Source: Roseovarius sp.
GTDB taxonomy: Bacteria > Pseudomonadota > Alphaproteobacteria > Rhodobacterales > Rhodobacteraceae
DNA: 64,000 bases
Reading direction: 5' to 3'
Assembly: GCA_014359765.1 (NCBI GenBank)
Contig: JACIYT010000001.1
Coordinates: forward strand, 351,448 to 415,447
A program made the translations under genes and the position numbers. The notes under the pieces were generated by a model that saw only the letters and a program-made list of their open reading frames with translations, ran no database searches and had not been told where the DNA came from. Shown here piece by piece: positions 1-64,000 of this stretch (position 1 is its first letter; the number at the start of each line of letters is the position of its first letter).

Positions 1-345
1 GCCGCCAAGGATGGTGAGCGGCTTGTCGCCCCGGGCGCGGCCAAGCGCCACACCGGCGCGGCGGCTCTGTGCCGCATCGGCATTGCGCGGCAGCACCACC
101 ACGTCAAGCGCCTCCGCCGCAAGGCCCACGGGCCAGTTCAGCGAGATCACATCTCCCGCCTCCTTCTTTTCGAGCGCGCCGCCCTCGATCAGCCGCACGA
201 CCGCCCCGCGCATCAGGCGGTTGGCGCGCCGCCCCTCGGCGTCGAGCCTGCCATCGGGGGTGACAAAGACCGCGACGCGACCCGGCGCCGTGGCAATGGC
301 GTCGAGATCGGGGGCGGCAAAGCTGACGGGGGCGGGGCGTGTCAT
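1..345 (-). CDS. pepA: Leucyl aminopeptidase, N-terminal part (cut by window edge)
   Basis: This is the 5' 115 codons of a gene reading leftward off the window; it is absent from the ORF track because its stop lies outside. The translation starts MTRPAPVSFAAPDLDA and runs through a segment of the type seen in the N-terminal domain of M17 leucyl aminopeptidases (VAVFVTPDGRL, then LEKKEAGDVISL, then LDVVVLPRNA). The metal-binding catalytic domain is outside the window, so activity cannot be judged. M17 enzymes are cytoplasmic hexameric peptidases that remove N-terminal residues. The gene is divergent from lptF with about 125 bp between the starts, an arrangement I know from other Rhodobacterales. 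Identification rests on family resemblance of the N-domain and on that context. Confidence 0.75.
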   Translation of the reverse strand, partial: MTRPAPVSFAAPDLDAIATAPGRVAVFVTPDGRLDAEGRRANRLMRGAVVRLIEGGALEKKEAGDVISLNWPVGLAAEALDVVVLPRNADAAQSRRAGVALGRARGDKPLTILGG

Positions 346-411
346 CGGCAATCTCCATTCCTGAACCTCGCCCAGACCTAGCGCGCCGTTTCGCCAATGG
401 CCAGTTTGCAG

Positions 412-440
412 TTTTCGCGCGGGATGCTTTGGGCTAGGTT
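412..440 (+). promoter_or_regulatory. Candidate promoter for lptF
   Basis: TTTTCG and TAGGTT are separated by 17 bp, 31 bp ahead of the TTG start of lptF. The -10 box TAGGTT belongs to the TAGRnn type found before several other genes here. The -35 match is weak. Confidence 0.35.
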
Positions 441-470
441 CCCGGCAGGACGCTGCCTCGGGGGACGTGA

Positions 471-1619
471 TTGACCAGATTCGACAGATACTTGCTGTCG
501 CAATTGATGGTCTTGTTCGGTTTTTTCGCGCTGGTCCTTGTCTCGATCCTGTGGATCAACAAGGCGGTGCGCATGTTCGACAAGCTCATCGGCGACGGCC
601 AGCCGGCCTGGGTGTTCATCGAGTTCACCGCGCTGACCCTGCCTGCGGTGATCAGCGGCATGTTGCCCATCGCGGCCTTTGCCGCGGCGGTCTATGTGGT
701 GCACCGCCTGTCCTCGGACAGCGAGCTGACCGTCATCCAGGCCACCGGCTATTCGCCCTTTCGCCTTGCCCGGGCGGTGCTGGTCTTCGGGGTGATGGTG
801 GCGGCGATGATGAGCCTGCTCGCCCATGTCCTCGTGCCCAACAGCCTGAGCCAGCTGCGCCTGCGCGAATACGAGATTTCCGCCAATGTCGCGGCGCAGC
901 TGTTGAGCGAGGGCGAATTCCTCCATCCCGCGCCCGGCATCACCTTCTATATCCGCGAGATCACCCCCGAGGGGGAGCTGCGCGACGTGTTCCTGTCGGA
1001 CCGGCGCGATCCCGGCAGGACGGTGACCTATACCTCCTCGCGCGCCTATCTGGTGGCGGACGGGGCGGGCTCGCGGCTGGTCATGGTCGCGGGGATGGCG
1101 CAGACGCTGCGCAGCTCGGGCGCGCGGCTCTACGTCACCTATTTCGACGATTTCTCCTATGACATCACCAGCCTGCTGAGCCGCAGCGGGATCAATCTCA
1201 ACAAGGTGAGTTTTGCCGGCACCGGCGAGCTGCTGCGCGCCCCCGAGGCGGTGGCCGCGCGCACCGGCGCAGCCCGGGGCGAGATCATGGTGGAACTGCA
1301 CGGCCGCTTTACCGGCGCGCTGATGTGCCTGGTGGCGGCGCTCGTGGGCTACAGCACGCTGATGGTGGGCGCCTTTAGCCGCCTTGGTGTCTGGCGGCAG
1401 GTGCTGGCGGCCTTCGTGCTGCTCGTGATCGTCGAGATCGGGCGCAGCGCGATCGTCGGGCCGGTGATCGCCGGGGTCGCGCCCTGGCCGATCCTCTACC
1501 TGCCGGCGCTGTCGGGGATCGTGCTGTCGCTCGTGCTGTTATGGCTGGCGCATCACCCGGTGGCCTGGATCCGCATCACCACGGGGTTCCGGCGCAGGCC
1601 GGGGGGGGCGCCGGCATGA
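471..1619 (+). CDS. lptF: LPS export ABC transporter permease LptF
   Basis: One of the two inner-membrane permease subunits of the LptB2FG transporter, which extracts lipopolysaccharide from the inner membrane. The 382-aa protein has the YjgP/YjgQ layout: three N-terminal membrane segments (about residues 10-30, 55-80 and 100-120), a large periplasmic domain (about 130-270, likely beta-jellyroll), then three C-terminal segments (about 280-360). The chosen start is TTG at 471, preceded by GGGGGA with 5-nt spacing and giving the expected start MTRFDRYLL. A GTG at 467 is in another frame. The stop overlaps the lptG start (ATGA), so the two are translationally coupled. Confidence 0.95.
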   Translation: MTRFDRYLLSQLMVLFGFFALVLVSILWINKAVRMFDKLIGDGQPAWVFIEFTALTLPAVISGMLPIAAFAAAVYVVHRLSSDSELTVIQATGYSPFRLARAVLVFGVMVAAMMSLLAHVLVPNSLSQLRLREYEISANVAAQLLSEGEFLHPAPGITFYIREITPEGELRDVFLSDRRDPGRTVTYTSSRAYLVADGAGSRLVMVAGMAQTLRSSGARLYVTYFDDFSYDITSLLSRSGINLNKVSFAGTGELLRAPEAVAARTGAARGEIMVELHGRFTGALMCLVAALVGYSTLMVGAFSRLGVWRQVLAAFVLLVIVEIGRSAIVGPVIAGVAPWPILYLPALSGIVLSLVLLWLAHHPVAWIRITTGFRRRPGGAPA

Positions 1620-2707
1620 TCCTCGACGCCTATTTCGCGCGGCGCTTCGTCTTCAGCGTCCTTGGCGTGGCGGTCGCGCTCGGCACGGTGATGGCGCTGA
1701 TCGAGCTGGTGAACGTGCTCGACGATCATCCCGACCTGGCCTTTCGGCAGGTTCTGGGCCTGGTCGCGCTGGAGATGCCCTGGGCCAATTACGAGATCCT
1801 GCCGCTGGTGGTGATCCTGGCCTCGGTGGCGTTCTTCGTGAGCCTCGCGCGCTCCTCCGAACTGGTGGTGGTGCGCGCGGCGGGGCGCTCGGCGTTGCGC
1901 GCGCTGATGGCGCCGGCGGCGGCGACGCTGCTGCTGGGCGTGCTCGCGGTCGCGGTCGGCAATCCCATCGTCGCCGTCGCCTCCAAGCGCGAGCACGACC
2001 TCTCCAACCGCTATCGCGGCATCGAGTCGGCGGCCTTTGCCCTGTCCGAGGAGGGGCTGTGGCTGCGGCAGGGCGATGCGCGCGGCCAGACGGTGATCTT
2101 TGCCGAGCGGGCAAGCTCGGATCTCGGGACGCTCTTCGGTCCGAACTTCCTCGAGTTCGGCCCCGACGGCACGCCGCAGCGGCGTATCAACGCCGAGAGC
2201 GCGCGGCTCGAGCGCGGGGCGTGGCATCTCGAGAACGTCAAGATCTGGCAGCTCGCGCGCGACACCAACCCCGAGGCCCAGGCCGAGCGGCTGGCGGCGG
2301 TCACGCTGCCCTCGGACCTCACGCAGGACCGCATTCTCGACAGTTTCGGGCGCCCGCGCTTCATCCCGGTCTGGGAATTGCCGCGCTTCATCGCGCAGAT
2401 GGAGGCCTCGGGCTTTTCGGCGCGGCGCTACGCGGTCTGGTTCCAGAGCGAATTGTCGCGCCCGGTCTTTCTGGTGGCGCTGGTGCTGATGGCCGCGGCC
2501 TTTACCATCGGCCATGTGCGCGGGACGAATGTCGGGCTCAAGGTGCTGTTCGCGGTGATCGCGGGGTTTGGCCTCCATTATCTGCGCAATTTCGGGCAGA
2601 TCCTCGGCGAGAACGGGCAGATCCCGGTGACGCTCGCGGCCTGGGCGCCGCCGGTGGCAGCGCTCCTGCTCGCGCTCGGCATCCTGCTGCATCTGGAGGA
2701 TGGCTGA
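1616..2707 (+). CDS. lptG: LPS export ABC transporter permease LptG
   Basis: Partner permease of LptF in the LPS export machine. The start is the ATG at 1616, overlapping the lptF stop; the ORF track begins upstream in frame but the overlapping start gives the typical N-terminus MILDAYFARRF. The 363-aa product has three N-terminal helices (about 12-35, 60-80 and 100-125), a periplasmic domain with charged sequence (about 130-270) and three C-terminal helices ending in LLHLEDG. Its stop overlaps the lptD start (TGATG), so lptF, lptG and lptD form one coupled unit covering inner-membrane extraction and outer-membrane insertion of LPS. Confidence 0.95.
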   Translation: MILDAYFARRFVFSVLGVAVALGTVMALIELVNVLDDHPDLAFRQVLGLVALEMPWANYEILPLVVILASVAFFVSLARSSELVVVRAAGRSALRALMAPAAATLLLGVLAVAVGNPIVAVASKREHDLSNRYRGIESAAFALSEEGLWLRQGDARGQTVIFAERASSDLGTLFGPNFLEFGPDGTPQRRINAESARLERGAWHLENVKIWQLARDTNPEAQAERLAAVTLPSDLTQDRILDSFGRPRFIPVWELPRFIAQMEASGFSARRYAVWFQSELSRPVFLVALVLMAAAFTIGHVRGTNVGLKVLFAVIAGFGLHYLRNFGQILGENGQIPVTLAAWAPPVAALLLALGILLHLEDG

Positions 2708-4878
2708 TGCGGCTGCTGCTTGTGCTGGGCCTTGTCCTGGCGGTGTGGACCGGGCCGCTTGCGGCGCAGCAGGCGCCTGCCGGCATGGCGATGCTGGTGG
2801 CCGACGAGGTGCGGCTCAGTGCCGACAACCGCCTGATCGCGCGCGGCAATGTGGAGGCGCTCTATCAGGGCCGCCGCCTGACCGCGCAGGAGATCACCTA
2901 TGACCGCGCCACCGACCGGCTGACGATCACCGGCCCGCTCAGCCTCAGCGAGGGCAGCGATACGGTGCTGCTCGCCGACAGCGCCGCGCTCGACAGCGAT
3001 TTCTCCGACGGGATCCTGCGCGGCGCGCGCCTGGTGATGCACGACCAGCTGCAGCTCGCCGCGCACGAGATGCGCCGCACCGATGCCCGCCTCAACGAGC
3101 TTTCAAAGGCCACGCTCACCTCCTGCCGGGTCTGCGACACCGGGCGCGCGCCGCTCTGGCAGATCCGCGCCGAGCGCCTCGTGCATGACGAGGACAAGAG
3201 CCGCCTCTATTTCTACAACGCGCAGTTCCGGGTGCTCGACACGCCGGTCTTCTACCTGCCCCGCCTCAGCCTGCCCGATGGTTCGGTCCGGCGCGCGAGC
3301 GGGTTCCTCGCCCCCTCGGCGGTCAATTCGAGCCTCCTCGGGACGGGGGTGCGGGTGCCCTATTTCCTCACCCTCGGGGAGCATCGCGACCTGACCATCG
3401 CGCCTTTCTACGCGACCAATTCGCGGCGGCTCGAACTGCGCTACCGGCAGATGTTCCGGCGTGGCGAGATCGAGCTCAGCGGCGCGGTGGCCGAGGATGA
3501 TTTCAACGACGGGGGCGCGCGCGGCTTTCTCTTCGCCACCGGGCGATTCGATCTGCCGCGCGATTTCGTGCTGCGCTTCGGGGTGGAATATGCGAGCGAC
3601 GACACCTTTCTCGTCGATCACGACTTTTCCGACAAGGACCGGCTGAAGAGCGGCGTCGCGATCGAGCGCGCGCGCCGCGACGACTATACCCGCCTCGCGC
3701 TCGATCATTACCGCAGCCTGCGCGAGGACGAGAAGAATTCGACCCTGCCGAGCCTCGCGGCCAATGCCGAGCACGAGCTGCGGCTGTTTCCACGCTGGCC
3801 GGGCGGCGAGCTGCGCATCGGCGCGTTCGCCCATGGCCATCGCCGCAATTCGAGCCTGAGCATCGACGGGCCCGATCCCGATACCTTTGCCGACGGGCGC
3901 GACATGGCGCGCCTGACCGTCGAGGCGGACTGGATCCGGCAATGGGTCCTGCCGGCCGGAGTGCTGGCGCGGGTCACGACCGGGCTTGCCCTTGACCATT
4001 TCGAGCTTCGCGACATCGGCGAGACGGCGCGCCCGCAGGCGACCGAGATCACCCCGCGCGCCGCCGTGATGCTGCGCTGGCCATTCCAGAAGATCGCCGC
4101 CAGCGGCGCGACCCATGTCGTCGAGCCGGCGATGCAGCTGGCCTGGTCGGGCGGCTCCAATCCGGACATCCCCAATGACGAGAACACGGTGATCGAGTTC
4201 GACGAAGGCAATCTCTTCAACATCTCGCGCTTTGTCTCCCCCGACCGGCGCGAGCGCGGGATGAGCGCGGCCTACGGGCTGAGCTATGCGCGGGTCGATC
4301 CGACCGGCTGGGAGGGGCGGTTTGCGCTGGGCCAGGTCTATCGCGACGATCGGCTGCGCGAGACTTCGGGCGAGAGCAGCTTTACCCGCAGTTCGGGCCT
4401 GAGCGGGCGCAGCTCGGACCTGCTGCTGGCCGGGCAGTTCCGCAACCAGAGCGGCCTCGTCCTCACCGCGCGCGGCCTCTTCGACGATGATTTCGAGGTG
4501 ACCCGCGCGGAGGCGCGCGGCAGCTGGCGCAACGCGCGCACCGATATCGGCGCGACCTATATCTGGCTCGACAAGGATCTGCGCGAGGACCGCCCCGGCA
4601 CGATTTCGGAATGGGCCATCGACGGCAGCTATCGTTTCGCCGATCACTGGACGGCGAGCGGCGAGTGGCGCTTTGACGCCACCGATCAGCGCAGCATCCG
4701 CGCCGGGGCGGGGATCACGTATACCAACGAATGTGTCGAGATCACCTTTTCGGTCTCGCGCCGCTTCACCTCGTCCACTATCCTTGAACCCGAGACGAAT
4801 TTCGGCCTTGTGGTCGGGCTGCGCGGCTTTGGCGGCGGGTCCCGTGACGCAAGCCTGACCCGCAAATGCAGGACCTGA
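2707..4878 (+). CDS. lptD: LPS-assembly outer membrane protein LptD
   Basis: Outer-membrane beta-barrel that inserts LPS into the outer leaflet, together with LptE. The start ATG at 2707 overlaps the lptG stop. The 723-aa product has a signal peptide (MRLLLVLGLVLAVWTGPLAAQ), an N-terminal LptA/OstA-like domain (about 28-130) and a long barrel domain. Four cysteines fit the disulfide-bonded architecture known for LptD: C140 and C143 in a CRVC motif, and two near the C-terminus (about C676 and C721). In E. coli the pairs are also between N- and C-terminal parts, but the spacing differs here. It lies directly upstream of surA, the periplasmic chaperone for barrel proteins. Confidence 0.95.
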   Translation: MRLLLVLGLVLAVWTGPLAAQQAPAGMAMLVADEVRLSADNRLIARGNVEALYQGRRLTAQEITYDRATDRLTITGPLSLSEGSDTVLLADSAALDSDFSDGILRGARLVMHDQLQLAAHEMRRTDARLNELSKATLTSCRVCDTGRAPLWQIRAERLVHDEDKSRLYFYNAQFRVLDTPVFYLPRLSLPDGSVRRASGFLAPSAVNSSLLGTGVRVPYFLTLGEHRDLTIAPFYATNSRRLELRYRQMFRRGEIELSGAVAEDDFNDGGARGFLFATGRFDLPRDFVLRFGVEYASDDTFLVDHDFSDKDRLKSGVAIERARRDDYTRLALDHYRSLREDEKNSTLPSLAANAEHELRLFPRWPGGELRIGAFAHGHRRNSSLSIDGPDPDTFADGRDMARLTVEADWIRQWVLPAGVLARVTTGLALDHFELRDIGETARPQATEITPRAAVMLRWPFQKIAASGATHVVEPAMQLAWSGGSNPDIPNDENTVIEFDEGNLFNISRFVSPDRRERGMSAAYGLSYARVDPTGWEGRFALGQVYRDDRLRETSGESSFTRSSGLSGRSSDLLLAGQFRNQSGLVLTARGLFDDDFEVTRAEARGSWRNARTDIGATYIWLDKDLREDRPGTISEWAIDGSYRFADHWTASGEWRFDATDQRSIRAGAGITYTNECVEITFSVSRRFTSSTILEPETNFGLVVGLRGFGGGSRDASLTRKCRT

Positions 4879-6137
4879 AGAGCATGACCCCCAGCCTGAC
4901 CCCCATTCCGCGCGGCCCCATCCTGTCCTGCCTCGTGCTGGTGCTGAGCCTGGCGCTCGGCCTTTCGCCGGCGCCGGTGCGGGCACAGAACCTGTTCGCG
5001 CCGGCGATCTTCGTCAACGATCAGGTGGTGACGCGCTACGACATCCAGCAGCGCGTGCGGATGCTGACGCTGTTCCGCGCGCCCGGCGATATCAACCGCC
5101 TCGCCCGCGAGCAGCTCATCGATGAACGCCTCAAGATGGAGGCCGCGCGCGTCATGGGGGTGGACCTGCCCGAGGACATGGTGGCCGAGGGCATGGAGGA
5201 ATTCGCCGCGCGCGCCAACATGACCGCGGAAGAGCTGATCGCCGGGCTCGGCCAGTCGGGCGTTTCCGAAGAATCGTTCCGTGCCTTTGTCCGTGCCGGG
5301 ATCGTCTGGCGCGAGGTGACGCGCGCGCGCTTCAGCCGGCAGGTCTCGGTCGGCGAGGCCGAGATCGAGCGCGCGACCCGCGCGCTCTCGGGGCAGGCGC
5401 CGGTGCGGGTGCTGCTGTCGGAGATCATCCTGCCCGTGACCAGCCTCGCCGATGCCGAGGACAAGCAGGTGCTCGCGACCCGCATCGCCCAGAGCCGCAA
5501 CGAGGCCGAATTCGCCGAATTCGCCCGGCGCCATTCGGCCGCGCCCTCGGCGCGTGTCGGCGGGCGGATGAACTGGCAGGCGCTCTCGGATCTTCCGCCG
5601 GGTCTGGCTCAGGTGGCGCTCGCGCTCGGGCCGGGCGAGATCTCCGAGCCCTTGCCGATCGAGGGCGGCATCGCCCTCATCATGCTGCGCGACATCGAGG
5701 AGGGTGCGCCGCCCGCGCCGCAATATTCGGCCATCGAATACGCGGCCTACTACATTCCCGGCGGTCGCAGTGCGCAGGCGCTGGCGCGCGCGGCGCAGGT
5801 CCGGGCGATGGTCGATACCTGTGACGATCTCTACGGGGTTGCCCATGGCCAGCCCCCCGAGGTGCTGGAGCGCGGCGCGCTCCCGCCCGAGGAAATCCCC
5901 GCCGACATCGCCGCCGAACTCGCCCCGCTCGATCCCGGCGAGGTCTCGACGCGGCTCACCCGTGCCAATGGCCAGACCCTCGTTTTCCTGATGCTCTGCG
6001 GGCGCTCGCCGAAGCTCGACGAGGAACTGCCCTCGATCGAGAACCTTACCAATTTCATCCGCAACCAGCGGATCCAGTCGCTGGCCGAGGGCTATCTCGC
6101 GCAGCTCAGGGCCGAGGCGCGGATCGTCGAGCCGTGA
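4866..6137 (+). CDS. surA: Periplasmic peptidyl-prolyl isomerase / chaperone SurA
   Basis: Periplasmic chaperone for outer-membrane proteins. The 423-aa reading frame has a hydrophobic signal segment ending at PVRAQ (about residue 40), an N-terminal SurA domain (NDQVVTRYDIQQR), and one clear parvulin-type domain at about 175-275, followed by a C-terminal segment where a second parvulin domain would lie in E. coli but looks degenerate. The start is uncertain: ATG 4866 overlaps lptD by 13 nt, while ATG 4884, 5 nt after the lptD stop, gives a more usual signal peptide. The stop overlaps the pdxA start. Confidence 0.92.
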   Translation: MQDLKSMTPSLTPIPRGPILSCLVLVLSLALGLSPAPVRAQNLFAPAIFVNDQVVTRYDIQQRVRMLTLFRAPGDINRLAREQLIDERLKMEAARVMGVDLPEDMVAEGMEEFAARANMTAEELIAGLGQSGVSEESFRAFVRAGIVWREVTRARFSRQVSVGEAEIERATRALSGQAPVRVLLSEIILPVTSLADAEDKQVLATRIAQSRNEAEFAEFARRHSAAPSARVGGRMNWQALSDLPPGLAQVALALGPGEISEPLPIEGGIALIMLRDIEEGAPPAPQYSAIEYAAYYIPGGRSAQALARAAQVRAMVDTCDDLYGVAHGQPPEVLERGALPPEEIPADIAAELAPLDPGEVSTRLTRANGQTLVFLMLCGRSPKLDEELPSIENLTNFIRNQRIQSLAEGYLAQLRAEARIVEP

Positions 6138-7090
6138 TCGCGCTCACCTGCGGAGAGCCCGCCGGCATCGGCCCCGAGATCGCCGCGAGCGCCTGGGCCG
6201 CGCTGCGCGGCACGGTGCCCTTCTTCCTGATCGGCGACCCGGCGCACCTGCCCGAGGGCGTGCCCGTCACGGTGATTGACCGCCCCGAGGCGGCAGGCGC
6301 GGTGCGCGACGCGCTTCCCGTCCTCGCCCATCCCTTCCCCGGCCCGCGCACCCCCGGCACGCCGCAACCGGCGCAGGCGCAAACGGTGATCGACGTGATC
6401 GCGCGCGCCGTGGCGCTGGTGCAGGCAGGGCAGGCCCGCGCGCTCTGCACCGCGCCCATCCACAAGCAGGCGCTGCAGGAGGGGGCCGGTTTCGCCTTTC
6501 CGGGCCATACCGAATTTCTCGCCCATCTCGCGGGTGTGGGCCGCGTGGTGATGATGCTCGCCGCTCCCGTGCTGCGTGTCGTCCCCGCCACCATCCATAT
6601 CCCGCTCAAGGACGTGCCGCAGGCCCTCACCCCCGCCCTGCTGGAGGAAACGATCCGCATCACCCATGCCGCGCTGAGGCGCGATTTCGGCCTGACAACC
6701 CCGCGCCTCGCCGTGGCCGGGCTCAATCCCCACGCGGGCGAGGGCGGGCGCATGGGGCGCGAGGAGATGACGATCATTGCCCCCGTTCTGAGCCGTCTGC
6801 GCGCCGAGGGGATGGATTTGCGCGGCCCGCTTTCGGCCGACACGATGTTTCACGCACCCGCGCGCGCGGGCTATGACGCGGCCATCGCCATGTATCACGA
6901 TCAGGCGCTCATCCCGGTCAAGACGCTCGATTTCGACCGGGGCGTGAATGTCACGCTGGGCCTGCCCTTCATCCGCACCTCGCCCGATCACGGCACCGCG
7001 CTCGACATCGCGGGGCAGGGGGTGGCCAACCCGTCCTCGCTGATCGAGGCGCTGCGTCTGGCCGACACGCTGGTAAAGGCGCGCGCATGA
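6134..7090 (+). CDS. pdxA: 4-hydroxythreonine-4-phosphate dehydrogenase
   Basis: NAD-dependent oxidation of 4-phosphohydroxy-L-threonine in the DXP-dependent pyridoxal phosphate pathway. The GTG start at 6134 overlaps the surA stop. The 318-aa product begins [15 protein letters not shown], the usual PdxA opening, and carries the expected conserved segments: [11 protein letters not shown], the metal-binding [16 protein letters not shown], and [10 protein letters not shown], followed by [13 protein letters not shown]. Length is typical. The order surA-pdxA-rsmA is conserved in many proteobacteria. Confidence 0.96.
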
Positions 7091-7929
7091 GCACGCTCGC
7101 GAACCTGCCGCCGCTCTCCCGCGTCATCGCCGCGCATGGCCTCTCGGCGCGCAAATCTCTGGGCCAGAATTTCCTTCTCGATCTCAACCTCACCGCCAGG
7201 ATCGCCCGGCAGGCGGGCGATCTGAGCGCCTGTGATGTGCTCGAGATCGGCCCCGGCCCTGGTGGGCTCACACGCGGGCTCCTGATGGAGGGGGCGCGCC
7301 ATGTGCTCGCCGTCGAAAAGGACGCGCGCTGCCTGCCCGCCCTGCAAGAGATCGCCGAGGCCGCGCCGGGGCGGCTCGACGTTGTTCATGGCGACGCGCT
7401 CGAAATCGACCCTCTGGCGCATCTGACGCCCCCCATCCGCATCGTGGCGAACCTGCCCTACAATGTCGGCACCGAATTGCTGATCCGCTGGCTGACGCCG
7501 CCCGACTGGCCGCCCTTCTGGCAATCGCTCACGCTGATGTTTCAGCGTGAAGTGGCCGAGCGCATTGTCGCTGCGCCGGGATCGAAGGCCTATGGGCGGC
7601 TCGCGCTGCTGGCGCAATGGCGCTGCGATGCCCGCATCGTGATGACGCTGCCGCCCGGGGCGTTCACGCCGCCGCCCAAGGTCTCGTCGGCGGTGGTGCA
7701 TCTCACGGCCCTGCCCGCGCCGCGATACCCCGCCGATCCGCGTGTGCTCGAACGGGTGGTGGCCATGGCCTTCAACCAGCGCCGCAAGATGCTGCGCGCG
7801 GCGCTCCGGGGCCTTGCGCCGGACATCGAGGACCGGCTGCTCGCCGCCGGGATCAAGCCCACCGACCGCGCCGAAACGGTGGGGCTCGAACAGTTCTGCG
7901 CGCTGGCACGGGGGCTGGCCGAGGGGTAG
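7087..7929 (+). CDS. rsmA: 16S rRNA (adenine1518/1519-N6) dimethyltransferase
   Basis: Dimethylates two adjacent adenines in the 3' terminal helix of 16S rRNA (KsgA). The ATG at 7087 overlaps the pdxA stop. The 280-aa protein shows the family's [12 protein letters not shown] opening, the SAM-binding [11 protein letters not shown] (about residues 54-64), and the catalytic NLPYN motif, with [10 protein letters not shown] near the C-terminus. It is the last gene of the lptF-rsmA run. A hairpin-bearing repeat follows 8 bp after the stop. Confidence 0.97.
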
Positions 7930-7936
7930 ATCGCCC

Positions 7937-8001
7937 GCGCGGAATCAGAGCGCGCCCCGCGCGCTCCCGCGCATCGCCGGGCCGCCCCCCGGCACGGCGA
8001 T
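7937..8001 (+). repeat. Dispersed structured element, copy 1 (two hairpins)
   Basis: GCGCGGAATCA (7937-7947) is followed by an 8-bp perfect stem GAGCGCGC/GCGCGCTC with a CCC loop (7948-7966). A second hairpin, ATCGCCG...CGGCGAT, lies at 7973-8001. The same GCGCGGAATCA-plus-hairpin layout is seen at 18010 and 35395 with different stem sequences. Here it lies between convergent rsmA and the ybaK-like gene and may also end transcription. The rest of the gap to 8145 shows nothing I recognise. Confidence 0.6.
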
Positions 8002-8145
8002 CTGGCTGCCACCTGCGCGACGAAAGAGCGTTACCCGGACCTGGCTGCCATGAAGTGCACCAAACCGGCCTGGGATCGCCGCGCCGCGGCCCGTCGATGC
8101 CCGGAGACCCGAATGCTATGGACCAAGGGGGAGCCCCCGCGCGCC

Positions 8146-8619
8146 TCACCCCGTAAACTCCGCCAGTTCCGCCCCCGATATCTCCAGGAGCAGCCCCGGC
8201 GCGATCCCGAACAGGTGGCGCGGCGTGCCCGCTGCCGCCCAGACCGTCTCGAAGGCCAGCAGCGCCGGATCGAAAAAGGCGCGCGGGCGCGTCAGATGCC
8301 CCACCGGCGAGACCCCTCCAATCGCAAACCCCGTCTGCGCCCGGATGAGGCCCGCATCCGCCTTGCCCAGCGGCACGCCTGCCACCGCGCTCGCGCGGCC
8401 CGCATCCACCCGGTTCGCGCCGGAGGTGACAAAGAGCAGCGCCGCGCCGCTCTCCTCGTCGCGGAACATGATGGATTTGGCGATCTGCGCCACGTCGCAG
8501 CCCACCAGGTCGGCGGCCATCTGCGCCGTGGTGGCATTGCCGATCTCGCGCGGGGCGATGTCGCACCCCGCCGCCAACAGCGCCGCCGTCACGCGCCTGA
8601 GGCTCCTGCTCATGTCCAT
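8146..8619 (-). CDS. YbaK/EbsC-family aminoacyl-tRNA deacylase
   Basis: 157-aa free-standing editing-domain protein. The family (YbaK, ProX and relatives) hydrolyses mischarged tRNA, often Cys-tRNAPro or Ala-tRNAPro; which one applies here cannot be told from sequence. It shows the conserved lysine in IAKSIMFRD (about residue 48), the FVTSGANRVD segment, and the hallmark GGVSPVGH motif at about 101-108. The start MDMSRSLRR could be M1 or M3. It is divergent from glnE with 73 bp between the starts. Confidence 0.88.
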   Translation of the reverse strand: MDMSRSLRRVTAALLAAGCDIAPREIGNATTAQMAADLVGCDVAQIAKSIMFRDEESGAALLFVTSGANRVDAGRASAVAGVPLGKADAGLIRAQTGFAIGGVSPVGHLTRPRAFFDPALLAFETVWAAAGTPRHLFGIAPGLLLEISGAELAEFTG

Positions 8620-8657
8620 CCTCCGGTTTTTTCACTGTCTTCCACACGCGGTTCGGA

Positions 8658-8685
8658 TTGACCAGAGCGGCGCGCCTTGTATCAC
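8658..8685 (+). promoter_or_regulatory. Candidate promoter for glnE
   Basis: TTGACC and TATCAC are separated by 16 bp. The -10 box ends only 7 bp before the glnE ATG at 8693, so transcription would start at or just before the start codon and the message would have almost no leader. Confidence 0.45.
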
Positions 8686-8692
8686 TCTCCGC

Positions 8693-11482
8693 ATGAGCCT
8701 CGCCACCCGCCTCACCCGCTGCCCCCGCCCCTTTGAGCCTTCCGAGGCCCAAGAGGTGCTTTCGCACCTGCCTGGGCTTGCCCCTCCGCTCGCCGATCTG
8801 GTGGCGGGCGCCGCCGGGTGCAGCCCGTTCCTCAAATCGCTCCTCCTGCAGGAGGGCCCCTGGCTGCGCGAGGCCGCCGAGGCCCCCGAAGCCGCGCTCG
8901 CAGCCCTCCACGAGGACCTGCGCGCCACCCCGCCCGAGGCGCTCGGCACCGCGCTGCGGCAGGCCAAGCGGCGCGTGGCGCTCCTGATCGGGCTCGCCGA
9001 TCTGGGCGGGGTCTGGGCGCTCGAGGACGTGACCGGCCATCTCACCGATTTCGCCGATCTCGCCTGCGATCTGGCCCTGCGCGCGGCGCTCGGGGCCGAG
9101 ATCCGGCGCGGCAAGCTGCCGGGCATGACCGCCGACGATCTCGCCACGGGCGCGGGCATGACGGTCTTTGCCATGGGCAAGATGGGCGCGCATGAGCTCA
9201 ATTACAGCTCCGATATCGACCTCATCTGCCTCTTTGACGAGGAGCGTTTCGCGCGCGACGATTTTCATGAGGCGCGCGCCAGCCTCGTGCGCGCCACGCG
9301 GCGCATGTCGGCCATGCTCAACGACCGCACCGCCGAGGGCTATGTCTTTCGCACCGATCTGCGCCTGCGCCCCGATTCGGGTGTCACCCCCGTCTGCATG
9401 GCCATGGCCGCCGCCGAGACCTATTACGAGAGCCTCGGGCGCACCTGGGAGCGCGCGGCCTGGATCAAGGCGCGGCCATGCGCGGGCGATCTGGCGGCGG
9501 GGGCGCGGTTCATCGAGACGCTGCGCCCCTTCGTCTGGCGCCGCCATCTCGATTTCGCCGCCATCGAGGACGCCCACAACATGCGCCTGGCCATCCGCGA
9601 GCACAAGGGGCTGGGCGGCGCGCTCACGCTTGAGGGGCACAACATGAAGCTCGGGCGCGGCGGCATCCGCGAGATCGAGTTCTTCACCCAGACCCGCCAG
9701 CTCATCGCCGGCGGGCGCGATCCCGATCTGCGGGTGCGCGGCACGGTGGCGGGGCTGCGGCGGCTCGCGCAAAAGGGCTGGGTGCCCGAGGAGGCGGCGG
9801 AGGCGCTGAGCGATCACTACCGCTTTCACCGCGAGGTCGAGCACCGCGTGCAGATGCTGCGCGACGCGCAGACCCATCTGCTGCCGGGCACGCCGGAGGA
9901 ATTCGACCGTCTCGCTGCCTTCATGGGGCGCGAGACGGGCGCGCTGCGCGCCGAGATCACCGAGCGGCTGCTGGCGGTCGATGACCTGATCGAGGGGTTT
10001 TTCCGGCAGGAGGCGCCGGGCGCGGCCTCCCCGGCGCCTGCGCCTGCGGCGGAATTCGACGAGGAGGTGATCGCGCGCTGGCGCGGCTATCCGGCGCTGC
10101 GCTCGGAGCGGGCGCAGCGGATATTCAACCGCTTGCGCCCCGAGATCCTCGCGCGCCTCGCCCGCGCCGCCAACCCTGCCGAGGCGCTGCTCGCCTTTGA
10201 CGGTTTTCTGCGCGGGCTGCCGGCGGGGGTGCAGGTGTTCTCGCTCTTCGAGTCGAACCCGCAGCTCATCGAGCTGCTTGCCGATATCGTCGTGACCGCG
10301 CCCGCGCTCGGGGCGTATCTGTCGCGCAACGCGGGCGTGTTTGATGCGGTGATCGCGGGAGATTTCTTTGCCCCCTGGCCGGGGCGCGCCACGCTGGAGC
10401 GGGACCTTGCGGCGCTCATGCAGGCCGAGACCGATTACGAGCGCGCGCTCGATCAGGCGCGGCGCTGGCACAAGGAATGGCATTTTCGCATCGGTGTGCA
10501 CCACCTGCGCGGCCTGAGCGATGCCGGGGCGGCCGCAGGCCAGTATGCCGATCTTGCAGGCGCGGTGATCGGTGCGATCTGGCCGCTGGTGGTGGCGCAA
10601 TTCAGCCAGAAGCACGGGCCGCCGCCGGGGCGTGGCGCGGTGGTGCTCGGGATGGGGTCGCTGGGGGCGGGGCGGCTGACGGCCGGTTCCGATCTGGACC
10701 TGATCGTGATCTATGACGCAGGCGATGCCGAGGCGTCCGAGGGCCGCCGCCCGCTCGCGCCGCGCCCCTATTACGCGCGGCTCACCCAGGCGCTGATCAC
10801 CGCGCTCACCGCGCCGATGGCCGAGGGGCGGCTCTACGAGGTGGACATGCGCCTGCGCCCCTCGGGCAATCAGGGGCCGGTGGCGACAAGCTGGCCCGCC
10901 TTCCAGAGCTATCAGCAGGAGGAGGCCTGGCTCTGGGAGCACCTGGCGCTGACGCGCGCGCGCGTCATCTGCGGCGAAGCGGGGCTTGGGCGCGATGTCG
11001 AGGCGTTTCGCGCGCGGCTTCTTGCGGGCGGTCATTCGCGCGAGGAGGTGATCGCGGCGGTGGCCGGGATGCGCGCCCGCGTGGCCGAGGCCAAGCCCCC
11101 CGAGGGGCCCTGGGACGTGAAGCTCGGTCCGGGCCGGCTGATGGAGCAGGAACTGCTCGCGCAGGCCGGCAACCTGCTGGCGGGGCAGGGCGCGCGCGAC
11201 GTGGATTCGGGGCTGGAGGGTGCCGTCGCGACCGGCTGGCTGGAGGCGGCGGATGGGGCGGCCCTGCGGGCGGCGCACACGCTTTGCTGGCAGGTGCAGA
11301 TGGCGGCGCGGCTGCTTGGGGGCGGGGTGCTGGCGCCCGGGCGGATCGGCGAGGCGGGCGCGGTATTCGTGCTGCGCGAGACCGGCGAGGAGAGCATGGC
11401 GGCGCTGGAGCGGCGGCTGGCCGAGCTGTGCCGCGCCGCCGCCGAAGCGATCGACCGGGCGCTCGGGCCGGCGGAGGGATAG
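8693..11482 (+). CDS. glnE: Bifunctional glutamine synthetase adenylyltransferase/deadenylase
   Basis: Attaches AMP to and removes it from glutamine synthetase, under control of PII. I place the start at ATG 8693 (MSLATRLTRC), not at the upstream ORF-track start, because family length fits (929 aa; E. coli 946) and the extra segment overlaps the divergent ybaK-like gene. Both nucleotidyltransferase domains are intact: the N-terminal deadenylase with MGKMGAHELN and the acidic pair SSDIDLI (about residues 160-180), and the C-terminal adenylyltransferase with GMGSLGAGRL and SDLDLIV (about 655-675). A linker rich in Pro/Ala lies near residue 445. Confidence 0.96.
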   Translation: MSLATRLTRCPRPFEPSEAQEVLSHLPGLAPPLADLVAGAAGCSPFLKSLLLQEGPWLREAAEAPEAALAALHEDLRATPPEALGTALRQAKRRVALLIGLADLGGVWALEDVTGHLTDFADLACDLALRAALGAEIRRGKLPGMTADDLATGAGMTVFAMGKMGAHELNYSSDIDLICLFDEERFARDDFHEARASLVRATRRMSAMLNDRTAEGYVFRTDLRLRPDSGVTPVCMAMAAAETYYESLGRTWERAAWIKARPCAGDLAAGARFIETLRPFVWRRHLDFAAIEDAHNMRLAIREHKGLGGALTLEGHNMKLGRGGIREIEFFTQTRQLIAGGRDPDLRVRGTVAGLRRLAQKGWVPEEAAEALSDHYRFHREVEHRVQMLRDAQTHLLPGTPEEFDRLAAFMGRETGALRAEITERLLAVDDLIEGFFRQEAPGAASPAPAPAAEFDEEVIARWRGYPALRSERAQRIFNRLRPEILARLARAANPAEALLAFDGFLRGLPAGVQVFSLFESNPQLIELLADIVVTAPALGAYLSRNAGVFDAVIAGDFFAPWPGRATLERDLAALMQAETDYERALDQARRWHKEWHFRIGVHHLRGLSDAGAAAGQYADLAGAVIGAIWPLVVAQFSQKHGPPPGRGAVVLGMGSLGAGRLTAGSDLDLIVIYDAGDAEASEGRRPLAPRPYYARLTQALITALTAPMAEGRLYEVDMRLRPSGNQGPVATSWPAFQSYQQEEAWLWEHLALTRARVICGEAGLGRDVEAFRARLLAGGHSREEVIAAVAGMRARVAEAKPPEGPWDVKLGPGRLMEQELLAQAGNLLAGQGARDVDSGLEGAVATGWLEAADGAALRAAHTLCWQVQMAARLLGGGVLAPGRIGEAGAVFVLRETGEESMAALERRLAELCRAAAEAIDRALGPAEG

Positions 11483-11485
11483 GAG

Positions 11486-11758
11486 ATGGCTCGCGGCGCG
11501 CCGCATGACCCCAAGGGCCTCATCGCCGAGGCCTACCGGATCGAGGGCATCGGGCCGGGCGAATGCCGGACGATCTTTCTCGACTGGGCGCTGTCGGTGC
11601 CCGAGGGCGCAGAGATGCGCGCAGCGCTCGAGGCGCTCATCGCCTGCCACGCGCCCACCCATCCCGATCACCCGATGACCGCCGTGCTGCGCGCAGGGCT
11701 CGACAGTGCCGCGCGCCCCCGCCGCCGTGGTGGCTGGCGCTCGCGCCTGCGCGGGTAG
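11486..11758 (+). CDS. Small conserved hypothetical protein downstream of glnE
   Basis: 90-aa protein starting 3 bp after the glnE stop (ATG preceded by GGAGGGATAGGAG), so almost certainly co-transcribed. It contains an acidic stretch FLDWALSVPEG and a His/Pro-rich HAPTHPDHPMTAVLR, and ends in an Arg-rich tail. I recall similar small ORFs after glnE in related genomes but know of no function. No signal peptide or membrane segment. Confidence 0.7.
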   Translation: MARGAPHDPKGLIAEAYRIEGIGPGECRTIFLDWALSVPEGAEMRAALEALIACHAPTHPDHPMTAVLRAGLDSAARPRRRGGWRSRLRG

Positions 11759-11771
11759 CGGCTTTTGACTG

Positions 11772-11782
11772 GAAAATACTCA
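11772..11782 (-). other. AT-rich motif TGAGTATTTTC
   Basis: The 11-mer TGAGTATTTTC on the minus strand is identical to that at 29992-30002 on the plus strand. Both lie just after a gene's stop in otherwise GC-rich DNA. Function unknown. Confidence 0.4.
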
Positions 11783-11856
11783 GAATTTGCCATAAAGCTG
11801 CCTTAATGCCCTCATAGTCTCCGGGGGATAATTATTGAAAGACAAGGCATACCCCA

Positions 11857-12456
11857 ATGAAGACTGCCATGATGCGCACCATCAAGCTCGGCGCCGCCCT
11901 GATTCTCGGCCTTGGCCTTGCCGCCTGTGCCAGCACCCCCGACACGGCCGATCGCGGTGCGGCGGCGGCGGCGATCGCCGAGCTTTCGCTCGATATCCGA
12001 CAGGTTCGCGTCACGGTGCCCGAAACGCTCACGGTTTCGGAGGCCAATGTCTATTCTCCCCGCGCGGATATCGTCTGGCGCGAGGATCCGCCCGGAGACC
12101 GGCGCGCGCAGGTCCGGGCGATCGTGGAGAATGCTCTCGGACGGGGCATCGAGGGCCTGCCCAGGGGCAAGGTGCCGGCGATGCTCGATGTGCAGGTGAC
12201 CCGTTTCCATGCGCTCACCCAGAAGACGCGCTATACCGTGGGAGGCACCCACGCGATCCATTTCACCTATGTGCTGCGCGATGCCCGAACCGGCGAGATC
12301 CTGACCGAGCCGCGGGCCGTCGATGCGAGCTTCCGCGCGCTTGGCGGGCAGGAGGCGATCGAGGCCGAGAGCAAGGGAATCACCCAGAAGGTCCGGATCA
12401 CGCAGCATCTCGCCAATGTCATCCGGCGGGAGCTCGGCGGCGATCCTGCGTCCTGA
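11857..12456 (+). CDS. DUF6778-like lipoprotein
   Basis: 199-aa predicted lipoprotein. The N-terminus has a short basic stretch, a hydrophobic core (LGAALILGLGLAAC) and a lipobox ending LAAC, with the acylated cysteine near residue 24. The mature part is a single soluble domain of about 170 residues with alternating strands (IRQVRVTVPETLTVSE, then MLDVQVTRFHALT). It resembles a Rhodobacterales-restricted family of unknown function that I believe is DUF6778; that name is from memory. A possible start further downstream (MMRT) would not change the lipobox. Preceded by a 98-bp AT-richer gap with only weak promoter-like hexamers. Confidence 0.7.
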   Translation: MKTAMMRTIKLGAALILGLGLAACASTPDTADRGAAAAAIAELSLDIRQVRVTVPETLTVSEANVYSPRADIVWREDPPGDRRAQVRAIVENALGRGIEGLPRGKVPAMLDVQVTRFHALTQKTRYTVGGTHAIHFTYVLRDARTGEILTEPRAVDASFRALGGQEAIEAESKGITQKVRITQHLANVIRRELGGDPAS

Positions 12457-12519
12457 CGGGCACGCGCCTGCCCGAAACGGGGCTTTTCGGGCGTGCCTGA
12501 AACGCCTAAGGAGAGCGGC

Positions 12520-13716
12520 ATGACACCGCTCTCCTATCCCGTGATCCGCCTGCTGCCAAAGGTCGATGCCCGCGCCATTCGCCACGGCAGCCCCTGGGTT
12601 TTTGATAACGAGCTCGTGACCGACCGGCGCACCCGCGCGTTGCAGCCCGGCACCATCGCCCTGCTCGAGGACGGCGCGCGCGCGCCCCTTGGCCTTGTCG
12701 CGGTCAACCCTGCCTCGAAGATCATCGCCCGGATGCTCGACCGCGACACCGGCGCGCGGATCGACCGTGGCTGGCTCACCGCGCGCCTCACCCGCGCGCA
12801 TGAGATGCGCGACAGGCTCTTTGAGGCGCCCTTCTACCGGCTCGTCCATGCCGAGGCCGACGGCCTGCCCGGCGTGGTGATCGACCGTTTCGGCGATATC
12901 GCCGTGATCCAGCCCAATGCCGCCTGGGCCGAGGCGCTCCTGCCCGATCTCGCCGCCGCCCTTGTCGAGGTGACGGGCGTGGCCACGGTGATCAAGAACG
13001 CCTCGGGGCGTGCCCGCGCGCTCGAGGGGCTCGACGGGGAGGGCGGGGTGCTCGTGGGGACGGCACCCGCGGGGCCGGTGGCGGTGTCGATGAATGGCGC
13101 GATCTACATGGCCGATCTGATGGGCGGGCAGAAGACCGGGTTGTTCTATGACCAGCGGCCCAACCACGCCTTTGCCGCGCGGCTGGCGCGGGGCGCGCGC
13201 GTGCTCGATGTCTTCAGCCATGTCGGCGGTTTCGCGCTGGCCTGTCTTGCCGGGGGGGCGGCGCGGGCGCTGGCCATCGACGGCTCGCAGGCGGCGCTCG
13301 ACCTGGCCGCCGAGGGGGCTGCGCGCATGGGCCTGCCCGCGCGCCTCGAAACCCGGCGGGCCGATGCCTTTGACGCGATGGAGGCGCTCGCCGCCGAGGG
13401 GGCGCGCTTTGACGTGGTGATCTGCGATCCGCCCGCCTTTGCGCCCTCGAAACCCGCGCTCGACAAGGGGCTGCGCGCCTATGAGCGGGTGGCGCGGCTG
13501 GCGGCGGGGCTGGTGGCCGAAGGCGGCTATCTCGGCCTCTGCTCCTGCTCGCACGCCGCCGATCTCGCGCGCTTTCGCACTGCCTGCGTGCGCGGCATCG
13601 GGCGGGCGGGGCGCGCGGGGGCGCTCATCCATACGGGCTTTGCCGGGCCGGACCACCCGCTGCACCCGAACCTGGCCGAATCGGGCTATCTCAAGGCGCT
13701 GTTCTTCCGGTTATGA
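12520..13716 (+). CDS. RlmI-like 23S rRNA (cytosine-C5) methyltransferase
   Basis: 398-aa class I SAM-dependent rRNA methyltransferase of the RlmI/YccW type. A PUA-like RNA-binding domain occupies about residues 1-85 (HGSPWVFDNELV), followed by a middle domain with YRLVHAEADGLPGVVIDRFG, then the Rossmann methyltransferase with GQKTGLFYDQRPNH, VLDVFSHVGGFAL and the catalytic-region VICDPPAF. The ATG at 12520 is chosen because AAGGAG lies 6 nt upstream; the ORF-track GTG at 12493 lacks this. In E. coli RlmI modifies C1962; the exact target here is inferred. Confidence 0.85.
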   Translation: MTPLSYPVIRLLPKVDARAIRHGSPWVFDNELVTDRRTRALQPGTIALLEDGARAPLGLVAVNPASKIIARMLDRDTGARIDRGWLTARLTRAHEMRDRLFEAPFYRLVHAEADGLPGVVIDRFGDIAVIQPNAAWAEALLPDLAAALVEVTGVATVIKNASGRARALEGLDGEGGVLVGTAPAGPVAVSMNGAIYMADLMGGQKTGLFYDQRPNHAFAARLARGARVLDVFSHVGGFALACLAGGAARALAIDGSQAALDLAAEGAARMGLPARLETRRADAFDAMEALAAEGARFDVVICDPPAFAPSKPALDKGLRAYERVARLAAGLVAEGGYLGLCSCSHAADLARFRTACVRGIGRAGRAGALIHTGFAGPDHPLHPNLAESGYLKALFFRL

Positions 13717-13757
13717 AAGACCGCTGCATGACGCGGCACATTTGCCCATCTGGCCCG

Positions 13758-13775
13758 CCCGGCGGCATCGCCGGG
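13758..13775. repeat. Hairpin CCCGGCG-GCAT-CGCCGGG
   Basis: A perfect 7-bp inverted repeat with a 4-nt loop, 41 bp after the stop of the RlmI-like gene. It has no following T-run, so it is only a weak terminator candidate. Confidence 0.5.
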
Positions 13776-13776
13776 C

Positions 13777-13804
13777 AGCGCCTGCCTGCCCCACGGCAGG
13801 CGCT
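13777..13804. repeat. Palindrome AGCGCCTGCC...GGCAGGCGCT, copy 1
   Basis: A perfect 10-bp inverted repeat with the 8-nt spacer TGCCCCAC. Identical arms recur at 13876 with a 2-nt spacer. The AGCGCC...GGCGCT ends are shared with the palindromes at 18044 and 35431. Confidence 0.75.
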
Positions 13805-13875
13805 TCATAAGGGTGTAACCCATGGCAACGGCAAGATTTTCACGAGCGCCGGCGCGCATTTCCCCGTCGCGCGGG

Positions 13876-13897
13876 AGCGCCTGCCCAGGCAGGCGCT
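13876..13897. repeat. Palindrome AGCGCCTGCC-CA-GGCAGGCGCT, copy 2
   Basis: Same 10-bp arms as the copy at 13777, spacer CA, 42 bp before the PIN gene. A smaller hairpin, CCGCT-TCGC-AGCGG, follows at 13903-13916. The 223-bp gap holding both copies contains no convincing gene. Confidence 0.75.
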
Positions 13898-13939
13898 GCC
13901 CTCCGCTTCGCAGCGGCAACCGATCATGCAGAGGTCTCT

Positions 13940-14503
13940 ATGAAAGTCGTGCTCGACGCCTGCGTGCTCTATCCCACGGTGATGCGCGAGATGGTGCTGG
14001 GCGTGGCCGCCCGAGGGCTCTTTGCGCCGCTGTGGTCGCCGCGCCTGCTGGCGGAGTGGCATCACACGGCGGCGCGCCACGGTGCAGAGGGCCGCGCGCA
14101 GGCCGAGGCGCTGGCCGCGCGCATGGCGGCGCGCTGGCCGCGCGGCTGCATCACCTGCCCGCCCGAGGCCGAGGCGCGGCTCTGGCTGCCCGATCCGGGC
14201 GACCGGCATGTTCTCGCGGCGGCGATCGCGGGCCATGCCGACGGCATCCTCACCCTGAACGCCCGGGATTTTCCGCGCCACATCCTCGCCGAGGAGGGGC
14301 TGTGGCGCGCGGATCCGGATGGATTTCTTCACGGGATCTGGCAGGCGCAACCGGGGCTCGTGGCGGAGGTGGCGGCAGAGGTGCTGGCCACCGCGCGCCG
14401 CCTCTCGGCCAGGGACTGGCAGATGCGCCCGCTCCTGAAAAAGGCCCGCCTGCCGCGCCTCGGCCGGGCGCTCGACCAGCCCGCCGCGCCCGGCGCCTCC
14501 TGA
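13940..14503 (+). CDS. PIN-domain protein (RSP_2648-like)
   Basis: 187-aa protein beginning MKVVLDACVLYPT, with the first conserved PIN aspartate at residue 6. Further candidate acidic ligands are the glutamate in LLAEWHHT, the aspartate pair in PDPGDRHVLAAA, and the aspartate in LTLNARDFP, so the metal-binding set of a PIN nuclease appears complete. PIN proteins are usually RNases, many of them toxins of toxin-antitoxin pairs. No antitoxin gene is visible upstream or downstream; the preceding 223 bp is filled with palindromes. It matches my recollection of an annotated family restricted to Rhodobacterales (RSP_2648). Target unknown. Confidence 0.8.
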   Translation: MKVVLDACVLYPTVMREMVLGVAARGLFAPLWSPRLLAEWHHTAARHGAEGRAQAEALAARMAARWPRGCITCPPEAEARLWLPDPGDRHVLAAAIAGHADGILTLNARDFPRHILAEEGLWRADPDGFLHGIWQAQPGLVAEVAAEVLATARRLSARDWQMRPLLKKARLPRLGRALDQPAAPGAS

Positions 14504-14586
14504 AAAGGCCCGCGCGCGGTGGACAGTGCCGGGCCGCTGCGGCATGATCCGGGCCAGTTCCGACACCCAAGACACGAGAGGATCAC

Positions 14587-15699
14587 ATGCGAACGAGAGC
14601 GGCGGTTGCGCTGGAGGCGGGCAAGCCTCTGGAAGTGATGGAGGTCAACCTCGAGGGTCCGCGCGCCGGCGAGGTGCTGGTCGAGATCAAGGCCACGGGC
14701 CTGTGCCATACCGATGAATTCACCCGCTCGGGCGACGACCCGGAGGGGATCTTTCCGGCGATTCTCGGGCATGAGGGCGCCGGCGTTGTCGTCGAACTGG
14801 GCGAGGGGGTGACGAGCCTCGAAGTGGGGGACCATGTGATCCCGCTCTACACGCCCGAATGTCGCGAATGCGAATACTGCCTCAACCCCAAGACCAACCT
14901 CTGCCAAAAGATCCGCACGACACAGGGGCAGGGCCTTCTGCCCGATGGCACGACGCGGTTTTCGATGCTCGATGGCACGCCCATTCATCACTACATGGGC
15001 TGCTCGACCTTCGCCAATCACACCGTGGTCCCCGAGATCGCGCTGGCCAAGGTGCGCAAGGATGCGCCCTTTGACAAGATCTGCTATATCGGCTGCGGCG
15101 TGACCACCGGCATCGGCGCGGTGATCAACACCGCCAAGGTGGAACTGGGCAGCCGCGCCATCGTGTTCGGGCTGGGCGGCATCGGGCTCAATGTCATTCA
15201 GGGGCTGCGGCTGGCCGGGGCGATGCAGATCGTCGGTGTCGATCTCAACCCGTCCAAGGCGGAGATGGGACGCCATTTCGGCATGACCCATTTCGTCAAC
15301 CCCAAGGACGTGAGCGGCGATCTGGTGGCGCATCTGGTGGAACTGACCGGGGGCGGCGCGGATTACACCTTTGACGCCACCGGCAACGTGAATGTCATGC
15401 GCACCGCGCTCGAATCCGCGCACAAGGGCTGGGGCGAGAGCGTCATCATCGGCGTGGCGCCTGCCGGCGCCGAGATCAGCACCCGCCCCTTCCAGCTTGT
15501 GACCGGCCGGGTCTGGCGCGGCACCGCCTTTGGTGGCGCGCGCGGGCGCACCGATGTGCCAAAGATCGTCGATATGTACATGAACGGCATGATCGAGATC
15601 GACCCGATGATCACCCACAAGCTGACGCTCGACGAGATCAACCACGGCTTTGACCTCATGCACCGGGGCGAATCGATCCGCGCGGTGGTGGAGTATTGA
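14587..15699 (+). CDS. flhA: S-(hydroxymethyl)glutathione dehydrogenase / class III alcohol dehydrogenase
   Basis: Oxidises S-hydroxymethylglutathione to S-formylglutathione with NAD, the first enzymatic step of glutathione-dependent formaldehyde removal. The 370-aa zinc-dependent MDR protein has catalytic zinc ligands in GLCHTDEF (about Cys39), GHEGAG (about His61) and YIGCGVTTG, and the structural-zinc cluster CRECEYC...C at about residues 91-105. The Rossmann motif is FGLGGIGLN (about 194-202). The next gene, 1 bp after the stop, encodes the second enzyme of the same pathway, which settles the specificity within the ADH family. This gene is also called adhI or frmA. Confidence 0.95.
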
Positions 15700-15700
15700 G

Positions 15701-16555
15701 ATGACGCTGGAGACCCTCTCGGAGAACCGTTGTTTCGGCGGGGTGCAGGGCGTCCACCGGCACCGCTCGGAGGTGTGCGCCTGCGACATGACCTTCGGCC
15801 TCTACCTGCCGCCGCAGGCCGCGGCGGGGCCGGTGCCGCTCTTGTGGTATCTCTCGGGGCTGACCTGCACCCATGAGAACGCCATGACCAAGGGCGGTTT
15901 CCAGGAACATGCGGCGCGGCACGGGCTGGCGGTGATCTTTCCCGACACATCCCCGCGCGGCGAAAGCGTGGCCGATGATCCGGCCTATGACCTGGGGCAG
16001 GGGGCGGGGTTCTACGTCAACGCCACCCGCGCGCCATGGGACGCGCATTTCCGCATGTATGATTATGTGCTGACGGAGTTGCGCGGGCTGGTCATGGCGG
16101 CCTTTCCGCTCGCCGACCGGCATGGCATCACCGGCCATTCGATGGGCGGGCATGGTGCGCTCACGCTGGCGCTGCGCAATCCGGAGATGTTCGCATCGCT
16201 CTCGGCCTTCGCGCCGATCGCGCATCCCGTGCGCTCGGACTGGGGGCGCAAGCAGCTTGGCGCCTATCTCGGCGAGGACGAGAGCGCCTGGGCCGGGCAC
16301 GATTCGGTGCTGCTGCTGGAGGAGCGGGGCTGGCATGGCGATATCCTCGTGGATCAGGGAACGGCCGACGATTTCCTCGACCTGCTCATGCCCGAGGCGC
16401 TGGCCGGGGCGATGGCGCGGCGGCGGCAACCGGGGCAGTTCCGGCTGCAACCGGGCTATGACCATTCCTATTTCTTCGTGAGCTCCTTTGCCGCCGATCA
16501 TGTGGCCTGGCACGCCGAACGCCTCGGCCCCGGGCGCGCCCCGATGCGGGCGTGA
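15701..16555 (+). CDS. fghA: S-formylglutathione hydrolase
   Basis: Hydrolyses S-formylglutathione to formate and glutathione. The start at ATG 15701, 1 bp after flhA, gives MTLETLSENRCFGG. The 284-aa alpha/beta hydrolase of the esterase D type shows the oxyanion-side motif SGLTCTHENAMTKGG, the nucleophile elbow GHSMGGHG (Ser near residue 148), an acid in LVDQGTADDF and the catalytic histidine in GYDHSYFF. Overlap-free coupling to flhA makes a two-step detoxification operon. The resulting formate would need a dehydrogenase not seen here. Confidence 0.95.
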   Translation: MTLETLSENRCFGGVQGVHRHRSEVCACDMTFGLYLPPQAAAGPVPLLWYLSGLTCTHENAMTKGGFQEHAARHGLAVIFPDTSPRGESVADDPAYDLGQGAGFYVNATRAPWDAHFRMYDYVLTELRGLVMAAFPLADRHGITGHSMGGHGALTLALRNPEMFASLSAFAPIAHPVRSDWGRKQLGAYLGEDESAWAGHDSVLLLEERGWHGDILVDQGTADDFLDLLMPEALAGAMARRRQPGQFRLQPGYDHSYFFVSSFAADHVAWHAERLGPGRAPMRA

Positions 16556-16574
16556 TCGAAACGAGCGCGCCGCC

Positions 16575-16603
16575 TTGCCACCGCGGGCGGCGCGCACTAG
16601 GAC
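16575..16603 (+). promoter_or_regulatory. Candidate trpB promoter
   Basis: TTGCCA, a 17-bp spacer, then TAGGAC, ending 27 bp before the trpB ATG. One of several TTGnnn-N17-TAGRnn sites in the window. Confidence 0.45.
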
Positions 16604-16630
16604 AGGGGCGACCAAGAAAAGGTGCCCCCC

Positions 16631-17857
16631 ATGGCCAGTGACCTGTTCAATTCCTTCATGACCGGCCCCGATGAGCGCGGGCGGTTCGGCGATTTCGGCG
16701 GGCGCTTCGTCTCCGAGACGCTCATGCCGCTCATCCTCGAACTCGAAGCCTGCTACGAGCACGCAAAGACCGATCCCGATTTCTGGGCGGAGATGGAATA
16801 TCTCTGGAAACATTACGTGGGCCGCCCCAGCCCCCTCTATTTCGCCGAGCGGCTGACCGAGCGTCTCGGCGGCGCGAAGGTCTACATGAAGCGCGACGAG
16901 CTGAACCACACCGGCGCGCACAAGATCAACAACGTGCTGGGCCAGATCATCCTCGCGCGGCGGATGGGCAAGAGCCGCATCATCGCCGAGACGGGTGCCG
17001 GTCAGCATGGCGTGGCCACGGCCACGGTCTGCGCCCGGTTCGGGCTCAAATGCGTGGTCTATATGGGCGCACATGATGTCGAGCGGCAGGCGCCCAACGT
17101 GTTCCGGATGCGGCTTCTGGGGGCAGAGGTGGTGCCGGTCACCTCCGGGCGCGGCACGCTCAAGGACGCGATGAACGACGCGCTGCGCGACTGGGTGACG
17201 AATGTGCGCGACACGTTCTATTGCATCGGCACGGTGGCGGGGCCGCATCCCTACCCGGCGATGGTGCGCGATTTCCAGTCGATCATCGGACGCGAGGCCC
17301 GCGAACAGATGCAGGAGGCCGAGGGCCGCCTGCCCGACACATTGGTGGCGGCGATCGGCGGCGGATCGAATGCGATGGGGCTGTTCTACCCGTTTCTCGA
17401 CGACAAGGATGTGGCGATCATCGGCGTCGAGGCCGGGGGCCACGGCGTCGATGACCGGATGGAGCATTGCGCCTCGATCGCCGGGGGGCGGCCCGGCGTG
17501 CTGCACGGCAACCGCACCTACCTGTTGCAGGACGATGACGGGCAGATCCTCGAAGGGCACTCGATTTCCGCCGGGCTCGACTATCCCGGCATCGGCCCCG
17601 AGCATAGCTGGCTGCACGAGACGGGGCGCGCGACCTATGTCGCGATCACCGATAGCGAGGCGCTCGCGGCCTTCCAGCTCTGCTGCGAGACCGAGGGCAT
17701 CATCCCGGCGCTCGAGCCTGCCCATGCGCTGGCCCATGTCGCCCGGATCGCGCCCGATCTGCCGCGCGATCACATCATCTGCATGAACCTGTGCGGGCGC
17801 GGCGACAAGGATATCTTTACCGTGGCGCGGCATCTGGGCTTCGACATGAAGAGCTGA
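16631..17857 (+). CDS. trpB: Tryptophan synthase beta chain
   Basis: PLP enzyme that joins indole and serine to make tryptophan, working as an alpha2-beta2 complex with TrpA. The start is ATG 16631 (MASDLFNSF), with AAAAGG 8 nt upstream; an in-frame GTG at 16622 is less likely. The 408-aa protein has the PLP lysine in HTGAHKINN (about Lys98), the catalytic ETGAGQHG loop and the phosphate-binding GGGSNAMG. No trpF or trpA adjoins it: the upstream gene is fghA and downstream is a 553-bp gap. TrpA must be encoded elsewhere. Confidence 0.97.
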
Positions 17858-17870
17858 GGCTGCGCCTCAG
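17854..17870 (+). terminator. Small hairpin spanning the trpB stop
   Basis: CTGAGGC-TGC-GCCTCAG, a 7-bp perfect stem overlapping the trpB stop codon. It has no T-run, so its role in termination is uncertain. Confidence 0.35.
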
Positions 17871-17981
17871 GGGCAGCGTCGCCTTGGCTAGTGTCCGACA
17901 TCCGACGGATGGTGCCCGATGAGGGCGCGCATGGGATGCAGCGGGCTGCGGTGCATGAGGCGCGTCGGAATGGCCCGGGGC

Positions 17982-18015
17982 GCGCGGGCGTTCAGGTCTT
18001 GCACCAAATGCGCGG
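17982..18015 (+). repeat. 34-bp dispersed direct repeat, copy 1
   Basis: The sequence from GCGCGGGCGTTCAGGTCTTG to AAATGCGCGG matches 39434-39467 at 33 of 34 positions, same strand. It overlaps the start of the structured element at 18010. Confidence 0.85.
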
Positions 18016-18080
18016 AATCAAGGCGCGGAACGCGCCGCCGCGCAGCGCCCGACCGCCCCCCGGGCGGGCGCTGCGCGGCG
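18010..18080 (+). repeat. Dispersed structured element, copy 2
   Basis: GCGCGGAATCAAGGCG is identical over 16 nt to 35395-35410. The first hairpin is GGCGCG-GAA-CGCGCC. The second is a perfect 16-bp stem, 18036-18051 with 18065-18080, with a 13-nt loop, and it contains the AGCGCCCG...CGGGCGCT palindrome. Confidence 0.8.
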
Positions 18081-18146
18081 TGCCGACCGGTGTGACAAGT
18101 GGCAGCGCGCGTCCACAAAGGGTGATCGTGCAGAAGGCGGCACGTT

Positions 18147-18188
18147 GTGTCAGGTGTCGAACACGAGGTGTCAGGTGTCGAACACGAG
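18147..18188. repeat. Perfect 21-bp tandem duplication
   Basis: GTGTCAGGTGTCGAACACGAG occurs twice head to tail with no spacer. Each unit contains GTGT-CGA-ACAC, a short self-complementary core. Confidence 0.9.
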
Positions 18189-18410
18189 CACGTTTTCGGG
18201 GTGGTCCATCCTCATGCTCATGAGCGCCTCGCGATCCGTCCTGTCCCTCTGGGGGAGACTACCGGCCGGGGCGGGGCGGGGCAAGGCGCGGGCGCGCCCC
18301 GCCCGCGCGCGCCCCCCCGCAATGGCGCGAGGCCCGACCAGAATGGCCGGGCCTGTGTCTGTTGTCTGTCGTCGTCGCGAGGGACGGCCCGAGGGGCCGC
18401 CCGGATGCGA

Positions 18411-18899
18411 TCAGCGCTTGGAGAACTGGAAGCTGCGGCGCGCCTTGCGCTTGCCGTATTTCTTGCGTTCCACCACGCGGCTGTCGCGGGTGAGGAAGCC
18501 CGCCGCCTTGAGCGCGCCACGCAGGCTCGGATCATAGAGCTGGAGCGCCTTGGAGATACCGTGCTTGACCGCGCCGGCCTGGCCCGAAAGGCCACCGCCC
18601 TTGACCGTGGCCGTGACGTCGAACTGGCCATCGACACCGGCGACGGTGAAGGGCTGGCGCAGGATCATCTGGAGCACGGGGCGCGCGAAATAGGCGTTCA
18701 TTTCCTTGCCATTCACCGTGACCTTGCCCGATCCGGGCCGGATCCAGACGCGGGCCACCGCGTCCTTGCGCTTGCCGGTGGCGTAGGAGCGGCCGAGCGC
18801 GTCGCGCACCGGCTCGCGCGGGGTCTCCGTCGCGGCGAGGGCATCGGTGGCGCCGGCCACCGCTTCGAGACCTTCGAGGGTTTTGATTGCGTCGCTCAT
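18411..18899 (-). CDS. rpsI: 30S ribosomal protein S9
   Basis: 162-aa uS9. The conserved core begins at [14 protein letters not shown] (about residue 39) and runs to the very basic C-terminus ending RRSFQFSKR, the tail that reaches the P-site tRNA. The N-terminal extension of about 38 residues, rich in Ala/Glu, is usual for alphaproteobacteria. The start ATG overlaps the rplM stop, giving the universal rplM-rpsI pair. Confidence 0.98.
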
Positions 18900-19363
18900 C
18901 AGTGGGCCACCCGGGTATTCTTCTTGTTCATGGATTTGACATCGAGCACCTCGGGGCTCTGGGCCTCGTGGGGATGCTCGGCGCCGGCATAGACGCGCAG
19001 ATGGGTCATCTGCTGGCGGCTCAGGCGGTTGCCGGGCAGCATCCGCTTGACCGCCTGCATGACGACGCGCTCGGGGTGCTTGCCCTCGAGGATCTGGCCG
19101 GTGGTGCGGCTCTTGATCCCGCCGGGATGGCCGGTATGCCAGTAATTGGGCTTCTCGCGCTTGTTGCCGGTGAGCTGCACCTTGTCGGCATTGATCACGA
19201 TGACATTGTCACCCATGTCCATATGCGGGGTAAAGGTGGGCTTGTGCTTGCCGCGCAGGCGCGTGGCGATGATCGAGGCGAGACGGCCCAGAACCACGCC
19301 CTCGGCGTCGATCAGGATCCATTTCTTGTCGATATCTGCCGGTTTTGCGGAAAACGTCTTCAT
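18899..19363 (-). CDS. rplM: 50S ribosomal protein L13
   Basis: 154-aa uL13. I take the ATG at 19363 ([15 protein letters not shown]) because it gives the family's standard N-terminus; the ORF-track start adds 15 residues from the leader. Conserved segments are [31 protein letters not shown] and the [13 protein letters not shown] stretch. Transcribed from the strong promoter-like site at 19444-19471, with rpsI downstream. Confidence 0.98.
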
Positions 19364-19443
19364 TTCGGGCAGAACCTTGTTGTTGTTCGCAGGTATTCGA
19401 TGGTCCACGGGCCGGGCACGGGCCCGATCCGTTCGATGGGCGG

Positions 19444-19471
19444 GTTATACGCGGGTGGCTCACGACGTCAA
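19444..19471 (-). promoter_or_regulatory. rplM-rpsI promoter
   Basis: On the minus strand, TTGACG and TATAAC are separated by 16 bp, the closest match to a sigma-70 promoter in the window. The predicted message has a leader of about 75 nt before rplM. Confidence 0.7.
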
Positions 19472-19564
19472 CGGGGGAGTTGGTGAAATTACCGTGTGAA
19501 ATCAGTCCATTGTGAATTAGGTATCATGTTACCCCAAATTTGCCCCAGTCCGGCCGTCCCGTTT

Positions 19565-19610
19565 CAGGCGCACTTCGCCTGTTCGCCCGGAGAATCCTGT
19601 TCTCCTTTTT
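19565..19610 (+). terminator. Tandem hairpins with U-tract in the speD leader
   Basis: CAGGCG-CACTT-CGCCTG (19565-19581) is followed by GGAGAA-TCCTG-TTCTCC (19589-19605) and TTTTT. The second has the form of an intrinsic terminator but lies 150 bp upstream of speD on the same strand, so it may be an attenuator or may end an unseen transcript. Confidence 0.5.
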
Positions 19611-19759
19611 CGGGCCGACACGGAAAAACCGCTTGCGTGTGCAGGGCTGCGCAGATATCCGCACCTCACTTGATCGGGACCGATCCCAACTTCGGATGTC
19701 TTCCGGGGGGGCGCTAAGGGACCGACTGGATTCAATCTGCTGGAACGAAGGGGAGCGCC

Positions 19760-20284
19760 ATGAAAGACGCCAACCTCTTCCAACTGGGGATCGGTCTGGA
19801 GACAGGCGCCCAAGAGGAAGACACCGCCCGCGGGATCACCCCCGCGTATGACACCACCATTTTGCCCCGCGACGTGCTGGACGAGGGCCGCGATGATCAT
19901 TTCATCCGGCGCGACGGCGCGGTGTTCGCGGGCACACATCTGATCATCGAGGTGGTGAATGGCCACGGGCTCGATGACGAGGCGCGCATCAGGCAGGCCT
20001 TTCGCGACTGTGTGGAGACCTGCGGCGCGACGCTTCTGCATATCCACACGCACAAGTTCAGCCCGCAGGGCGTCTCGGGCGTGGCGGTGCTGGCCGAGAG
20101 CCATATCTCGGTCCACACCTGGCCGGAAATCGGCTATGGCGCGTTCGACGTGTTCATGTGCGGCGACGCCCGGCCCTGGGCGGCGGTCGATGTGCTCAGA
20201 TCCGCCTTTGCCACGGAGGATGTGCGCGTGACCGAGATCCGCCGCGGCGAGGGCATCGTGACCGAGGCGGGAATCGCGGCATGA
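19760..20284 (+). CDS. speD: S-adenosylmethionine decarboxylase proenzyme
   Basis: Decarboxylates SAM to supply the aminopropyl donor for spermidine. The 174-aa proenzyme carries the self-cleavage motif ESHISVHTWPE: cleavage before the serine (about residue 116) creates the pyruvoyl cofactor. Other conserved parts are GTHLIIEVVNGHGL and the region containing HTHKFSPQGVSGV. It is longer at the N-terminus than the Bacillus-type class 1B enzyme. AAGGGGAG lies upstream of the ATG. Its stop overlaps the speE start (ATGA). Confidence 0.94.
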   Translation: MKDANLFQLGIGLETGAQEEDTARGITPAYDTTILPRDVLDEGRDDHFIRRDGAVFAGTHLIIEVVNGHGLDDEARIRQAFRDCVETCGATLLHIHTHKFSPQGVSGVAVLAESHISVHTWPEIGYGAFDVFMCGDARPWAAVDVLRSAFATEDVRVTEIRRGEGIVTEAGIAA

Positions 20285-21126
20285 GCGCGTGGATCTCCGA
20301 ACGCCTGCACCCCGATTATGCGCAATCGCTGCGCGTCGGGCGGATGCTCTATGACAGCGAGACCGACCATCAGCGGCTGAAGGTGTTCGAGAACGGCACC
20401 TTCGGCCGGGTGATGACGCTCGACGATGTGGTGCAGGTCACCGAGGGCGACAATTTCATCTATCACGAGATGATGACCCATGTGCCGATCCTCGCCCATG
20501 GCGCGGCGCGGCGGGTGCTGATCATCGGCGGCGGCGATGGCGGCATGGCGCGCGAGGTGCTCCGGCACAGGAGCGTGCGCCATGTCACCATGGTCGAGAT
20601 CGACGCCGGGGTGGTGGCCTTCTCGAAGGAATACCTGCCGGGCATCAGCGCCGGCGCCTTCGACGATCCCCGGCTCGAACTGGTGATCGCCGACGGGGCG
20701 GCGTTCATGCGCGAGACCGGCGGCGGCTATGATGTGATCATCATCGATTCGACCGATCCCGTCGGCCCCGGCGAGGTGCTCTTCAGCGACACGTTCTACG
20801 GCCATGCGCGGCGCGCGCTGGCGGCCGGGGGCATTCTGGTGACGCAGAACGGTGTGCCGTTCCTTCAGGGCGAGGAATTGCACAACACGATGCGCGCCTT
20901 CCGGGCGCTGTTCGCCGATGCCACCTGCTATCTCGCCACCATCCCCACCTATGCGGGCGGGCCGATGGCCTTTGGCTGGGGGACCGACGGAGAGGCGCGC
21001 GCGACGCCCGTTGACGTGCTGCGCGAGCGGTTCGCGGCGGCCGGGATCGAGACCGGCTATTACACCCCCGAGGTGCACGCGGCCGCCTTTGCGCTGCCCG
21101 GCTACGTCGCGCGCCTGCTGCCCTGA
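20281..21126 (+). CDS. speE: Spermidine synthase (polyamine aminopropyltransferase)
   Basis: Transfers the aminopropyl group from decarboxylated SAM to putrescine. The start ATG at 20281 overlaps the speD stop. The 281-aa protein has the N-terminal beta domain (VFENGTFGRVMTLDDVVQVTE), the nucleotide-binding VLIIGGGDGGMAREVL (about residues 79-94) and the catalytic aspartate region IIIDSTDPVGPGE. With speD it makes a two-gene polyamine operon, probably governed by the hairpin leader upstream. Confidence 0.96.
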   Translation: MSAWISERLHPDYAQSLRVGRMLYDSETDHQRLKVFENGTFGRVMTLDDVVQVTEGDNFIYHEMMTHVPILAHGAARRVLIIGGGDGGMAREVLRHRSVRHVTMVEIDAGVVAFSKEYLPGISAGAFDDPRLELVIADGAAFMRETGGGYDVIIIDSTDPVGPGEVLFSDTFYGHARRALAAGGILVTQNGVPFLQGEELHNTMRAFRALFADATCYLATIPTYAGGPMAFGWGTDGEARATPVDVLRERFAAAGIETGYYTPEVHAAAFALPGYVARLLP

Positions 21127-21136
21127 GGCGCGCGGC

Positions 21137-21823
21137 TCAGTCGCCGCCGCCGCGCACCCGGCGAAAGCACAGGATCCGCCCCCGCGACGGCCCCGGATCG
21201 TAGGTGAGGCCCGATTGCGACATGCAATCGACGATGCGCTTGATCGTGCTGTCGTGATAGCGGCCCGGATGCAGTTCCATCATTACATGGCGCACATGGG
21301 CGGGCCAGGGCGCATCGAAGAGAAGCGCCTCCGCGCCCTCGATATCCATGATCACCACATGCGGGCGCAGCCGCGCCAGCAGATCGCCGAGCCCCAGATG
21401 CGGCACCTCGGCGAGGGTCGCGGGCGCGGCCCCCTCCTCGGCGATGCGCGCCGCCCAGAAGCTGCGGGCAGCGTCGAAGGCGAGCGGTTCGGCGCTCCCC
21501 TCCATGCCGCCGATCGCTCCGTGCAGCAGCGTCACCGCGCCCAGGCCGTTTCGTTCGAGATTGGCGCGAATGACCGGCAGCATGGCCGGGTTTGCCTCGA
21601 TCGTGGTGACATTCGCGGCGCCTGCGATGCGCGCGCAGACCGCGGCGACATAGCCGATCCCCGACCCCAGGTCGAGCACCCGCTGGCCCGGCCTGATCCG
21701 CATGGCGGCGGCCTGCGCCTCATGCGCCTCGTAATCGCCCGAGGCGAGCTTGGCGGCGATGCGCGCATTGAGCAGCCTGTCGGGCACCACGAGGCGCAGC
21801 CCGTCGATCTCATACTCCGCCAT
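21137..21823 (-). CDS. FkbM-family methyltransferase
   Basis: 228-aa SAM-dependent methyltransferase. The SAM-binding motif is VLDLGSGIGYVAAVCA at about residues 49-64, followed by an acidic TTIEANPAM and the FkbM-type segment VIMDIEGAEALLFDAP (about 155-170), where the family conserves an aspartate/glutamate pair. Substrate unknown; FkbM enzymes methylate hydroxyls on small molecules or glycans. It converges on speE with only 10 bp between stops and diverges from pth. AAGGGG precedes the start. Confidence 0.82.
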   Translation of the reverse strand: MAEYEIDGLRLVVPDRLLNARIAAKLASGDYEAHEAQAAAMRIRPGQRVLDLGSGIGYVAAVCARIAGAANVTTIEANPAMLPVIRANLERNGLGAVTLLHGAIGGMEGSAEPLAFDAARSFWAARIAEEGAAPATLAEVPHLGLGDLLARLRPHVVIMDIEGAEALLFDAPWPAHVRHVMMELHPGRYHDSTIKRIVDCMSQSGLTYDPGPSRGRILCFRRVRGGGD

Positions 21824-21838
21824 GCCCGCCCCTTGCCG

Positions 21839-21867
21839 TTGATTCCGCGCCGCAGACCCCCTAGACC
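21839..21867 (+). promoter_or_regulatory. Candidate pth promoter
   Basis: TTGATT, a 17-bp spacer, TAGACC, ending 29 bp before the pth start. Same -10 type as the hisS promoter. Confidence 0.5.
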
Positions 21868-21896
21868 ATCCTCACCAGAGAACGGGAGCGCGGGCA

Positions 21897-22583
21897 ATGC
21901 AACTCTTTGTCGGGCTTGGCAATCCGGGCGCGAAATATGCGCGCAACCGGCATAATATCGGCTTCATGGCGGTGGAGGCCATCGCCGAAGCGCATGGATT
22001 CGGCCCGTGGCGGGCGAGGTTCCAGGGGCTGGCAAGCGAGGGGGTTCTGGGCGGCGAGAAGGTCATCCTGCTCAAGCCCGGAACCTTCATGAACCTCTCC
22101 GGGCAATCGGTGGGTGAGGCCGCGCGCTTCTACAGGATTGCGCCCGAGGCGGTGACGGTGTTCCATGACGAGCTCGACCTTGGCCCCGGCAAGCTGCGGG
22201 TAAAGCGCGGCGGCGGGCATGCGGGCCATAACGGGCTGCGCTCGATCATCGCCCATATCGGCGCCGATTTTCAGCGCGTGCGCCTCGGGATCGGCCATCC
22301 GGGGCACAAGGACCGGGTGACGGGCCATGTCCTGTCGGATTTCGCCAGCGCCGAGGCGGGCTGGCTCGACGCGCTGATGCGCGCCATTGCCCAGGGCGCG
22401 CCATGGCTGGCACAGGGCGCGCCCGAGCGGTTCCAGACCGCCGTGGCACAGCGCATGGCCCCGCCGCGCCCCGGGCCCGCGCCCGCCAGCGACGCGGCGA
22501 CGGCCCGGCCCGCCAGCCCCCCCCCGGCGCCCGCCGAGGACACGCGCAGCCCGATGCAGAAACTCGTGGACCGGTTTCGCTGA
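21897..22583 (+). CDS. pth: Peptidyl-tRNA hydrolase
   Basis: Frees tRNA from prematurely released peptidyl-tRNA. The 228-aa protein has all catalytic residues: Asn in GLGNPGAKY (about 9), His in RHNIGF (about 20), the asparagine of [10 protein letters not shown], Asp in [10 protein letters not shown] (about 92) and Asn in GHNGLRSI. Beyond the globular domain (ending near residue 190) is a Pro/Ala-rich tail of about 40 residues finishing [11 protein letters not shown], longer than in E. coli (194 aa). In many genomes rplY precedes pth; here it does not. Confidence 0.96.
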
Positions 22584-22633
22584 TTCATGCCGCCCGGTCC
22601 CGGGCGTCTCGTTCGTGGGCAGGCCGTTGCCTG

Positions 22634-23389
22634 CTAACCCCTTCGCAGCGCCTGGAAACTCGCCGATGCCCCCCAGCCGGCGGCAATGGCGATGGCCAGC
22701 GACATGAGGCCATAGACGAGCGGCCGCTCGCGCGAGAGGGTGAAGAGCCAGCGTTCGAGCCCCACCTTGTGCACGTCGATCACCGTCTCGAACTGCGCCA
22801 CCACGCGCCCCTCGCGGGTCAGGAAGATGCGCGTCGGATAGGCCCCTTCGGTGAGGTTCGCAGGCAGCCGGATCGCGGTGCGAAACAGCGTCTGCTCGTC
22901 GAAGGCGACGCTGCCCTCGCGCAGCTGATAGGCGTTCTGCCCGCGCCGGATGCGGATGAGCGCCTCGGCAAAGCTCTCGGCATCCCCGGCCATGTGCGCG
23001 GCACCCGCGGGCCCGATCGCGCGCGGGATCGAGACGCGGTGGCGCTCGTCCTCGCTGATGCTGAGCACCTCGTCGAGCGGCCCGGTGGTGGCGACCGCGT
23101 AGAAGGTGGGCGCCGCTTCGAGGCGCACCTCGTCGGTGTTCACCCAGATCCCGAAGCGGCGATCCTTGCGCCGCACCGTGACGGGCAGCGAGGGGCCGGC
23201 CACGGTGATCACCACCTCGAGCGGGGTCTCGGGGATCGGCGCCTCGCGCTTGACCGCGCCAAAGACGAGAACCTCGGAGCCCTCGAAGGTCGCGGTGATC
23301 GCCACCTTGTCGCGCGACAGCCCGAGCACCACCTCCTCGGCCTTCGCCGGCAGGGCCAGGAGGCACAGCAGGAACACCAGCCGCCCCAT
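22634..23389 (-). CDS. TIGR02186-family periplasmic/membrane protein
   Basis: 251-aa protein with an N-terminal signal peptide (MGRLVFLLCLLALPAKA), a periplasmic beta-rich domain (about 20-210) and one C-terminal membrane segment (about 222-245) that leaves ALRRG inside. It matches the TIGR02186 family, known in alphaproteobacteria next to a TauE/SafE permease; the same pairing is seen here, with the upstream permease gene ending 1 bp before this start. Function unknown; it may be a partner of the transporter. Confidence 0.82.
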   Translation of the reverse strand: MGRLVFLLCLLALPAKAEEVVLGLSRDKVAITATFEGSEVLVFGAVKREAPIPETPLEVVITVAGPSLPVTVRRKDRRFGIWVNTDEVRLEAAPTFYAVATTGPLDEVLSISEDERHRVSIPRAIGPAGAAHMAGDAESFAEALIRIRRGQNAYQLREGSVAFDEQTLFRTAIRLPANLTEGAYPTRIFLTREGRVVAQFETVIDVHKVGLERWLFTLSRERPLVYGLMSLAIAIAAGWGASASFQALRRG

Positions 23390-23390
23390 C

Positions 23391-24308
23391 TCAGTGCCCC
23401 CCCGCGCCGGCGGCGATGGAATAGAGCTCGGCAGGTGTCAGCAGCAGGTCGAGCGCGAGCTTGCCGCAGACCGCGAGCACCATCGCCGCCAGCAGGATGC
23501 GCAATTGCTCGGCGCGCAGCCGCGTGCCCAGCATGGTGCCGATCTGCGCCCCGATCACCCCGCCCACCAGCAAGAGCACCGCAAGCGCCACATCGACGGT
23601 GTAATTGGTCGTGGCGTGCAGCAGCGTGGTAAATCCGGTGACGAAAATGATCTGGAAGAGCGAAGTGCCCACGACCACCTTGGTCGGCATCCCCAGCAGG
23701 TAGATCATCGCCGGCACCATGATAAAGCCGCCGCCCACCCCCATGATCGCGGCGAGAACGCCGACACTCACCCCCACCAGCAGCGGCGGGATCACCGAGA
23801 TATAGAGCCCCGAGGCACGAAAGCGCATCTTGAACGGCAGGCCATGGACCCAGCCGTGCTTCTTCCGGGCAGGGGGGGCGCCGCTGCGGGTGCGGCGGAT
23901 GGCGCGCAGGCTCTCGACGAACATCATCGCGCCGATCACGCCGAGAAAGGCGACATAGCAGAGCTTGACCAGGAGATCGATCTGCCCCAGCGATTTCAGG
24001 TAGTTGAAGATCACCACCCCGATCGCGGCCCCGATCAGCCCGCCCACGAGGAGCACCGTGCCCATCTTCAGATCGACCGATCGGCGCCGCAGATGGGCCA
24101 GCACCCCGGAAAACGAGGAGGCGACAATCTGGTTCGCCTCGGTCGCCACGGCGACGGCGGGCGGGATGCCGATGAAGAACAGCAGCGGCGTCATCAGGAA
24201 CCCGCCGCCGACCCCGAACATGCCCGACAGAATCCCCACGATCCCCCCGAGCCCCAGAAGCAGGAAGGCATTGACCGATACCTCGGCGATGGGGAGGTAG
24301 ATCTGCAT
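23391..24308 (-). CDS. TauE/SafE-family sulfite/organosulfonate exporter-like permease
   Basis: 305-aa membrane protein. The chosen start is ATG 24308 (MQIYLPIAEVSVNAF); the ORF-track start adds 42 hydrophilic residues without homology. It has about eight membrane segments in two similar halves, each with a glycine-rich motif: GLGGIVGILSGMFGVGGGFLMTPLL in the first, and GVLAAIMGVGGGFIMVPAMI in the second. Relatives export sulfite, sulfoacetate or related anions or act with taurine degradation genes; no such genes are nearby, so the substrate is open. Confidence 0.85.
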   Translation of the reverse strand: MQIYLPIAEVSVNAFLLLGLGGIVGILSGMFGVGGGFLMTPLLFFIGIPPAVAVATEANQIVASSFSGVLAHLRRRSVDLKMGTVLLVGGLIGAAIGVVIFNYLKSLGQIDLLVKLCYVAFLGVIGAMMFVESLRAIRRTRSGAPPARKKHGWVHGLPFKMRFRASGLYISVIPPLLVGVSVGVLAAIMGVGGGFIMVPAMIYLLGMPTKVVVGTSLFQIIFVTGFTTLLHATTNYTVDVALAVLLLVGGVIGAQIGTMLGTRLRAEQLRILLAAMVLAVCGKLALDLLLTPAELYSIAAGAGGH

Positions 24309-24430
24309 GATTATCCATAGCCGTATCCGCCCGCACCGCGCAAGCGGGTGAAACTCCGCGCAGCCGGTCAACGGCCGTTGACCGGCGGCCGGTTGCGCGA
24401 CTGCCGGGGGCTGAGGGCGTGGCATGGCAC

Positions 24431-24832
24431 TCACAGGGCCTTGTGCATCACCACCGCCGCGCGCCCGCCGGGATAATAGCCCGCGCGCCGCCCGGCTTCG
24501 GCAAAGCCGGCCTGTTCATAGAGTGCGCGCGCCGGGGCATTGTCCTCGGCAACCTCCAGAAAGGCGGTGCGCGCACCGCGCGCGCGGGCCTGCGCCATGA
24601 ACGCCACGAGGCAGGCGCGCGCGCGGCCCGCGCGGCGGTGGCCGGGATCGGTGGCGAGCGTCAGCAGTTCCGCCTCCCCGGCGACCACCCGGCCAAGGGC
24701 GAAGGCCCGCGCATCGCCAATGGCAAGGACATGCGGCGAGGCCAGAAGATCGGCGAATTCCGCCGCCGACCAGGCCCGCCCCTGCCCGGCAAAGGCGCGG
24801 GCATGGGTCAGGGCCAGCGCCTCAGGCGTCAT
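24431..24832 (-). CDS. rimI: GNAT acetyltransferase, RimI-like
   Basis: 133-aa acetyltransferase. The acetyl-CoA region is LATDPGHRRAGRARACLVAF (about residues 56-75), a variant of the usual RxxGxG/A pattern, and the C-terminal motif is EVAEDNAPARALYEQAGF. In E. coli RimI acetylates ribosomal protein S18. Its overlap (11 nt) with tsaB is a common arrangement and supports the RimI name over a generic GNAT. Confidence 0.8.
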   Translation of the reverse strand: MTPEALALTHARAFAGQGRAWSAAEFADLLASPHVLAIGDARAFALGRVVAGEAELLTLATDPGHRRAGRARACLVAFMAQARARGARTAFLEVAEDNAPARALYEQAGFAEAGRRAGYYPGGRAAVVMHKAL

Positions 24833-25394
24833 CGAGGATCATCGGCGGCGCATCGCGCGCAGGCGCGGCATCGGCGGGGCGCAGATAGAGCGGTGCTGGC
24901 GGTGGGCTGTTCTCGGGGGCGATGGCCGCCAGTCGGGCGATGGCCGCGGCCAGGTCGGCCGGCGCAGGCGGCCAGAGCGGATCGCGCAGGCTGGCGCGGG
25001 GCACGAGCGCGGGCGCGGGCCGGTCGATATGGGCCATGTCCTGTGGCGCGGGCACGGCGGGCGTGCCGGGACCGCCGCCCGCGCGGATCGCGTCGAGGCT
25101 GCTCACCCCGATCGCCGGGATCCCGAGCGCCAGTGCAAGGCCGCGCGCGGCGGCCACCGAAATGCGGATGCCGGTGAAATTGCCTGGCCCCACCCCCACG
25201 CCGATACGGTCGAGATCGCGCCAGGCGGCCCCGCCCTCGGCCAGCACCTCCGCGAGCAGCGGCATCAGGCGTTCGGCCTGCCCGCGCCCCATCTCCTCGG
25301 CGCGCGCGACAAGCACCCGCTCACCGGCAAGCAAAGCGGCCGCGCAATGCGCGGCCGATGTGTCGAAGCCGAGGATCAGCCGGTCAGAGGCCAA
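24822..25394 (-). CDS. tsaB: tRNA t6A biosynthesis protein TsaB
   Basis: Partner of TsaD and TsaE in making N6-threonylcarbamoyladenosine at position 37 of ANN-decoding tRNAs. The 190-aa protein begins with the ASKHA-fold start ILGFDTSAAHCAAALL and has the conserved VGVGPGNFTGIRISVAAARGLALAL (about residues 65-90), the TsaD-binding region. The C-terminal half is Pro/Ala-rich and short. The gene overlaps the preceding NifU-like gene and the following rimI by 11 nt each, so all three are probably one transcript. Confidence 0.93.
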   Translation of the reverse strand: MASDRLILGFDTSAAHCAAALLAGERVLVARAEEMGRGQAERLMPLLAEVLAEGGAAWRDLDRIGVGVGPGNFTGIRISVAAARGLALALGIPAIGVSSLDAIRAGGGPGTPAVPAPQDMAHIDRPAPALVPRASLRDPLWPPAPADLAAAIARLAAIAPENSPPPAPLYLRPADAAPARDAPPMILDDA

Positions 25395-25947
25395 CCGGGC
25401 GCACCTCGGTCACTTCGGGGATATAGTGGCGCAGCAGGTTCTCGATCCCCATCTTGAGGGTGATGGTGGAGGACGGGCAGCCCGCGCAGGCGCCTTGCAT
25501 GTGGAGATAGACCACGCCCCTCTCGAACCCGTGAAAGGTGATGTCGCCGCCGTCCTGCGCCACGGCGGGGCGCACGCGGGTATCGAGCAACTCCTTGATC
25601 TGGTGGACGATCTCGGAATCCTCTCCGCTGTGATCGGCATGGCCCGAGGCCCCGCCGCCCTCGCCCGTCATGACCGGCTGGCCGGATTGGTAATGCTCCA
25701 TGATGGCGCCGAGGATAGCGGGCTTCACATGGTCCCATTCGGTGCCGTCGCCCTTTGTCACGGTGACGAAATCCCCGCCGAGAAACACCCCCGTCACCCC
25801 CGGCACGCGGAAGATGCGCGCCGCCAGCGGCGAGGCATCGGCCCCCTCCGCGCTCGGGAAATCGGCGGTGCCTGTGCCGAGCACCGCCTGACCGGGCAGG
25901 AACTTGAGCGTGGCCGGGTTGGGCGTGGATTCGGTCTGGATGAACAT
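25384..25947 (-). CDS. NifU/NfuA-type iron-sulfur carrier protein
   Basis: 187-aa protein with an N-terminal Scaffold/Nfu-N domain (MFIQTESTPNPATLKFLPG, about residues 1-90) and a C-terminal NifU domain (about 110-187) bearing the cluster-binding CAGC motif in GACAGCPSSTITLK. The linker between them is Gly/His-rich. Such proteins carry 4Fe-4S clusters from the SUF/ISC machinery to target enzymes, which in this window could include RimO. Starts 11 nt upstream-overlapping with tsaB. Confidence 0.93.
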   Translation of the reverse strand: MFIQTESTPNPATLKFLPGQAVLGTGTADFPSAEGADASPLAARIFRVPGVTGVFLGGDFVTVTKGDGTEWDHVKPAILGAIMEHYQSGQPVMTGEGGGASGHADHSGEDSEIVHQIKELLDTRVRPAVAQDGGDITFHGFERGVVYLHMQGACAGCPSSTITLKMGIENLLRHYIPEVTEVRPVGL

Positions 25948-26033
25948 GGCAACGCCTCTCTCTGTTCGCTCCAGAGGATATGCGCGCCGTGCCTGTGCGA
26001 GTCAAGGTTTGGAACGATTCCAGACTGCCGGGC

Positions 26034-26489
26034 TCAGGTGATCGCCTCGAGCCGTTCCTTGCTCAGATCCCCCGGCACGATGGTGATGGGGACGGGCAGC
26101 GAGCCTGCGTTGCGCGAGAGCTGCGAGACGAGCGGCCCGGGTCCCTTCTTGCCCGAGGCCGCACCAAGGACCAGCACCCCGATCTCGGGATCCTCCTGGA
26201 CATGGGCGATGATCTCGGTCGCGGGCTCGCCCTCGCGGATGATCAGCACGGGGTCGATGCCCTGCTTGTCGCGCATCCACTTGGCAAAGACCTCGAAATG
26301 CGCCTCGATACGCTCGCGCGCCTCCTGCCGCATGAGATCGCCGACACCGATCCAGTGGTTGAACTCCTCGGGCGGGATCACCGACAGGATCGCCACCCCG
26401 CCGCCGGTATGGGCCGCGCGCATGGCCGCGAACCGCATCGCGTTGAGGCATTCGCGGCTGTCATCGAGCACCACCAGAAACTTGCGCAT
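26034..26489 (-). CDS. Universal stress protein (UspA family)
   Basis: 151-aa single-domain USP. It opens with the typical KFLVVLDDSRECLNAMRFAAM and ends with the ATP-binding-type pattern LVLGAASGKKGPGPLVSQL...GSLPVPITIVPG, which resembles the G-2x-G-9x-G(S/T) motif of ATP-binding members though not exactly. Function in stress tolerance is inferred from family only. Lies between rimO and the NifU-like gene, all on the minus strand. Confidence 0.85.
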   Translation of the reverse strand: MRKFLVVLDDSRECLNAMRFAAMRAAHTGGGVAILSVIPPEEFNHWIGVGDLMRQEARERIEAHFEVFAKWMRDKQGIDPVLIIREGEPATEIIAHVQEDPEIGVLVLGAASGKKGPGPLVSQLSRNAGSLPVPITIVPGDLSKERLEAIT

Positions 26490-26558
26490 GATCCGATCCC
26501 CCCGGCCGCCCGCATCATGACGCGGAACGCGCGGCAGGGCAACAGAGGCGATCGTGGT

Positions 26559-27932
26559 TCAGACGCGCACGCCCCAGAGGTCGTATTCGCCGGCCTCGTC
26601 CACCTCGACGGTGACGATATCGCCCACCGAGAGCCCCTCCGTCCCTTCGTCGATGAAGAGATTGCCGTCGATCTCGGGCGCGTCGGCCTTTGTGCGGCAG
26701 GTGGCGATGCCGTCCTCGTCGATCTCGTCCACGATCACCTCGAGCCGCTGGCCCAGCTTTGCCGCGAGCCTGGCCTCGGAAATCGCCTGCGCGCGGGCCA
26801 TGAAGCGATCCCAGCGGTCCTGCTTGACCTCTTCCGGGACGTGATCGGGGAGCGCATTGCTGCGCGCACCGGCGACGTTTTCATACTTGAAACAGCCCAC
26901 CCGGTCGAGCCGTGCCTCGTCGAGCCAGTCGAGCAGCGTCTGGAATTCCGCCTCCGTCTCGCCGGGATAGCCCACGATGAAGGTCGAGCGCAGGGCGATG
27001 TCGGGGCAGATCGCGCGCCAGGCGGCGATCTCGTCGAGCGTCTTCGCCGCTGCCGCAGGCCGGGCCATGCGCTTGAGCGTGTCGGGATGCGCGTGCTGGA
27101 ACGGGATGTCGAGATAGGGCAGCACCAGCCCCTCCGCCATCAGCGGGATGAGGTCGCGCACATGCGGGTAGGGATAGACGTAATGCAGCCGCACCCAGGC
27201 GCCGAGCGACCCCAGATCGCGCGCCAGATCGGTGATATGGGCGCGGTGGCCGTTTGCCTCCGCATGTCTGATGTCCACACCGTAGGCGGAGGTGTCCTGA
27301 GAGATCACCAGCAGTTCGCGCACGCCGTTTTCCACCAGCCTCTCGGCCTCGCGCATCACCGCATGGGCGGGGCGTGATTGCAGCCGTCCGCGCATGTCGG
27401 GGATGATGCAGAAGCGGCATTTGTGGTTACAGCCCTCGGAAATCTTGAGATAGCTGTAATGGCGCGGCGTGAGGCGCACGCCCGTGGTGGGCATGAGGTC
27501 GATGAACGGATCGGGCGCGGGCGGCACGACGGCATGGACCGCGTCGAGCACCTGCTCGTATTGATGCGGCCCGGTGACGGCGAGCACCTTCGGATGCGCC
27601 CCGGTGATATACTCGGGCTCGGCCCCGAGGCAGCCGGTGACGATCACCCGACCGTTCTCGCGCAGCGCCTCGCCGATGGCCTCGAGGCTCTCGGCCTTGG
27701 CCGAGTCGAGAAACCCGCAGGTATTGACGATCACCGCGTCGGCACCGGTGTAATCGGGCGAGAGGCCGTAGCCCTCGGCCCTGAGCCGGGTCAGGATCCG
27801 CTCGCTGTCCACCAGCGCCTTGGGGCAGCCGAGCGACACCATGCCGATCCTCGGCTGGCCTGGGCGCGGGGCATCGGTCAGGCGCGCGCGCGGCGCGAGA
27901 TCGGGGCGGAGATCGGGCGGGTTCTGCGACAT
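26559..27932 (-). CDS. rimO: Ribosomal protein S12 methylthiotransferase RimO
   Basis: Radical-SAM enzyme that adds a methylthio group to Asp88 of ribosomal protein S12. The start at ATG 27932 ([11 protein letters not shown]) is preferred to the track's far-upstream start, which lies inside the divergent asmA gene. The 457-aa protein has the N-terminal cluster domain ([14 protein letters not shown], then [13 protein letters not shown]), the radical-SAM triad CNHKCRFC (about residues 168-175) and a C-terminal TRAM domain (last ~70 residues). The S12-specific LGCPK...D pattern separates it from MiaB. Confidence 0.95.
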
Positions 27933-27980
27933 GGGGCGCGATATACCGCTCACGCCCCCGCGCGGGAAGGGCAAAAGCGG

Positions 27981-28010
27981 TTGCCGTCCATGGCCACCGC
28001 GCCCTAGACT
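27981..28010 (+). promoter_or_regulatory. Candidate promoter for the AsmA-family gene
   Basis: TTGCCG, an 18-bp spacer, TAGACT, 25 bp before the ATG at 28036. Confidence 0.4.
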
Positions 28011-28035
28011 CCCGCCATGTTTCGGGAGGTGTTTC

Positions 28036-29979
28036 ATGCGGTGGATCGTGCGATTGCTGGGTCTGGTGGTGGTGCTGGCCGCCTTCGTTCTGGGCGCGCT
28101 CTTCTTCCTGCCCGGTGAGCGGATCGCCAGGATCGCCGCCGAGCAGATCACCAGGGCGACGGGCCGCACCGTCACCATGAGCGGCGAGACGCGGCTCAGC
28201 CTCTATCCGGTGCTGGGCGTGGCGACCGGCGCGGTCGAGATCGCCAATGCCGACTGGTCCGATGCCGGGCCGATGCTGCGCGCCGAGAGCTTCAAGGTAG
28301 GCGTCGATCCCCGTGTGCTCTGGGGCGGGGATATCCGCATCACCGGGCTTGAGGCGGTCGCGCCCGAAATCCGGCTGGAGCGCGCCGCCGACGGGCGCGT
28401 GAACTGGGAACTGGGGGTGGAGGGGGTCGCGCCCTCGGGGCAGTCGGAGCCGGGCGCGCCGGCGCGTTCGGCGCGGCTTGGGCTGACGCTCGACCGGGCG
28501 CTGATCACCGGCGCGCGGCTGTCGATGATCGACCACGGCACCGGCGAGGAGCAGCAGATCACCGATCTCGATCTCGATCTGCGCTGGCCGGACCATGCCG
28601 GCACCGCCACGCTGGAGGCGGCGTTCCGGCGCGGCGGCGGGCCGATCCGGGTCTCGGGTCATCTCGACGAGGTGGGGGCGTTTCTCGACGGGGCGGCGAC
28701 CGGGGTTTCGGCCAGGGTTTCGGCGGGGGGCGGCGCGGTCGGGTTCGAGGGGCGCGCGGGGCTGCGGCCCGAGGCGCAGGGGCGGCTCGACCTCGATATC
28801 GGCGATACCGGCGCGTTTCTCGCGGCGCTCGGCCTGGGCGGCGTGGACCTGCCGCAGACCCTCGGGCAGAGCGTCAAGGGCCGTGCGGACCTGACGGTGA
28901 CCGAGGGCACGCAGGTCGCGGTGCGCGACATGGCGCTGGATCTCGGCGGCAATGCCGTGACCGGGGTGCTCGACCTCGACCTGTCCGGCGATGTGCCGCG
29001 CCTTGACGCGCGGATCGACGCCGGCGCGCTGGACCTGTCGAAGCTGGCTGGGGCCGACAGCACAGGGGGTGGCGGCGCGGCTGTGGCGGGCTGGTCGAAA
29101 GAGCCGATCGACGCGAGCGCGCTCGGCCTTGTCAACGGCGATCTGGCCTTTGCCGCGACGAGCGTCAATCTGGGCGATCTGAAGCTCGGGAAGACCCGCG
29201 CGCTGATGACGCTCGACCGCGCGCGCGCCGTGTTCGACCTGCGCGAGGTGCGCGCCTATGACGGGCTGGTGACCGGGGAATTCGTGATCAACAGCCGCTC
29301 GGGCCTGTCGGTGGGTGGCACGACAAGGGCCGAGGGGATCAATCTCGAACGCTTTCTCGCCGATGCGGCGGGGATCACGCGATTTGCCGCCGCCGCCTCG
29401 GGCGAGCTGAGCTTTCTCGGTTCGGGCAATTCGGTCGATGCGATCATGAAGAGCCTGAGCGGGCAGGGCTTTGTGACGACCGGGCGCGGCGTGATCTCGG
29501 GAATCGATCTCGACCGGCTGATGCGTGCAGGCGATGTGACGGGCGGGACGACGATCTTTGACGAGATGCGCGCGAGCTTTGCCATGAAGGGCGGCAACCT
29601 GTTCAACGAGGATCTCGTCCTGCGCCTGCCGCGCGCGCGGGCCGAGGGCCGGGGGAGGGTGGGGCTTGGTGCGCGCGACATCGACTATCTCCTGACGCCG
29701 GTGCTGCTCGAGGGTGAGAACCGGCGCGGGCTGGCCATCCCGGTGCGGATCCGGGGATCGTGGGACAATCCGAGGATCACCCCCGATCTGGAAAAGGCGA
29801 TCGATCTCAACCTCAAGGAGGAGCGCGAGGAGTTGCAGAAAAAGGCCGGGGAGCGGGTCGGGCGCGAGGTGCAGGAGCGGCTCGGCGTGACGCCCGAGGA
29901 GGGCCAGAGCACCGAGGACGCGATCCGCAAGAAGCTCGATGACAAGGCCGCGCGCAAGCTGCGCAAGCTCTTCGAGTGA
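28036..29979 (+). CDS. AsmA-family outer-membrane assembly protein
   Basis: 647-aa protein anchored by one N-terminal membrane segment ([23 protein letters not shown]), the rest periplasmic. The start at ATG 28036 has GGGAGGT upstream. The N-terminal AsmA domain (about 30-200) includes [20 protein letters not shown] and the family's repeated beta-strand pattern; the C-terminal AsmA_2-like part (about 430-600) has [18 protein letters not shown] charged helical tail of about 60 residues ([14 protein letters not shown]) follows. AsmA-like proteins are long beta-groove proteins thought to move lipids between membranes. Confidence 0.88.
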
Positions 29980-29990
29980 GGCAGCCGGGC

Positions 29991-30014
29991 ATGAGTATTT
30001 TCAGAAAGATGAAG
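29991..30014 (+). other. AT-rich motif after the AsmA gene
   Basis: ATGAGTATTTTCAGAAAGATGAAG lies 11 bp after the stop, far lower in GC than its surroundings. Its TGAGTATTTTC core recurs at 11772-11782 on the other strand. It is not a start for the next gene (wrong frame). Confidence 0.45.
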
Positions 30015-30025
30015 CAGGGGCTGTC

Positions 30026-31222
30026 GTGAGCGAGGTGCGCGCGCAATACGAGGCCTATCCCTATCCCGAACGCGATCCCGCCGACGAGCGCAAGCGGCTG
30101 ATCACCGGCTCGCCCTCGCATGTTCTGGAGGTGGATCATTTCGTGTTCGAGGGCGCGCGCGACTGGTCGCGCCCCCTGCGGGTGCTGGTGGCCGGCGGCG
30201 GCACGGGGGACGGGCTCATCCAGTTGGCGCAGCAGTTGAAGGATGCGGGCCGGGTGGCGGAGATCACCTATCTCGACCTTTCCACCGCGTCGCGCAAGAT
30301 CGCCGAGGAACGGGCGCGGGTGCGCGGCCTGGCCGGTATCCGCTTTGTCACCGGCAGCCTTCTGGACGCCGCCGAGCATGGCAGCTTTGACTATATCGAC
30401 TGTTGCGGGGTGCTCCATCACCTGCCCGACCCGGCGGCGGGGTTTGCCGCGCTGCTGGCGGCGCTGGCGCCGGGGGGTGGCATGGGGTTCATGGTCTATG
30501 CGCCCTATGGGCGGTCGGGTGTCTATCCGTTGCAGGAGGCGTTCGGCGCGCTTTTTCAGGGGCTTGCGCCCGAGGCGCGGCTACGGGCCGCGCGCAGGCT
30601 GGTGGCGGGGCTGCCCGAGGGGCATCCGTTCCGCGCCAACATCAATCTCGGCGATCACAAGGACAGCGACGCGGGTTTTTACGACCTGCTGCTGCATTCG
30701 CAGGATCGGGCGTTCGATGTGGCGGCGCTGATCGGGATGCTGGGGGAGACGGGCTGGCACCTGACGGGATTTGCCCTTCCCGCGCTCTATGATCTGGCGC
30801 GGATCACCGAGCCGCCCGCTCATCTCGACGCCGTGGCGCGCATGGCCGTGGCCGAAAGGCTCCGCGGCACGATCAAGACCCATGTCGGCTATGCGGTGCG
30901 TGCGACCGAGGCGCGGGGGCCGGCGACGGGCACGAACCGGGCGCTGGTGCCGCATCTCAAGGGGGTGCGCGCGGGGGAGTTGGCGCGCGCGGTGGCGGCG
31001 GGGCAGGGGCCGATGCTGGGCTTTGGCGGGATCAGCGCGCGGCTCGTCCTGCCGCGCGCGGCGGCGCGGCTCATCGCCCTGGTGGACGGGCGGCGCAGCC
31101 TGGCCGAAATCGCCGCCCTCGCCGGCACCGATCCGATCGCCATGGGGGCGCTCTGGGCGAAGATCGAGCGCGCGCTGGGCGATCATGGCCTGCTGCTCTA
31201 TTCGTCGATCTTGCGGCGGTGA
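30026..31222 (+). CDS. SAM-dependent methyltransferase with C-terminal extension
   Basis: 398-aa protein. The GTG at 30026 is preceded by GCAGGGG and gives MSEVRAQYEAYPYPERDP, a start typical of methyltransferases annotated as 'YPYPxR' types. The SAM-binding segment is VLVAGGGTGDGLIQLAQQL (about 52-70) and post-motif IDCCGVLHHLPDPAAGFAALLAAL. Beyond residue 260 is a long extension containing LIALVDGRRSLAEIAALAG, similar to the small helical domains that read out product or tRNA in related enzymes. Substrate unknown. Confidence 0.75.
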   Translation: MSEVRAQYEAYPYPERDPADERKRLITGSPSHVLEVDHFVFEGARDWSRPLRVLVAGGGTGDGLIQLAQQLKDAGRVAEITYLDLSTASRKIAEERARVRGLAGIRFVTGSLLDAAEHGSFDYIDCCGVLHHLPDPAAGFAALLAALAPGGGMGFMVYAPYGRSGVYPLQEAFGALFQGLAPEARLRAARRLVAGLPEGHPFRANINLGDHKDSDAGFYDLLLHSQDRAFDVAALIGMLGETGWHLTGFALPALYDLARITEPPAHLDAVARMAVAERLRGTIKTHVGYAVRATEARGPATGTNRALVPHLKGVRAGELARAVAAGQGPMLGFGGISARLVLPRAAARLIALVDGRRSLAEIAALAGTDPIAMGALWAKIERALGDHGLLLYSSILRR

Positions 31223-31290
31223 CGCCGCGGCAATTGCCGGCTCCGGCGCGGTGCTGATAACATGGTCGGGCAAGGCAGGAGGAGACCATC

Positions 31291-32337
31291 ATGCTGACAC
31301 GTCTGGCATCGGACACTCATGAGGAGGTGTATCGCGTCGAGGATCGTGACAGCGGCCTCACCGGGTTCATCGCGCTGCATTCCACCCGGCTCGGGCCGGC
31401 GGCGGGTGGGCTCCGGATGCGGCCCTATCCGGACGAGGCGGCGGCGCTTGAGGATGTGCTCAACCTCGCGCGCGGCATGAGCTACAAGAACGCCGCCGCG
31501 GGCCTGCCGCTCGGTGGTGGCAAGGCGGTGATCATGGGCGATGCGGCGCGCGACAAGACGCCGGAGCTGCTGCGCGCCATGGGTCGGGCGATCGACGCGC
31601 TGGGCGGGCGCTACTGGACCGCCGAGGACATGGGCATGTCGCCTGCGGACATGGCCGAGATCGCGCGCGAGACGCGCTATGTCGCCGGGCGCGAGAGCGG
31701 GGCCCATGCGAGCGGCGACCCCTCGCCGGTGACGGCGCGCGGCGTGCTGGGGGCGATGCGGGCGGGCGCGGCCCGGCTCTGGGGGGGGGACGATCTGGCG
31801 GGCCGCAGCGTGGCGGTGCAGGGGCTGGGTCATGTCGGCTGGCATCTGTGCCGGCTGCTTGCCGAGGGGGGCGCGGAGCTTCTCGTGGCGGATATGGATG
31901 CGGAGCGCGTGGCAGCGGCGGTGCAGGCCTTTGGCGCGCGCGAGATCCCGCCCGCCGCGATCCATGCCGCGCAGGCCGACGTGTTCGCGCCCTGTGCCAT
32001 CGGCGGGGTTCTCAACCACCGCACCATCCCCGAGATCCGCGCCGCCATGGTCTGCGGGGCGGCCAACAACCAGCTCGCCACGCCCGGTGATGCCGACCGG
32101 CTCCATCGGCGCGGCATTCTCTACCTGCCGGACTATGTGGCCAATGGCGGCGGGATCATCAATGTCGCCGCCGAGATCCTGTGCATCGCGGATCGCGGCC
32201 CCTGGGTCGAAGAGCGCCTCGCGGCGATGCGCGCCATGATGGAACGGCTGCTCGCGCGGGCGGCGCAGGAGGGGGCGAGCCCCGCGCCGGTCGCCGATCG
32301 CATGGTCGAGGAGGTGCTTTTCGGGGATGCGCGATGA
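31291..32337 (+). CDS. Leu/Phe/Val-type amino acid dehydrogenase
   Basis: 348-aa Glu/Leu/Phe/Val dehydrogenase family member that would deaminate a hydrophobic amino acid with NAD. Substrate-binding and catalytic segments are present: GGLRMRPY, the lysine pair region GMSYKNAAAGLPLGGGKAVI (about 67-86), and TAEDMGMSPADM. The Rossmann motif is VQGLGHVGWH (about 176-185), followed by ADMDAER, which favours NAD. The pattern fits leucine or phenylalanine dehydrogenase, not glutamate dehydrogenase; the exact substrate is open. Confidence 0.88.
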   Translation: MLTRLASDTHEEVYRVEDRDSGLTGFIALHSTRLGPAAGGLRMRPYPDEAAALEDVLNLARGMSYKNAAAGLPLGGGKAVIMGDAARDKTPELLRAMGRAIDALGGRYWTAEDMGMSPADMAEIARETRYVAGRESGAHASGDPSPVTARGVLGAMRAGAARLWGGDDLAGRSVAVQGLGHVGWHLCRLLAEGGAELLVADMDAERVAAAVQAFGAREIPPAAIHAAQADVFAPCAIGGVLNHRTIPEIRAAMVCGAANNQLATPGDADRLHRRGILYLPDYVANGGGIINVAAEILCIADRGPWVEERLAAMRAMMERLLARAAQEGASPAPVADRMVEEVLFGDAR

Positions 32338-32392
32338 GGCGAGGACCGGGCCGGCCCCGGTCAGGCCGGGGCCTCTGGCGGGAGGTTGGCGG

Positions 32393-33328
32393 ATGCGCGG
32401 TTTGATCCTGTCCGGGCTGGCAGTGGTGCTCGGGGGGGCGGTGGCGGCTGCAGCGGCTGATCTGCGGCTGGGCGAGCGGGTGAGCCTTGCCCATGGCAGC
32501 TATGATATCGGGGGCGGGATGACCGTGGCGGCGGAGCTGCGCCCGACTGCCGATGGCGGCACCGCGCTCTGCGGGGCCTGGGCCGAGAGCAGCGATCTGG
32601 CCGCCGTGACCGTGGGCGCGGCGCGCGAGACCCTCGCGCTGGCCTATGTCCATGTCGAGGGGCGGCGGGTGGCGCGCGATCTGCGCTTCATGCCGAAGAT
32701 CGCGCCGCGCCTCGATTACGCAGGCGCGCCCGCGCGCTGTCGGGCGATCGATCTGCCGTGGCGCGCGGGGCGTGTGCCCGAGGTCTTTCTGCCGCGCCGC
32801 GTCATCCGACCGGCAAACCGCGACACGGGCGGCAACCAGGTGACGTTCAGCCCGACGGGCATGGGGGCGATGTCGGGCGCGCTCGATCCGGTGGCGGTGC
32901 TGCGCCGGCAGATCGGCACGGTGCCGCTGTCGCCGCGGGCGCGGGTGGCGGAGGGACATTACAGCAGCGGCGGCGGGCTGCGCCTCGCCGTGGAGCTGGT
33001 GGCGAAGAACGGACAGGCGGCGCTCTGCGGTGCGTGGTCGGACCTGCCGGGGCAGGTGGCCCGGACCGAGCCGCTGGGGCGGGCGGTGCTGCGCGAGGCG
33101 GTGATCATGCTCGGCCAGGAGCGGCTCGCGGTCGATGCCGGCGGGTTCCGCCGGGTGCCGGCGCGCGCCGATTACACCGGCGCCACGGCGAACTGTCTCG
33201 ACACGGGGCTGGGCTGGACGCCGGGGCGGGACCGCGCGCCGCTGCGCATCATTCTGCCCGCCCGCGTGGTCTATCGCACCACCACGACGCAGGGCACGCA
33301 GATCATCCGGTTCGCGCCGCGCGATTGA
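32393..33328 (+). CDS. Secreted protein made of two related halves, function unknown
   Basis: 311-aa protein with a signal peptide (MRGLILSGLAVVLGGAVAAAAA). The start ATG 32393 has GGGAGG upstream. The mature part is an internal duplication: the first half contains SYDIGGGMTVAAEL then ALCGAWAES, and the second HYSSGGGLRLAVEL then ALCGAWSDLP, each followed by LDYAGAPARC or ADYTGATANC and by a VRPA/ARVVYR strand. The paired cysteines in each half (CGAW and ...RC/NC) suggest one disulfide per repeat. No family recognised. It follows the amino acid dehydrogenase by 55 bp. Confidence 0.75.
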   Translation: MRGLILSGLAVVLGGAVAAAAADLRLGERVSLAHGSYDIGGGMTVAAELRPTADGGTALCGAWAESSDLAAVTVGAARETLALAYVHVEGRRVARDLRFMPKIAPRLDYAGAPARCRAIDLPWRAGRVPEVFLPRRVIRPANRDTGGNQVTFSPTGMGAMSGALDPVAVLRRQIGTVPLSPRARVAEGHYSSGGGLRLAVELVAKNGQAALCGAWSDLPGQVARTEPLGRAVLREAVIMLGQERLAVDAGGFRRVPARADYTGATANCLDTGLGWTPGRDRAPLRIILPARVVYRTTTTQGTQIIRFAPRD

Positions 33329-33333
33329 CGAGG

Positions 33334-34299
33334 CTACTCCGCCATGTGACAGGCCACCCGCGCCCCGCCCACGGCGCGCATCTCCGGGCGCTCGCGTCGG
33401 CACCGCTCGACGGCGATGGGGCAGCGCGGGTGAAAGGCGCAGCCCGAGGGCGGGTTGATCGGGTCGGGGATCTCGCCCCTGGGCGGCACGATCTCGCGGC
33501 CGAACCCGTCCATCCGGGGCGCGGCATCGAACAGCATCTGCGTATAGGGATGGCGCGGCGTGGCGAAAAGCGTGTCGCGCGGCGCCTCCTCCACCAGCCG
33601 CCCGAGATAGAGCACGCCGATCACATCGGCCATGTGCTGCACCACCGTGAGATCATGGCTGATGAAGAGATAGGTGAGGCCGAATTCCTCGCGCAGGTCG
33701 CTCATCAGGTTCAGCACCTGCGCCTGCACGCTCACATCAAGCGCCGAGGTGGGCTCGTCGCAGACGATCACGCGCGGCTCGGAGGCCAGCGCGCGGGCGA
33801 TGCAGATGCGCTGCCGCTGCCCGCCGGAAAACTCGTGCGGATACTTGTCGGCATCCCCCGCCGCGAGGCCCACCTGTTCGAGCAATCGCTCGGCCAGCCC
33901 CGCTGTCGCGCCGCCGCGCACCGCCACCGGCTCCTCGATGATGGCGCGCACCCGCCAGCGCGGGTTGAGCGAGGCGAACGGGTCCTGAAAGATCATCTGG
34001 ATATCGGAGCGCACCCGCGCGATGGCCTCGGCATCGCTGGACCCGGCAAGATCCACGCCACCGATCTCGACCGCGCCGGAGGTGGGCCGCAAGAGGCCCA
34101 CCACCATCTTGCCGATGGTGGACTTGCCCGACCCGCTCTCGCCCACCAGCGCATAGACCGATCTTTCCGGCACCTCGAAGGAGACATCCGAAACGGCGGT
34201 CAGATGCGCCCTGGGCAGCCGCTCGATCACCCGGTTGAGCCAGGGTTTCGACACGTCGAAGACGCGGGTGAGATTGCGGACCGAAATGAGCGCGCTCAT
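33334..34299 (-). CDS. Peptide-type ABC transporter ATP-binding protein (DppF/OppF-like)
   Basis: 321-aa ATPase. The start at ATG 34299 (MSALISVRNLTRVF) overlaps the stop of the upstream ATPase gene. It has Walker A GESGSGKST (about 55-63), signature FSGGQRQRI, Walker B VIVCDEPTSALD and the oligopeptide-transporter C-terminal domain with PPSGCAFHPRCP and a terminal Cys, of the kind that binds a cluster or zinc in some relatives. It ends the leftward ABC operon. The gene to its left is convergent with 5 bp between stops. Confidence 0.93.
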   Translation of the reverse strand: MSALISVRNLTRVFDVSKPWLNRVIERLPRAHLTAVSDVSFEVPERSVYALVGESGSGKSTIGKMVVGLLRPTSGAVEIGGVDLAGSSDAEAIARVRSDIQMIFQDPFASLNPRWRVRAIIEEPVAVRGGATAGLAERLLEQVGLAAGDADKYPHEFSGGQRQRICIARALASEPRVIVCDEPTSALDVSVQAQVLNLMSDLREEFGLTYLFISHDLTVVQHMADVIGVLYLGRLVEEAPRDTLFATPRHPYTQMLFDAAPRMDGFGREIVPPRGEIPDPINPPSGCAFHPRCPIAVERCRRERPEMRAVGGARVACHMAE

Positions 34300-35285
34300 G
34301 CCACATCCTCGCCCGCCGCCTGCACCAGCGGATACCAGCAGGCCGCGCGCCCGCCGCATCCCGAAACCGTCGGCGCGGGATCGCGGCGGCAGGGCGCATC
34401 GGCGCGGTCGCAGCGCGGATGAAAGGCGCAGCCCTCAGGCAGCGCGTCAAGCCGCGGCATCGCACCGGGGATCTGGCGCAGCCGCCGCTGCCCGAGGCTC
34501 GCCAGCGGGGTCGAGGCCATCAGCCCCGCCGTGTAGGGATGGGCCGCATTCTGGATCACCTCGCGCACCGGGCCGATTTCCGCCAGCCGCCCGGCATAGA
34601 CCACCGCCACCCGGTCGGCGGCCTCGGCGATCACGCCCATGTCATGCGTGACCAGCATCACCGCCAGCCCCCGCTCGCGGCAGAGCCGCTTCAGAAGCGC
34701 CAGGATCTGCGCCTGCACGCTCACGTCGAGCGCGGTGGTGGGCTCATCAGCGATGACCAGTTCCGGCTCGGCGCAGAGCGCGAGCGCGATCACCACCCGC
34801 TGCCGCATCCCGCCCGAGAACTCGAACGGGTAGGAGCCGATCCGCTGACGCGCCGCCGGGATGCCCACCTCGTCGAGCAGGGCTATGGCGCGGGCCTGCG
34901 CCTCGGCCTCGCCGAGGCCGAGATGCACGCGGATCGTCTCGGTGAGCTGGTCGCCGACGGTCAAGAGCGGGTTGAGCGAGGTGAGCGGGTCCTGAAAGAT
35001 CATGCCGATCCGCTTGCCGCGAATGCGCCGCATTGCCTCCGGGGGCAGGGTGTCGATGCGCGCGCCCTTGAGGTGAACCTCGCCGCCGGCGATTCGCGCC
35101 GGGGGCTCCAGCAGGCCGATCACGGCATTGCCGGTCATGGATTTGCCCGCCCCCGATTCCCCCACCACGCCGAGCGTCTCACCCGCCGCGATGTCGAGGC
35201 TCACCCCGTCCACCGGGCGCAGGATGCCGCGCCGCGTGGGGATTTCGACGGTGAGGTTTCGGACGGAGAGGACGGGGGTGGTCAT
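34296..35285 (-). CDS. Peptide-type ABC transporter ATP-binding protein (DppD/OppD-like)
   Basis: 329-aa ATPase, partner of the DppF-like protein. Walker A GESGAGKSM (about 38-46; the usual final Thr is replaced by Met, which some OppD proteins also show), signature FSGGMRQRV, Walker B LVIADEPTTALD, and the Opp C-terminal domain with EGCAFHPRCDRADAPC. Start taken as ATG 35285 (MTTPVLSVRNL); two other in-frame ATGs (35294, 35306) exist and none has a clear Shine-Dalgarno. A 334-bp gap separates it from the permease genes upstream. Confidence 0.9.
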   Translation of the reverse strand: MTTPVLSVRNLTVEIPTRRGILRPVDGVSLDIAAGETLGVVGESGAGKSMTGNAVIGLLEPPARIAGGEVHLKGARIDTLPPEAMRRIRGKRIGMIFQDPLTSLNPLLTVGDQLTETIRVHLGLGEAEAQARAIALLDEVGIPAARQRIGSYPFEFSGGMRQRVVIALALCAEPELVIADEPTTALDVSVQAQILALLKRLCRERGLAVMLVTHDMGVIAEAADRVAVVYAGRLAEIGPVREVIQNAAHPYTAGLMASTPLASLGQRRLRQIPGAMPRLDALPEGCAFHPRCDRADAPCRRDPAPTVSGCGGRAACWYPLVQAAGEDVA

Positions 35286-35619
35286 GGGCGGCATATCTCG
35301 AAACATTCCAATTTCGCTCCAAGCACAACAATGCTGCGGAGGAAGGGGGAGAGCACCACAAAGCTGTTGCGCGAGACCGAACCACCTGGCCCCCGCGCGG
35401 AATCAAGGCGTGCTTGCACGCCGCCGCGCGAGCGCCCGACCGCCCACCCGGGCGGGCGCTTTTGCAACGTCGTAGCCCGCTCAGACGTTGAAGTATTTTG
35501 CACCATAAAGTGCTGACCGCTGATGTTGCTGCGCCCACCCGGCGGTCGGGCACTCGCACGGCTTCGGATCGCCAAGCTATACCTCCCAAAGCTGCGCATT
35601 ACCTGCCCAATGCCCCTCA
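35286..35619. other. 334-bp gap inside the ABC transporter operon
   Basis: Non-coding between the permease and first ATPase gene. It contains the structured element copy 3 (35395-35463), an AT-richer stretch with GCAC-CATAAA-GTGC (about 35500), and nothing else I can name. Whether one transcript crosses it is unclear. Confidence 0.65.
35395..35463 (+). repeat. Dispersed structured element, copy 3
   Basis: GCGCGGAATCAAGGCG is identical to 18010-18025. First hairpin GGCGTGC-TT-GCACGCC (35407-35422), second AGCGCCCG...CGGGCGCT (35431-35460) followed by TTT on the plus strand. The stems differ from copy 2 at positions that still pair. Confidence 0.8.
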
Positions 35620-36567
35620 CTACCGCAGCCTCGGATTGAGCGCATCGCGCAGCCAGTCACCCAGCAGGTTCACCGCCAGCGCCAGCGCCAGCAGCGTCAG
35701 CGCCGGAAAGAGCAGGATCCACCACTCCCCCGAGAAGAGAAACCCCTGTCCGATGCGAATGAGCGTGCCGAGCGAAGGCTGCGTCGGCGGCGCGCCCACC
35801 CCCAGAAATGACAGCGTCGCCTCGGCGATGATCGCCAGCGCCAGCGAAATCGTGGCAATCACCAGCACCGGGTTGAGCACGTTGGGCAGGATATGGCGCA
35901 GCATGATCGACAGCGGCCGGCGCCCGATGAGCCGCGCCGCCTGCACGTATTCGCGCCCCTTCTCCACCATCGTCGCCCCCCGCACCACCCGCGCGAACTG
36001 CACCCAGTCCGACAGGCCAATCGCCAGGATCAGCACCCAGATCGCCATCTGGTCGCGGTATTCGGGCGGCGTGATCCCCTTGGCGATGCCAAAGATCAGC
36101 ATCGCCACCAGGATCGCCGGAAAGGTCAGCTGCACATCGGCCACGCGCATGATGATGGTCTCGGTCCAGCCGCCGAGATAGCCCGCCAGCAGCCCCAGCG
36201 TCACCCCGATCACCATCGCCAGCAGCACCGCCGAGAACCCCACGAAAAGCGAGATGCGCATCCCGTAGAGAATGGTCGAGAACACGTCGCGCCCCTGATC
36301 GTCGGTGCCCATGAGAAACACCTCGCCGGTAAAGGCATTGGGTTCCATCGGCGGGGTAAAGCCGTTCATGAGGTTGAGCGAGGCGGGATCGAACGGGTTA
36401 TGCGGCGCGATGACCGGCGCAAGGACTGCCGCCAGCACCAGCACCACCACCACCGCGCCCGAGACCATCGCCACCGGCGCATGGCGAAAGGACCAGATGA
36501 AATCGCTCTGCCACGCGCGGGCGAGGCGCGAGGCGGGCGCTGCGGGGGTCAGGGCCTCGTCGCTCAT
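35620..36567 (-). CDS. ABC transporter permease (DppC-like)
   Basis: 315-aa inner-membrane permease of the peptide/nickel type. A cytoplasmic N-terminus is followed by the first helix (about 33-53), a periplasmic loop containing HNPFDPASLNLMNGF and LMGTDDQGRDVFSTILYG, and five more helices with the EAA loop EYVQAARLIGRRPLSIMLRHILPN (about 205-230) that docks on the ATPases. The start overlaps the stop of the partner permease gene by 4 nt. Confidence 0.94.
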   Translation of the reverse strand: MSDEALTPAAPASRLARAWQSDFIWSFRHAPVAMVSGAVVVVLVLAAVLAPVIAPHNPFDPASLNLMNGFTPPMEPNAFTGEVFLMGTDDQGRDVFSTILYGMRISLFVGFSAVLLAMVIGVTLGLLAGYLGGWTETIIMRVADVQLTFPAILVAMLIFGIAKGITPPEYRDQMAIWVLILAIGLSDWVQFARVVRGATMVEKGREYVQAARLIGRRPLSIMLRHILPNVLNPVLVIATISLALAIIAEATLSFLGVGAPPTQPSLGTLIRIGQGFLFSGEWWILLFPALTLLALALAVNLLGDWLRDALNPRLR

Positions 36568-37550
36568 GCCTTGGCCTCCGTGCCGCGATCGAGCCGCAGG
36601 CGCGGATCAATGGCGAAATAGAGCAGATCGACAATGAGGTTGATGCCCACGAACATCACCGAAATCAGCATCAGATAGGCCGCCATCACCGGAATATCGA
36701 CGAACTGCACCGCGTTGATGAAGAGAAGCCCCACGCCCGGCCACTGAAACACCGTCTCGGTGATGATCGCAAAGGCGATGATCGAGCCCAGTTGCAGCCC
36801 CGTCACCGTGATCACCGGCACCATCGTGTTCTTGAGAGCGTGGCGGAAATTGATGATCTTCTCCGGTAGCCCGCGTGCGCGGGCAAAGCGGATGTAATCC
36901 ATGCGCAGCACCTCCAGCATCTCGGTGCGCACCAGCCGCATGATCAGCGTCATCTGATAGAGGCCGAGCGTGATCGCGGGCAGGATCAGCGCCTTCAACC
37001 CGGTCGCCGTGAGAAACCCCGTGGTCCATCCACCGATACGCACCACCTCGCCGCGCCCGAAACTCGGCAGCCATTTCAGCTCTACCGCGAACACATAGAT
37101 GAGCAGGATGCCGATGAGGAACGTGGGCAAGGACACCCCGATGAGCGAGACGGTCATGATCACATTGGCCGCCACGCCGCGCCGCCGGATCGCGGTAAAG
37201 ACGCCAAGAGCGATCCCCCCCACCAGCGCCATGATCCCCGACACGAAGGCCAGTTCCAGCGTCGCCGGCGCGCGTTCCAGAAGGATGTCGGCGACCGGCC
37301 GCCCCTGCCGATAGCTCAGCCCGAAATTGCCCTGCGCGGCCTGGGTCAGGAATTTCCAGTATTGCACCGGGAACGGCCGGTCGAGGCCCAGCTCGGCGGT
37401 CAGCCGCTCGATATCGGCCTGGGTGCGCTCCTGCCCCAGCATCGCATCGACCGGGTCGCCGACAAAGCGGAACATGGCAAAGGCCACCAGACCCACGACC
37501 AGCAGCACCAGCACCGATTGCCCGACACGGCGGAGAATATAGGCCAGCAT
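36564..37550 (-). CDS. ABC transporter permease (DppB-like)
   Basis: 328-aa permease, partner of the DppC-like subunit. It starts MLAYILRRVGQSVLVLLVVG, has six predicted helices, and carries the EAA loop MDYIRFARARGLPEKIINFRHALKN (about 215-240). The 50 bp upstream, between it and the binding-protein gene, holds a strong hairpin. Substrate is set by the binding protein; peptides are likely but not proven. Confidence 0.94.
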   Translation of the reverse strand: MLAYILRRVGQSVLVLLVVGLVAFAMFRFVGDPVDAMLGQERTQADIERLTAELGLDRPFPVQYWKFLTQAAQGNFGLSYRQGRPVADILLERAPATLELAFVSGIMALVGGIALGVFTAIRRRGVAANVIMTVSLIGVSLPTFLIGILLIYVFAVELKWLPSFGRGEVVRIGGWTTGFLTATGLKALILPAITLGLYQMTLIMRLVRTEMLEVLRMDYIRFARARGLPEKIINFRHALKNTMVPVITVTGLQLGSIIAFAIITETVFQWPGVGLLFINAVQFVDIPVMAAYLMLISVMFVGINLIVDLLYFAIDPRLRLDRGTEAKA

Positions 37551-37569
37551 CGCGCGCCCCCTGAGCGTG

Positions 37570-37596
37570 CCGGGCGGCGGGACTACCGCCGCCCGG
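37570..37596. other. Intercistronic hairpin between binding protein and permease genes
   Basis: A perfect 11-bp stem, CCGGGCGGCGG-GACTA-CCGCCGCCCGG, lies 6 bp after the substrate-binding gene's stop in the direction of transcription. Such hairpins commonly shield the 5' part of ABC operon mRNAs, letting more binding protein than permease be made. Confidence 0.75.
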
Positions 37597-37602
37597 ATGC
37601 GG

Positions 37603-39180
37603 TCACTTCATGGTGAAGAATTTCATCTTCGGATCGTCCTCGGGGCTGACCTCGATGCCCACGTTCTGCTTCATCCCCCAGTTCAGCACCTGGTGGTGGA
37701 TCGGCAGATAGAGCACCTCGTCCTGCACCACTTCCCAGATTTCGGCGATGGTGGCGTTGCGCTTGTCGAGATCGGTCTCCGAGGACAGGCTCACGATCTT
37801 GGCGTCAAGCTCGGGGTTGGAATACCCGGTGGCGTTCCAGCTGCCGCGCTGCTCGCCGCGCGTATGCACGAGAAAGTTGAAGATATACTCGCTGTCATAG
37901 GTCGGCACGCCCCAGCCCAGCATGTAGAAATCCGTCCCCCCCGAAGAGATGAGCGGGAAATGCTGCGCCTTGGGCTGGGCGTTGAGGTTCACCTTGATGC
38001 CGATCTGGCCGAACATGCCGACGGCGGCCTGGCAGATCGCCTCGTCGTTGATGTAGCGGTCGTTCGGACAGTCGAGCTGGATCGCGAACCCGTCGCCATA
38101 GCCCGCCTCTGCCATCAGCGCCTTGGCGCGGTCGATATCGGTCTCGATCTGGTCCATCTCGGCGGTCCAGCCATTGACAAAGGGCGGCGCGATGATGCCC
38201 GCGGGCTGGCTCTGGCCGCGCATCACCACCTGCTTGATCGCATCGCGGTTGATCGCCAGGTTCATCGCCCGGCGCACGCGCACATCCGAGAGCGGGTTCT
38301 TGCCCTCGACATTGTCATTGGCGATGTCATCCGGCCCGAGATGCAGCCCGAAAAAGATCGTCCGGTTCTGCGGCGCGGTCTTGACGACAAGGCCATCGGT
38401 CGCGGCCACGCGCTGGAGATCCTGCACCGGCACGTCCTGGATGAAATCCACCTCGCCCGACAGCAGCGCCGCCACCCGCGTCGCGGCGTTCTGGATGGGG
38501 GTATAGACGATCTCGCTCACCTCGAGCGGGAATTCGCCCTTGCCCCAATACGCCTCGTTGCGGGTGAGCACGGTCTTCACGTCCGGCTCGCGGCTCACCA
38601 GCTTGTAGGCGCCGGTGCCGTTGGCGTTGGTCGCGGCAAACGTGGTCTCGCCCGCGTCCATGTTCTGCACCTCGAGCGCGCCATTGGCCTCGGCCCAGCC
38701 GCTATCCATGATGAAGAGGTTGGTCAGGTTCGAGGGCAGGATCGGGTTCGGCCCGTCGGTGACGAATTCCACCGTGTGATCCCCCACCGCGCGCACCTCC
38801 ACGACCGAGGACAGAAGCTCCTTCATCCGCGAATTGTCGGATTTGGCGCGGTTGATCGAGAACACCACATCCTCGGCGGTGAAATCCGCGCCGTCATGGT
38901 ATTTGACGCCCTGCCGAAGGGTAAAGACCCACACGTTCGGATCATCGGCTTTCGGTGCCCAGTCCGTCGCAAGGGCGGCCTGAAAGGCGCCCGTCATGTC
39001 ACGGATGATCAGCGGCTCGTAGATCTGGTGGGCGAGCGTATGCGTCGGCCCCTCGTTCTGCGCATGAGGATCGAGCGTGAGCGAGTCGCCCGCCCGCGCC
39101 CAGCGCAGCGTTTCGGCGGTGGCGGGAATGGCCGTCGAGGCCATCAGCGCGGCCAGCGCAAATCCGGTCAGTCGGGTCAT
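37603..39180 (-). CDS. ABC transporter substrate-binding protein (DppA/OppA-like)
   Basis: 525-aa periplasmic solute-binding protein, family 5. Signal peptide MTRLTGFALAALMASTAIPATA, mature start ETLRWARAGDSLTLDPHAQNEG. Family segments include VFTLRQGVKYHDGADFTAEDVVFSI (about 85-110) and VRRAMNLAINRDAI (about 300-313). It is the first gene of the leftward operon and should set substrate specificity, probably peptides or a similar small compound. A TTGCCC-N17-TAGGCT promoter lies 55 bp upstream. Confidence 0.94.
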   Translation of the reverse strand: MTRLTGFALAALMASTAIPATAETLRWARAGDSLTLDPHAQNEGPTHTLAHQIYEPLIIRDMTGAFQAALATDWAPKADDPNVWVFTLRQGVKYHDGADFTAEDVVFSINRAKSDNSRMKELLSSVVEVRAVGDHTVEFVTDGPNPILPSNLTNLFIMDSGWAEANGALEVQNMDAGETTFAATNANGTGAYKLVSREPDVKTVLTRNEAYWGKGEFPLEVSEIVYTPIQNAATRVAALLSGEVDFIQDVPVQDLQRVAATDGLVVKTAPQNRTIFFGLHLGPDDIANDNVEGKNPLSDVRVRRAMNLAINRDAIKQVVMRGQSQPAGIIAPPFVNGWTAEMDQIETDIDRAKALMAEAGYGDGFAIQLDCPNDRYINDEAICQAAVGMFGQIGIKVNLNAQPKAQHFPLISSGGTDFYMLGWGVPTYDSEYIFNFLVHTRGEQRGSWNATGYSNPELDAKIVSLSSETDLDKRNATIAEIWEVVQDEVLYLPIHHQVLNWGMKQNVGIEVSPEDDPKMKFFTMK

Positions 39181-39234
39181 GGTGTGATCTCCCTTCCATG
39201 GCGTTCCGGGCTCATCCGGCCCGGTGTGACCGCG

Positions 39235-39263
39235 AGCCTAGCCGCGCCCCGGCGGCGGGGCAA
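39235..39263 (-). promoter_or_regulatory. Candidate promoter of the ABC transporter operon
   Basis: On the minus strand, TTGCCC, a 17-bp spacer, TAGGCT, placing the start about 50 nt before the binding-protein gene. Confidence 0.5.
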
Positions 39264-39301
39264 GCGCAAGCTGCGCGCGCGAACGCGAGGGAAAGCGAAA
39301 C

Positions 39302-39320
39302 CTGCCTGCCAGACAGGCAG
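39302..39320. promoter_or_regulatory. Inverted repeat CTGCCTG-N5-CAGGCAG
   Basis: A perfect 7-bp inverted repeat with 5-nt spacer, about 40 bp upstream of the -35 box of the ABC operon promoter. It could be an operator; its arms also resemble the palindromes at 13777. Confidence 0.45.
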
Positions 39321-39433
39321 TCTCGGTGCGGTGTTTTCCCCGCATGGGTCGCTGTGGAAGAAAGCCCCTGCCACCAGTCAACATTCAGAATGCGGGGGGC
39401 TATGATGCGTGAGGTGTTTCAGAACGCTCCGTG

Positions 39434-39467
39434 GCGCGGGCGTTCAGGTCTTGCTCCAAATGCGCGG
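39434..39467 (+). repeat. 34-bp dispersed direct repeat, copy 2
   Basis: Matches 17982-18015 at 33 of 34 positions. Unlike copy 1, it is not followed by the GCGCGGAATCA hairpin element. Confidence 0.85.
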
Positions 39468-39576
39468 CTCGCTGACCGGCACGCCAGGAGCCAGAACCCG
39501 GCCACGCAGGTTTGCTGTGCCGAAGCGATCAGGTCGTGTCCGCTCTCGAACACAAAGGAGCGCAATACGACCGCGC

Positions 39577-39771
39577 TCAGTAATGCGGCGGACGCTCGTC
39601 GCCCAGCACGATGCCACCCTCGCCTTCGCGCGCACGCTCGGCCTCGCGGCGCGTCAATTGCGCCACCGCCGCGCGCAGCCGCTCGATCTCGCGGTCCTGC
39701 CGCGCGACCACCTCCGAGAGGTCATCGACGGCGCGGATGAGATGGGCCAGACGTTCCTCGATCCTGGTCAT
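39577..39771 (-). CDS. slyX: SlyX-family protein
   Basis: 64-aa protein, not listed with its own start on the ORF track but visible as the C-terminus of a longer minus-strand ORF. The ATG at 39771 gives MTRIEERLAHLIRAVDD, followed by a predicted coiled coil (about residues 5-40: SEVVARQDREIERLRAAVAQL) and the conserved tail ending ERPPHY. This tail is typical of SlyX. Function is unknown in all organisms. It diverges from hisS by 99 bp. Confidence 0.88.
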   Translation of the reverse strand: MTRIEERLAHLIRAVDDLSEVVARQDREIERLRAAVAQLTRREAERAREGEGGIVLGDERPPHY

Positions 39772-39808
39772 GGCGCGGGGATACGCGCCCGCCGTGCCCC
39801 GGTCAACC

Positions 39809-39837
39809 TTGCCCCCGCCTGCCCCTTCGGCTAGACC
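39809..39837 (+). promoter_or_regulatory. Candidate hisS-hisZ-hisG promoter
   Basis: TTGCCC, 17-bp spacer, TAGACC, 33 bp before the hisS start. Confidence 0.5.
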
Positions 39838-39870
39838 GCGCCGCGAGTTCCCCGCGAAGGACCAAGGCGC

Positions 39871-41343
39871 ATGGCCAAATCCCCCAGGACCCCCCGCCCG
39901 AGGGCCGAAACCCCCAAGGGCTTTCGTGACTATTTCGGCGCCGAGGTCACGGCGCGCGCCGAGATGCTGCGCGCCATTGCCGGGGTCTATCATCGCTACG
40001 GCTTCGACGCGCTGGAATCGAGCGCCGTCGAGACGGTCGAGGCGCTGGGCAAGTTCCTGCCCGACGTGGACCGCCCCAATGAGGGGGTCTTCGCCTGGCA
40101 GGACGAGGACGAGAAATGGCTGGCGCTGCGCTATGACCTGACCGCGCCCCTGGCCCGCGTCTATGCCCAACACCGCAACGATCTGCCGACGCCCTATCGC
40201 CGCTACGCGATGGGCCCCGTCTGGCGCAACGAAAAGCCGGGGCCGGGCCGGTTCCGGCAGTTCTATCAATGCGATGCGGATACGGTCGGCACCGCCTCCA
40301 TGGCGGCGGACGCCGAGATCTGCGCCATGCTGGCCGATGCGCTCGAAGAGGTGGGGATTGCGCGCGGCGATTACGTGGTGCGGGTGAATAACCGCAAGGT
40401 GTTGAACGGCGTGCTGGAGGCCACCGGCGTCACCGAGCCCGATCAACAGGCCGCCGTGCTGCGCACCATCGACAAGTTCGACAAGGTGGGCGAGGCGGGC
40501 GTGCGCGAGTTGCTGGGCCGCGGCCGCCTCGATGCCTCGGGGGCCTATATCGACGGGGTGGGGCTGAGCGATGCGCAGGCCGCGCCCGTGCTCGCCTTCC
40601 TCACCTCCAAAGGCACCGGCACCGCCGAAACGCTTGCCAATCTGCGCGCGGCGGTCGGGGCGTCCGAAATGGGGCGCGCGGGGGTGGACGAACTCGACGA
40701 GATCGCCACCCTCCTCGCCGCGCAGGGCTACGGCCCCGACCGCATCGTGATCGACCCTTCGGTGGTGCGCGGGCTTGGCTATTATACCGGCCCCGTCTTC
40801 GAGGCGGAACTGACCTTTGAAATCACCGACGAGAAGGGCCGCCCCCGGCAGTTCGGCAGCGTGGCGGGCGGCGGGCGCTATGACGATCTCGTGGCGCGCT
40901 TCACCGGGCAGGCGGTGCCCGCCGTGGGCGTCTCGATCGGCGTCGATCGCCTGCTCGCCGCGCTCCACGCCAAGGGCCGCGCCGGGGCCGAGGCGCAGGG
41001 ACCCGTGGTCGTCACCGTGATGGACCGCAGCCGCATGGCCGAGTATCAGGCCATGGTGGGCGAGCTGCGCGCGGCGGGCATCCGCGCCGAGGTCTATCTC
41101 GGCAACCCGAAGAATTTCGGCAACCAGATGAAATATGCCGACCGGCGCGGCAGCCCCGTCGCCGTGATCGCCGGCGAGGATGAATTCGCGCGCGGCGTGG
41201 TGCAGGTCAAGGACCTGATCCTCGGCGCAGAGATCGCCGCCAATGCCACGCTCGAGGAATGGAAGGACCGCCCCAGCCAATACGAGATCCCCCGCGCCGC
41301 CCTCGTGGAGAAGGTGCGCGCCATTCTCGCGGAGCACGGCTGA
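39871..41343 (+). CDS. hisS: Histidine--tRNA ligase
   Basis: Class II synthetase, 490 aa. Motif 1 region follows [15 protein letters not shown]; the histidine/ATP site has [14 protein letters not shown] (about 88-101) and motif 2 [24 protein letters not shown] (about 111-134); the specificity motif is [15 protein letters not shown] and motif 3 [12 protein letters not shown] (about 333-344). The C-terminal anticodon-binding domain holds [13 protein letters not shown]. It is longer than E. coli HisRS (424 aa), as usual for this group. Stop overlaps hisZ start. Confidence 0.97.
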
Positions 41344-42428
41344 TGGCGGACCGCGCCGCGATCCTTGCCGAGGCGGCGCGCCTGCGCGCGCGCTTCGAGG
41401 CGGCGGGCGCCGAGCCGGTGGAAACCGCGATCCTGCAACCCGCCGAGGTGCTCCTCGACCTCTACGGCGAGGATATCCGCGCACGCGCCTATGTCACCTC
41501 CGACACGCTCCGGGGCGAACAGATGCTGCGGCCCGATTTCACCGTGCCGGTGGTGCAGATGCACATGACCGACGGGGCCGAACCCGCCCGCTACACCTAT
41601 GCCGGCGAGGTGTTTCGCCGCCAGGAAGAGGATGCGCGCCGCGCCAACGAATACATCCAGGTGGGGTTCGAGATCTTTGCGCGCGAGGCGCCAGAGGCCG
41701 CCGATGCCGAGGTCTTCGCACTCTTTTTCGACATTCTGCGCCCCTTGGGCCTGCGCGCCGCCACCGGCGATATCGGCATCCTCATGGCCGCTGTCGCGGG
41801 GCTTGATACCACCGAGGCGCGCAAGGCCGCGCTGATGCGCCATATCTGGCGGCCGCGCCGCTTTCGCGCCCTCATCGACCGCTACGCCGGCCGCACGCCC
41901 GTGCCCGAGGCGCGCGCGGCACTTCTGGCCCAGGCCGACCCGATGGCCGGGGCCGAGCCGTTCATCGGCCTGCGCGGCCCCGACGAGATCGCCGCCCGCA
42001 TCGCGGCATTGCGCGCCGATGCCGCCGCCGGGCCGCTCTCGGGGGCGCAGGTGGACCTGCTCGACGCGCTGCTCGCGGTGCGCGAGACCTGCGACAACGC
42101 GCTCGCACGATTGCGCGACATCGCCGTGGACCTGCCCGCGATCCTGCCCGCGGTCGAGCGGCTGGCGCGGCGGCTCGATGCGCTGGCTGCGCGGGGAATC
42201 GACGTGGCGCGGCTCGATTTCGAGGCGAGCTACGGGCGCACGCAGATGGAATATTACGATGGCTTTGTCTTTGGCTTCCATGCCGGGGGGCGGGCGGACC
42301 TGCCGCCGGTCGCCACGGGGGGGCGCTATGACGCGCTGACCCGGCGACTGGGCGCAGGCCGCGAGATCCCCGCCGTTGGCGGGGTGATCCGTCCCGGCCT
42401 CGTTCTCGATCTGGGAGGTGCGGCATGA
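41343..42428 (+). CDS. hisZ: ATP phosphoribosyltransferase regulatory subunit HisZ
   Basis: 361-aa paralogue of the HisRS catalytic core that lacks aminoacylation and instead forms an octamer with short HisG, allowing histidine feedback. ATG 41343 overlaps the hisS stop. It keeps HisRS-like segments (LRGEQMLRPDFTVPVVQMH, GEVFRRQEED, FEASYGRTQMEYYDGFVFGFH, ATGGRYDALTRRLG) but has no anticodon-binding domain. Placed between hisS and hisG, whose short form needs it. Stop overlaps hisG by 4 nt. Confidence 0.94.
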   Translation: MADRAAILAEAARLRARFEAAGAEPVETAILQPAEVLLDLYGEDIRARAYVTSDTLRGEQMLRPDFTVPVVQMHMTDGAEPARYTYAGEVFRRQEEDARRANEYIQVGFEIFAREAPEAADAEVFALFFDILRPLGLRAATGDIGILMAAVAGLDTTEARKAALMRHIWRPRRFRALIDRYAGRTPVPEARAALLAQADPMAGAEPFIGLRGPDEIAARIAALRADAAAGPLSGAQVDLLDALLAVRETCDNALARLRDIAVDLPAILPAVERLARRLDALAARGIDVARLDFEASYGRTQMEYYDGFVFGFHAGGRADLPPVATGGRYDALTRRLGAGREIPAVGGVIRPGLVLDLGGAA

Positions 42429-43120
42429 GCCTCAAGCTGGGCGTGCCCTCCAAGGGGCGGCTGATGGACAAGACCGTGGAATGGTTCGCCCGCCACGGGA
42501 TCGAGCTCGGGCGCGCGGGCTCGGAGCGCGAATATGCGGGCTATGTGCGCGGCATCGAGGGGGTGGAGCTGGTGCTCCTCTCGGCGGGCGAAATCCCGCG
42601 CGAGCTGGCCGCGGGGCGCATCCATCTGGGCGTGACCGGCACCGATCTGGTGCGCGAGAAGCTGGGCCAATGGGATCAACAGGTCGAGGAACTGGCCGAA
42701 CTGGGCTTTGGCCAGGCCGATCTGGTGATCGCCGTGCCCGCCAGCTGGGTCGATGTGGCCAGCCTCGACGATCTCGACGCGGTGGCCGCCGCCTTTCGCG
42801 CGCGCCACGGTTTCCGGCTGCGCATCGCCACCAAGTATCACCGCCTCGTGCGCGATTTCCTGCGCGCCAACGGCGTGGCGGACTATCAGCTCGTGGACAG
42901 CCAGGGCGCGACCGAGGGCACGATCCGGAACGAGACCGCCGAGGCCATCGCCGATATCACCTCCTCGGGCGATACGCTGCGCGCCAATCACCTGCGGGTG
43001 CTGGAGGATGGGCTGATCCTGCGCTCGCAGGCGACGCTCTATCGTGCACGCCGCGCACCGTTCGGCGATGCCGAGCGCGCAACGCTCGGCGCGCTCAAGG
43101 CGCGGCTTGCCATCGACTGA
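42425..43120 (+). CDS. hisG: ATP phosphoribosyltransferase, short form
   Basis: First committed enzyme of histidine synthesis, joining ATP and PRPP. At 231 aa it is the short HisG that lacks the C-terminal regulatory domain and works with HisZ. Conserved pieces are LGVPSKGRLMDKT, LGVTGTDLVREKL and the PRPP-binding LVDSQGATEGTIRNETAEAIADITSSGDTLRANHLRVL. The three genes hisS-hisZ-hisG link histidine supply and tRNA charging in one transcript. Confidence 0.97.
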   Translation: MSLKLGVPSKGRLMDKTVEWFARHGIELGRAGSEREYAGYVRGIEGVELVLLSAGEIPRELAAGRIHLGVTGTDLVREKLGQWDQQVEELAELGFGQADLVIAVPASWVDVASLDDLDAVAAAFRARHGFRLRIATKYHRLVRDFLRANGVADYQLVDSQGATEGTIRNETAEAIADITSSGDTLRANHLRVLEDGLILRSQATLYRARRAPFGDAERATLGALKARLAID

Positions 43121-43140
43121 GGCGGGGCGCGGACAGGAAA

Positions 43141-43162
43141 CGGGCGGCCCGAGGGCCGCCCG
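43141..43162. terminator. Hairpin between hisG and the convergent barrel gene
   Basis: CGGGCGGCCC-GA-GGGCCGCCCG, a perfect 10-bp stem, 20 bp after the hisG stop and 35 bp from the end of the convergent gene. It could serve both directions, though the tails are only mildly T-rich. Confidence 0.65.
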
Positions 43163-43197
43163 TCCGTCCGGGTCATGATGGGGTGGTGGCTGGTGCC

Positions 43198-43773
43198 TCA
43201 GAACCGGAACGTGGCGCGCGCCTGGAGCGTGGTGGCGTCGATGTCGCCGCCGTCGAACTCGTGATAGAGCAGCTCGCCACCGAGCGAGAACTGATCCGTC
43301 ACGCGATGCTCGTAACCCGCGCCGATGAACCAGCCGTCATCGCTGCCGATGTTGTCGGTATCGACCCAGGCATAGCCGCCGGTGCCGTAGAGCAGGCCAC
43401 GGCCGATCTTGGGGCCGGCGCGCAGCTTGGCGCGGAATACTTCCTCGACGCTGGCATTGACGCCCGAGAGGTTGATATCGGTGAAGTCGTAATCGAGGCC
43501 GCCGCCCAGCACCCAGGTGCCGAAGTCATGATCGTAGCCCGCGACGATACCGCCGATGAGGTCGTCGCCGTCCACATTGGCGAAATCCGTATCGACCCAG
43601 GCCCAGCCGAGCTGGCCACCGACGTAGAAGCCGGTCCAGTCCGGGGTTGCGGGCGCGACCGGGACCGGCGCCGCGATCACCGGCTCGGGCTCGGCCGGGG
43701 TGATGTTGCCGGCGAGGGCCGGGGCTGCGAGAAGGGCTGCGACGGTCGCGAGTGCCGTGGTCTGTTTCAGCAT
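43198..43773 (-). CDS. Outer-membrane beta-barrel protein (Omp25/OmpA-barrel type)
   Basis: 191-aa precursor. The ATG at 43773 (MLKQTTALATV) is chosen because AAAGGAA lies upstream; the ATG at 43788 and the track start are less likely. Signal peptide ends at ALA-GN; a short Pro/Glu linker is followed by DWTGFYVGGQLGWAWVDTDF, characteristic of the OMP beta-barrel family, about eight alternating strands, and a C-terminal phenylalanine (ATFRF) needed for barrel assembly. Probably a porin-like or structural barrel with unknown ligand. Confidence 0.88.
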   Translation of the reverse strand: MLKQTTALATVAALLAAPALAGNITPAEPEPVIAAPVPVAPATPDWTGFYVGGQLGWAWVDTDFANVDGDDLIGGIVAGYDHDFGTWVLGGGLDYDFTDINLSGVNASVEEVFRAKLRAGPKIGRGLLYGTGGYAWVDTDNIGSDDGWFIGAGYEHRVTDQFSLGGELLYHEFDGGDIDATTLQARATFRF

Positions 43774-44072
43774 GATCGTTCCTTTCATGTCTGTATGTTC
43801 TGTCTTGGTCACAGTTTTTCTTATGCGCCAGTCCGGAAATGCCCGGGCTGACATCACGGCGCTTGCCGTTGACACTCGATGTAGGATCGCCCCGAAGCAG
43901 GACAAGAACCCGTCCGCTCACGGCTGGGTGAATGGCGGGAAGTTGCTGATTTCACATGCGAAGTGCGGCAATTTCCCGCCCGGTCCGTTGCAATCCCGCC
44001 ACATCGCGCGGCAATTGCGGCGGTCGGTCTTGAAGCGCGCGGCGGTGGCGCGGGCCGGCGGGATGCTCTGGT

Positions 44073-44498
44073 TCAGAGGACGCCGATTTCGGCGAGTGCC
44101 GCGGCGAGGGCGGGCGGCAGGCTCTCGTCGTGGCCCGGCCTGCGGTCCAGATCGGGGGGCGCGTCGTGCGCCTCCAGATAGCGCCAGCCCTGGAACGGGC
44201 GCCGCGCGGCCGACGCCGTGCGGATCAGCTCCGGCTCGAGCACGATGGCGCAGCGGCGGTGCCCGTCGCCGCCCGTCACCTCATCGAGGCGCAAGATGCG
44301 CTGGCGGCATTGCACGCGCCCCTGGATGACCCAGTAGATCGACCCGCCGTCGAGGATCTCGGCCGCGCGCCGGGGCCACATCCGGGTGACATGGCGCGGC
44401 AGGCCGTCGGGCCCCTGGGCGCGCGGGTCGCGCTGCCAGGTGTCGAGATCGGCGACCGAGGCGGTGCCGACGCTGAGCTTGATGAGATGCAGGGCCAG
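44073..44498 (-). CDS. DUF1489 family protein, start codon unclear
   Basis: Conserved alphaproteobacterial protein of unknown function, about 141 aa. The track shows only the part from MWPRRAAEILDGGSIYWVI; family resemblance clearly continues upstream through LHLIKLSVGTASVADL. Between the in-frame TAG and that segment there is no ATG, GTG or TTG. The best candidate is CTG at 44498, 11 nt after AGGGG; ATC at 44501 is another. The C-terminal part has GWRYLEAHDAPPDL and ALAEIGVL. It diverges from nrdJ. Confidence 0.75.
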   Translation of the reverse strand: MALHLIKLSVGTASVADLDTWQRDPRAQGPDGLPRHVTRMWPRRAAEILDGGSIYWVIQGRVQCRQRILRLDEVTGGDGHRRCAIVLEPELIRTASAARRPFQGWRYLEAHDAPPDLDRRPGHDESLPPALAAALAEIGVL

Positions 44499-44606
44499 GA
44501 TGCGATTCCCCTGATGCGCAGGATGGGCAGATAGGGTAGTGGAAATGCCGGGGGCTTCAAGCTATTGTGGGTCTCTGGGCCGATTATCCCGCGCAAGGAC
44601 CTGCCG

Positions 44607-47600
44607 ATGACCCGTTTCGCCACCCCGATCGCCGAACAGATCTGGAACATGAAATACCGCCTGCACGATGCCGATGGCACCCCCGTCGATGCCAGTGTCG
44701 AGGATAGCTGGCGGCGCATCGCGCGGGCGCTGGCGGCGGTCGAGGCGGAGCCGGCGCAATGGGAGGACCGTTTTTACGCCGCGCTCGAGGATTTCAGGTT
44801 CCTGCCGGCGGGGCGGATCACGGCGGGGGCGGGCACCGCGCGCAAGGTCACGCTCTTCAACTGCTTTGTCATGGGCACGATTCCCGATGACATGGGCGGC
44901 ATTTTCGACGCCCTGCGCGAGGCCGCGCTGACCATGCAGCAGGGCGGGGGCATCGGCTATGATTTCTCGACGATCCGGCCGAGGGGCGCCCCGGTCAGGG
45001 GCGTTTCGGCGGATGCGAGCGGGCCGCTTTCCTTCATGGACGTGTGGGATGCGATGTGCCGCACGATCATGAGCGCGGGCAGTCGGCGCGGCGCGATGAT
45101 GGCCACGATGCGCTGCGACCATCCCGATATCGAGGATTTCATCGCAGCCAAGTCCGATCCGGGGCGGCTGCGGATGTTCAACCTCTCGGTGCTGGTCACG
45201 GATGCCTTCATGGCGGCGGTCAGGGCCGATGGGCCCTGGGAGCTGCAATTCGGCGGCAAGGTCTATCACACGCTGCCCGCGCGTGACCTGTGGAACCGGA
45301 TCATGCAGGCCACCTATGACTATGCCGAGCCGGGGGTGATCTTCATCGACCGGATCAACCAGGCCAACAACCTCGCCTATTGCGAGGAAATCGCGGCGAC
45401 CAATCCGTGCGTCACTGCCGAGACATGGATCACGACCGAGGACGGCGCGCGACAGGTGCGCGACCTGATCGGTCGCCCGTTCCGGGCCCTGGTCGATGGC
45501 AAGGCTTTCGACACCGGGCCCGACGGGTTCTTTGCCACCGGGGTAAAGCCCGTGCTGCGGCTCTTGACCACGTGCGGGCGCAGCTTGCGGCTGACGGCCG
45601 ATCACCCGGTGCGGAAGGTGACGCAGAAAACACGCTGGCGGCTCGAGAGCGACTGGGTCGCGGCGGGCGACCTGCGCCCCGGCGACGAGGTCATGCTGCA
45701 CGATCATCGGTCCGCGGTGCCGGTGGCGCAGCCCGGTGATGCGCGCGGCTATCTGCTGGGCCTGCTGATCGGTGACGGGGTGATCCGCGCCGACAAGACG
45801 CTGATATCGGTCTGGCCCCGGGCCGCCTGTGGCAATGGCGCGCCGCTGCCCAACCCGGTCATGGCGCATGTCGAGGCGCTTTTGCGCAGCCTGCCGCACC
45901 GCGCCGATTTCGCCGGATGGCAGGAGGTGGCGGGAAGGGGAGAATATCGGATCGGCACCGCCGCCCTGACCGCGCTGGCGCGGGAGTACGGGCTGGGGCC
46001 GGGAAACAAGACCCTGACCCCCGAAATCGAGGCCGCCGCGCCCGGATTTTGTGCTGCCGTGCTGCGCGGGCTGTTCGACGCTGACGGGTCGGTGCAGGGC
46101 ACGCAGGACAAGGGTGTTTCGGTGCGCCTTGCCCAGAGCGACGCAGCCCTCCTCGAGGCGGCGCAGCGGATGCTGGCCCGGCTTGGCGTGCAATCCACCC
46201 TCTACCGCGACCGCCGCGCAGCGGGCGAGAGCATCCTGCCGGACGGCAAGAGGGGGCTGCGCGCCTATCCGACCCGTGCGCAGCACGAATTGGTGATTTC
46301 CGGAGACAACCTGCCGGTCTATGCCGACAGGGTCGGCTTTGGCGATCCGGAAAAGGCGCGGCGGCTGGAGGTCGCGATCGGCGGCTATCGCCGTGCGCTC
46401 AACCGCGAGCGGTTCACGGCGGTCGTGGCCGAAGTGGCCGAGGATGGCGAGGCCGAGGTCTTCGACGTGTCGGTGCCCGGAATTAATGCCTTCGATGCCA
46501 ATGGGTTTTATGTGCATAATTGCGGCGAGCAGCCACTGCCGCCCTACGGCGCCTGCCTGCTGGGTTCGATCAACCTGGCAAAGCTGGTGATAGACCCGTT
46601 CGGGCCGCGCGCGCGGCTCGATGCGGCGGCGCTCAAGGCGCTGGTGCCGGTGGCGGTGCGGATGATGGACAACGTGATCGACGTGTCGGGCTTTCCGCTG
46701 CCGCAGCAGGCGGCCGAAGCGCGGGCCAAGCGGCGCATCGGGCTGGGTGTCACCGGGCTTGCCGATGTTCTGGCGATGGTGGGGCTGCGCTATGGCGAGG
46801 AGAAGGCGGTGCGTCAGACCGAAATCTGGATGCACAAGATCGCCGTGGCGGCCTATCTGGCGAGCACCGAACTGGCGCGGGAAAAGGGGGCGTTTCCGCT
46901 CTTTGACGCGGAAAAATTCCTCGCCTCCGGCACGATGGAGGGCATGGATGAGAGCGTGCGCGCGGCGGTGGCGCGGCATGGCATCCGCAACGCCCTGCTG
47001 ACCAGCGTCGCACCCACGGGCACGATCAGCCTCTATGCCGGCAATGTCAGCAGCGGGATCGAGCCGGTCTTTGCCCATGCCTATACGCGCAAGGTGCTGC
47101 AACCCGACGGATCGCGCAGCGAGGAGGAGGTGGTCGATTACGCCGTCGCCCTGTGGCGCGACAAGATGGGCGATGCGCCCCTGCCCGAGTGGTTCGTGAC
47201 GGCGCAGGACCTTGCCCCCGAGGCGCATGTGAAGATGCAGGCGGCGGCGCAGAAATGGGTCGATTCCTCGATCTCCAAGACGATCAACTGCCCGGCGGAC
47301 ATCTCCTTCGAGGCGTTCAAGGACGTTTACATGCAGGCCTGGGAGGCGGGCTGCAAGGGATGCACCACCTATCGGCCCAATGACGTGACCGGCAGCGTTC
47401 TGAGCGTGAGCGAGAGCGCCGACAAGGTGCCCGGCGAGGGGGCTGTGACGGGGCAGGGGGGCGAGGTGATCTACATGGCCGAGCCGCTCGACCGGCCGAC
47501 GGAACTGGAGGGCGCGACCTACAAGCTGAAATGGCCTGACAGCAATCACGCGATCTATGTCACCGTGAACGATATCGTTCTGAACGGGCACAGGCGGCCC

Positions 47601-47993
47601 TTCGAGGTGTTCATCAACTCCAAGAACATGGAGCATTACGCCTGGACGGTGGCGCTCACGCGGATGATCTCGGCGGTGTTCCGGCGCGGCGGCGACGTGT
47701 CCTTCGTGGTGGAGGAGCTCAAGGCCGTGTTCGACCCGCGGGGCGGGGCCTGGATGGGCGGCAAATACGTGCCCTCGATCCTCGCCGCCATCGGCGGCGT
47801 GCTCGAGCGGCACATGGTCGCCATCGGGTTTCTGGAGGGCGAGGGGATGGGCCTCAAGGAGGACCCGCAGGCGCAGGGCGTGGGGGCCGAGGCGCCCCGC
47901 GGCCCGGCCTGCCCGGCCTGCGGCAGCCATGACATGCGCATGATCGAGGGCTGCATGACCTGCGCCAGCTGCGGCCACAGCAAATGCGCATGA
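44607..47993 (+). CDS. nrdJ: B12-dependent (class II) ribonucleotide reductase with intein
   Basis: Reduces ribonucleotides to deoxyribonucleotides using adenosylcobalamin to make a protein thiyl radical. The ATG at 44607 (MTRFATPIAEQI) has AAGGA 7 nt upstream. The 1128-aa precursor is one open frame: N-extein (1-267), a 371-aa intein (268-638) and C-extein (639-1128), giving a 757-aa mature enzyme. Redox and radical cysteines match those known in NrdJ: C86 in LFNCFV, C639 in the rebuilt NPCGEQPLPPYGAC motif, and C650 at its end. The C-terminal tail CPACGSHD...CMTCASCGHSKC is cysteine-rich, as needed for re-reduction. No cobalamin riboswitch is seen in the short upstream region. Confidence 0.96.
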   Translation: MTRFATPIAEQIWNMKYRLHDADGTPVDASVEDSWRRIARALAAVEAEPAQWEDRFYAALEDFRFLPAGRITAGAGTARKVTLFNCFVMGTIPDDMGGIFDALREAALTMQQGGGIGYDFSTIRPRGAPVRGVSADASGPLSFMDVWDAMCRTIMSAGSRRGAMMATMRCDHPDIEDFIAAKSDPGRLRMFNLSVLVTDAFMAAVRADGPWELQFGGKVYHTLPARDLWNRIMQATYDYAEPGVIFIDRINQANNLAYCEEIAATNPCVTAETWITTEDGARQVRDLIGRPFRALVDGKAFDTGPDGFFATGVKPVLRLLTTCGRSLRLTADHPVRKVTQKTRWRLESDWVAAGDLRPGDEVMLHDHRSAVPVAQPGDARGYLLGLLIGDGVIRADKTLISVWPRAACGNGAPLPNPVMAHVEALLRSLPHRADFAGWQEVAGRGEYRIGTAALTALAREYGLGPGNKTLTPEIEAAAPGFCAAVLRGLFDADGSVQGTQDKGVSVRLAQSDAALLEAAQRMLARLGVQSTLYRDRRAAGESILPDGKRGLRAYPTRAQHELVISGDNLPVYADRVGFGDPEKARRLEVAIGGYRRALNRERFTAVVAEVAEDGEAEVFDVSVPGINAFDANGFYVHNCGEQPLPPYGACLLGSINLAKLVIDPFGPRARLDAAALKALVPVAVRMMDNVIDVSGFPLPQQAAEARAKRRIGLGVTGLADVLAMVGLRYGEEKAVRQTEIWMHKIAVAAYLASTELAREKGAFPLFDAEKFLASGTMEGMDESVRAAVARHGIRNALLTSVAPTGTISLYAGNVSSGIEPVFAHAYTRKVLQPDGSRSEEEVVDYAVALWRDKMGDAPLPEWFVTAQDLAPEAHVKMQAAAQKWVDSSISKTINCPADISFEAFKDVYMQAWEAGCKGCTTYRPNDVTGSVLSVSESADKVPGEGAVTGQGGEVIYMAEPLDRPTELEGATYKLKWPDSNHAIYVTVNDIVLNGHRRPFEVFINSKNMEHYAWTVALTRMISAVFRRGGDVSFVVEELKAVFDPRGGAWMGGKYVPSILAAIGGVLERHMVAIGFLEGEGMGLKEDPQAQGVGAEAPRGPACPACGSHDMRMIEGCMTCASCGHSKCA
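45408..46520 (+). mobile_element. Intein with LAGLIDADG homing endonuclease, inserted at NP|CGEQ of NrdJ
   Basis: A 371-aa in-frame insert. Splicing residues are all present: Cys1 (CVTAETWITTEDG), the block-B T63-A-D-H66 motif in LTADHP, penultimate His370 and Asn371 in GFYVHN, and Cys+1 of the host. Block F reads VFDVSVPGINAFDANGFYVHN. The endonuclease has two dodecapeptide motifs, YLLGLLIGDG (Asp123) and LRGLFDADG (Asp226), both with the catalytic acid, so it looks active. The insertion lies exactly before the predicted radical cysteine, so unspliced enzyme should be dead. RNR genes are known intein hosts. Confidence 0.95.
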
Positions 47994-48015
47994 GCGGGCA
48001 GGCCGCCCCGCCCGT

Positions 48016-48135
48016 TCAGAGGATCGCCATCGCCGACAGAACGAAAGCGGCGATAATCGCGCCATAGACGATCGCCACCGCCCCCCAGGAGGCAGAGCGC
48101 ATGCGCAGTTCGCGGTTGAGCTCGTCGCGGGTCAT
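48016..48135 (-). CDS. 39-aa single-pass membrane peptide
   Basis: Too short for the ORF track. ATG 48135 is preceded by AAGGAGG with good spacing. The peptide starts MTRDELNRELRMRSASW, a charged cytoplasmic-looking segment, then one hydrophobic helix GAVAIVYGAIIAAFVLSAMAIL to the C-terminus. The strong ribosome site and clean charged/hydrophobic split support it as a real gene. It faces nrdJ tail to tail with 22 bp between stops. Function unknown. Confidence 0.7.
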   Translation of the reverse strand: MTRDELNRELRMRSASWGAVAIVYGAIIAAFVLSAMAIL

Positions 48136-48192
48136 GGTCTGCCTCCTTGTCCCGGGGCTGGCATATCATGACCGCACATAATCGAAATCCGC

Positions 48193-48221
48193 CGCCGCGC
48201 AATCACCCGCGGCGCGGTTTT
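48193..48221 (+). terminator. Hairpin with T-run, possible nrdJ terminator
   Basis: CGCCGCG-N8-CGCGGCG, then CGG and TTTT on the plus strand, 200 bp after nrdJ and beyond the antisense small gene. If it ends the nrdJ transcript, that transcript would cover the small gene. Confidence 0.4.
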
Positions 48222-48305
48222 CCATGCGATTCGTGCATGATGTTGCGGCGTTCCGCGCATGTCGCGCGGAAACGAACCTCCGATGTCGAAAAGCGACGCG
48301 CGCTC

Positions 48306-51605
<3,300 letters not shown>

Positions 51606-51668
51606 CTGGGTCCCCCGGCGGCTGGCAGCGGGCGCGGGCCAAGTGGGCGCGCGCCCAAATTCTCGCGG

Positions 51669-51696
51669 GTTATAGCCGTCGCCGGGCGGGGCGCAA
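51669..51696 (-). promoter_or_regulatory. Candidate carB promoter
   Basis: On the minus strand, TTGCGC, a 16-bp spacer, TATAAC, about 60 bp before the carB start. Confidence 0.6.
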
Positions 51697-51789
51697 GGGC
51701 GATCGCGAATCCGCCGGACGGCGGCGTTTTCCGGGGTGCAGCGCCGCGCCGCGCGCACTAGATGAACGGCGACCAGTCAGGAGGGCGGG

Positions 51790-52911
51790 GTGCGGATTCG
51801 TTTCGATCACGGGCCGGGGGGCGGCGCGGCGCAGTTCCTGGGGGCTGCGCGCCTCATCGTGGCGCGGGAGGCGGCGGAGGTCGCCCCGGCGCTGGCCGCG
51901 CTCGATGCGGCGCGGGCCGAGGGCGCGTGGATCGCGGGCTTTGCCAGCTACGAGATGGGCTTTGCGCTCGAGCCGCGCCTGCTGCCGCTGATGCCCGCGC
52001 GCCGCCGCCTGCCGCTCCTGCAATTCGGGGTCTATGACGGCCCGCAGGCCGCGCCGCCGCCGGCGGCGGGCCTTGCTGCGCTCGGCCCGCTGGTGCCCGA
52101 ATGGGACGCCGCGCGCCATGCCCGGGCGTTCGAGGCGGTTCACGCGCTGATCGGCGCGGGCGACATCTACCAGGCGAATCTCACCTTTGCCGGCACGCTC
52201 GCCGCCGAGGGGCGCGCGTCGGCGCTCCATGCCGCGCTGGCCGCGGTGCAGCCGGTGCGTTTCGGCGCGCTGATCGAGGCCCCCGGCCTGCCCGCGATCC
52301 TGTCGCGCTCGCCCGAGTTGTTCTTTCGCACCGATGGCGAGGGCGCCATCGAGACGCGGCCGATGAAGGGCACCCAGCCGCGCAGCGCCGATCCGGCCGA
52401 AGATGCGCGCCGCCGGTTCTTTCTCCAGACGGATGCGAAGAACCGCGCTGAAAACCTGATGATCGTGGACCTTCTGCGCAACGACATCAGCCGGGTGAGC
52501 CTGCCCGGATCGGTGCGCGTGCCCGCGCTCTTTACGGTCGAGAGCTACGAGACCGTCCATCAGATGACCTCGTGCATCACCGCGCGGCTGCGCCCCGGCA
52601 CGGGGCTGGCCGCGATTCTCGCGGCGCTTTTCCCCTGCGGCTCGATCACCGGCGCGCCGAAGATCCGCGCCATGGAGATCCTCGCCCGCGTCGAGCGCCG
52701 CGCGCGCGAGATCTATTGTGGCACGATCGGCTGGGCCGCGCCCGACGGGCGGGCCGAGTTCAACGTCGCGATCCGCACGCTGATGCTCGAACACGGGGCG
52801 GCGCGGCTCGATGTGGGCGGTGGCGTCGTCCATGACAGCACCGCGGCGGGCGAATACGAGGAGGCGCTGTGGAAGGCGCGCTTTGCCCGTCTCGGTGACG
52901 TGCCGGGCTGA
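51790..52911 (+). CDS. pabB: Aminodeoxychorismate synthase component I
   Basis: Converts chorismate to aminodeoxychorismate for folate, with a glutaminase partner (PabA) not seen here. The GTG at 51790 follows AGGAGGG. The 373-aa chorismate-binding protein has GAGDIYQANLTF (about 120), the PabB-type lysine motif RPMKGTQPR (about 195-203), which separates it from anthranilate synthase, VDLLRNDISRV and GGGVVHDSTAAGEYEEAL. It converges with the cyclopropane synthase gene, 4 bp between stops. Confidence 0.93.
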   Translation: MRIRFDHGPGGGAAQFLGAARLIVAREAAEVAPALAALDAARAEGAWIAGFASYEMGFALEPRLLPLMPARRRLPLLQFGVYDGPQAAPPPAAGLAALGPLVPEWDAARHARAFEAVHALIGAGDIYQANLTFAGTLAAEGRASALHAALAAVQPVRFGALIEAPGLPAILSRSPELFFRTDGEGAIETRPMKGTQPRSADPAEDARRRFFLQTDAKNRAENLMIVDLLRNDISRVSLPGSVRVPALFTVESYETVHQMTSCITARLRPGTGLAAILAALFPCGSITGAPKIRAMEILARVERRAREIYCGTIGWAAPDGRAEFNVAIRTLMLEHGAARLDVGGGVVHDSTAAGEYEEALWKARFARLGDVPG

Positions 52912-52915
52912 GCCG

Positions 52916-54157
52916 TCATTCCGCCGCCCGCAGATCCCGCTCCGCGTCGTCCCGGTAGAGATAGTCGCGTGTGAGCGGCACCGCGTCCAGTTTCGGCGTC
53001 ATCTGGAACTGGAACACCACCTGATCGCTGAGCCGGAAGGTCAGCTCGCAGGCAATCAGGTAATAGCGCCACATGCGGCAGAACCGGTCGTCATAGAGCG
53101 CGCGCGCGCGGTCGATACCGGCCTCGAAGCGGCGGCGCCATTCGCGCAGCGTCTCGGCGTAATGCAGTCGCCAGATCTCCACGTCGGTGGTGATGAGCCG
53201 GTGCTTCTCGACCGCGGTCATGACCTCGGACATGGCCGGGCAATAGCCGCCGGGAAAGATGTATTTGAGGATCCAGGGGCTCGTGGCGCCGGGCGGGCCG
53301 GCGCGCCCGATCGTGTGGATCAGGGCGATCCCGTCGGGCGCGAGCAGGCGCCTGACGGTTGCGAAATACTCGGGGTAATGCGGCACGCCGACATGCTCGA
53401 ACATGCCGATCGACACGATCCGGTCGAACTTTCCCTCGACATCGCGGTAATCCATGAGGTGAAACCTGGCCCGGTCCTCCAGACCTGCCTCACGGGCGCG
53501 CGCATTGGCCATCGCGTGCTGTTCGCGCGAGAGCGTGACGCCGGTCACCTCGGCCCCGAAATCGCGCGCGAGCGTCAGCCCCATGCCGCCCCAGCCGCAG
53601 CCGATATCGAGAACGCGCATACCCGGGCGGATCAGCAGCTTGCGGGCGATGTGGCGTTTCTTGGCGGCCTGCGCCTCCTCCAGCGTCATGCCCGGCCGGG
53701 CGTAATAGGCGCAGGAATATTGCCGGTCCTCGTCGAGGAAGAGATCGTACAATTCCCCGGAAAGGTCGTAATGATGCGCCACGTTGGCCTGCGCGCGCGG
53801 CGCCGGGTTGAACTGATCCCACCGCCGCTTGATCCAGCGCAGCGCCTCGAGCGGCCGGCGAAAGGCCGGCTGGCCCTGAGCCTCCAGATTGGCGATGGCG
53901 AGGCCGAGAAAGCCGTAGAGGTCATCGTCCTCGATGATGAGGGTGCCGTCCATGTAGCCTTCGCCCACGCCCATGTCCGGCGACAAGACGATCCGGCGCG
54001 GCAGGCTCGGGTCGGTCAGGGTGACCGCGACCTCGGGTTCGGGCCCGGGCCCGTAACTGCGCCGGGCCCCGTCGGGATAGGTCACATGAAGCCGCCCCTG
54101 GCAAAAGAGATGGCCGAGCAGGCGATCGAGCGCCGCGCTCCACATTCCGCTCAACAT
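52916..54157 (-). CDS. cfa: Cyclopropane-fatty-acyl-phospholipid synthase family protein
   Basis: SAM-dependent enzyme that adds a methylene across double bonds of membrane lipids. The ATG at 54157 (MLSGMWSAALDRL) has GGAGG upstream; the track start is too early. The 413-aa protein has an N-terminal lipid-related domain (about 1-100) and a C-terminal methyltransferase with HHYDLSGELYDLFLDEDRQYSCAYY (about 125-150), VLDIGCGWGGMGLTLARDFGAEVTGVTLS (about 190-218) and FDRIVSIGMFEHVG. Whether it makes cyclopropane rings or another methylated lipid is not settled by sequence. Confidence 0.9.
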   Translation of the reverse strand: MLSGMWSAALDRLLGHLFCQGRLHVTYPDGARRSYGPGPEPEVAVTLTDPSLPRRIVLSPDMGVGEGYMDGTLIIEDDDLYGFLGLAIANLEAQGQPAFRRPLEALRWIKRRWDQFNPAPRAQANVAHHYDLSGELYDLFLDEDRQYSCAYYARPGMTLEEAQAAKKRHIARKLLIRPGMRVLDIGCGWGGMGLTLARDFGAEVTGVTLSREQHAMANARAREAGLEDRARFHLMDYRDVEGKFDRIVSIGMFEHVGVPHYPEYFATVRRLLAPDGIALIHTIGRAGPPGATSPWILKYIFPGGYCPAMSEVMTAVEKHRLITTDVEIWRLHYAETLREWRRRFEAGIDRARALYDDRFCRMWRYYLIACELTFRLSDQVVFQFQMTPKLDAVPLTRDYLYRDDAERDLRAAE

Positions 54158-54284
54158 CACACACCTCCAGTTCCGCGCCGGCCTGGCGCATCCATCGGCG
54201 ATTTGTTCCCGTTTCACGCTCCCTGATTGTTGATCAAATTGTCCGGGCTGTAAATGGCCGCGCGGCACGGGGCCCGGTCGCGGC

Positions 54285-54313
54285 TTGACTTTGCCGCGCC
54301 GCCCATGTGTATC
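54285..54313 (+). promoter_or_regulatory. Candidate aspS promoter
   Basis: TTGACT, a 17-bp spacer, TGTATC, 55 bp before the aspS start. The -10 match is weak. Confidence 0.45.
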
Positions 54314-54368
54314 GGCGCGGACCCGAGACAAACCCCGAACCGCGCCGCCCCCGGCCCCGGAGAGAAAA

Positions 54369-56150
54369 ATGCACGCATATCGCAGCCATACCTGCGCCGA
54401 TCTGAGAAAATCCCATGTCGGAGAGACCGTCCGCCTTGCCGGATGGGTCCACCGCATCCGCGATCACGGCGGCGTGCTCTTCATCGACCTGCGCGACCAT
54501 TACGGCGTGACGCAGGTGCTGTGCGATTCCGACAGCCCGGTTTTCGATGCCGTCGAGGGGCTGCGCGCCGAATATTGCGTGCGCATCGACGGGGTGGTGA
54601 AGGCGCGCGACGAAAGCCTCGTCAACCCGAAGCTGCCCACCGGCGAGATAGAGGTCTATATCCGGGACATGGAGGTGCTTGGCGCGGCCGCCGAACTGCC
54701 GCTTCAGGTCTTCGGCGATCAGGAATACCCCGAGGAGACGCGCCTGCGCTATCGCTATCTCGACCTGCGCCGCGAGGCGATGCAGCGCAACATGGTGCTG
54801 CGTTCGGACGTGGTGGCCTCGATCCGCCGACGCATGTGGGAGCGTGGGTTCCGTGAATTCCAGACGCCGATCATCACCGCCTCCTCGCCCGAGGGCGCGC
54901 GCGATTTCCTGGTGCCCTCGCGGCTCCATCCGGGCAAGTTCTACGCCCTGCCGCAGGCGCCGCAGCAGTTCAAGCAGCTCATCATGGTCTCGGGGTTTGA
55001 TCGCTATTTCCAGATCGCACCCTGTTTCCGCGACGAGGACCCGCGCGCCGACCGCTCGCCCACCGATTTCTACCAGCTCGACATGGAAATGTCCTTTGTC
55101 GAGCAGCAGGACGTGTTCGATACCGTCGCCCCGGTGATCGCGGGCGTGTTCGAGGAATTCGGCCAGGGCGTGCGCGTCGATGCCCCCGAAACCTGGCCGC
55201 AGATCCCCTATGCCGAGGCGCTGCTGAAATACGGCACCGACAAGCCCGACCTGCGCAACCCCATTGAAATGCAGGATGTCTCCGACCATTTCCGCGGCTC
55301 GGGCTTCGCCATCTTCGCGCGCCTGCTGGAGCAGGAGGGCACGCAGATCCGCGCCATCCCCGCCCCCAGGGGCGGCAGCCGCAAGTTCTGCGACCGCATG
55401 AACGCCTTTGCCCAGAAAGAGGGGCTGCCGGGGATGGGCTATATCTTCTGGCGGGAGGCTGAGGGCGCGATGGAGGCCGCAGGCCCGCTGGCCAGGAATA
55501 TCGGCCCCGAGCGCACCGAGGCCATCCGTCAGCAGCTTGGGCTTGGCGTGGGCGACGCCGCCTTCTTCCTCGGCGGCAAGCCGCAGGCCTTCGAGCGGGT
55601 CGCGGCCAAGGCCCGCGTCACCATCGGCGAGGAGTTGGGCCTGACCGAGCAGGACCGCTTCGCCTTTGCCTGGATCGTCGATTTTCCGATGTATGAGAAG
55701 GACGCGGAAAGCGGCCGCGTGGATTTCTCCCACAACCCGTTTTCCATGCCCCAGGGCGGGCGCGCCGCGCTCGACGGCAACCCGCTCGAGGTGCTGGGCT
55801 ATCAGTATGACCTCGCCTGCAACGGCTATGAGCTTGTCTCCGGCGCGATTCGCAACCACCGCCCCGAGATCATGTTCAAGGCCTTTGAACTGGCGGGCTA
55901 TGGCGAAGAGGAGGTGCGCAAGCGCTTCGGCGGGATGGTCGGCGCGTTCCAGTTCGGCGCGCCGCCCCATGGTGGCTGCGCGGCGGGGATCGATCGGATC
56001 GTGATGCTGCTCGCGGGCACCTCGAACATCCGCGAGGTGATCATGTTCCCGATGAACCAGCGCGCCGAGGATCTGATGATGAACGCCCCCTCCGATCCGA
56101 CGCCCGAGCAGCTGATGGAGCTTGGCCTGCGCATCGTGCCGCGCGACTGA
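54369..56150 (+). CDS. aspS: Aspartate--tRNA ligase
   Basis: 593-aa bacterial-type class II AspRS. The ATG at 54369 gives [21 protein letters not shown]. It has the N-terminal OB-fold anticodon-binding domain (about 1-110), motif 2 [25 protein letters not shown] (about 219-243), the bacterial GAD insertion domain (about 290-420), and motif 3 [16 protein letters not shown] near the C-terminus. Whether it also charges tRNAAsn, as some alphaproteobacterial enzymes do, cannot be decided here. Confidence 0.97.
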
Positions 56151-56156
56151 GCGCGC

Positions 56157-56858
56157 TCAGATCGCGACCGGCTCGGCCAGCCGCGCCTCGATCAGGCACA
56201 TGACATGCGCCAGCCCCGCCTCGGCCCCGTGGCCGGTCAGCCCGCCCGCCGCCTGCGCCAGTGACGGATCGTCGGCCGCCTGCGCCACGCCGGTCAGGAA
56301 CTGCGCCGCATAGGCGATCGCCGCGCGGTCGGGGCCGCCGCTCAGCACCGCGCGGACATGGTCGAGATCCTCGCGATAGGCGAGGCGGTCTGGCGTGATC
56401 CGCTCCTGCGAGAGCGGGTAGAGACCCGTGGGACAGCGCTCGGGCGGCAGATGGCGCAGCACCGCCTGCTGGAATTCGGCGAGCCGCACCAGCGGTTTCG
56501 GCAGGAACCCGTCCGCCCCCGCCCGCAGCGCCGCGCCCTCGCGCCCGGTATCGCCGCTCATGGCGAGGATCACCGGGATGCGCGGGCGCGCGGCGCCGAG
56601 CCGGGCGATCAGGTCGAGGCCCGAACCGTCCGGCAGGCCGGGATCGACGATGATCACCGAGGGGCGATAGACCTGAAGATGCCGCTCGGCGGCGCGCAGG
56701 CTGTCGGCGCGGCGCAGGCGCGCGCCGCTGCGCAGGCACATCAGGCGCAGCGCCTCCGAGGCAAAGCGGCTGTCCTCCACCGCAAGCAGGGTCAGCCCGA
56801 GCAGCGGGCGGGTGGGCGGAACGGTCCGCGGCTGGACGAGCGTTTCCGGGTCGGTCAT
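56157..56858 (-). CDS. Single-domain response regulator with C-terminal helical region
   Basis: 233-aa protein. ATG 56858 (MTDPETLVQPR) has GAGGAG 7 nt upstream; the track start is far too early. The receiver domain (about 22-140) has the acidic pocket VEDSRFASEAL, phosphoacceptor Asp in VIIVDPGLPDGSGLDLI, and the lysine in DGFLPKPL. The C-terminal ~90 residues are helical, without a DNA-binding or enzymatic motif I can name. It is convergent with aspS and has no histidine kinase neighbour. Confidence 0.85.
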   Translation of the reverse strand: MTDPETLVQPRTVPPTRPLLGLTLLAVEDSRFASEALRLMCLRSGARLRRADSLRAAERHLQVYRPSVIIVDPGLPDGSGLDLIARLGAARPRIPVILAMSGDTGREGAALRAGADGFLPKPLVRLAEFQQAVLRHLPPERCPTGLYPLSQERITPDRLAYREDLDHVRAVLSGGPDRAAIAYAAQFLTGVAQAADDPSLAQAAGGLTGHGAEAGLAHVMCLIEARLAEPVAI

Positions 56859-56946
56859 CGCAAGGCTCCTCTCGGGATCACACGCGCCCAGAATGCCAGC
56901 CCGGGATGAACGCCCGGTTAACGCGCGGGCTGCGTCGCCCTGCCGC

Positions 56947-56975
56947 TTGAAAGCGCGCCCCACCCGCGTCATAAC
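56947..56975 (+). promoter_or_regulatory. Candidate mce promoter
   Basis: TTGAAA, a 17-bp spacer, CATAAC, 31 bp before the mce start. Confidence 0.5.
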
Positions 56976-57006
56976 CCCGCCTGACCAGCCAGAAAGGACC
57001 GGCCCC

Positions 57007-57411
57007 ATGATCGGACGTCTCAACCATGTCGCCATCGCCGTGCCCGATCTCGAGGCCGCGAGCGCGCAGTATCGCGACGCGCTCGGCGCCCGTGTCGGCG
57101 CGCCCCAGGACGAGCCCGACCACGGCGTGACCGTGGTCTTCATCGAACTGCCCAACACCAAGATCGAATTGCTCTATCCCCTGGGAGAGGACAGCCCGAT
57201 CAGGGGGTTCCTCGAAAAGAACCCCTCTGGCGGCATCCACCATGTCTGCTACGAGGTCGAGGACATCCTCGCTGCGCGCGACCATCTCAAGGCCAGCGGC
57301 GCGCGGGTGCTGGGAAGTGGCGAGCCGAAAATCGGCGCCCATGGCAAGCCGGTGCTGTTCCTGCATCCCAAGGATTTCAACGGCTGCCTTGTGGAACTGG
57401 AGCAGGTCTGA
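57007..57411 (+). CDS. mce: Methylmalonyl-CoA epimerase
   Basis: Interconverts (2R)- and (2S)-methylmalonyl-CoA in propionyl-CoA use and in the ethylmalonyl-CoA pathway. 134-aa VOC-superfamily protein with the metal ligands: His in RLNHVAIAV (7), His in GGIHHVCYEV (about 79) and Glu in GCLVELEQ (about 131). The ATG at 57007 is chosen over an upstream track start lying in the response regulator gene. Its stop overlaps the start of the DUF1467 gene. Confidence 0.94.
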   Translation: MIGRLNHVAIAVPDLEAASAQYRDALGARVGAPQDEPDHGVTVVFIELPNTKIELLYPLGEDSPIRGFLEKNPSGGIHHVCYEVEDILAARDHLKASGARVLGSGEPKIGAHGKPVLFLHPKDFNGCLVELEQV

Positions 57412-57689
57412 TGGGCGTGACCTCGGCCATCGTGCTCTATGTCGTGATCTGGTTCCTGACCTTCTTCATCGTGCTGCCGATCCGCATCGAGACCCAGGGC
57501 GATCTGGGCCGTATCGTGCCCGGCACGCAGGCCGGCGCGCCCGAGCATCACCACCTGAAGAAAAAGGCGTGGATCACCACCGGCATTGCCGCCCTGCTCT
57601 GGGCCATCGCCGCCTTCGTGATCCTCAGCGGCATGATCTCGGTGCGCGATCTGGACCTTTTCAACCGGATGGGGCCCGCTGCCGGATAG
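57411..57689 (+). CDS. DUF1467 membrane protein
   Basis: 92-aa protein with two membrane segments (about 5-25 and 55-78) separated by a soluble loop containing PIRIETQG and PGTQAGAPEHHHLKKKA. The family is known almost only in alphaproteobacteria and, as here, sits right behind methylmalonyl-CoA epimerase. Function unknown. The 3' end overlaps that of the convergent EI24 gene by 29 bp. Confidence 0.85.
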   Translation: MGVTSAIVLYVVIWFLTFFIVLPIRIETQGDLGRIVPGTQAGAPEHHHLKKKAWITTGIAALLWAIAAFVILSGMISVRDLDLFNRMGPAAG

Positions 57690-58362
57690 CGTGGTAGATA
57701 TGGGTGAAGGTGGCCGCGCCCAGCACCGGGATCACGAGATTGACCAGCGGCAGCGAGAGCGGCATCGCCATCAGCACCCCCGCCGCCCAGATCGTCAGCC
57801 GGTTCTCGCGGCGCAGCCGGTGCGCCGCCGCGCGCCCCTCGTGGCGCATCGCGGCAAGCGTGAAATACTCCATCCCCAGCAGATAGCCATTCAGCCCCCA
57901 GAAGATGAAGAGCGCGAAGGGCGCAAAGATCGCATAAAGGATCAGCGCCAGCAGGTTCGCGCCGATGATGACGCCCAGGAAATTCACCGTATCCCTGAGC
58001 GCCTCGCCAAAGGGCACGGGCCGCGCGGCGGGCAGGGCGCGATAGTGGCGATCCTCCACCGCCTGCGCCACATCATCGAGAAAGAGCGAGGTGATGGCCG
58101 AGGCGACCGGCACCATCAGAAAGGCCGAGAGCGCCAGCATCAACAGGAGCGACGCGCCGCCCAGCAGGTCGCCCAGCCACGTCACCTCGCCGATCAGCGG
58201 CAGCACGGTGGTGTCGCCGACGGTCGCGCGAATCAGCCACAACACCCCGGCATAGGCTGCCACCAGCAGCGCCAGCGTCAGCCCCACGCCCAGCAGCACC
58301 ACCTTGCGAAAGCGCGGATCGCCGATCTGGCCGAGCGTCCTGAGAAAGGCGGAGAGGATCAT
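57661..58362 (-). CDS. EI24-domain (CysZ-like) membrane protein
   Basis: 233-aa membrane protein with about six hydrophobic stretches; the core motif is LSAFLMVPVASAITSLFLDDVAQAVE (about 80-105), typical of the EI24/CysZ family. CysZ is a sulfate channel, but most family members have no assigned role, so function is left open. The start at ATG 58362 overlaps the stop of the upstream nitroreductase gene (ATGA); a start at 58374 is also possible. The stop lies 29 bp inside the convergent DUF1467 gene. Confidence 0.82.
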   Translation of the reverse strand: MILSAFLRTLGQIGDPRFRKVVLLGVGLTLALLVAAYAGVLWLIRATVGDTTVLPLIGEVTWLGDLLGGASLLLMLALSAFLMVPVASAITSLFLDDVAQAVEDRHYRALPAARPVPFGEALRDTVNFLGVIIGANLLALILYAIFAPFALFIFWGLNGYLLGMEYFTLAAMRHEGRAAAHRLRRENRLTIWAAGVLMAMPLSLPLVNLVIPVLGAATFTHIYHAIRQRAPSG

Positions 58363-58937
58363 TCCGAAACCCATGAGATCACCGCTTCGGGATCGGGGCG
58401 GGGGCGCTCGGGGGGCGCGGCACGCTCGGTGCCGATATGGATGAAGCCCACGATCGATTCGGAGACCGAAAGCCCGAGCGCGGCCTCGGCAAAGCCCCGG
58501 TCATGGCTCGCCCAGCCCGAGAGCCAGTTCGCCCCCCAGCCCGCGGCCAGCGCCGCGCTCAGCAGCCCGTAGGCCACGCAGGCGGCCGAATAGCTCTGCT
58601 CGATCGCGGGGATCTTGTCCGAGGGCTTCGGCGCGGCGATCACCGCCACGGCCAGATGCGCCTCACGGAATTGCGCCTCCTGCCTGGCGATTTCCTCAGG
58701 CCCCCGCCCCAGCCGCGCGCCGGCCTCGGCCACCAGCCCCGCCAGCCGCAGGAGCGCGCCACGCTCCAGCACGATGAGGCGCCACGGCTCGAGCTTGCCA
58801 TGGTCAGGCACGCGCAGCGCGGCGGTCAGGAGCGGCATGAGCGCGGCGCGGTCGGGCACTGGCAGGCCGAGCGTTCGGGCGGGGCGCGAACGCCGCGTCA
58901 GCAGGAATTCGAGCGCGGCGGGGTTCGGGTCGGGCAT
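58359..58937 (-). CDS. Nitroreductase-family protein (YdjA-like)
   Basis: 192-aa FMN-dependent oxidoreductase of the small YdjA type. ATG 58937 (MPDPNPAALEFLLTRRSRP) matches the usual start; M at 58967 is an alternative. FMN contacts are in LTRRSRPARTLG and in VPDHGKLEPWRLIVLERGAL (about 50-72); the C-terminal GWASHDRGF...LSESIVGFIHIGT is also conserved. Natural substrate unknown. Coupled to the EI24 gene by an ATGA overlap. Confidence 0.87.
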   Translation of the reverse strand: MPDPNPAALEFLLTRRSRPARTLGLPVPDRAALMPLLTAALRVPDHGKLEPWRLIVLERGALLRLAGLVAEAGARLGRGPEEIARQEAQFREAHLAVAVIAAPKPSDKIPAIEQSYSAACVAYGLLSAALAAGWGANWLSGWASHDRGFAEAALGLSVSESIVGFIHIGTERAAPPERPRPDPEAVISWVSE

Positions 58938-59006
58938 GGGATCACTCGCATCTGTTGCGCCTCCCATGTCGGCAACCGCACGCGCGCGGTCAAGCCCCGG
59001 CGTCGT

Positions 59007-59480
59007 TCAGGCCCACCACCGCCCCCGGCCGCGCCGCGCCCGCCAGCCGCCGATGCTGAAATGGTCGCGCGGGATCAGCAGCACGAGCGCGATGAAGGCC
59101 GCCAGAACCGCGAGGTCGATGACCTGGTTGCGGTTCACCGGAAAGCCGCGATCACTGAGCGCGAAGGGATCGAGAAACCCCTCCCAGCGGCGGGTGACGG
59201 TGAAGAAATGGATCAAGAGCAAACTGCCATAGCTGAAATAGCGCAGCACCCCGAGCGCCACGAGCGCGCAGAGCGCGATCTGCACCCCGCCGATGAGCCA
59301 GACCTGCGTCAGGCTCACCTCGACCCCGTCGAAATGACGCGCGAGCGACTGGTATTGTCCCGGCGTGATGATCTTGTGCGCGGCCCAGACGAAGATGAAC
59401 CACGCCAGCCCCAGCCGCAGGAGCAGGAGCGCGAGGCCGTCGCGCCGGTCCTGCGGGGTGAGAGGCGGGCGTGGGGTCAT
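59007..59480 (-). CDS. DoxX-like membrane protein
   Basis: 157-aa protein with four predicted membrane segments (about 17-37, 57-80, 82-97 and 120-140) and a basic Gly/Arg/Trp-rich C-terminus. The first helix RLGLAWFIFVWAAHKIITPGQY resembles DoxX-family proteins, a broad group with mixed roles. Confidence in the family name is moderate. A TTGCGC-N17-TAGGGG promoter lies 60 bp upstream. Confidence 0.65.
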   Translation of the reverse strand: MTPRPPLTPQDRRDGLALLLLRLGLAWFIFVWAAHKIITPGQYQSLARHFDGVEVSLTQVWLIGGVQIALCALVALGVLRYFSYGSLLLIHFFTVTRRWEGFLDPFALSDRGFPVNRNQVIDLAVLAAFIALVLLIPRDHFSIGGWRARRGRGRWWA

Positions 59481-59540
59481 CGGGACTGGCCTTTCGAGGT
59501 CGCGTCTGGATCGCGTCGGAGCGACGCGGCGTGTTCAAGG

Positions 59541-59569
59541 CCCCTAGCCGCGCCGCCGCGTTTGCGCAA
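59541..59569 (-). promoter_or_regulatory. Candidate promoter of the DoxX-like gene
   Basis: On the minus strand, TTGCGC, a 17-bp spacer, TAGGGG. Confidence 0.45.
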
Positions 59570-59718
59570 ATCACAGCGCGGCGAGCGTTGTGACAGGCGG
59601 GGCGGGGCCTGTGCCATGTCGGACCAGATCGGCCGCGCGTTAAGACAGTGTTAGCAGGTTGAGAGTATGAAGTCGCAGGTCGCGCCATGTGTCGCGGCGG
59701 GATGGAGGGAGGCGCAGC

Positions 59719-59991
59719 ATGTTCATTCTGGTGGTGATCGGCTGGCTCGGAATCGGCGCGGGGGCGTTGGCCGTTTTCGCGGGGATCAACGGCGCCGGGT
59801 CCTTCTGGATTGCATCCGGTCTTTCCGGTGCGATTTCGGGCATTCTGTTTCTGGCGCTCGACAAGGGGTTGACCCTGCTGCGGGAGATCAGGGATGCCCT
59901 GACGGGCGCGCCCGTCGCGCGGGGCGGCGATCCGCCCGCGCGGCAGGCCGGGCCATCGTCCTGGGACAAGGCCTTTCTCGCGGACGACTGA
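59719..59991 (+). CDS. Small two-helix membrane protein
   Basis: 90-aa protein; ATG 59719 has GGAGGGAGG upstream, which decides against the track start at 59689. Two hydrophobic segments (about 2-20 and 26-45), then a soluble tail with LTLLREIRDALTG and SSWDKAFL. The Gly-rich turn GINGAGSFWIASG lies between helices. No family recognised; it precedes sseA by 140 bp. Confidence 0.7.
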   Translation: MFILVVIGWLGIGAGALAVFAGINGAGSFWIASGLSGAISGILFLALDKGLTLLREIRDALTGAPVARGGDPPARQAGPSSWDKAFLADD

Positions 59992-60131
59992 CCTGCGTCA
60001 CCGCGACGCCGCGCGCACGGTTTGACATGCGGCCTGTCGCGCGGTCTGGGGTCGGGGCAGTCGCTTGCGCGCCCTTGCCCTTTGGCAGCGGCGATTGTAG
60101 GCAAAAGAAGGTTCATTCTGCGGGGGTGCCG

Positions 60132-60986
60132 ATGTCTGACGATCCCAGGACGCTTGTCTCGACCGGCTGGCTGGCCGCCCATCTCAAGGATCCCGATCTG
60201 CGGGTTCTGGACGGCACCACCTTTCTGCCCGGCACCGGGCGCGACGCGCGCGCCGAATACGAGGCCGCGCATATTCCCGGCGCGCGGTTCTTCGATATCG
60301 AGGAGATCAGCGATGCGCGCTCGGCGCTGCCGCACATGGTGCCGCCGGTGGAGAAATTCATGTCGAAACTGCGCGCCATGGGCGTGGGCGACGGGCATCA
60401 GGTGGTGGTCTATGACACGCATGGCCTGTTTTCGGCGGCGCGGGTGTGGTGGCTGTTTCGCCTGATGGGGCAGGAGAACGTGGCCGTTCTCGACGGGGGC
60501 CTGCCGAAATGGCAGGCCGAGGGGCGCGAGATCGAGGATCTGCCGCCGGTGGTGCGCGACCGGCACATGACGGTGAGGCGGCAGAATCACATGGTGAAGG
60601 ATGTCACGCAGGTCTCGGCGGCGGCCAAGCTCGGCGATCACGAGATCCTCGATGCGCGCTCGGCCGGGCGGTTTCGCGGCGAGGAGCCCGAGCCGCGCCC
60701 CGGCCTGCGCTCGGGCCATATCCCGGGATCGAAGAATGTCCCCTTCACCACGCTGCTCAACCCCGACAAGACGATGAAGGATCCGGACGCGCTGCGCGCC
60801 GCCTTTGCGGCGGCGGGGGTGGATCTGGGCAAGCCGGTGATCACCACCTGCGGCTCGGGGCTGACGGCGGCGGTCATCAACCTGGCGCTGGAACGGATCG
60901 GCAAGTCCGACCATGCGCTCTATGACGGGTCGTGGGCGGAATGGGGCGCGTTCCCGACGCTGCCCGTCGCCACGGGAGAGGCATGA
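60132..60986 (+). CDS. sseA: 3-mercaptopyruvate sulfurtransferase
   Basis: 284-aa tandem rhodanese. ATG 60132 gives MSDDPRTLVSTGWLAAHL. The first rhodanese domain (about 1-140) is catalytically silent, with VVYDTHGLFSAAR in place of the cysteine loop. The second (about 160-284) has the persulfide-forming cysteine in ITTCGSGLTAAV (about Cys239), of the MST type. It follows VPFTTLL and ends near the aminotransferase start, which overlaps its stop; pairing with an aminotransferase fits cysteine breakdown through mercaptopyruvate. Confidence 0.92.
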   Translation: MSDDPRTLVSTGWLAAHLKDPDLRVLDGTTFLPGTGRDARAEYEAAHIPGARFFDIEEISDARSALPHMVPPVEKFMSKLRAMGVGDGHQVVVYDTHGLFSAARVWWLFRLMGQENVAVLDGGLPKWQAEGREIEDLPPVVRDRHMTVRRQNHMVKDVTQVSAAAKLGDHEILDARSAGRFRGEEPEPRPGLRSGHIPGSKNVPFTTLLNPDKTMKDPDALRAAFAAAGVDLGKPVITTCGSGLTAAVINLALERIGKSDHALYDGSWAEWGAFPTLPVATGEA

Positions 60987-62170
60987 TGTTCGAACACCTG
61001 AAGGAAAAGCCCGCCGACAAGATCCTCGCGCTGGCGCAGGCCTATCGCGAGGACCCGCGCGAGACCAAGATCGACCTCGGCGTGGGCGTTTACAGGACGC
61101 CCGAGGGCGTGACGCCGATCATGCGCGCGATCAAGGTCGCCGAGAAACGGCTCTGGGAGGTCGAGACGACCAAGGCCTATACCGCGCTGGCGGGCGATCC
61201 GGCCTTTCTCGACGCCATGATCGGGCTGGTTCTGGGCGATGCGGTGGCGCGCGACCGGGTGGCGGCAATCGCCACGCCGGGCGGCACCGGCGCGGTGCGG
61301 CAGGCGTTTGAACTGGTGAAGATGGCCACGCCGGACGCGCGGATCTTTGTCTCGGACCCGACCTGGCCCAACCATCTGAGCATCCTCGCGCATATGGGGA
61401 TGGAGGTGGTGAGCTACCGCTATTTCGACGCCGCGACCTGCGGCGTCGATTTCGCCGGGATGATGGCCGATCTGGAGGGGCTGCGCGCGGGCGATGTGGT
61501 GTTGCTGCACGGCTGCTGCCACAATCCGACGGGGGCCAATCTCAACCTCACCGAATGGCGCGCGGTGGTGGAGCGGCTCAACGCGGCGGGCGCGCTGCCG
61601 ATGATCGACATCGCCTATCAGGGCTTTGGCGACGGGCTGGAGGAGGATGCCGCGGCGGTGCGCTTCGTCGCGGCGAACTGCCCGGAGGTTCTGATCGCGG
61701 CGAGCTGTTCCAAGAATTTCGGCATCTACCGCGAGCGCACCGGCATCCTGATGGCGGTGGCGCAGGAGGCGGGGCTGCACAAGGTGACGCAGGGCAATCT
61801 CGCCTATCTCAACCGGCAGAACTATTCCTTTCCGCCCGATCACGGCGCGCGGCTGGTGAGCATGGTTCTGGGCGATGACGACCTGCGCGCCGACTGGCAG
61901 GCGGAACTGGAGGAGGTGCGGCTGGGGATGCTCAAGCTGCGCGAGCAACTGGCAGGCGAGTTGCAGCGGCTTTCGGGCTCGGACCGGTTCGGCTTTGTCG
62001 CGCAGCATCGCGGCATGTTCTCGCGGCTCGGGGCGAGCCCCGAGCAGGTGGCGCGGATGCGCGAGGAACACGGCATCTACATGGTGGGCGACAGCCGCAT
62101 CAACATTGCCGGGCTGAATGCGGCGACGGTGCCGGTGCTGGCGCGCGCGATGATCGCCGTGGGGGTGTGA
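60983..62170 (+). CDS. Aspartate/aromatic aminotransferase (class I)
   Basis: 395-aa fold-type I PLP aminotransferase of subgroup I-alpha. ATG 60983 overlaps the sseA stop; ATG 60986 is as good (MFEHLKEKPADKI). Conserved parts: IDLGVGVYRTPEG, TPGGTGAVRQAFEL, the DPTWPNH strand, HGCCHNPTGANL and the PLP lysine in SCSKNFGIYRERTG (about residue 245), with an Arg at RMFS/SRINIAG for the carboxylate. Such enzymes take aspartate, tyrosine or phenylalanine; the operon with sseA hints it may feed mercaptopyruvate. Confidence 0.92.
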   Translation: MMFEHLKEKPADKILALAQAYREDPRETKIDLGVGVYRTPEGVTPIMRAIKVAEKRLWEVETTKAYTALAGDPAFLDAMIGLVLGDAVARDRVAAIATPGGTGAVRQAFELVKMATPDARIFVSDPTWPNHLSILAHMGMEVVSYRYFDAATCGVDFAGMMADLEGLRAGDVVLLHGCCHNPTGANLNLTEWRAVVERLNAAGALPMIDIAYQGFGDGLEEDAAAVRFVAANCPEVLIAASCSKNFGIYRERTGILMAVAQEAGLHKVTQGNLAYLNRQNYSFPPDHGARLVSMVLGDDDLRADWQAELEEVRLGMLKLREQLAGELQRLSGSDRFGFVAQHRGMFSRLGASPEQVARMREEHGIYMVGDSRINIAGLNAATVPVLARAMIAVGV

Positions 62171-62177
62171 CAGGAAA

Positions 62178-62203
62178 GGGGCGGCCCCGTTGGAGCCGTC
62201 CCC
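62178..62203. terminator. Hairpin between convergent aminotransferase and fasciclin genes
   Basis: GGGGCGGC and GCCGTCCCC can pair with one bulged base, in the 53-bp gap between the two stops. No clear T-run on either side. Confidence 0.4.
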
Positions 62204-62223
62204 CGCGTTGCCGAAAGCGTCGC

Positions 62224-62703
62224 TTATTCCGGCAGGATCACCGCGTCGATGACGTGGATCACGCCGTTCGTGGCCTCGATATCGGCCTGCACGACATTGG
62301 CGCCGTTCACGGTCACGCCGCCCGAGGTGCCGATCGTGACCTCGCCGCCCTGCACGGTCGCGGCGGTCATCCCGTCGGAGAGATCGCCCGACATCACCTT
62401 GCCCGGCACGACATGATAGGTGAGCACGGCTGTGAGCTGGCCCTTGTTCTCGGGCTTGAGGAGATCCTCGACGGTGCCCTCGGGGAGCGCGGCAAAGGCC
62501 TCGTTGGTGGGGGCAAAGACGGTGAAGGGACCCTCGCCCTTGAGCGTGTCCACGAGGCCGGCGGCCTGAACGGCGGCGACCAGCGTCGAGAAGCTCTCGT
62601 TGCCGGCGGCAATGTCCACGATATCCTTGCCGTGGCCATCGGCGAGAACGGGGCCGCTCATCAGGGCGGCGGCGGTGAGGGCGAGGCAGGTTCTGCGCAG
62701 CAT
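62224..62703 (-). CDS. Secreted fasciclin-domain protein
   Basis: 159-aa protein with a signal peptide ([21 protein letters not shown]) and a single FAS1 domain. Conserved H1 and H2 boxes are seen: [16 protein letters not shown] (about 60-75) and the end [13 protein letters not shown]. Single-domain FAS1 proteins are secreted and usually mediate adhesion or have unassigned roles. Upstream of its start are two inverted repeats at 62796 and 62861. Confidence 0.9.
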
Positions 62704-62795
62704 GTCATGTCTCCTTTGTCAGGTCACTGTCGCGACACCGGATCCGGTATCGCCGCAACCGATACGCGGGACCGCGCGCGGTGGTTCACCAATGA

Positions 62796-62821
62796 CCCCT
62801 GTCAGGAAGGCTTGACAGGGG
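62796..62821. promoter_or_regulatory. Inverted repeat CCCCTGTCA-N8-TGACAGGGG
   Basis: A perfect 9-bp inverted repeat with an 8-nt spacer in the 287-bp region between the divergent fasciclin and glutamate-synthase-like genes. It looks like a regulator-binding site; the regulator is unknown. Confidence 0.5.
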
Positions 62822-62860
62822 CGGGGCGCGCGCCAAGCCGGGGCAGGGTGAAATATCAAG

Positions 62861-62874
62861 TCACGATATTGTGA
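62861..62874. promoter_or_regulatory. Near-palindrome TCACGATATTGTGA
   Basis: TCAC and GTGA flank an AT-rich core, also overlapped by AATATC-N7-GATATT (62852-62870). It is AT-rich in a GC-rich setting, 116 bp before the rightward gene. Candidate operator. Confidence 0.45.
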
Positions 62875-62990
62875 TCATGCGGCGCCAAGGCGTGGTTTCG
62901 TGGCTTGCCCGGTGGCGGTGAAAGGCGCAGTCTCGGGGAGACGGGTTTCGGGCAAGAGGCCGGGGCCGGCTGGGCAATCGGAGGGATTCC

Positions 62991-63878
62991 ATGGGATATG
63001 TCACGCAGATCCTCGAGGTTCTGGCGCTTGTGTTCGTTCTGCTTCTGGGGGCGGCGGCGCTGATCGTGGTGCTTTGCTACGTCATCGACCGGACGCAGAC
63101 CGGCGACGCGATCCGGCGCAACTATCCGGTGATCGGGCGGTTTCGCAATCTCTTTACCCGGCTGGGCGAGTTCTTTCGCCAGTATTTCTTTGCCATGGAC
63201 CGCGAGGAAATGCCGTTCAACCGGGCGCAGCGCGACTGGGTGGCCCATGCCACGACGGGCAAGGACAATACCATCGCCTTCGGCTCGACGCGCAATCTGG
63301 GTGTGCCCGGGACGCCGATCTTCGTGCCGGCGGTGTTCCCGCCGCTCGACGATCAGTTCGCCGCGACCGCGCCGATGGAAATCGGGCCCGGGGCTGCGAT
63401 CCCTTACAAGGCGCGTTCGATCTTCAACATCTCGGGAATGAGCTATGGCGCCATCTCGCGCCCGGCGGTCGAGGCGCTGAGCCGGGGCGCGGCGAAGGCG
63501 GGGATCTGGCTCAATACCGGCGAGGGGGGGCTGAGCCCGTATCACCTGACCGGCAATTGCGATATCGTCTATCAGATCGGCACGGCCAAATACGGGGTGC
63601 GCGACGCCGAGGGGCGGCTGAGCGACGAGCGGCTGCGCGCGGTCTCCGATCACCCCTGCGTGCGGATGTTCGAGATCAAGCTGGCGCAGGGCGCCAAGCC
63701 GGGCAAGGGCGGGATCCTGCCCGGTGCCAAGGTCGATGCCGAGGTGGCGCGTATCCGGGGCATCGCGGTGGGGCAGGACAGCATTTCGCCCAACCGTCAC
63801 GCCGAGGTGGACGATTTCGACGACCTTCTGGACATGATCTGCCATATCCGCGAGGTGGGTTTGGGCACGGTTTTCTGA
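62991..63878 (+). CDS. FMN-binding glutamate-synthase-like protein, C-terminally truncated
   Basis: 295-aa protein with an N-terminal membrane segment (about 8-32) and the start of a glutamate-synthase FMN-barrel domain: NISGMSYGAISRPAVEALSRGA, GEGGLSPYHLTGNCDIVYQIGTAKYGVRD, MFEIKLAQGAKPGKGGILPG and GQDSISPNRHAEVDDFDDLLDMICHIREV. Members of this stand-alone family that I know are about 500 aa; the frame stops at VGLGTVF just after the REV segment, where the second half of the barrel should begin. I see no continuation in the other frames of the last 120 bp. It is probably broken or a remnant. Confidence 0.82.
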   Translation: MGYVTQILEVLALVFVLLLGAAALIVVLCYVIDRTQTGDAIRRNYPVIGRFRNLFTRLGEFFRQYFFAMDREEMPFNRAQRDWVAHATTGKDNTIAFGSTRNLGVPGTPIFVPAVFPPLDDQFAATAPMEIGPGAAIPYKARSIFNISGMSYGAISRPAVEALSRGAAKAGIWLNTGEGGLSPYHLTGNCDIVYQIGTAKYGVRDAEGRLSDERLRAVSDHPCVRMFEIKLAQGAKPGKGGILPGAKVDAEVARIRGIAVGQDSISPNRHAEVDDFDDLLDMICHIREVGLGTVF

Positions 63879-63920
63879 GACAGTCGCGAGCGCTATTTCC
63901 GACAGGAACGGGAGTAGAAC

Positions 63921-64000
63921 ATGACTGACAGAACGAACGAGATGACAGGCGCTACGGAGGCCGCGGCCCCGACGACGCGCGCCCATGACGCTGGCGGCGG
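63921..64000 (+). CDS. 5' end of an unknown gene (cut by window edge)
   Basis: ATG preceded by GGGAG opens a frame, MTDRTNEMTGATEAAAPTTRAHDAGG, that stays open to the window end. Only 26 codons are visible; the Thr/Ala-rich hydrophilic start gives no family. Confidence 0.4.
   Translation, partial: MTDRTNEMTGATEAAAPTTRAHDAGG

Follow-up and report, generated by a model that had tools for sequence, protein, structure and literature searches.

A predicted class 1 intein harbouring a LAGLIDADG homing endonuclease at the radical cysteine of a class II ribonucleotide reductase in Roseovarius sp.

The 64,000-nucleotide stretch of Roseovarius sp. DNA analysed here (the window) carries nrdJ on its forward strand (44607..47993), a gene encoding a short-form class II ribonucleotide reductase (RNR) that is interrupted by a predicted intein. 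The gene starts with an ATG at 44607, with an AAGGA sequence 7 bases upstream, and ends with a stop codon at 47991-47993; the frame is open throughout and encodes a precursor of 1128 aa, from which a spliced enzyme of 757 aa is predicted. The host protein was matched by the NrdJ model TIGR02504 (573 bits, cut-off 400) and also by PF02867, PF00317, and TSCPD, and its assignment to class II is based on the family model and on residues corresponding to N320, C322, E324, and the C134/C333 pair (1xje numbering). The N-extein (267 codons, 44607..45407, + strand) has AATNP as its last residues, and the C-extein (490 codons, 46521..47990, + strand) begins with CGEQPLPPYGAC and ends in a cysteine-rich tail. 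The absence of NrdB from the genome is consistent with a dependence of the predicted NrdJ on adenosylcobalamin. An open frame of 1167 aa was also observed on the opposite strand (44562-48065, - strand); such a frame is typical of high-G+C coding DNA and showed no sign of being a gene.

The predicted intein occupies 45408..46520 on the + strand (1113 bp), in frame with nrdJ, and encodes 371 aa (CVTAETW...FYVHN), and is supported by empty sites in relatives, by homologues, and by an AlphaFold model. The full set of class 1 splicing residues was found: Cys1, the first splicing nucleophile (TGC, 45408..45410); block B, T63-A-D-H66, with its TxxH pattern (45594..45605); Asp353 of block F (46464..46466); His370-Asn371 of block G, the C-terminal cleavage residues (46515..46520); and Cys+1, the second nucleophile (TGC, 46521..46523), all on the + strand. 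C1, T63, H66, D353, H370, and N371 are invariant in 56 inteins located at the same site. The model of the intein C-terminal region, TIGR01443, scored above its cut-off. Two others fell slightly below theirs: TIGR01445, for the N-terminal splicing region (21.8 bits, cut-off 24.5), and PF14890 (34.8 bits, cut-off 35.8). The AlphaFold model, built from 30 homologues, had a mean pLDDT of 86.6 and a pTM of 0.87, with low confidence across the last ~11 residues of the intein. The best PDB matches of the predicted fold were inteins containing homing endonucleases, namely TliVMA (E = 3.7e-17), PI-PfuI (1.1e-14), and PI-SceI (3.4e-13), the matches to these three spanning 4e-17 to 6e-13. No further intein was found in the same genome with TIGR01443 or PF14528.

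Within the intein lies an endonuclease that the sequence-only reading had not mentioned. PF14528 (LAGLIDADG_3) scored 81 bits on the insert (cut-off 22.5), and two LAGLIDADG motifs with their acidic residues were found, in addition to the fold match: GYLLGLLIGDG (residues 114-124, 45747..45779, + strand), whose D123 is kept in 98% of the homologues, and LRGLFDADGS (residues 219-228, 46062..46091, + strand), whose D224 and D226 are likewise kept in 98%. In the pairs involving the window, dN/dS was 0.13-0.27 for the intein and 0.14-0.30 for the extein, and values of 0.1-0.36 were obtained for the splicing part and the endonuclease part alike, which indicates that both parts are maintained by selection. 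In Roseateles chitinivorans (L077:5001-5834), the same intein occurs naturally in a 278-aa version that has lost the endonuclease motifs but kept the splicing residues.

The insertion bond was placed on a known structure by means of an empty-site relative (L004, 90% identical), in which N-P-C-G-E aligned with N320-P321-C322-G323-E324 of the Thermotoga maritima NrdJ (1xje), and the partner cysteines aligned with C134 and C333. Since C322 of the T. maritima enzyme is its thiyl-radical cysteine, Cys+1 of the intein is the radical cysteine of the Roseovarius NrdJ, as had been proposed from the letters of the DNA. The other elements of that proposal, a 371-codon in-frame insert at 45408-46520 with Cys1, TADH, HN, and Cys+1 in an open frame and protein lengths of 1128, 757, and 371 aa, proved to be exact. 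Inteins generally lie close to active sites, at a mean of 8.3 Å (PMC3359363), and in the R2 protein of A. aeolicus, another RNR subunit, an intein splits the catalytic residues (PMC8772380).

The distribution of the insert was then established among 85 genomes of the genus. Six carry the intein. In 73 others, whose NrdJ is ~80-90% identical to that of the window, the empty site could be read directly, every one as TNPCGEQPLPPYG, with TNPCGEQPLPP unbroken; the search for empty sites in relatives that had been suggested at the outset thus bore out the identification of the insert as an intein, along with the same-site homologues and the matches to the intein and LAGLIDADG models. An uninterrupted match spans the site in three further genomes (G038, G053, and G063), and the short NrdJ was not seen in G041, G056, and G057. 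In four genomes (G001:C2, G065:C11, G079:C11, and G082:C1), a second short nrdJ copy, 56-60% identical and interrupted by stops, was observed with an intact copy elsewhere in the same genome; these copies look like decaying paralogues.

The phylogenies of the two parts of the gene were compared. On the extein tree, the eight carriers (the six genus genomes, a Sediminimonas, and a Rhodobacteraceae MAG) require seven changes, compared with a mean of 7.8 for shuffled labels. The intein tree paired L080 with L082 (support 97), whereas the extein tree grouped L080 with the empty alleles L009 and L014 (99) and L082 with the empty alleles L086 and L088 (100). A single intein clade containing the window, L078, L081, and L080, picked after the pairwise identities had been seen, was rejected (p-AU 0.018). 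This conflict and the scatter of the carriers would fit transfer and repeated loss, and, taken with the purifying selection on the endonuclease, would also fit a homing element. No co-conversion tract was visible, DNA identity near the site being not clearly higher in pairs of occupied alleles than in occupied-empty pairs. A foreign base composition was considered and rejected, as the G+C content of the intein (0.689) is close to that of the extein (0.665). The lack of a tract and the host-like G+C content suggest that the present copies, and any homing at this site, are not very recent.

Beyond the genus, a tblastn search with residues 1-371 returned 54 loci (38-85% identity) from records assigned to Pseudomonadota, Bacteroidota, Bacillota, Deinococcota, Gemmatimonadota, and Heimdallarchaeota, and all 54 homologous inteins from these genome contigs interrupt RNR genes at the same NP/C bond (the slash marks the insertion point). 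On viral contigs, 43 of the 45 loci examined are at NP/C. Two viral-contig loci, L165 and L177, carry homologous inteins one residue later, at NPC/C, so that a single catalytic motif has two adjoining insertion points. In another viral-contig locus, L184, a frameshift or a sequencing error has broken the intein frame between the RNR parts, and the frame that was read contains 16 stops. Plasmid carriers gave only two matches, both distant, and phage records only distant matches (24-28%). Two other records stood out. Sideroxydans WB-IL-08 (L063:1487-2710) has a 408-aa version in which an extra stretch of ~28 aa, GGHARSLSPNSLPQAGERDAVSLREYLVD, immediately precedes the last splicing block; this stretch looks like a translated repeat element. 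A nearly identical intein is found in records of different phyla, a Chitinophaga pinensis MAG (L033) and Malikia spinosa (L052), for which a misplaced contig is a more likely explanation than transfer.

The rir1-b allele of ribonucleotide reductase has been described from 15 halobacterial and 55 bacterial sequences, including those of Acidovorax sp. NO-1 and CF316 and of Thermococcus kodakarensis (PMC4071816); a text search of that report found neither Roseovarius nor Alphaproteobacterium. The inteins of Acidovorax sp. NO-1 (L044) and CF316 (L047), tied to rir1-b by organism rather than by one-to-one matching of protein accessions, are 56% identical to that of the window, lie at the same NP/C bond, and possess the splicing residues and a LAGLIDADG domain, but are 380 aa long instead of 371 aa. 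By its insertion bond between NP and the radical cysteine and by its full-length homology, the window intein matches this already described, widespread allele and is a member of it. The closest copies, in the nrdJ genes of Sediminimonas LH_M13 (L026), R. autotrophicus (L029/L078), and R. pacificus (L025/L079), are 80-84% identical, with the same site and length and no difference of substance. The bnrdE intein of the SPbeta prophage (NC_001884) occupies an equivalent bond, directly before the radical-cysteine equivalent (SNL/CVTGE...VTGN/CSEV), but it resides in a class Ib NrdE, has 385 aa, carries Gly in place of His before the terminal Asn, and is only 24% identical over 301 aa. PI-PfuI (1dq3), TliVMA (7qsu), and PI-SceI (1vde) resemble the predicted overall fold, a splicing domain with a LAGLIDADG endonuclease, but are 12-15% identical and belong to other host genes or sites.

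The sequence-only reading had also raised the possibility that splicing is essential for growth, should the genome encode no other RNR, and had pointed to nrdAB and nrdDG as the genes to look for. Neither NrdB (PF00268) nor NrdD (PF13597) was detected in the genome, whose assembly is 97% complete. A PF02867 search nevertheless found two genes, the nrdJ of the window and a second one on contig C39 (G000:C39:90632-94285), which rules out the window NrdJ as the sole RNR. The second NrdJ (L002, L136) is a full-length, intein-free, long-form class II enzyme (NF005736, 2214.8 bits, cut-off 1737), and its NPCSE site is intact, SNPCSEYMF being uninterrupted. The long NrdJ scored above the family cut-off in 80 of the 85 genus genomes and is present in pieces in G029, G038, and G056, so that 83 of 85 have it at least in part; it was not seen in G053 (66% complete) and G072 (72% complete). 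In G029 (G029:C2:697499-701174; 99% complete), the long gene appears split over two overlapping frames, by a frameshift or a sequencing error. G057, which is 99% complete, has the long NrdJ only and lacks the intein-bearing type. Because a second, intein-free NrdJ is encoded, splicing is probably not essential for growth, and the proposal of essentiality does not hold in the form given.

We consider it highly probable (about 95%) that the insert, which lies at the rir1-b site of a class II RNR, is an intein of class 1 that harbours a LAGLIDADG homing endonuclease and that splices and homes as a selfish element. After translation, an N-S shift would activate the Pro-Cys1 bond, as the invariant residues suggest; the N-extein would then be taken over by Cys+1, Asn371 would cyclise with the aid of His370, and the exteins would join; in the mature enzyme of 757 aa, Cys+1 would then serve as the radical cysteine. 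It is reasonable to expect, as first proposed, that the precursor is inactive before splicing. The endonuclease would be expected to cut intein-free nrdJ around the conserved ACCAAYCC/TGCGGCGA and so to let the intein spread. The intein may be retained because catalytic residues are encoded at its site and any imprecise loss would destroy the enzyme.

A different role, that of a co-opted post-translational switch in which the redox or metal state gates splicing and hence the short NrdJ, appears improbable. Cys1 and Cys+1 are both oxidisable, the insertion site places the catalytic thiol within the splicing reaction, conditional splicing of other inteins, such as that of mycobacterial DnaB, is described in PMC6195587 and PMC7360933, and an off-state could be covered by the second NrdJ. 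However, the intein is scattered, and its presence in so few genomes of the genus is unlike what a needed regulator would show; it is equally doubtful that redox- or stress-gated splicing sets the amount of the short NrdJ beside the long one. Slightly less probable still is a degenerate intein that splices poorly in an nrdJ drifting towards a pseudogene and tolerated thanks to the second NrdJ. The redundant enzyme encoded on C39, the lack of the short NrdJ in one near-complete genome, and the degraded second copies in four others would agree with such a drift, but the splicing and catalytic residues are all intact, the 1128 codons are open, and the dN/dS ratios are low. Finally, that the 371-aa segment is a normal NrdJ domain can be dismissed: nothing was found in favour of this reading, the 73 empty relatives lack the segment at the exact bond, and both its fold and its model matches are those of inteins and LAGLIDADG proteins.

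Of the two genes for class II RNRs in this Roseovarius, one thus appears to be occupied by a selfish element, the intein with its homing endonuclease, for which a regulatory role seems improbable. The element leaves the present knowledge of inteins and RNRs unchanged, and the claim of splicing-dependent growth falls with the second NrdJ. It does provide a clear example of a catalytic residue that doubles as a splicing nucleophile, with close empty and occupied alleles, and the six occupied and at least 73 empty sites, the full-length endonuclease, and the endonuclease-degenerate form of Roseateles chitinivorans together would make a handy set for studies of intein gain and loss.
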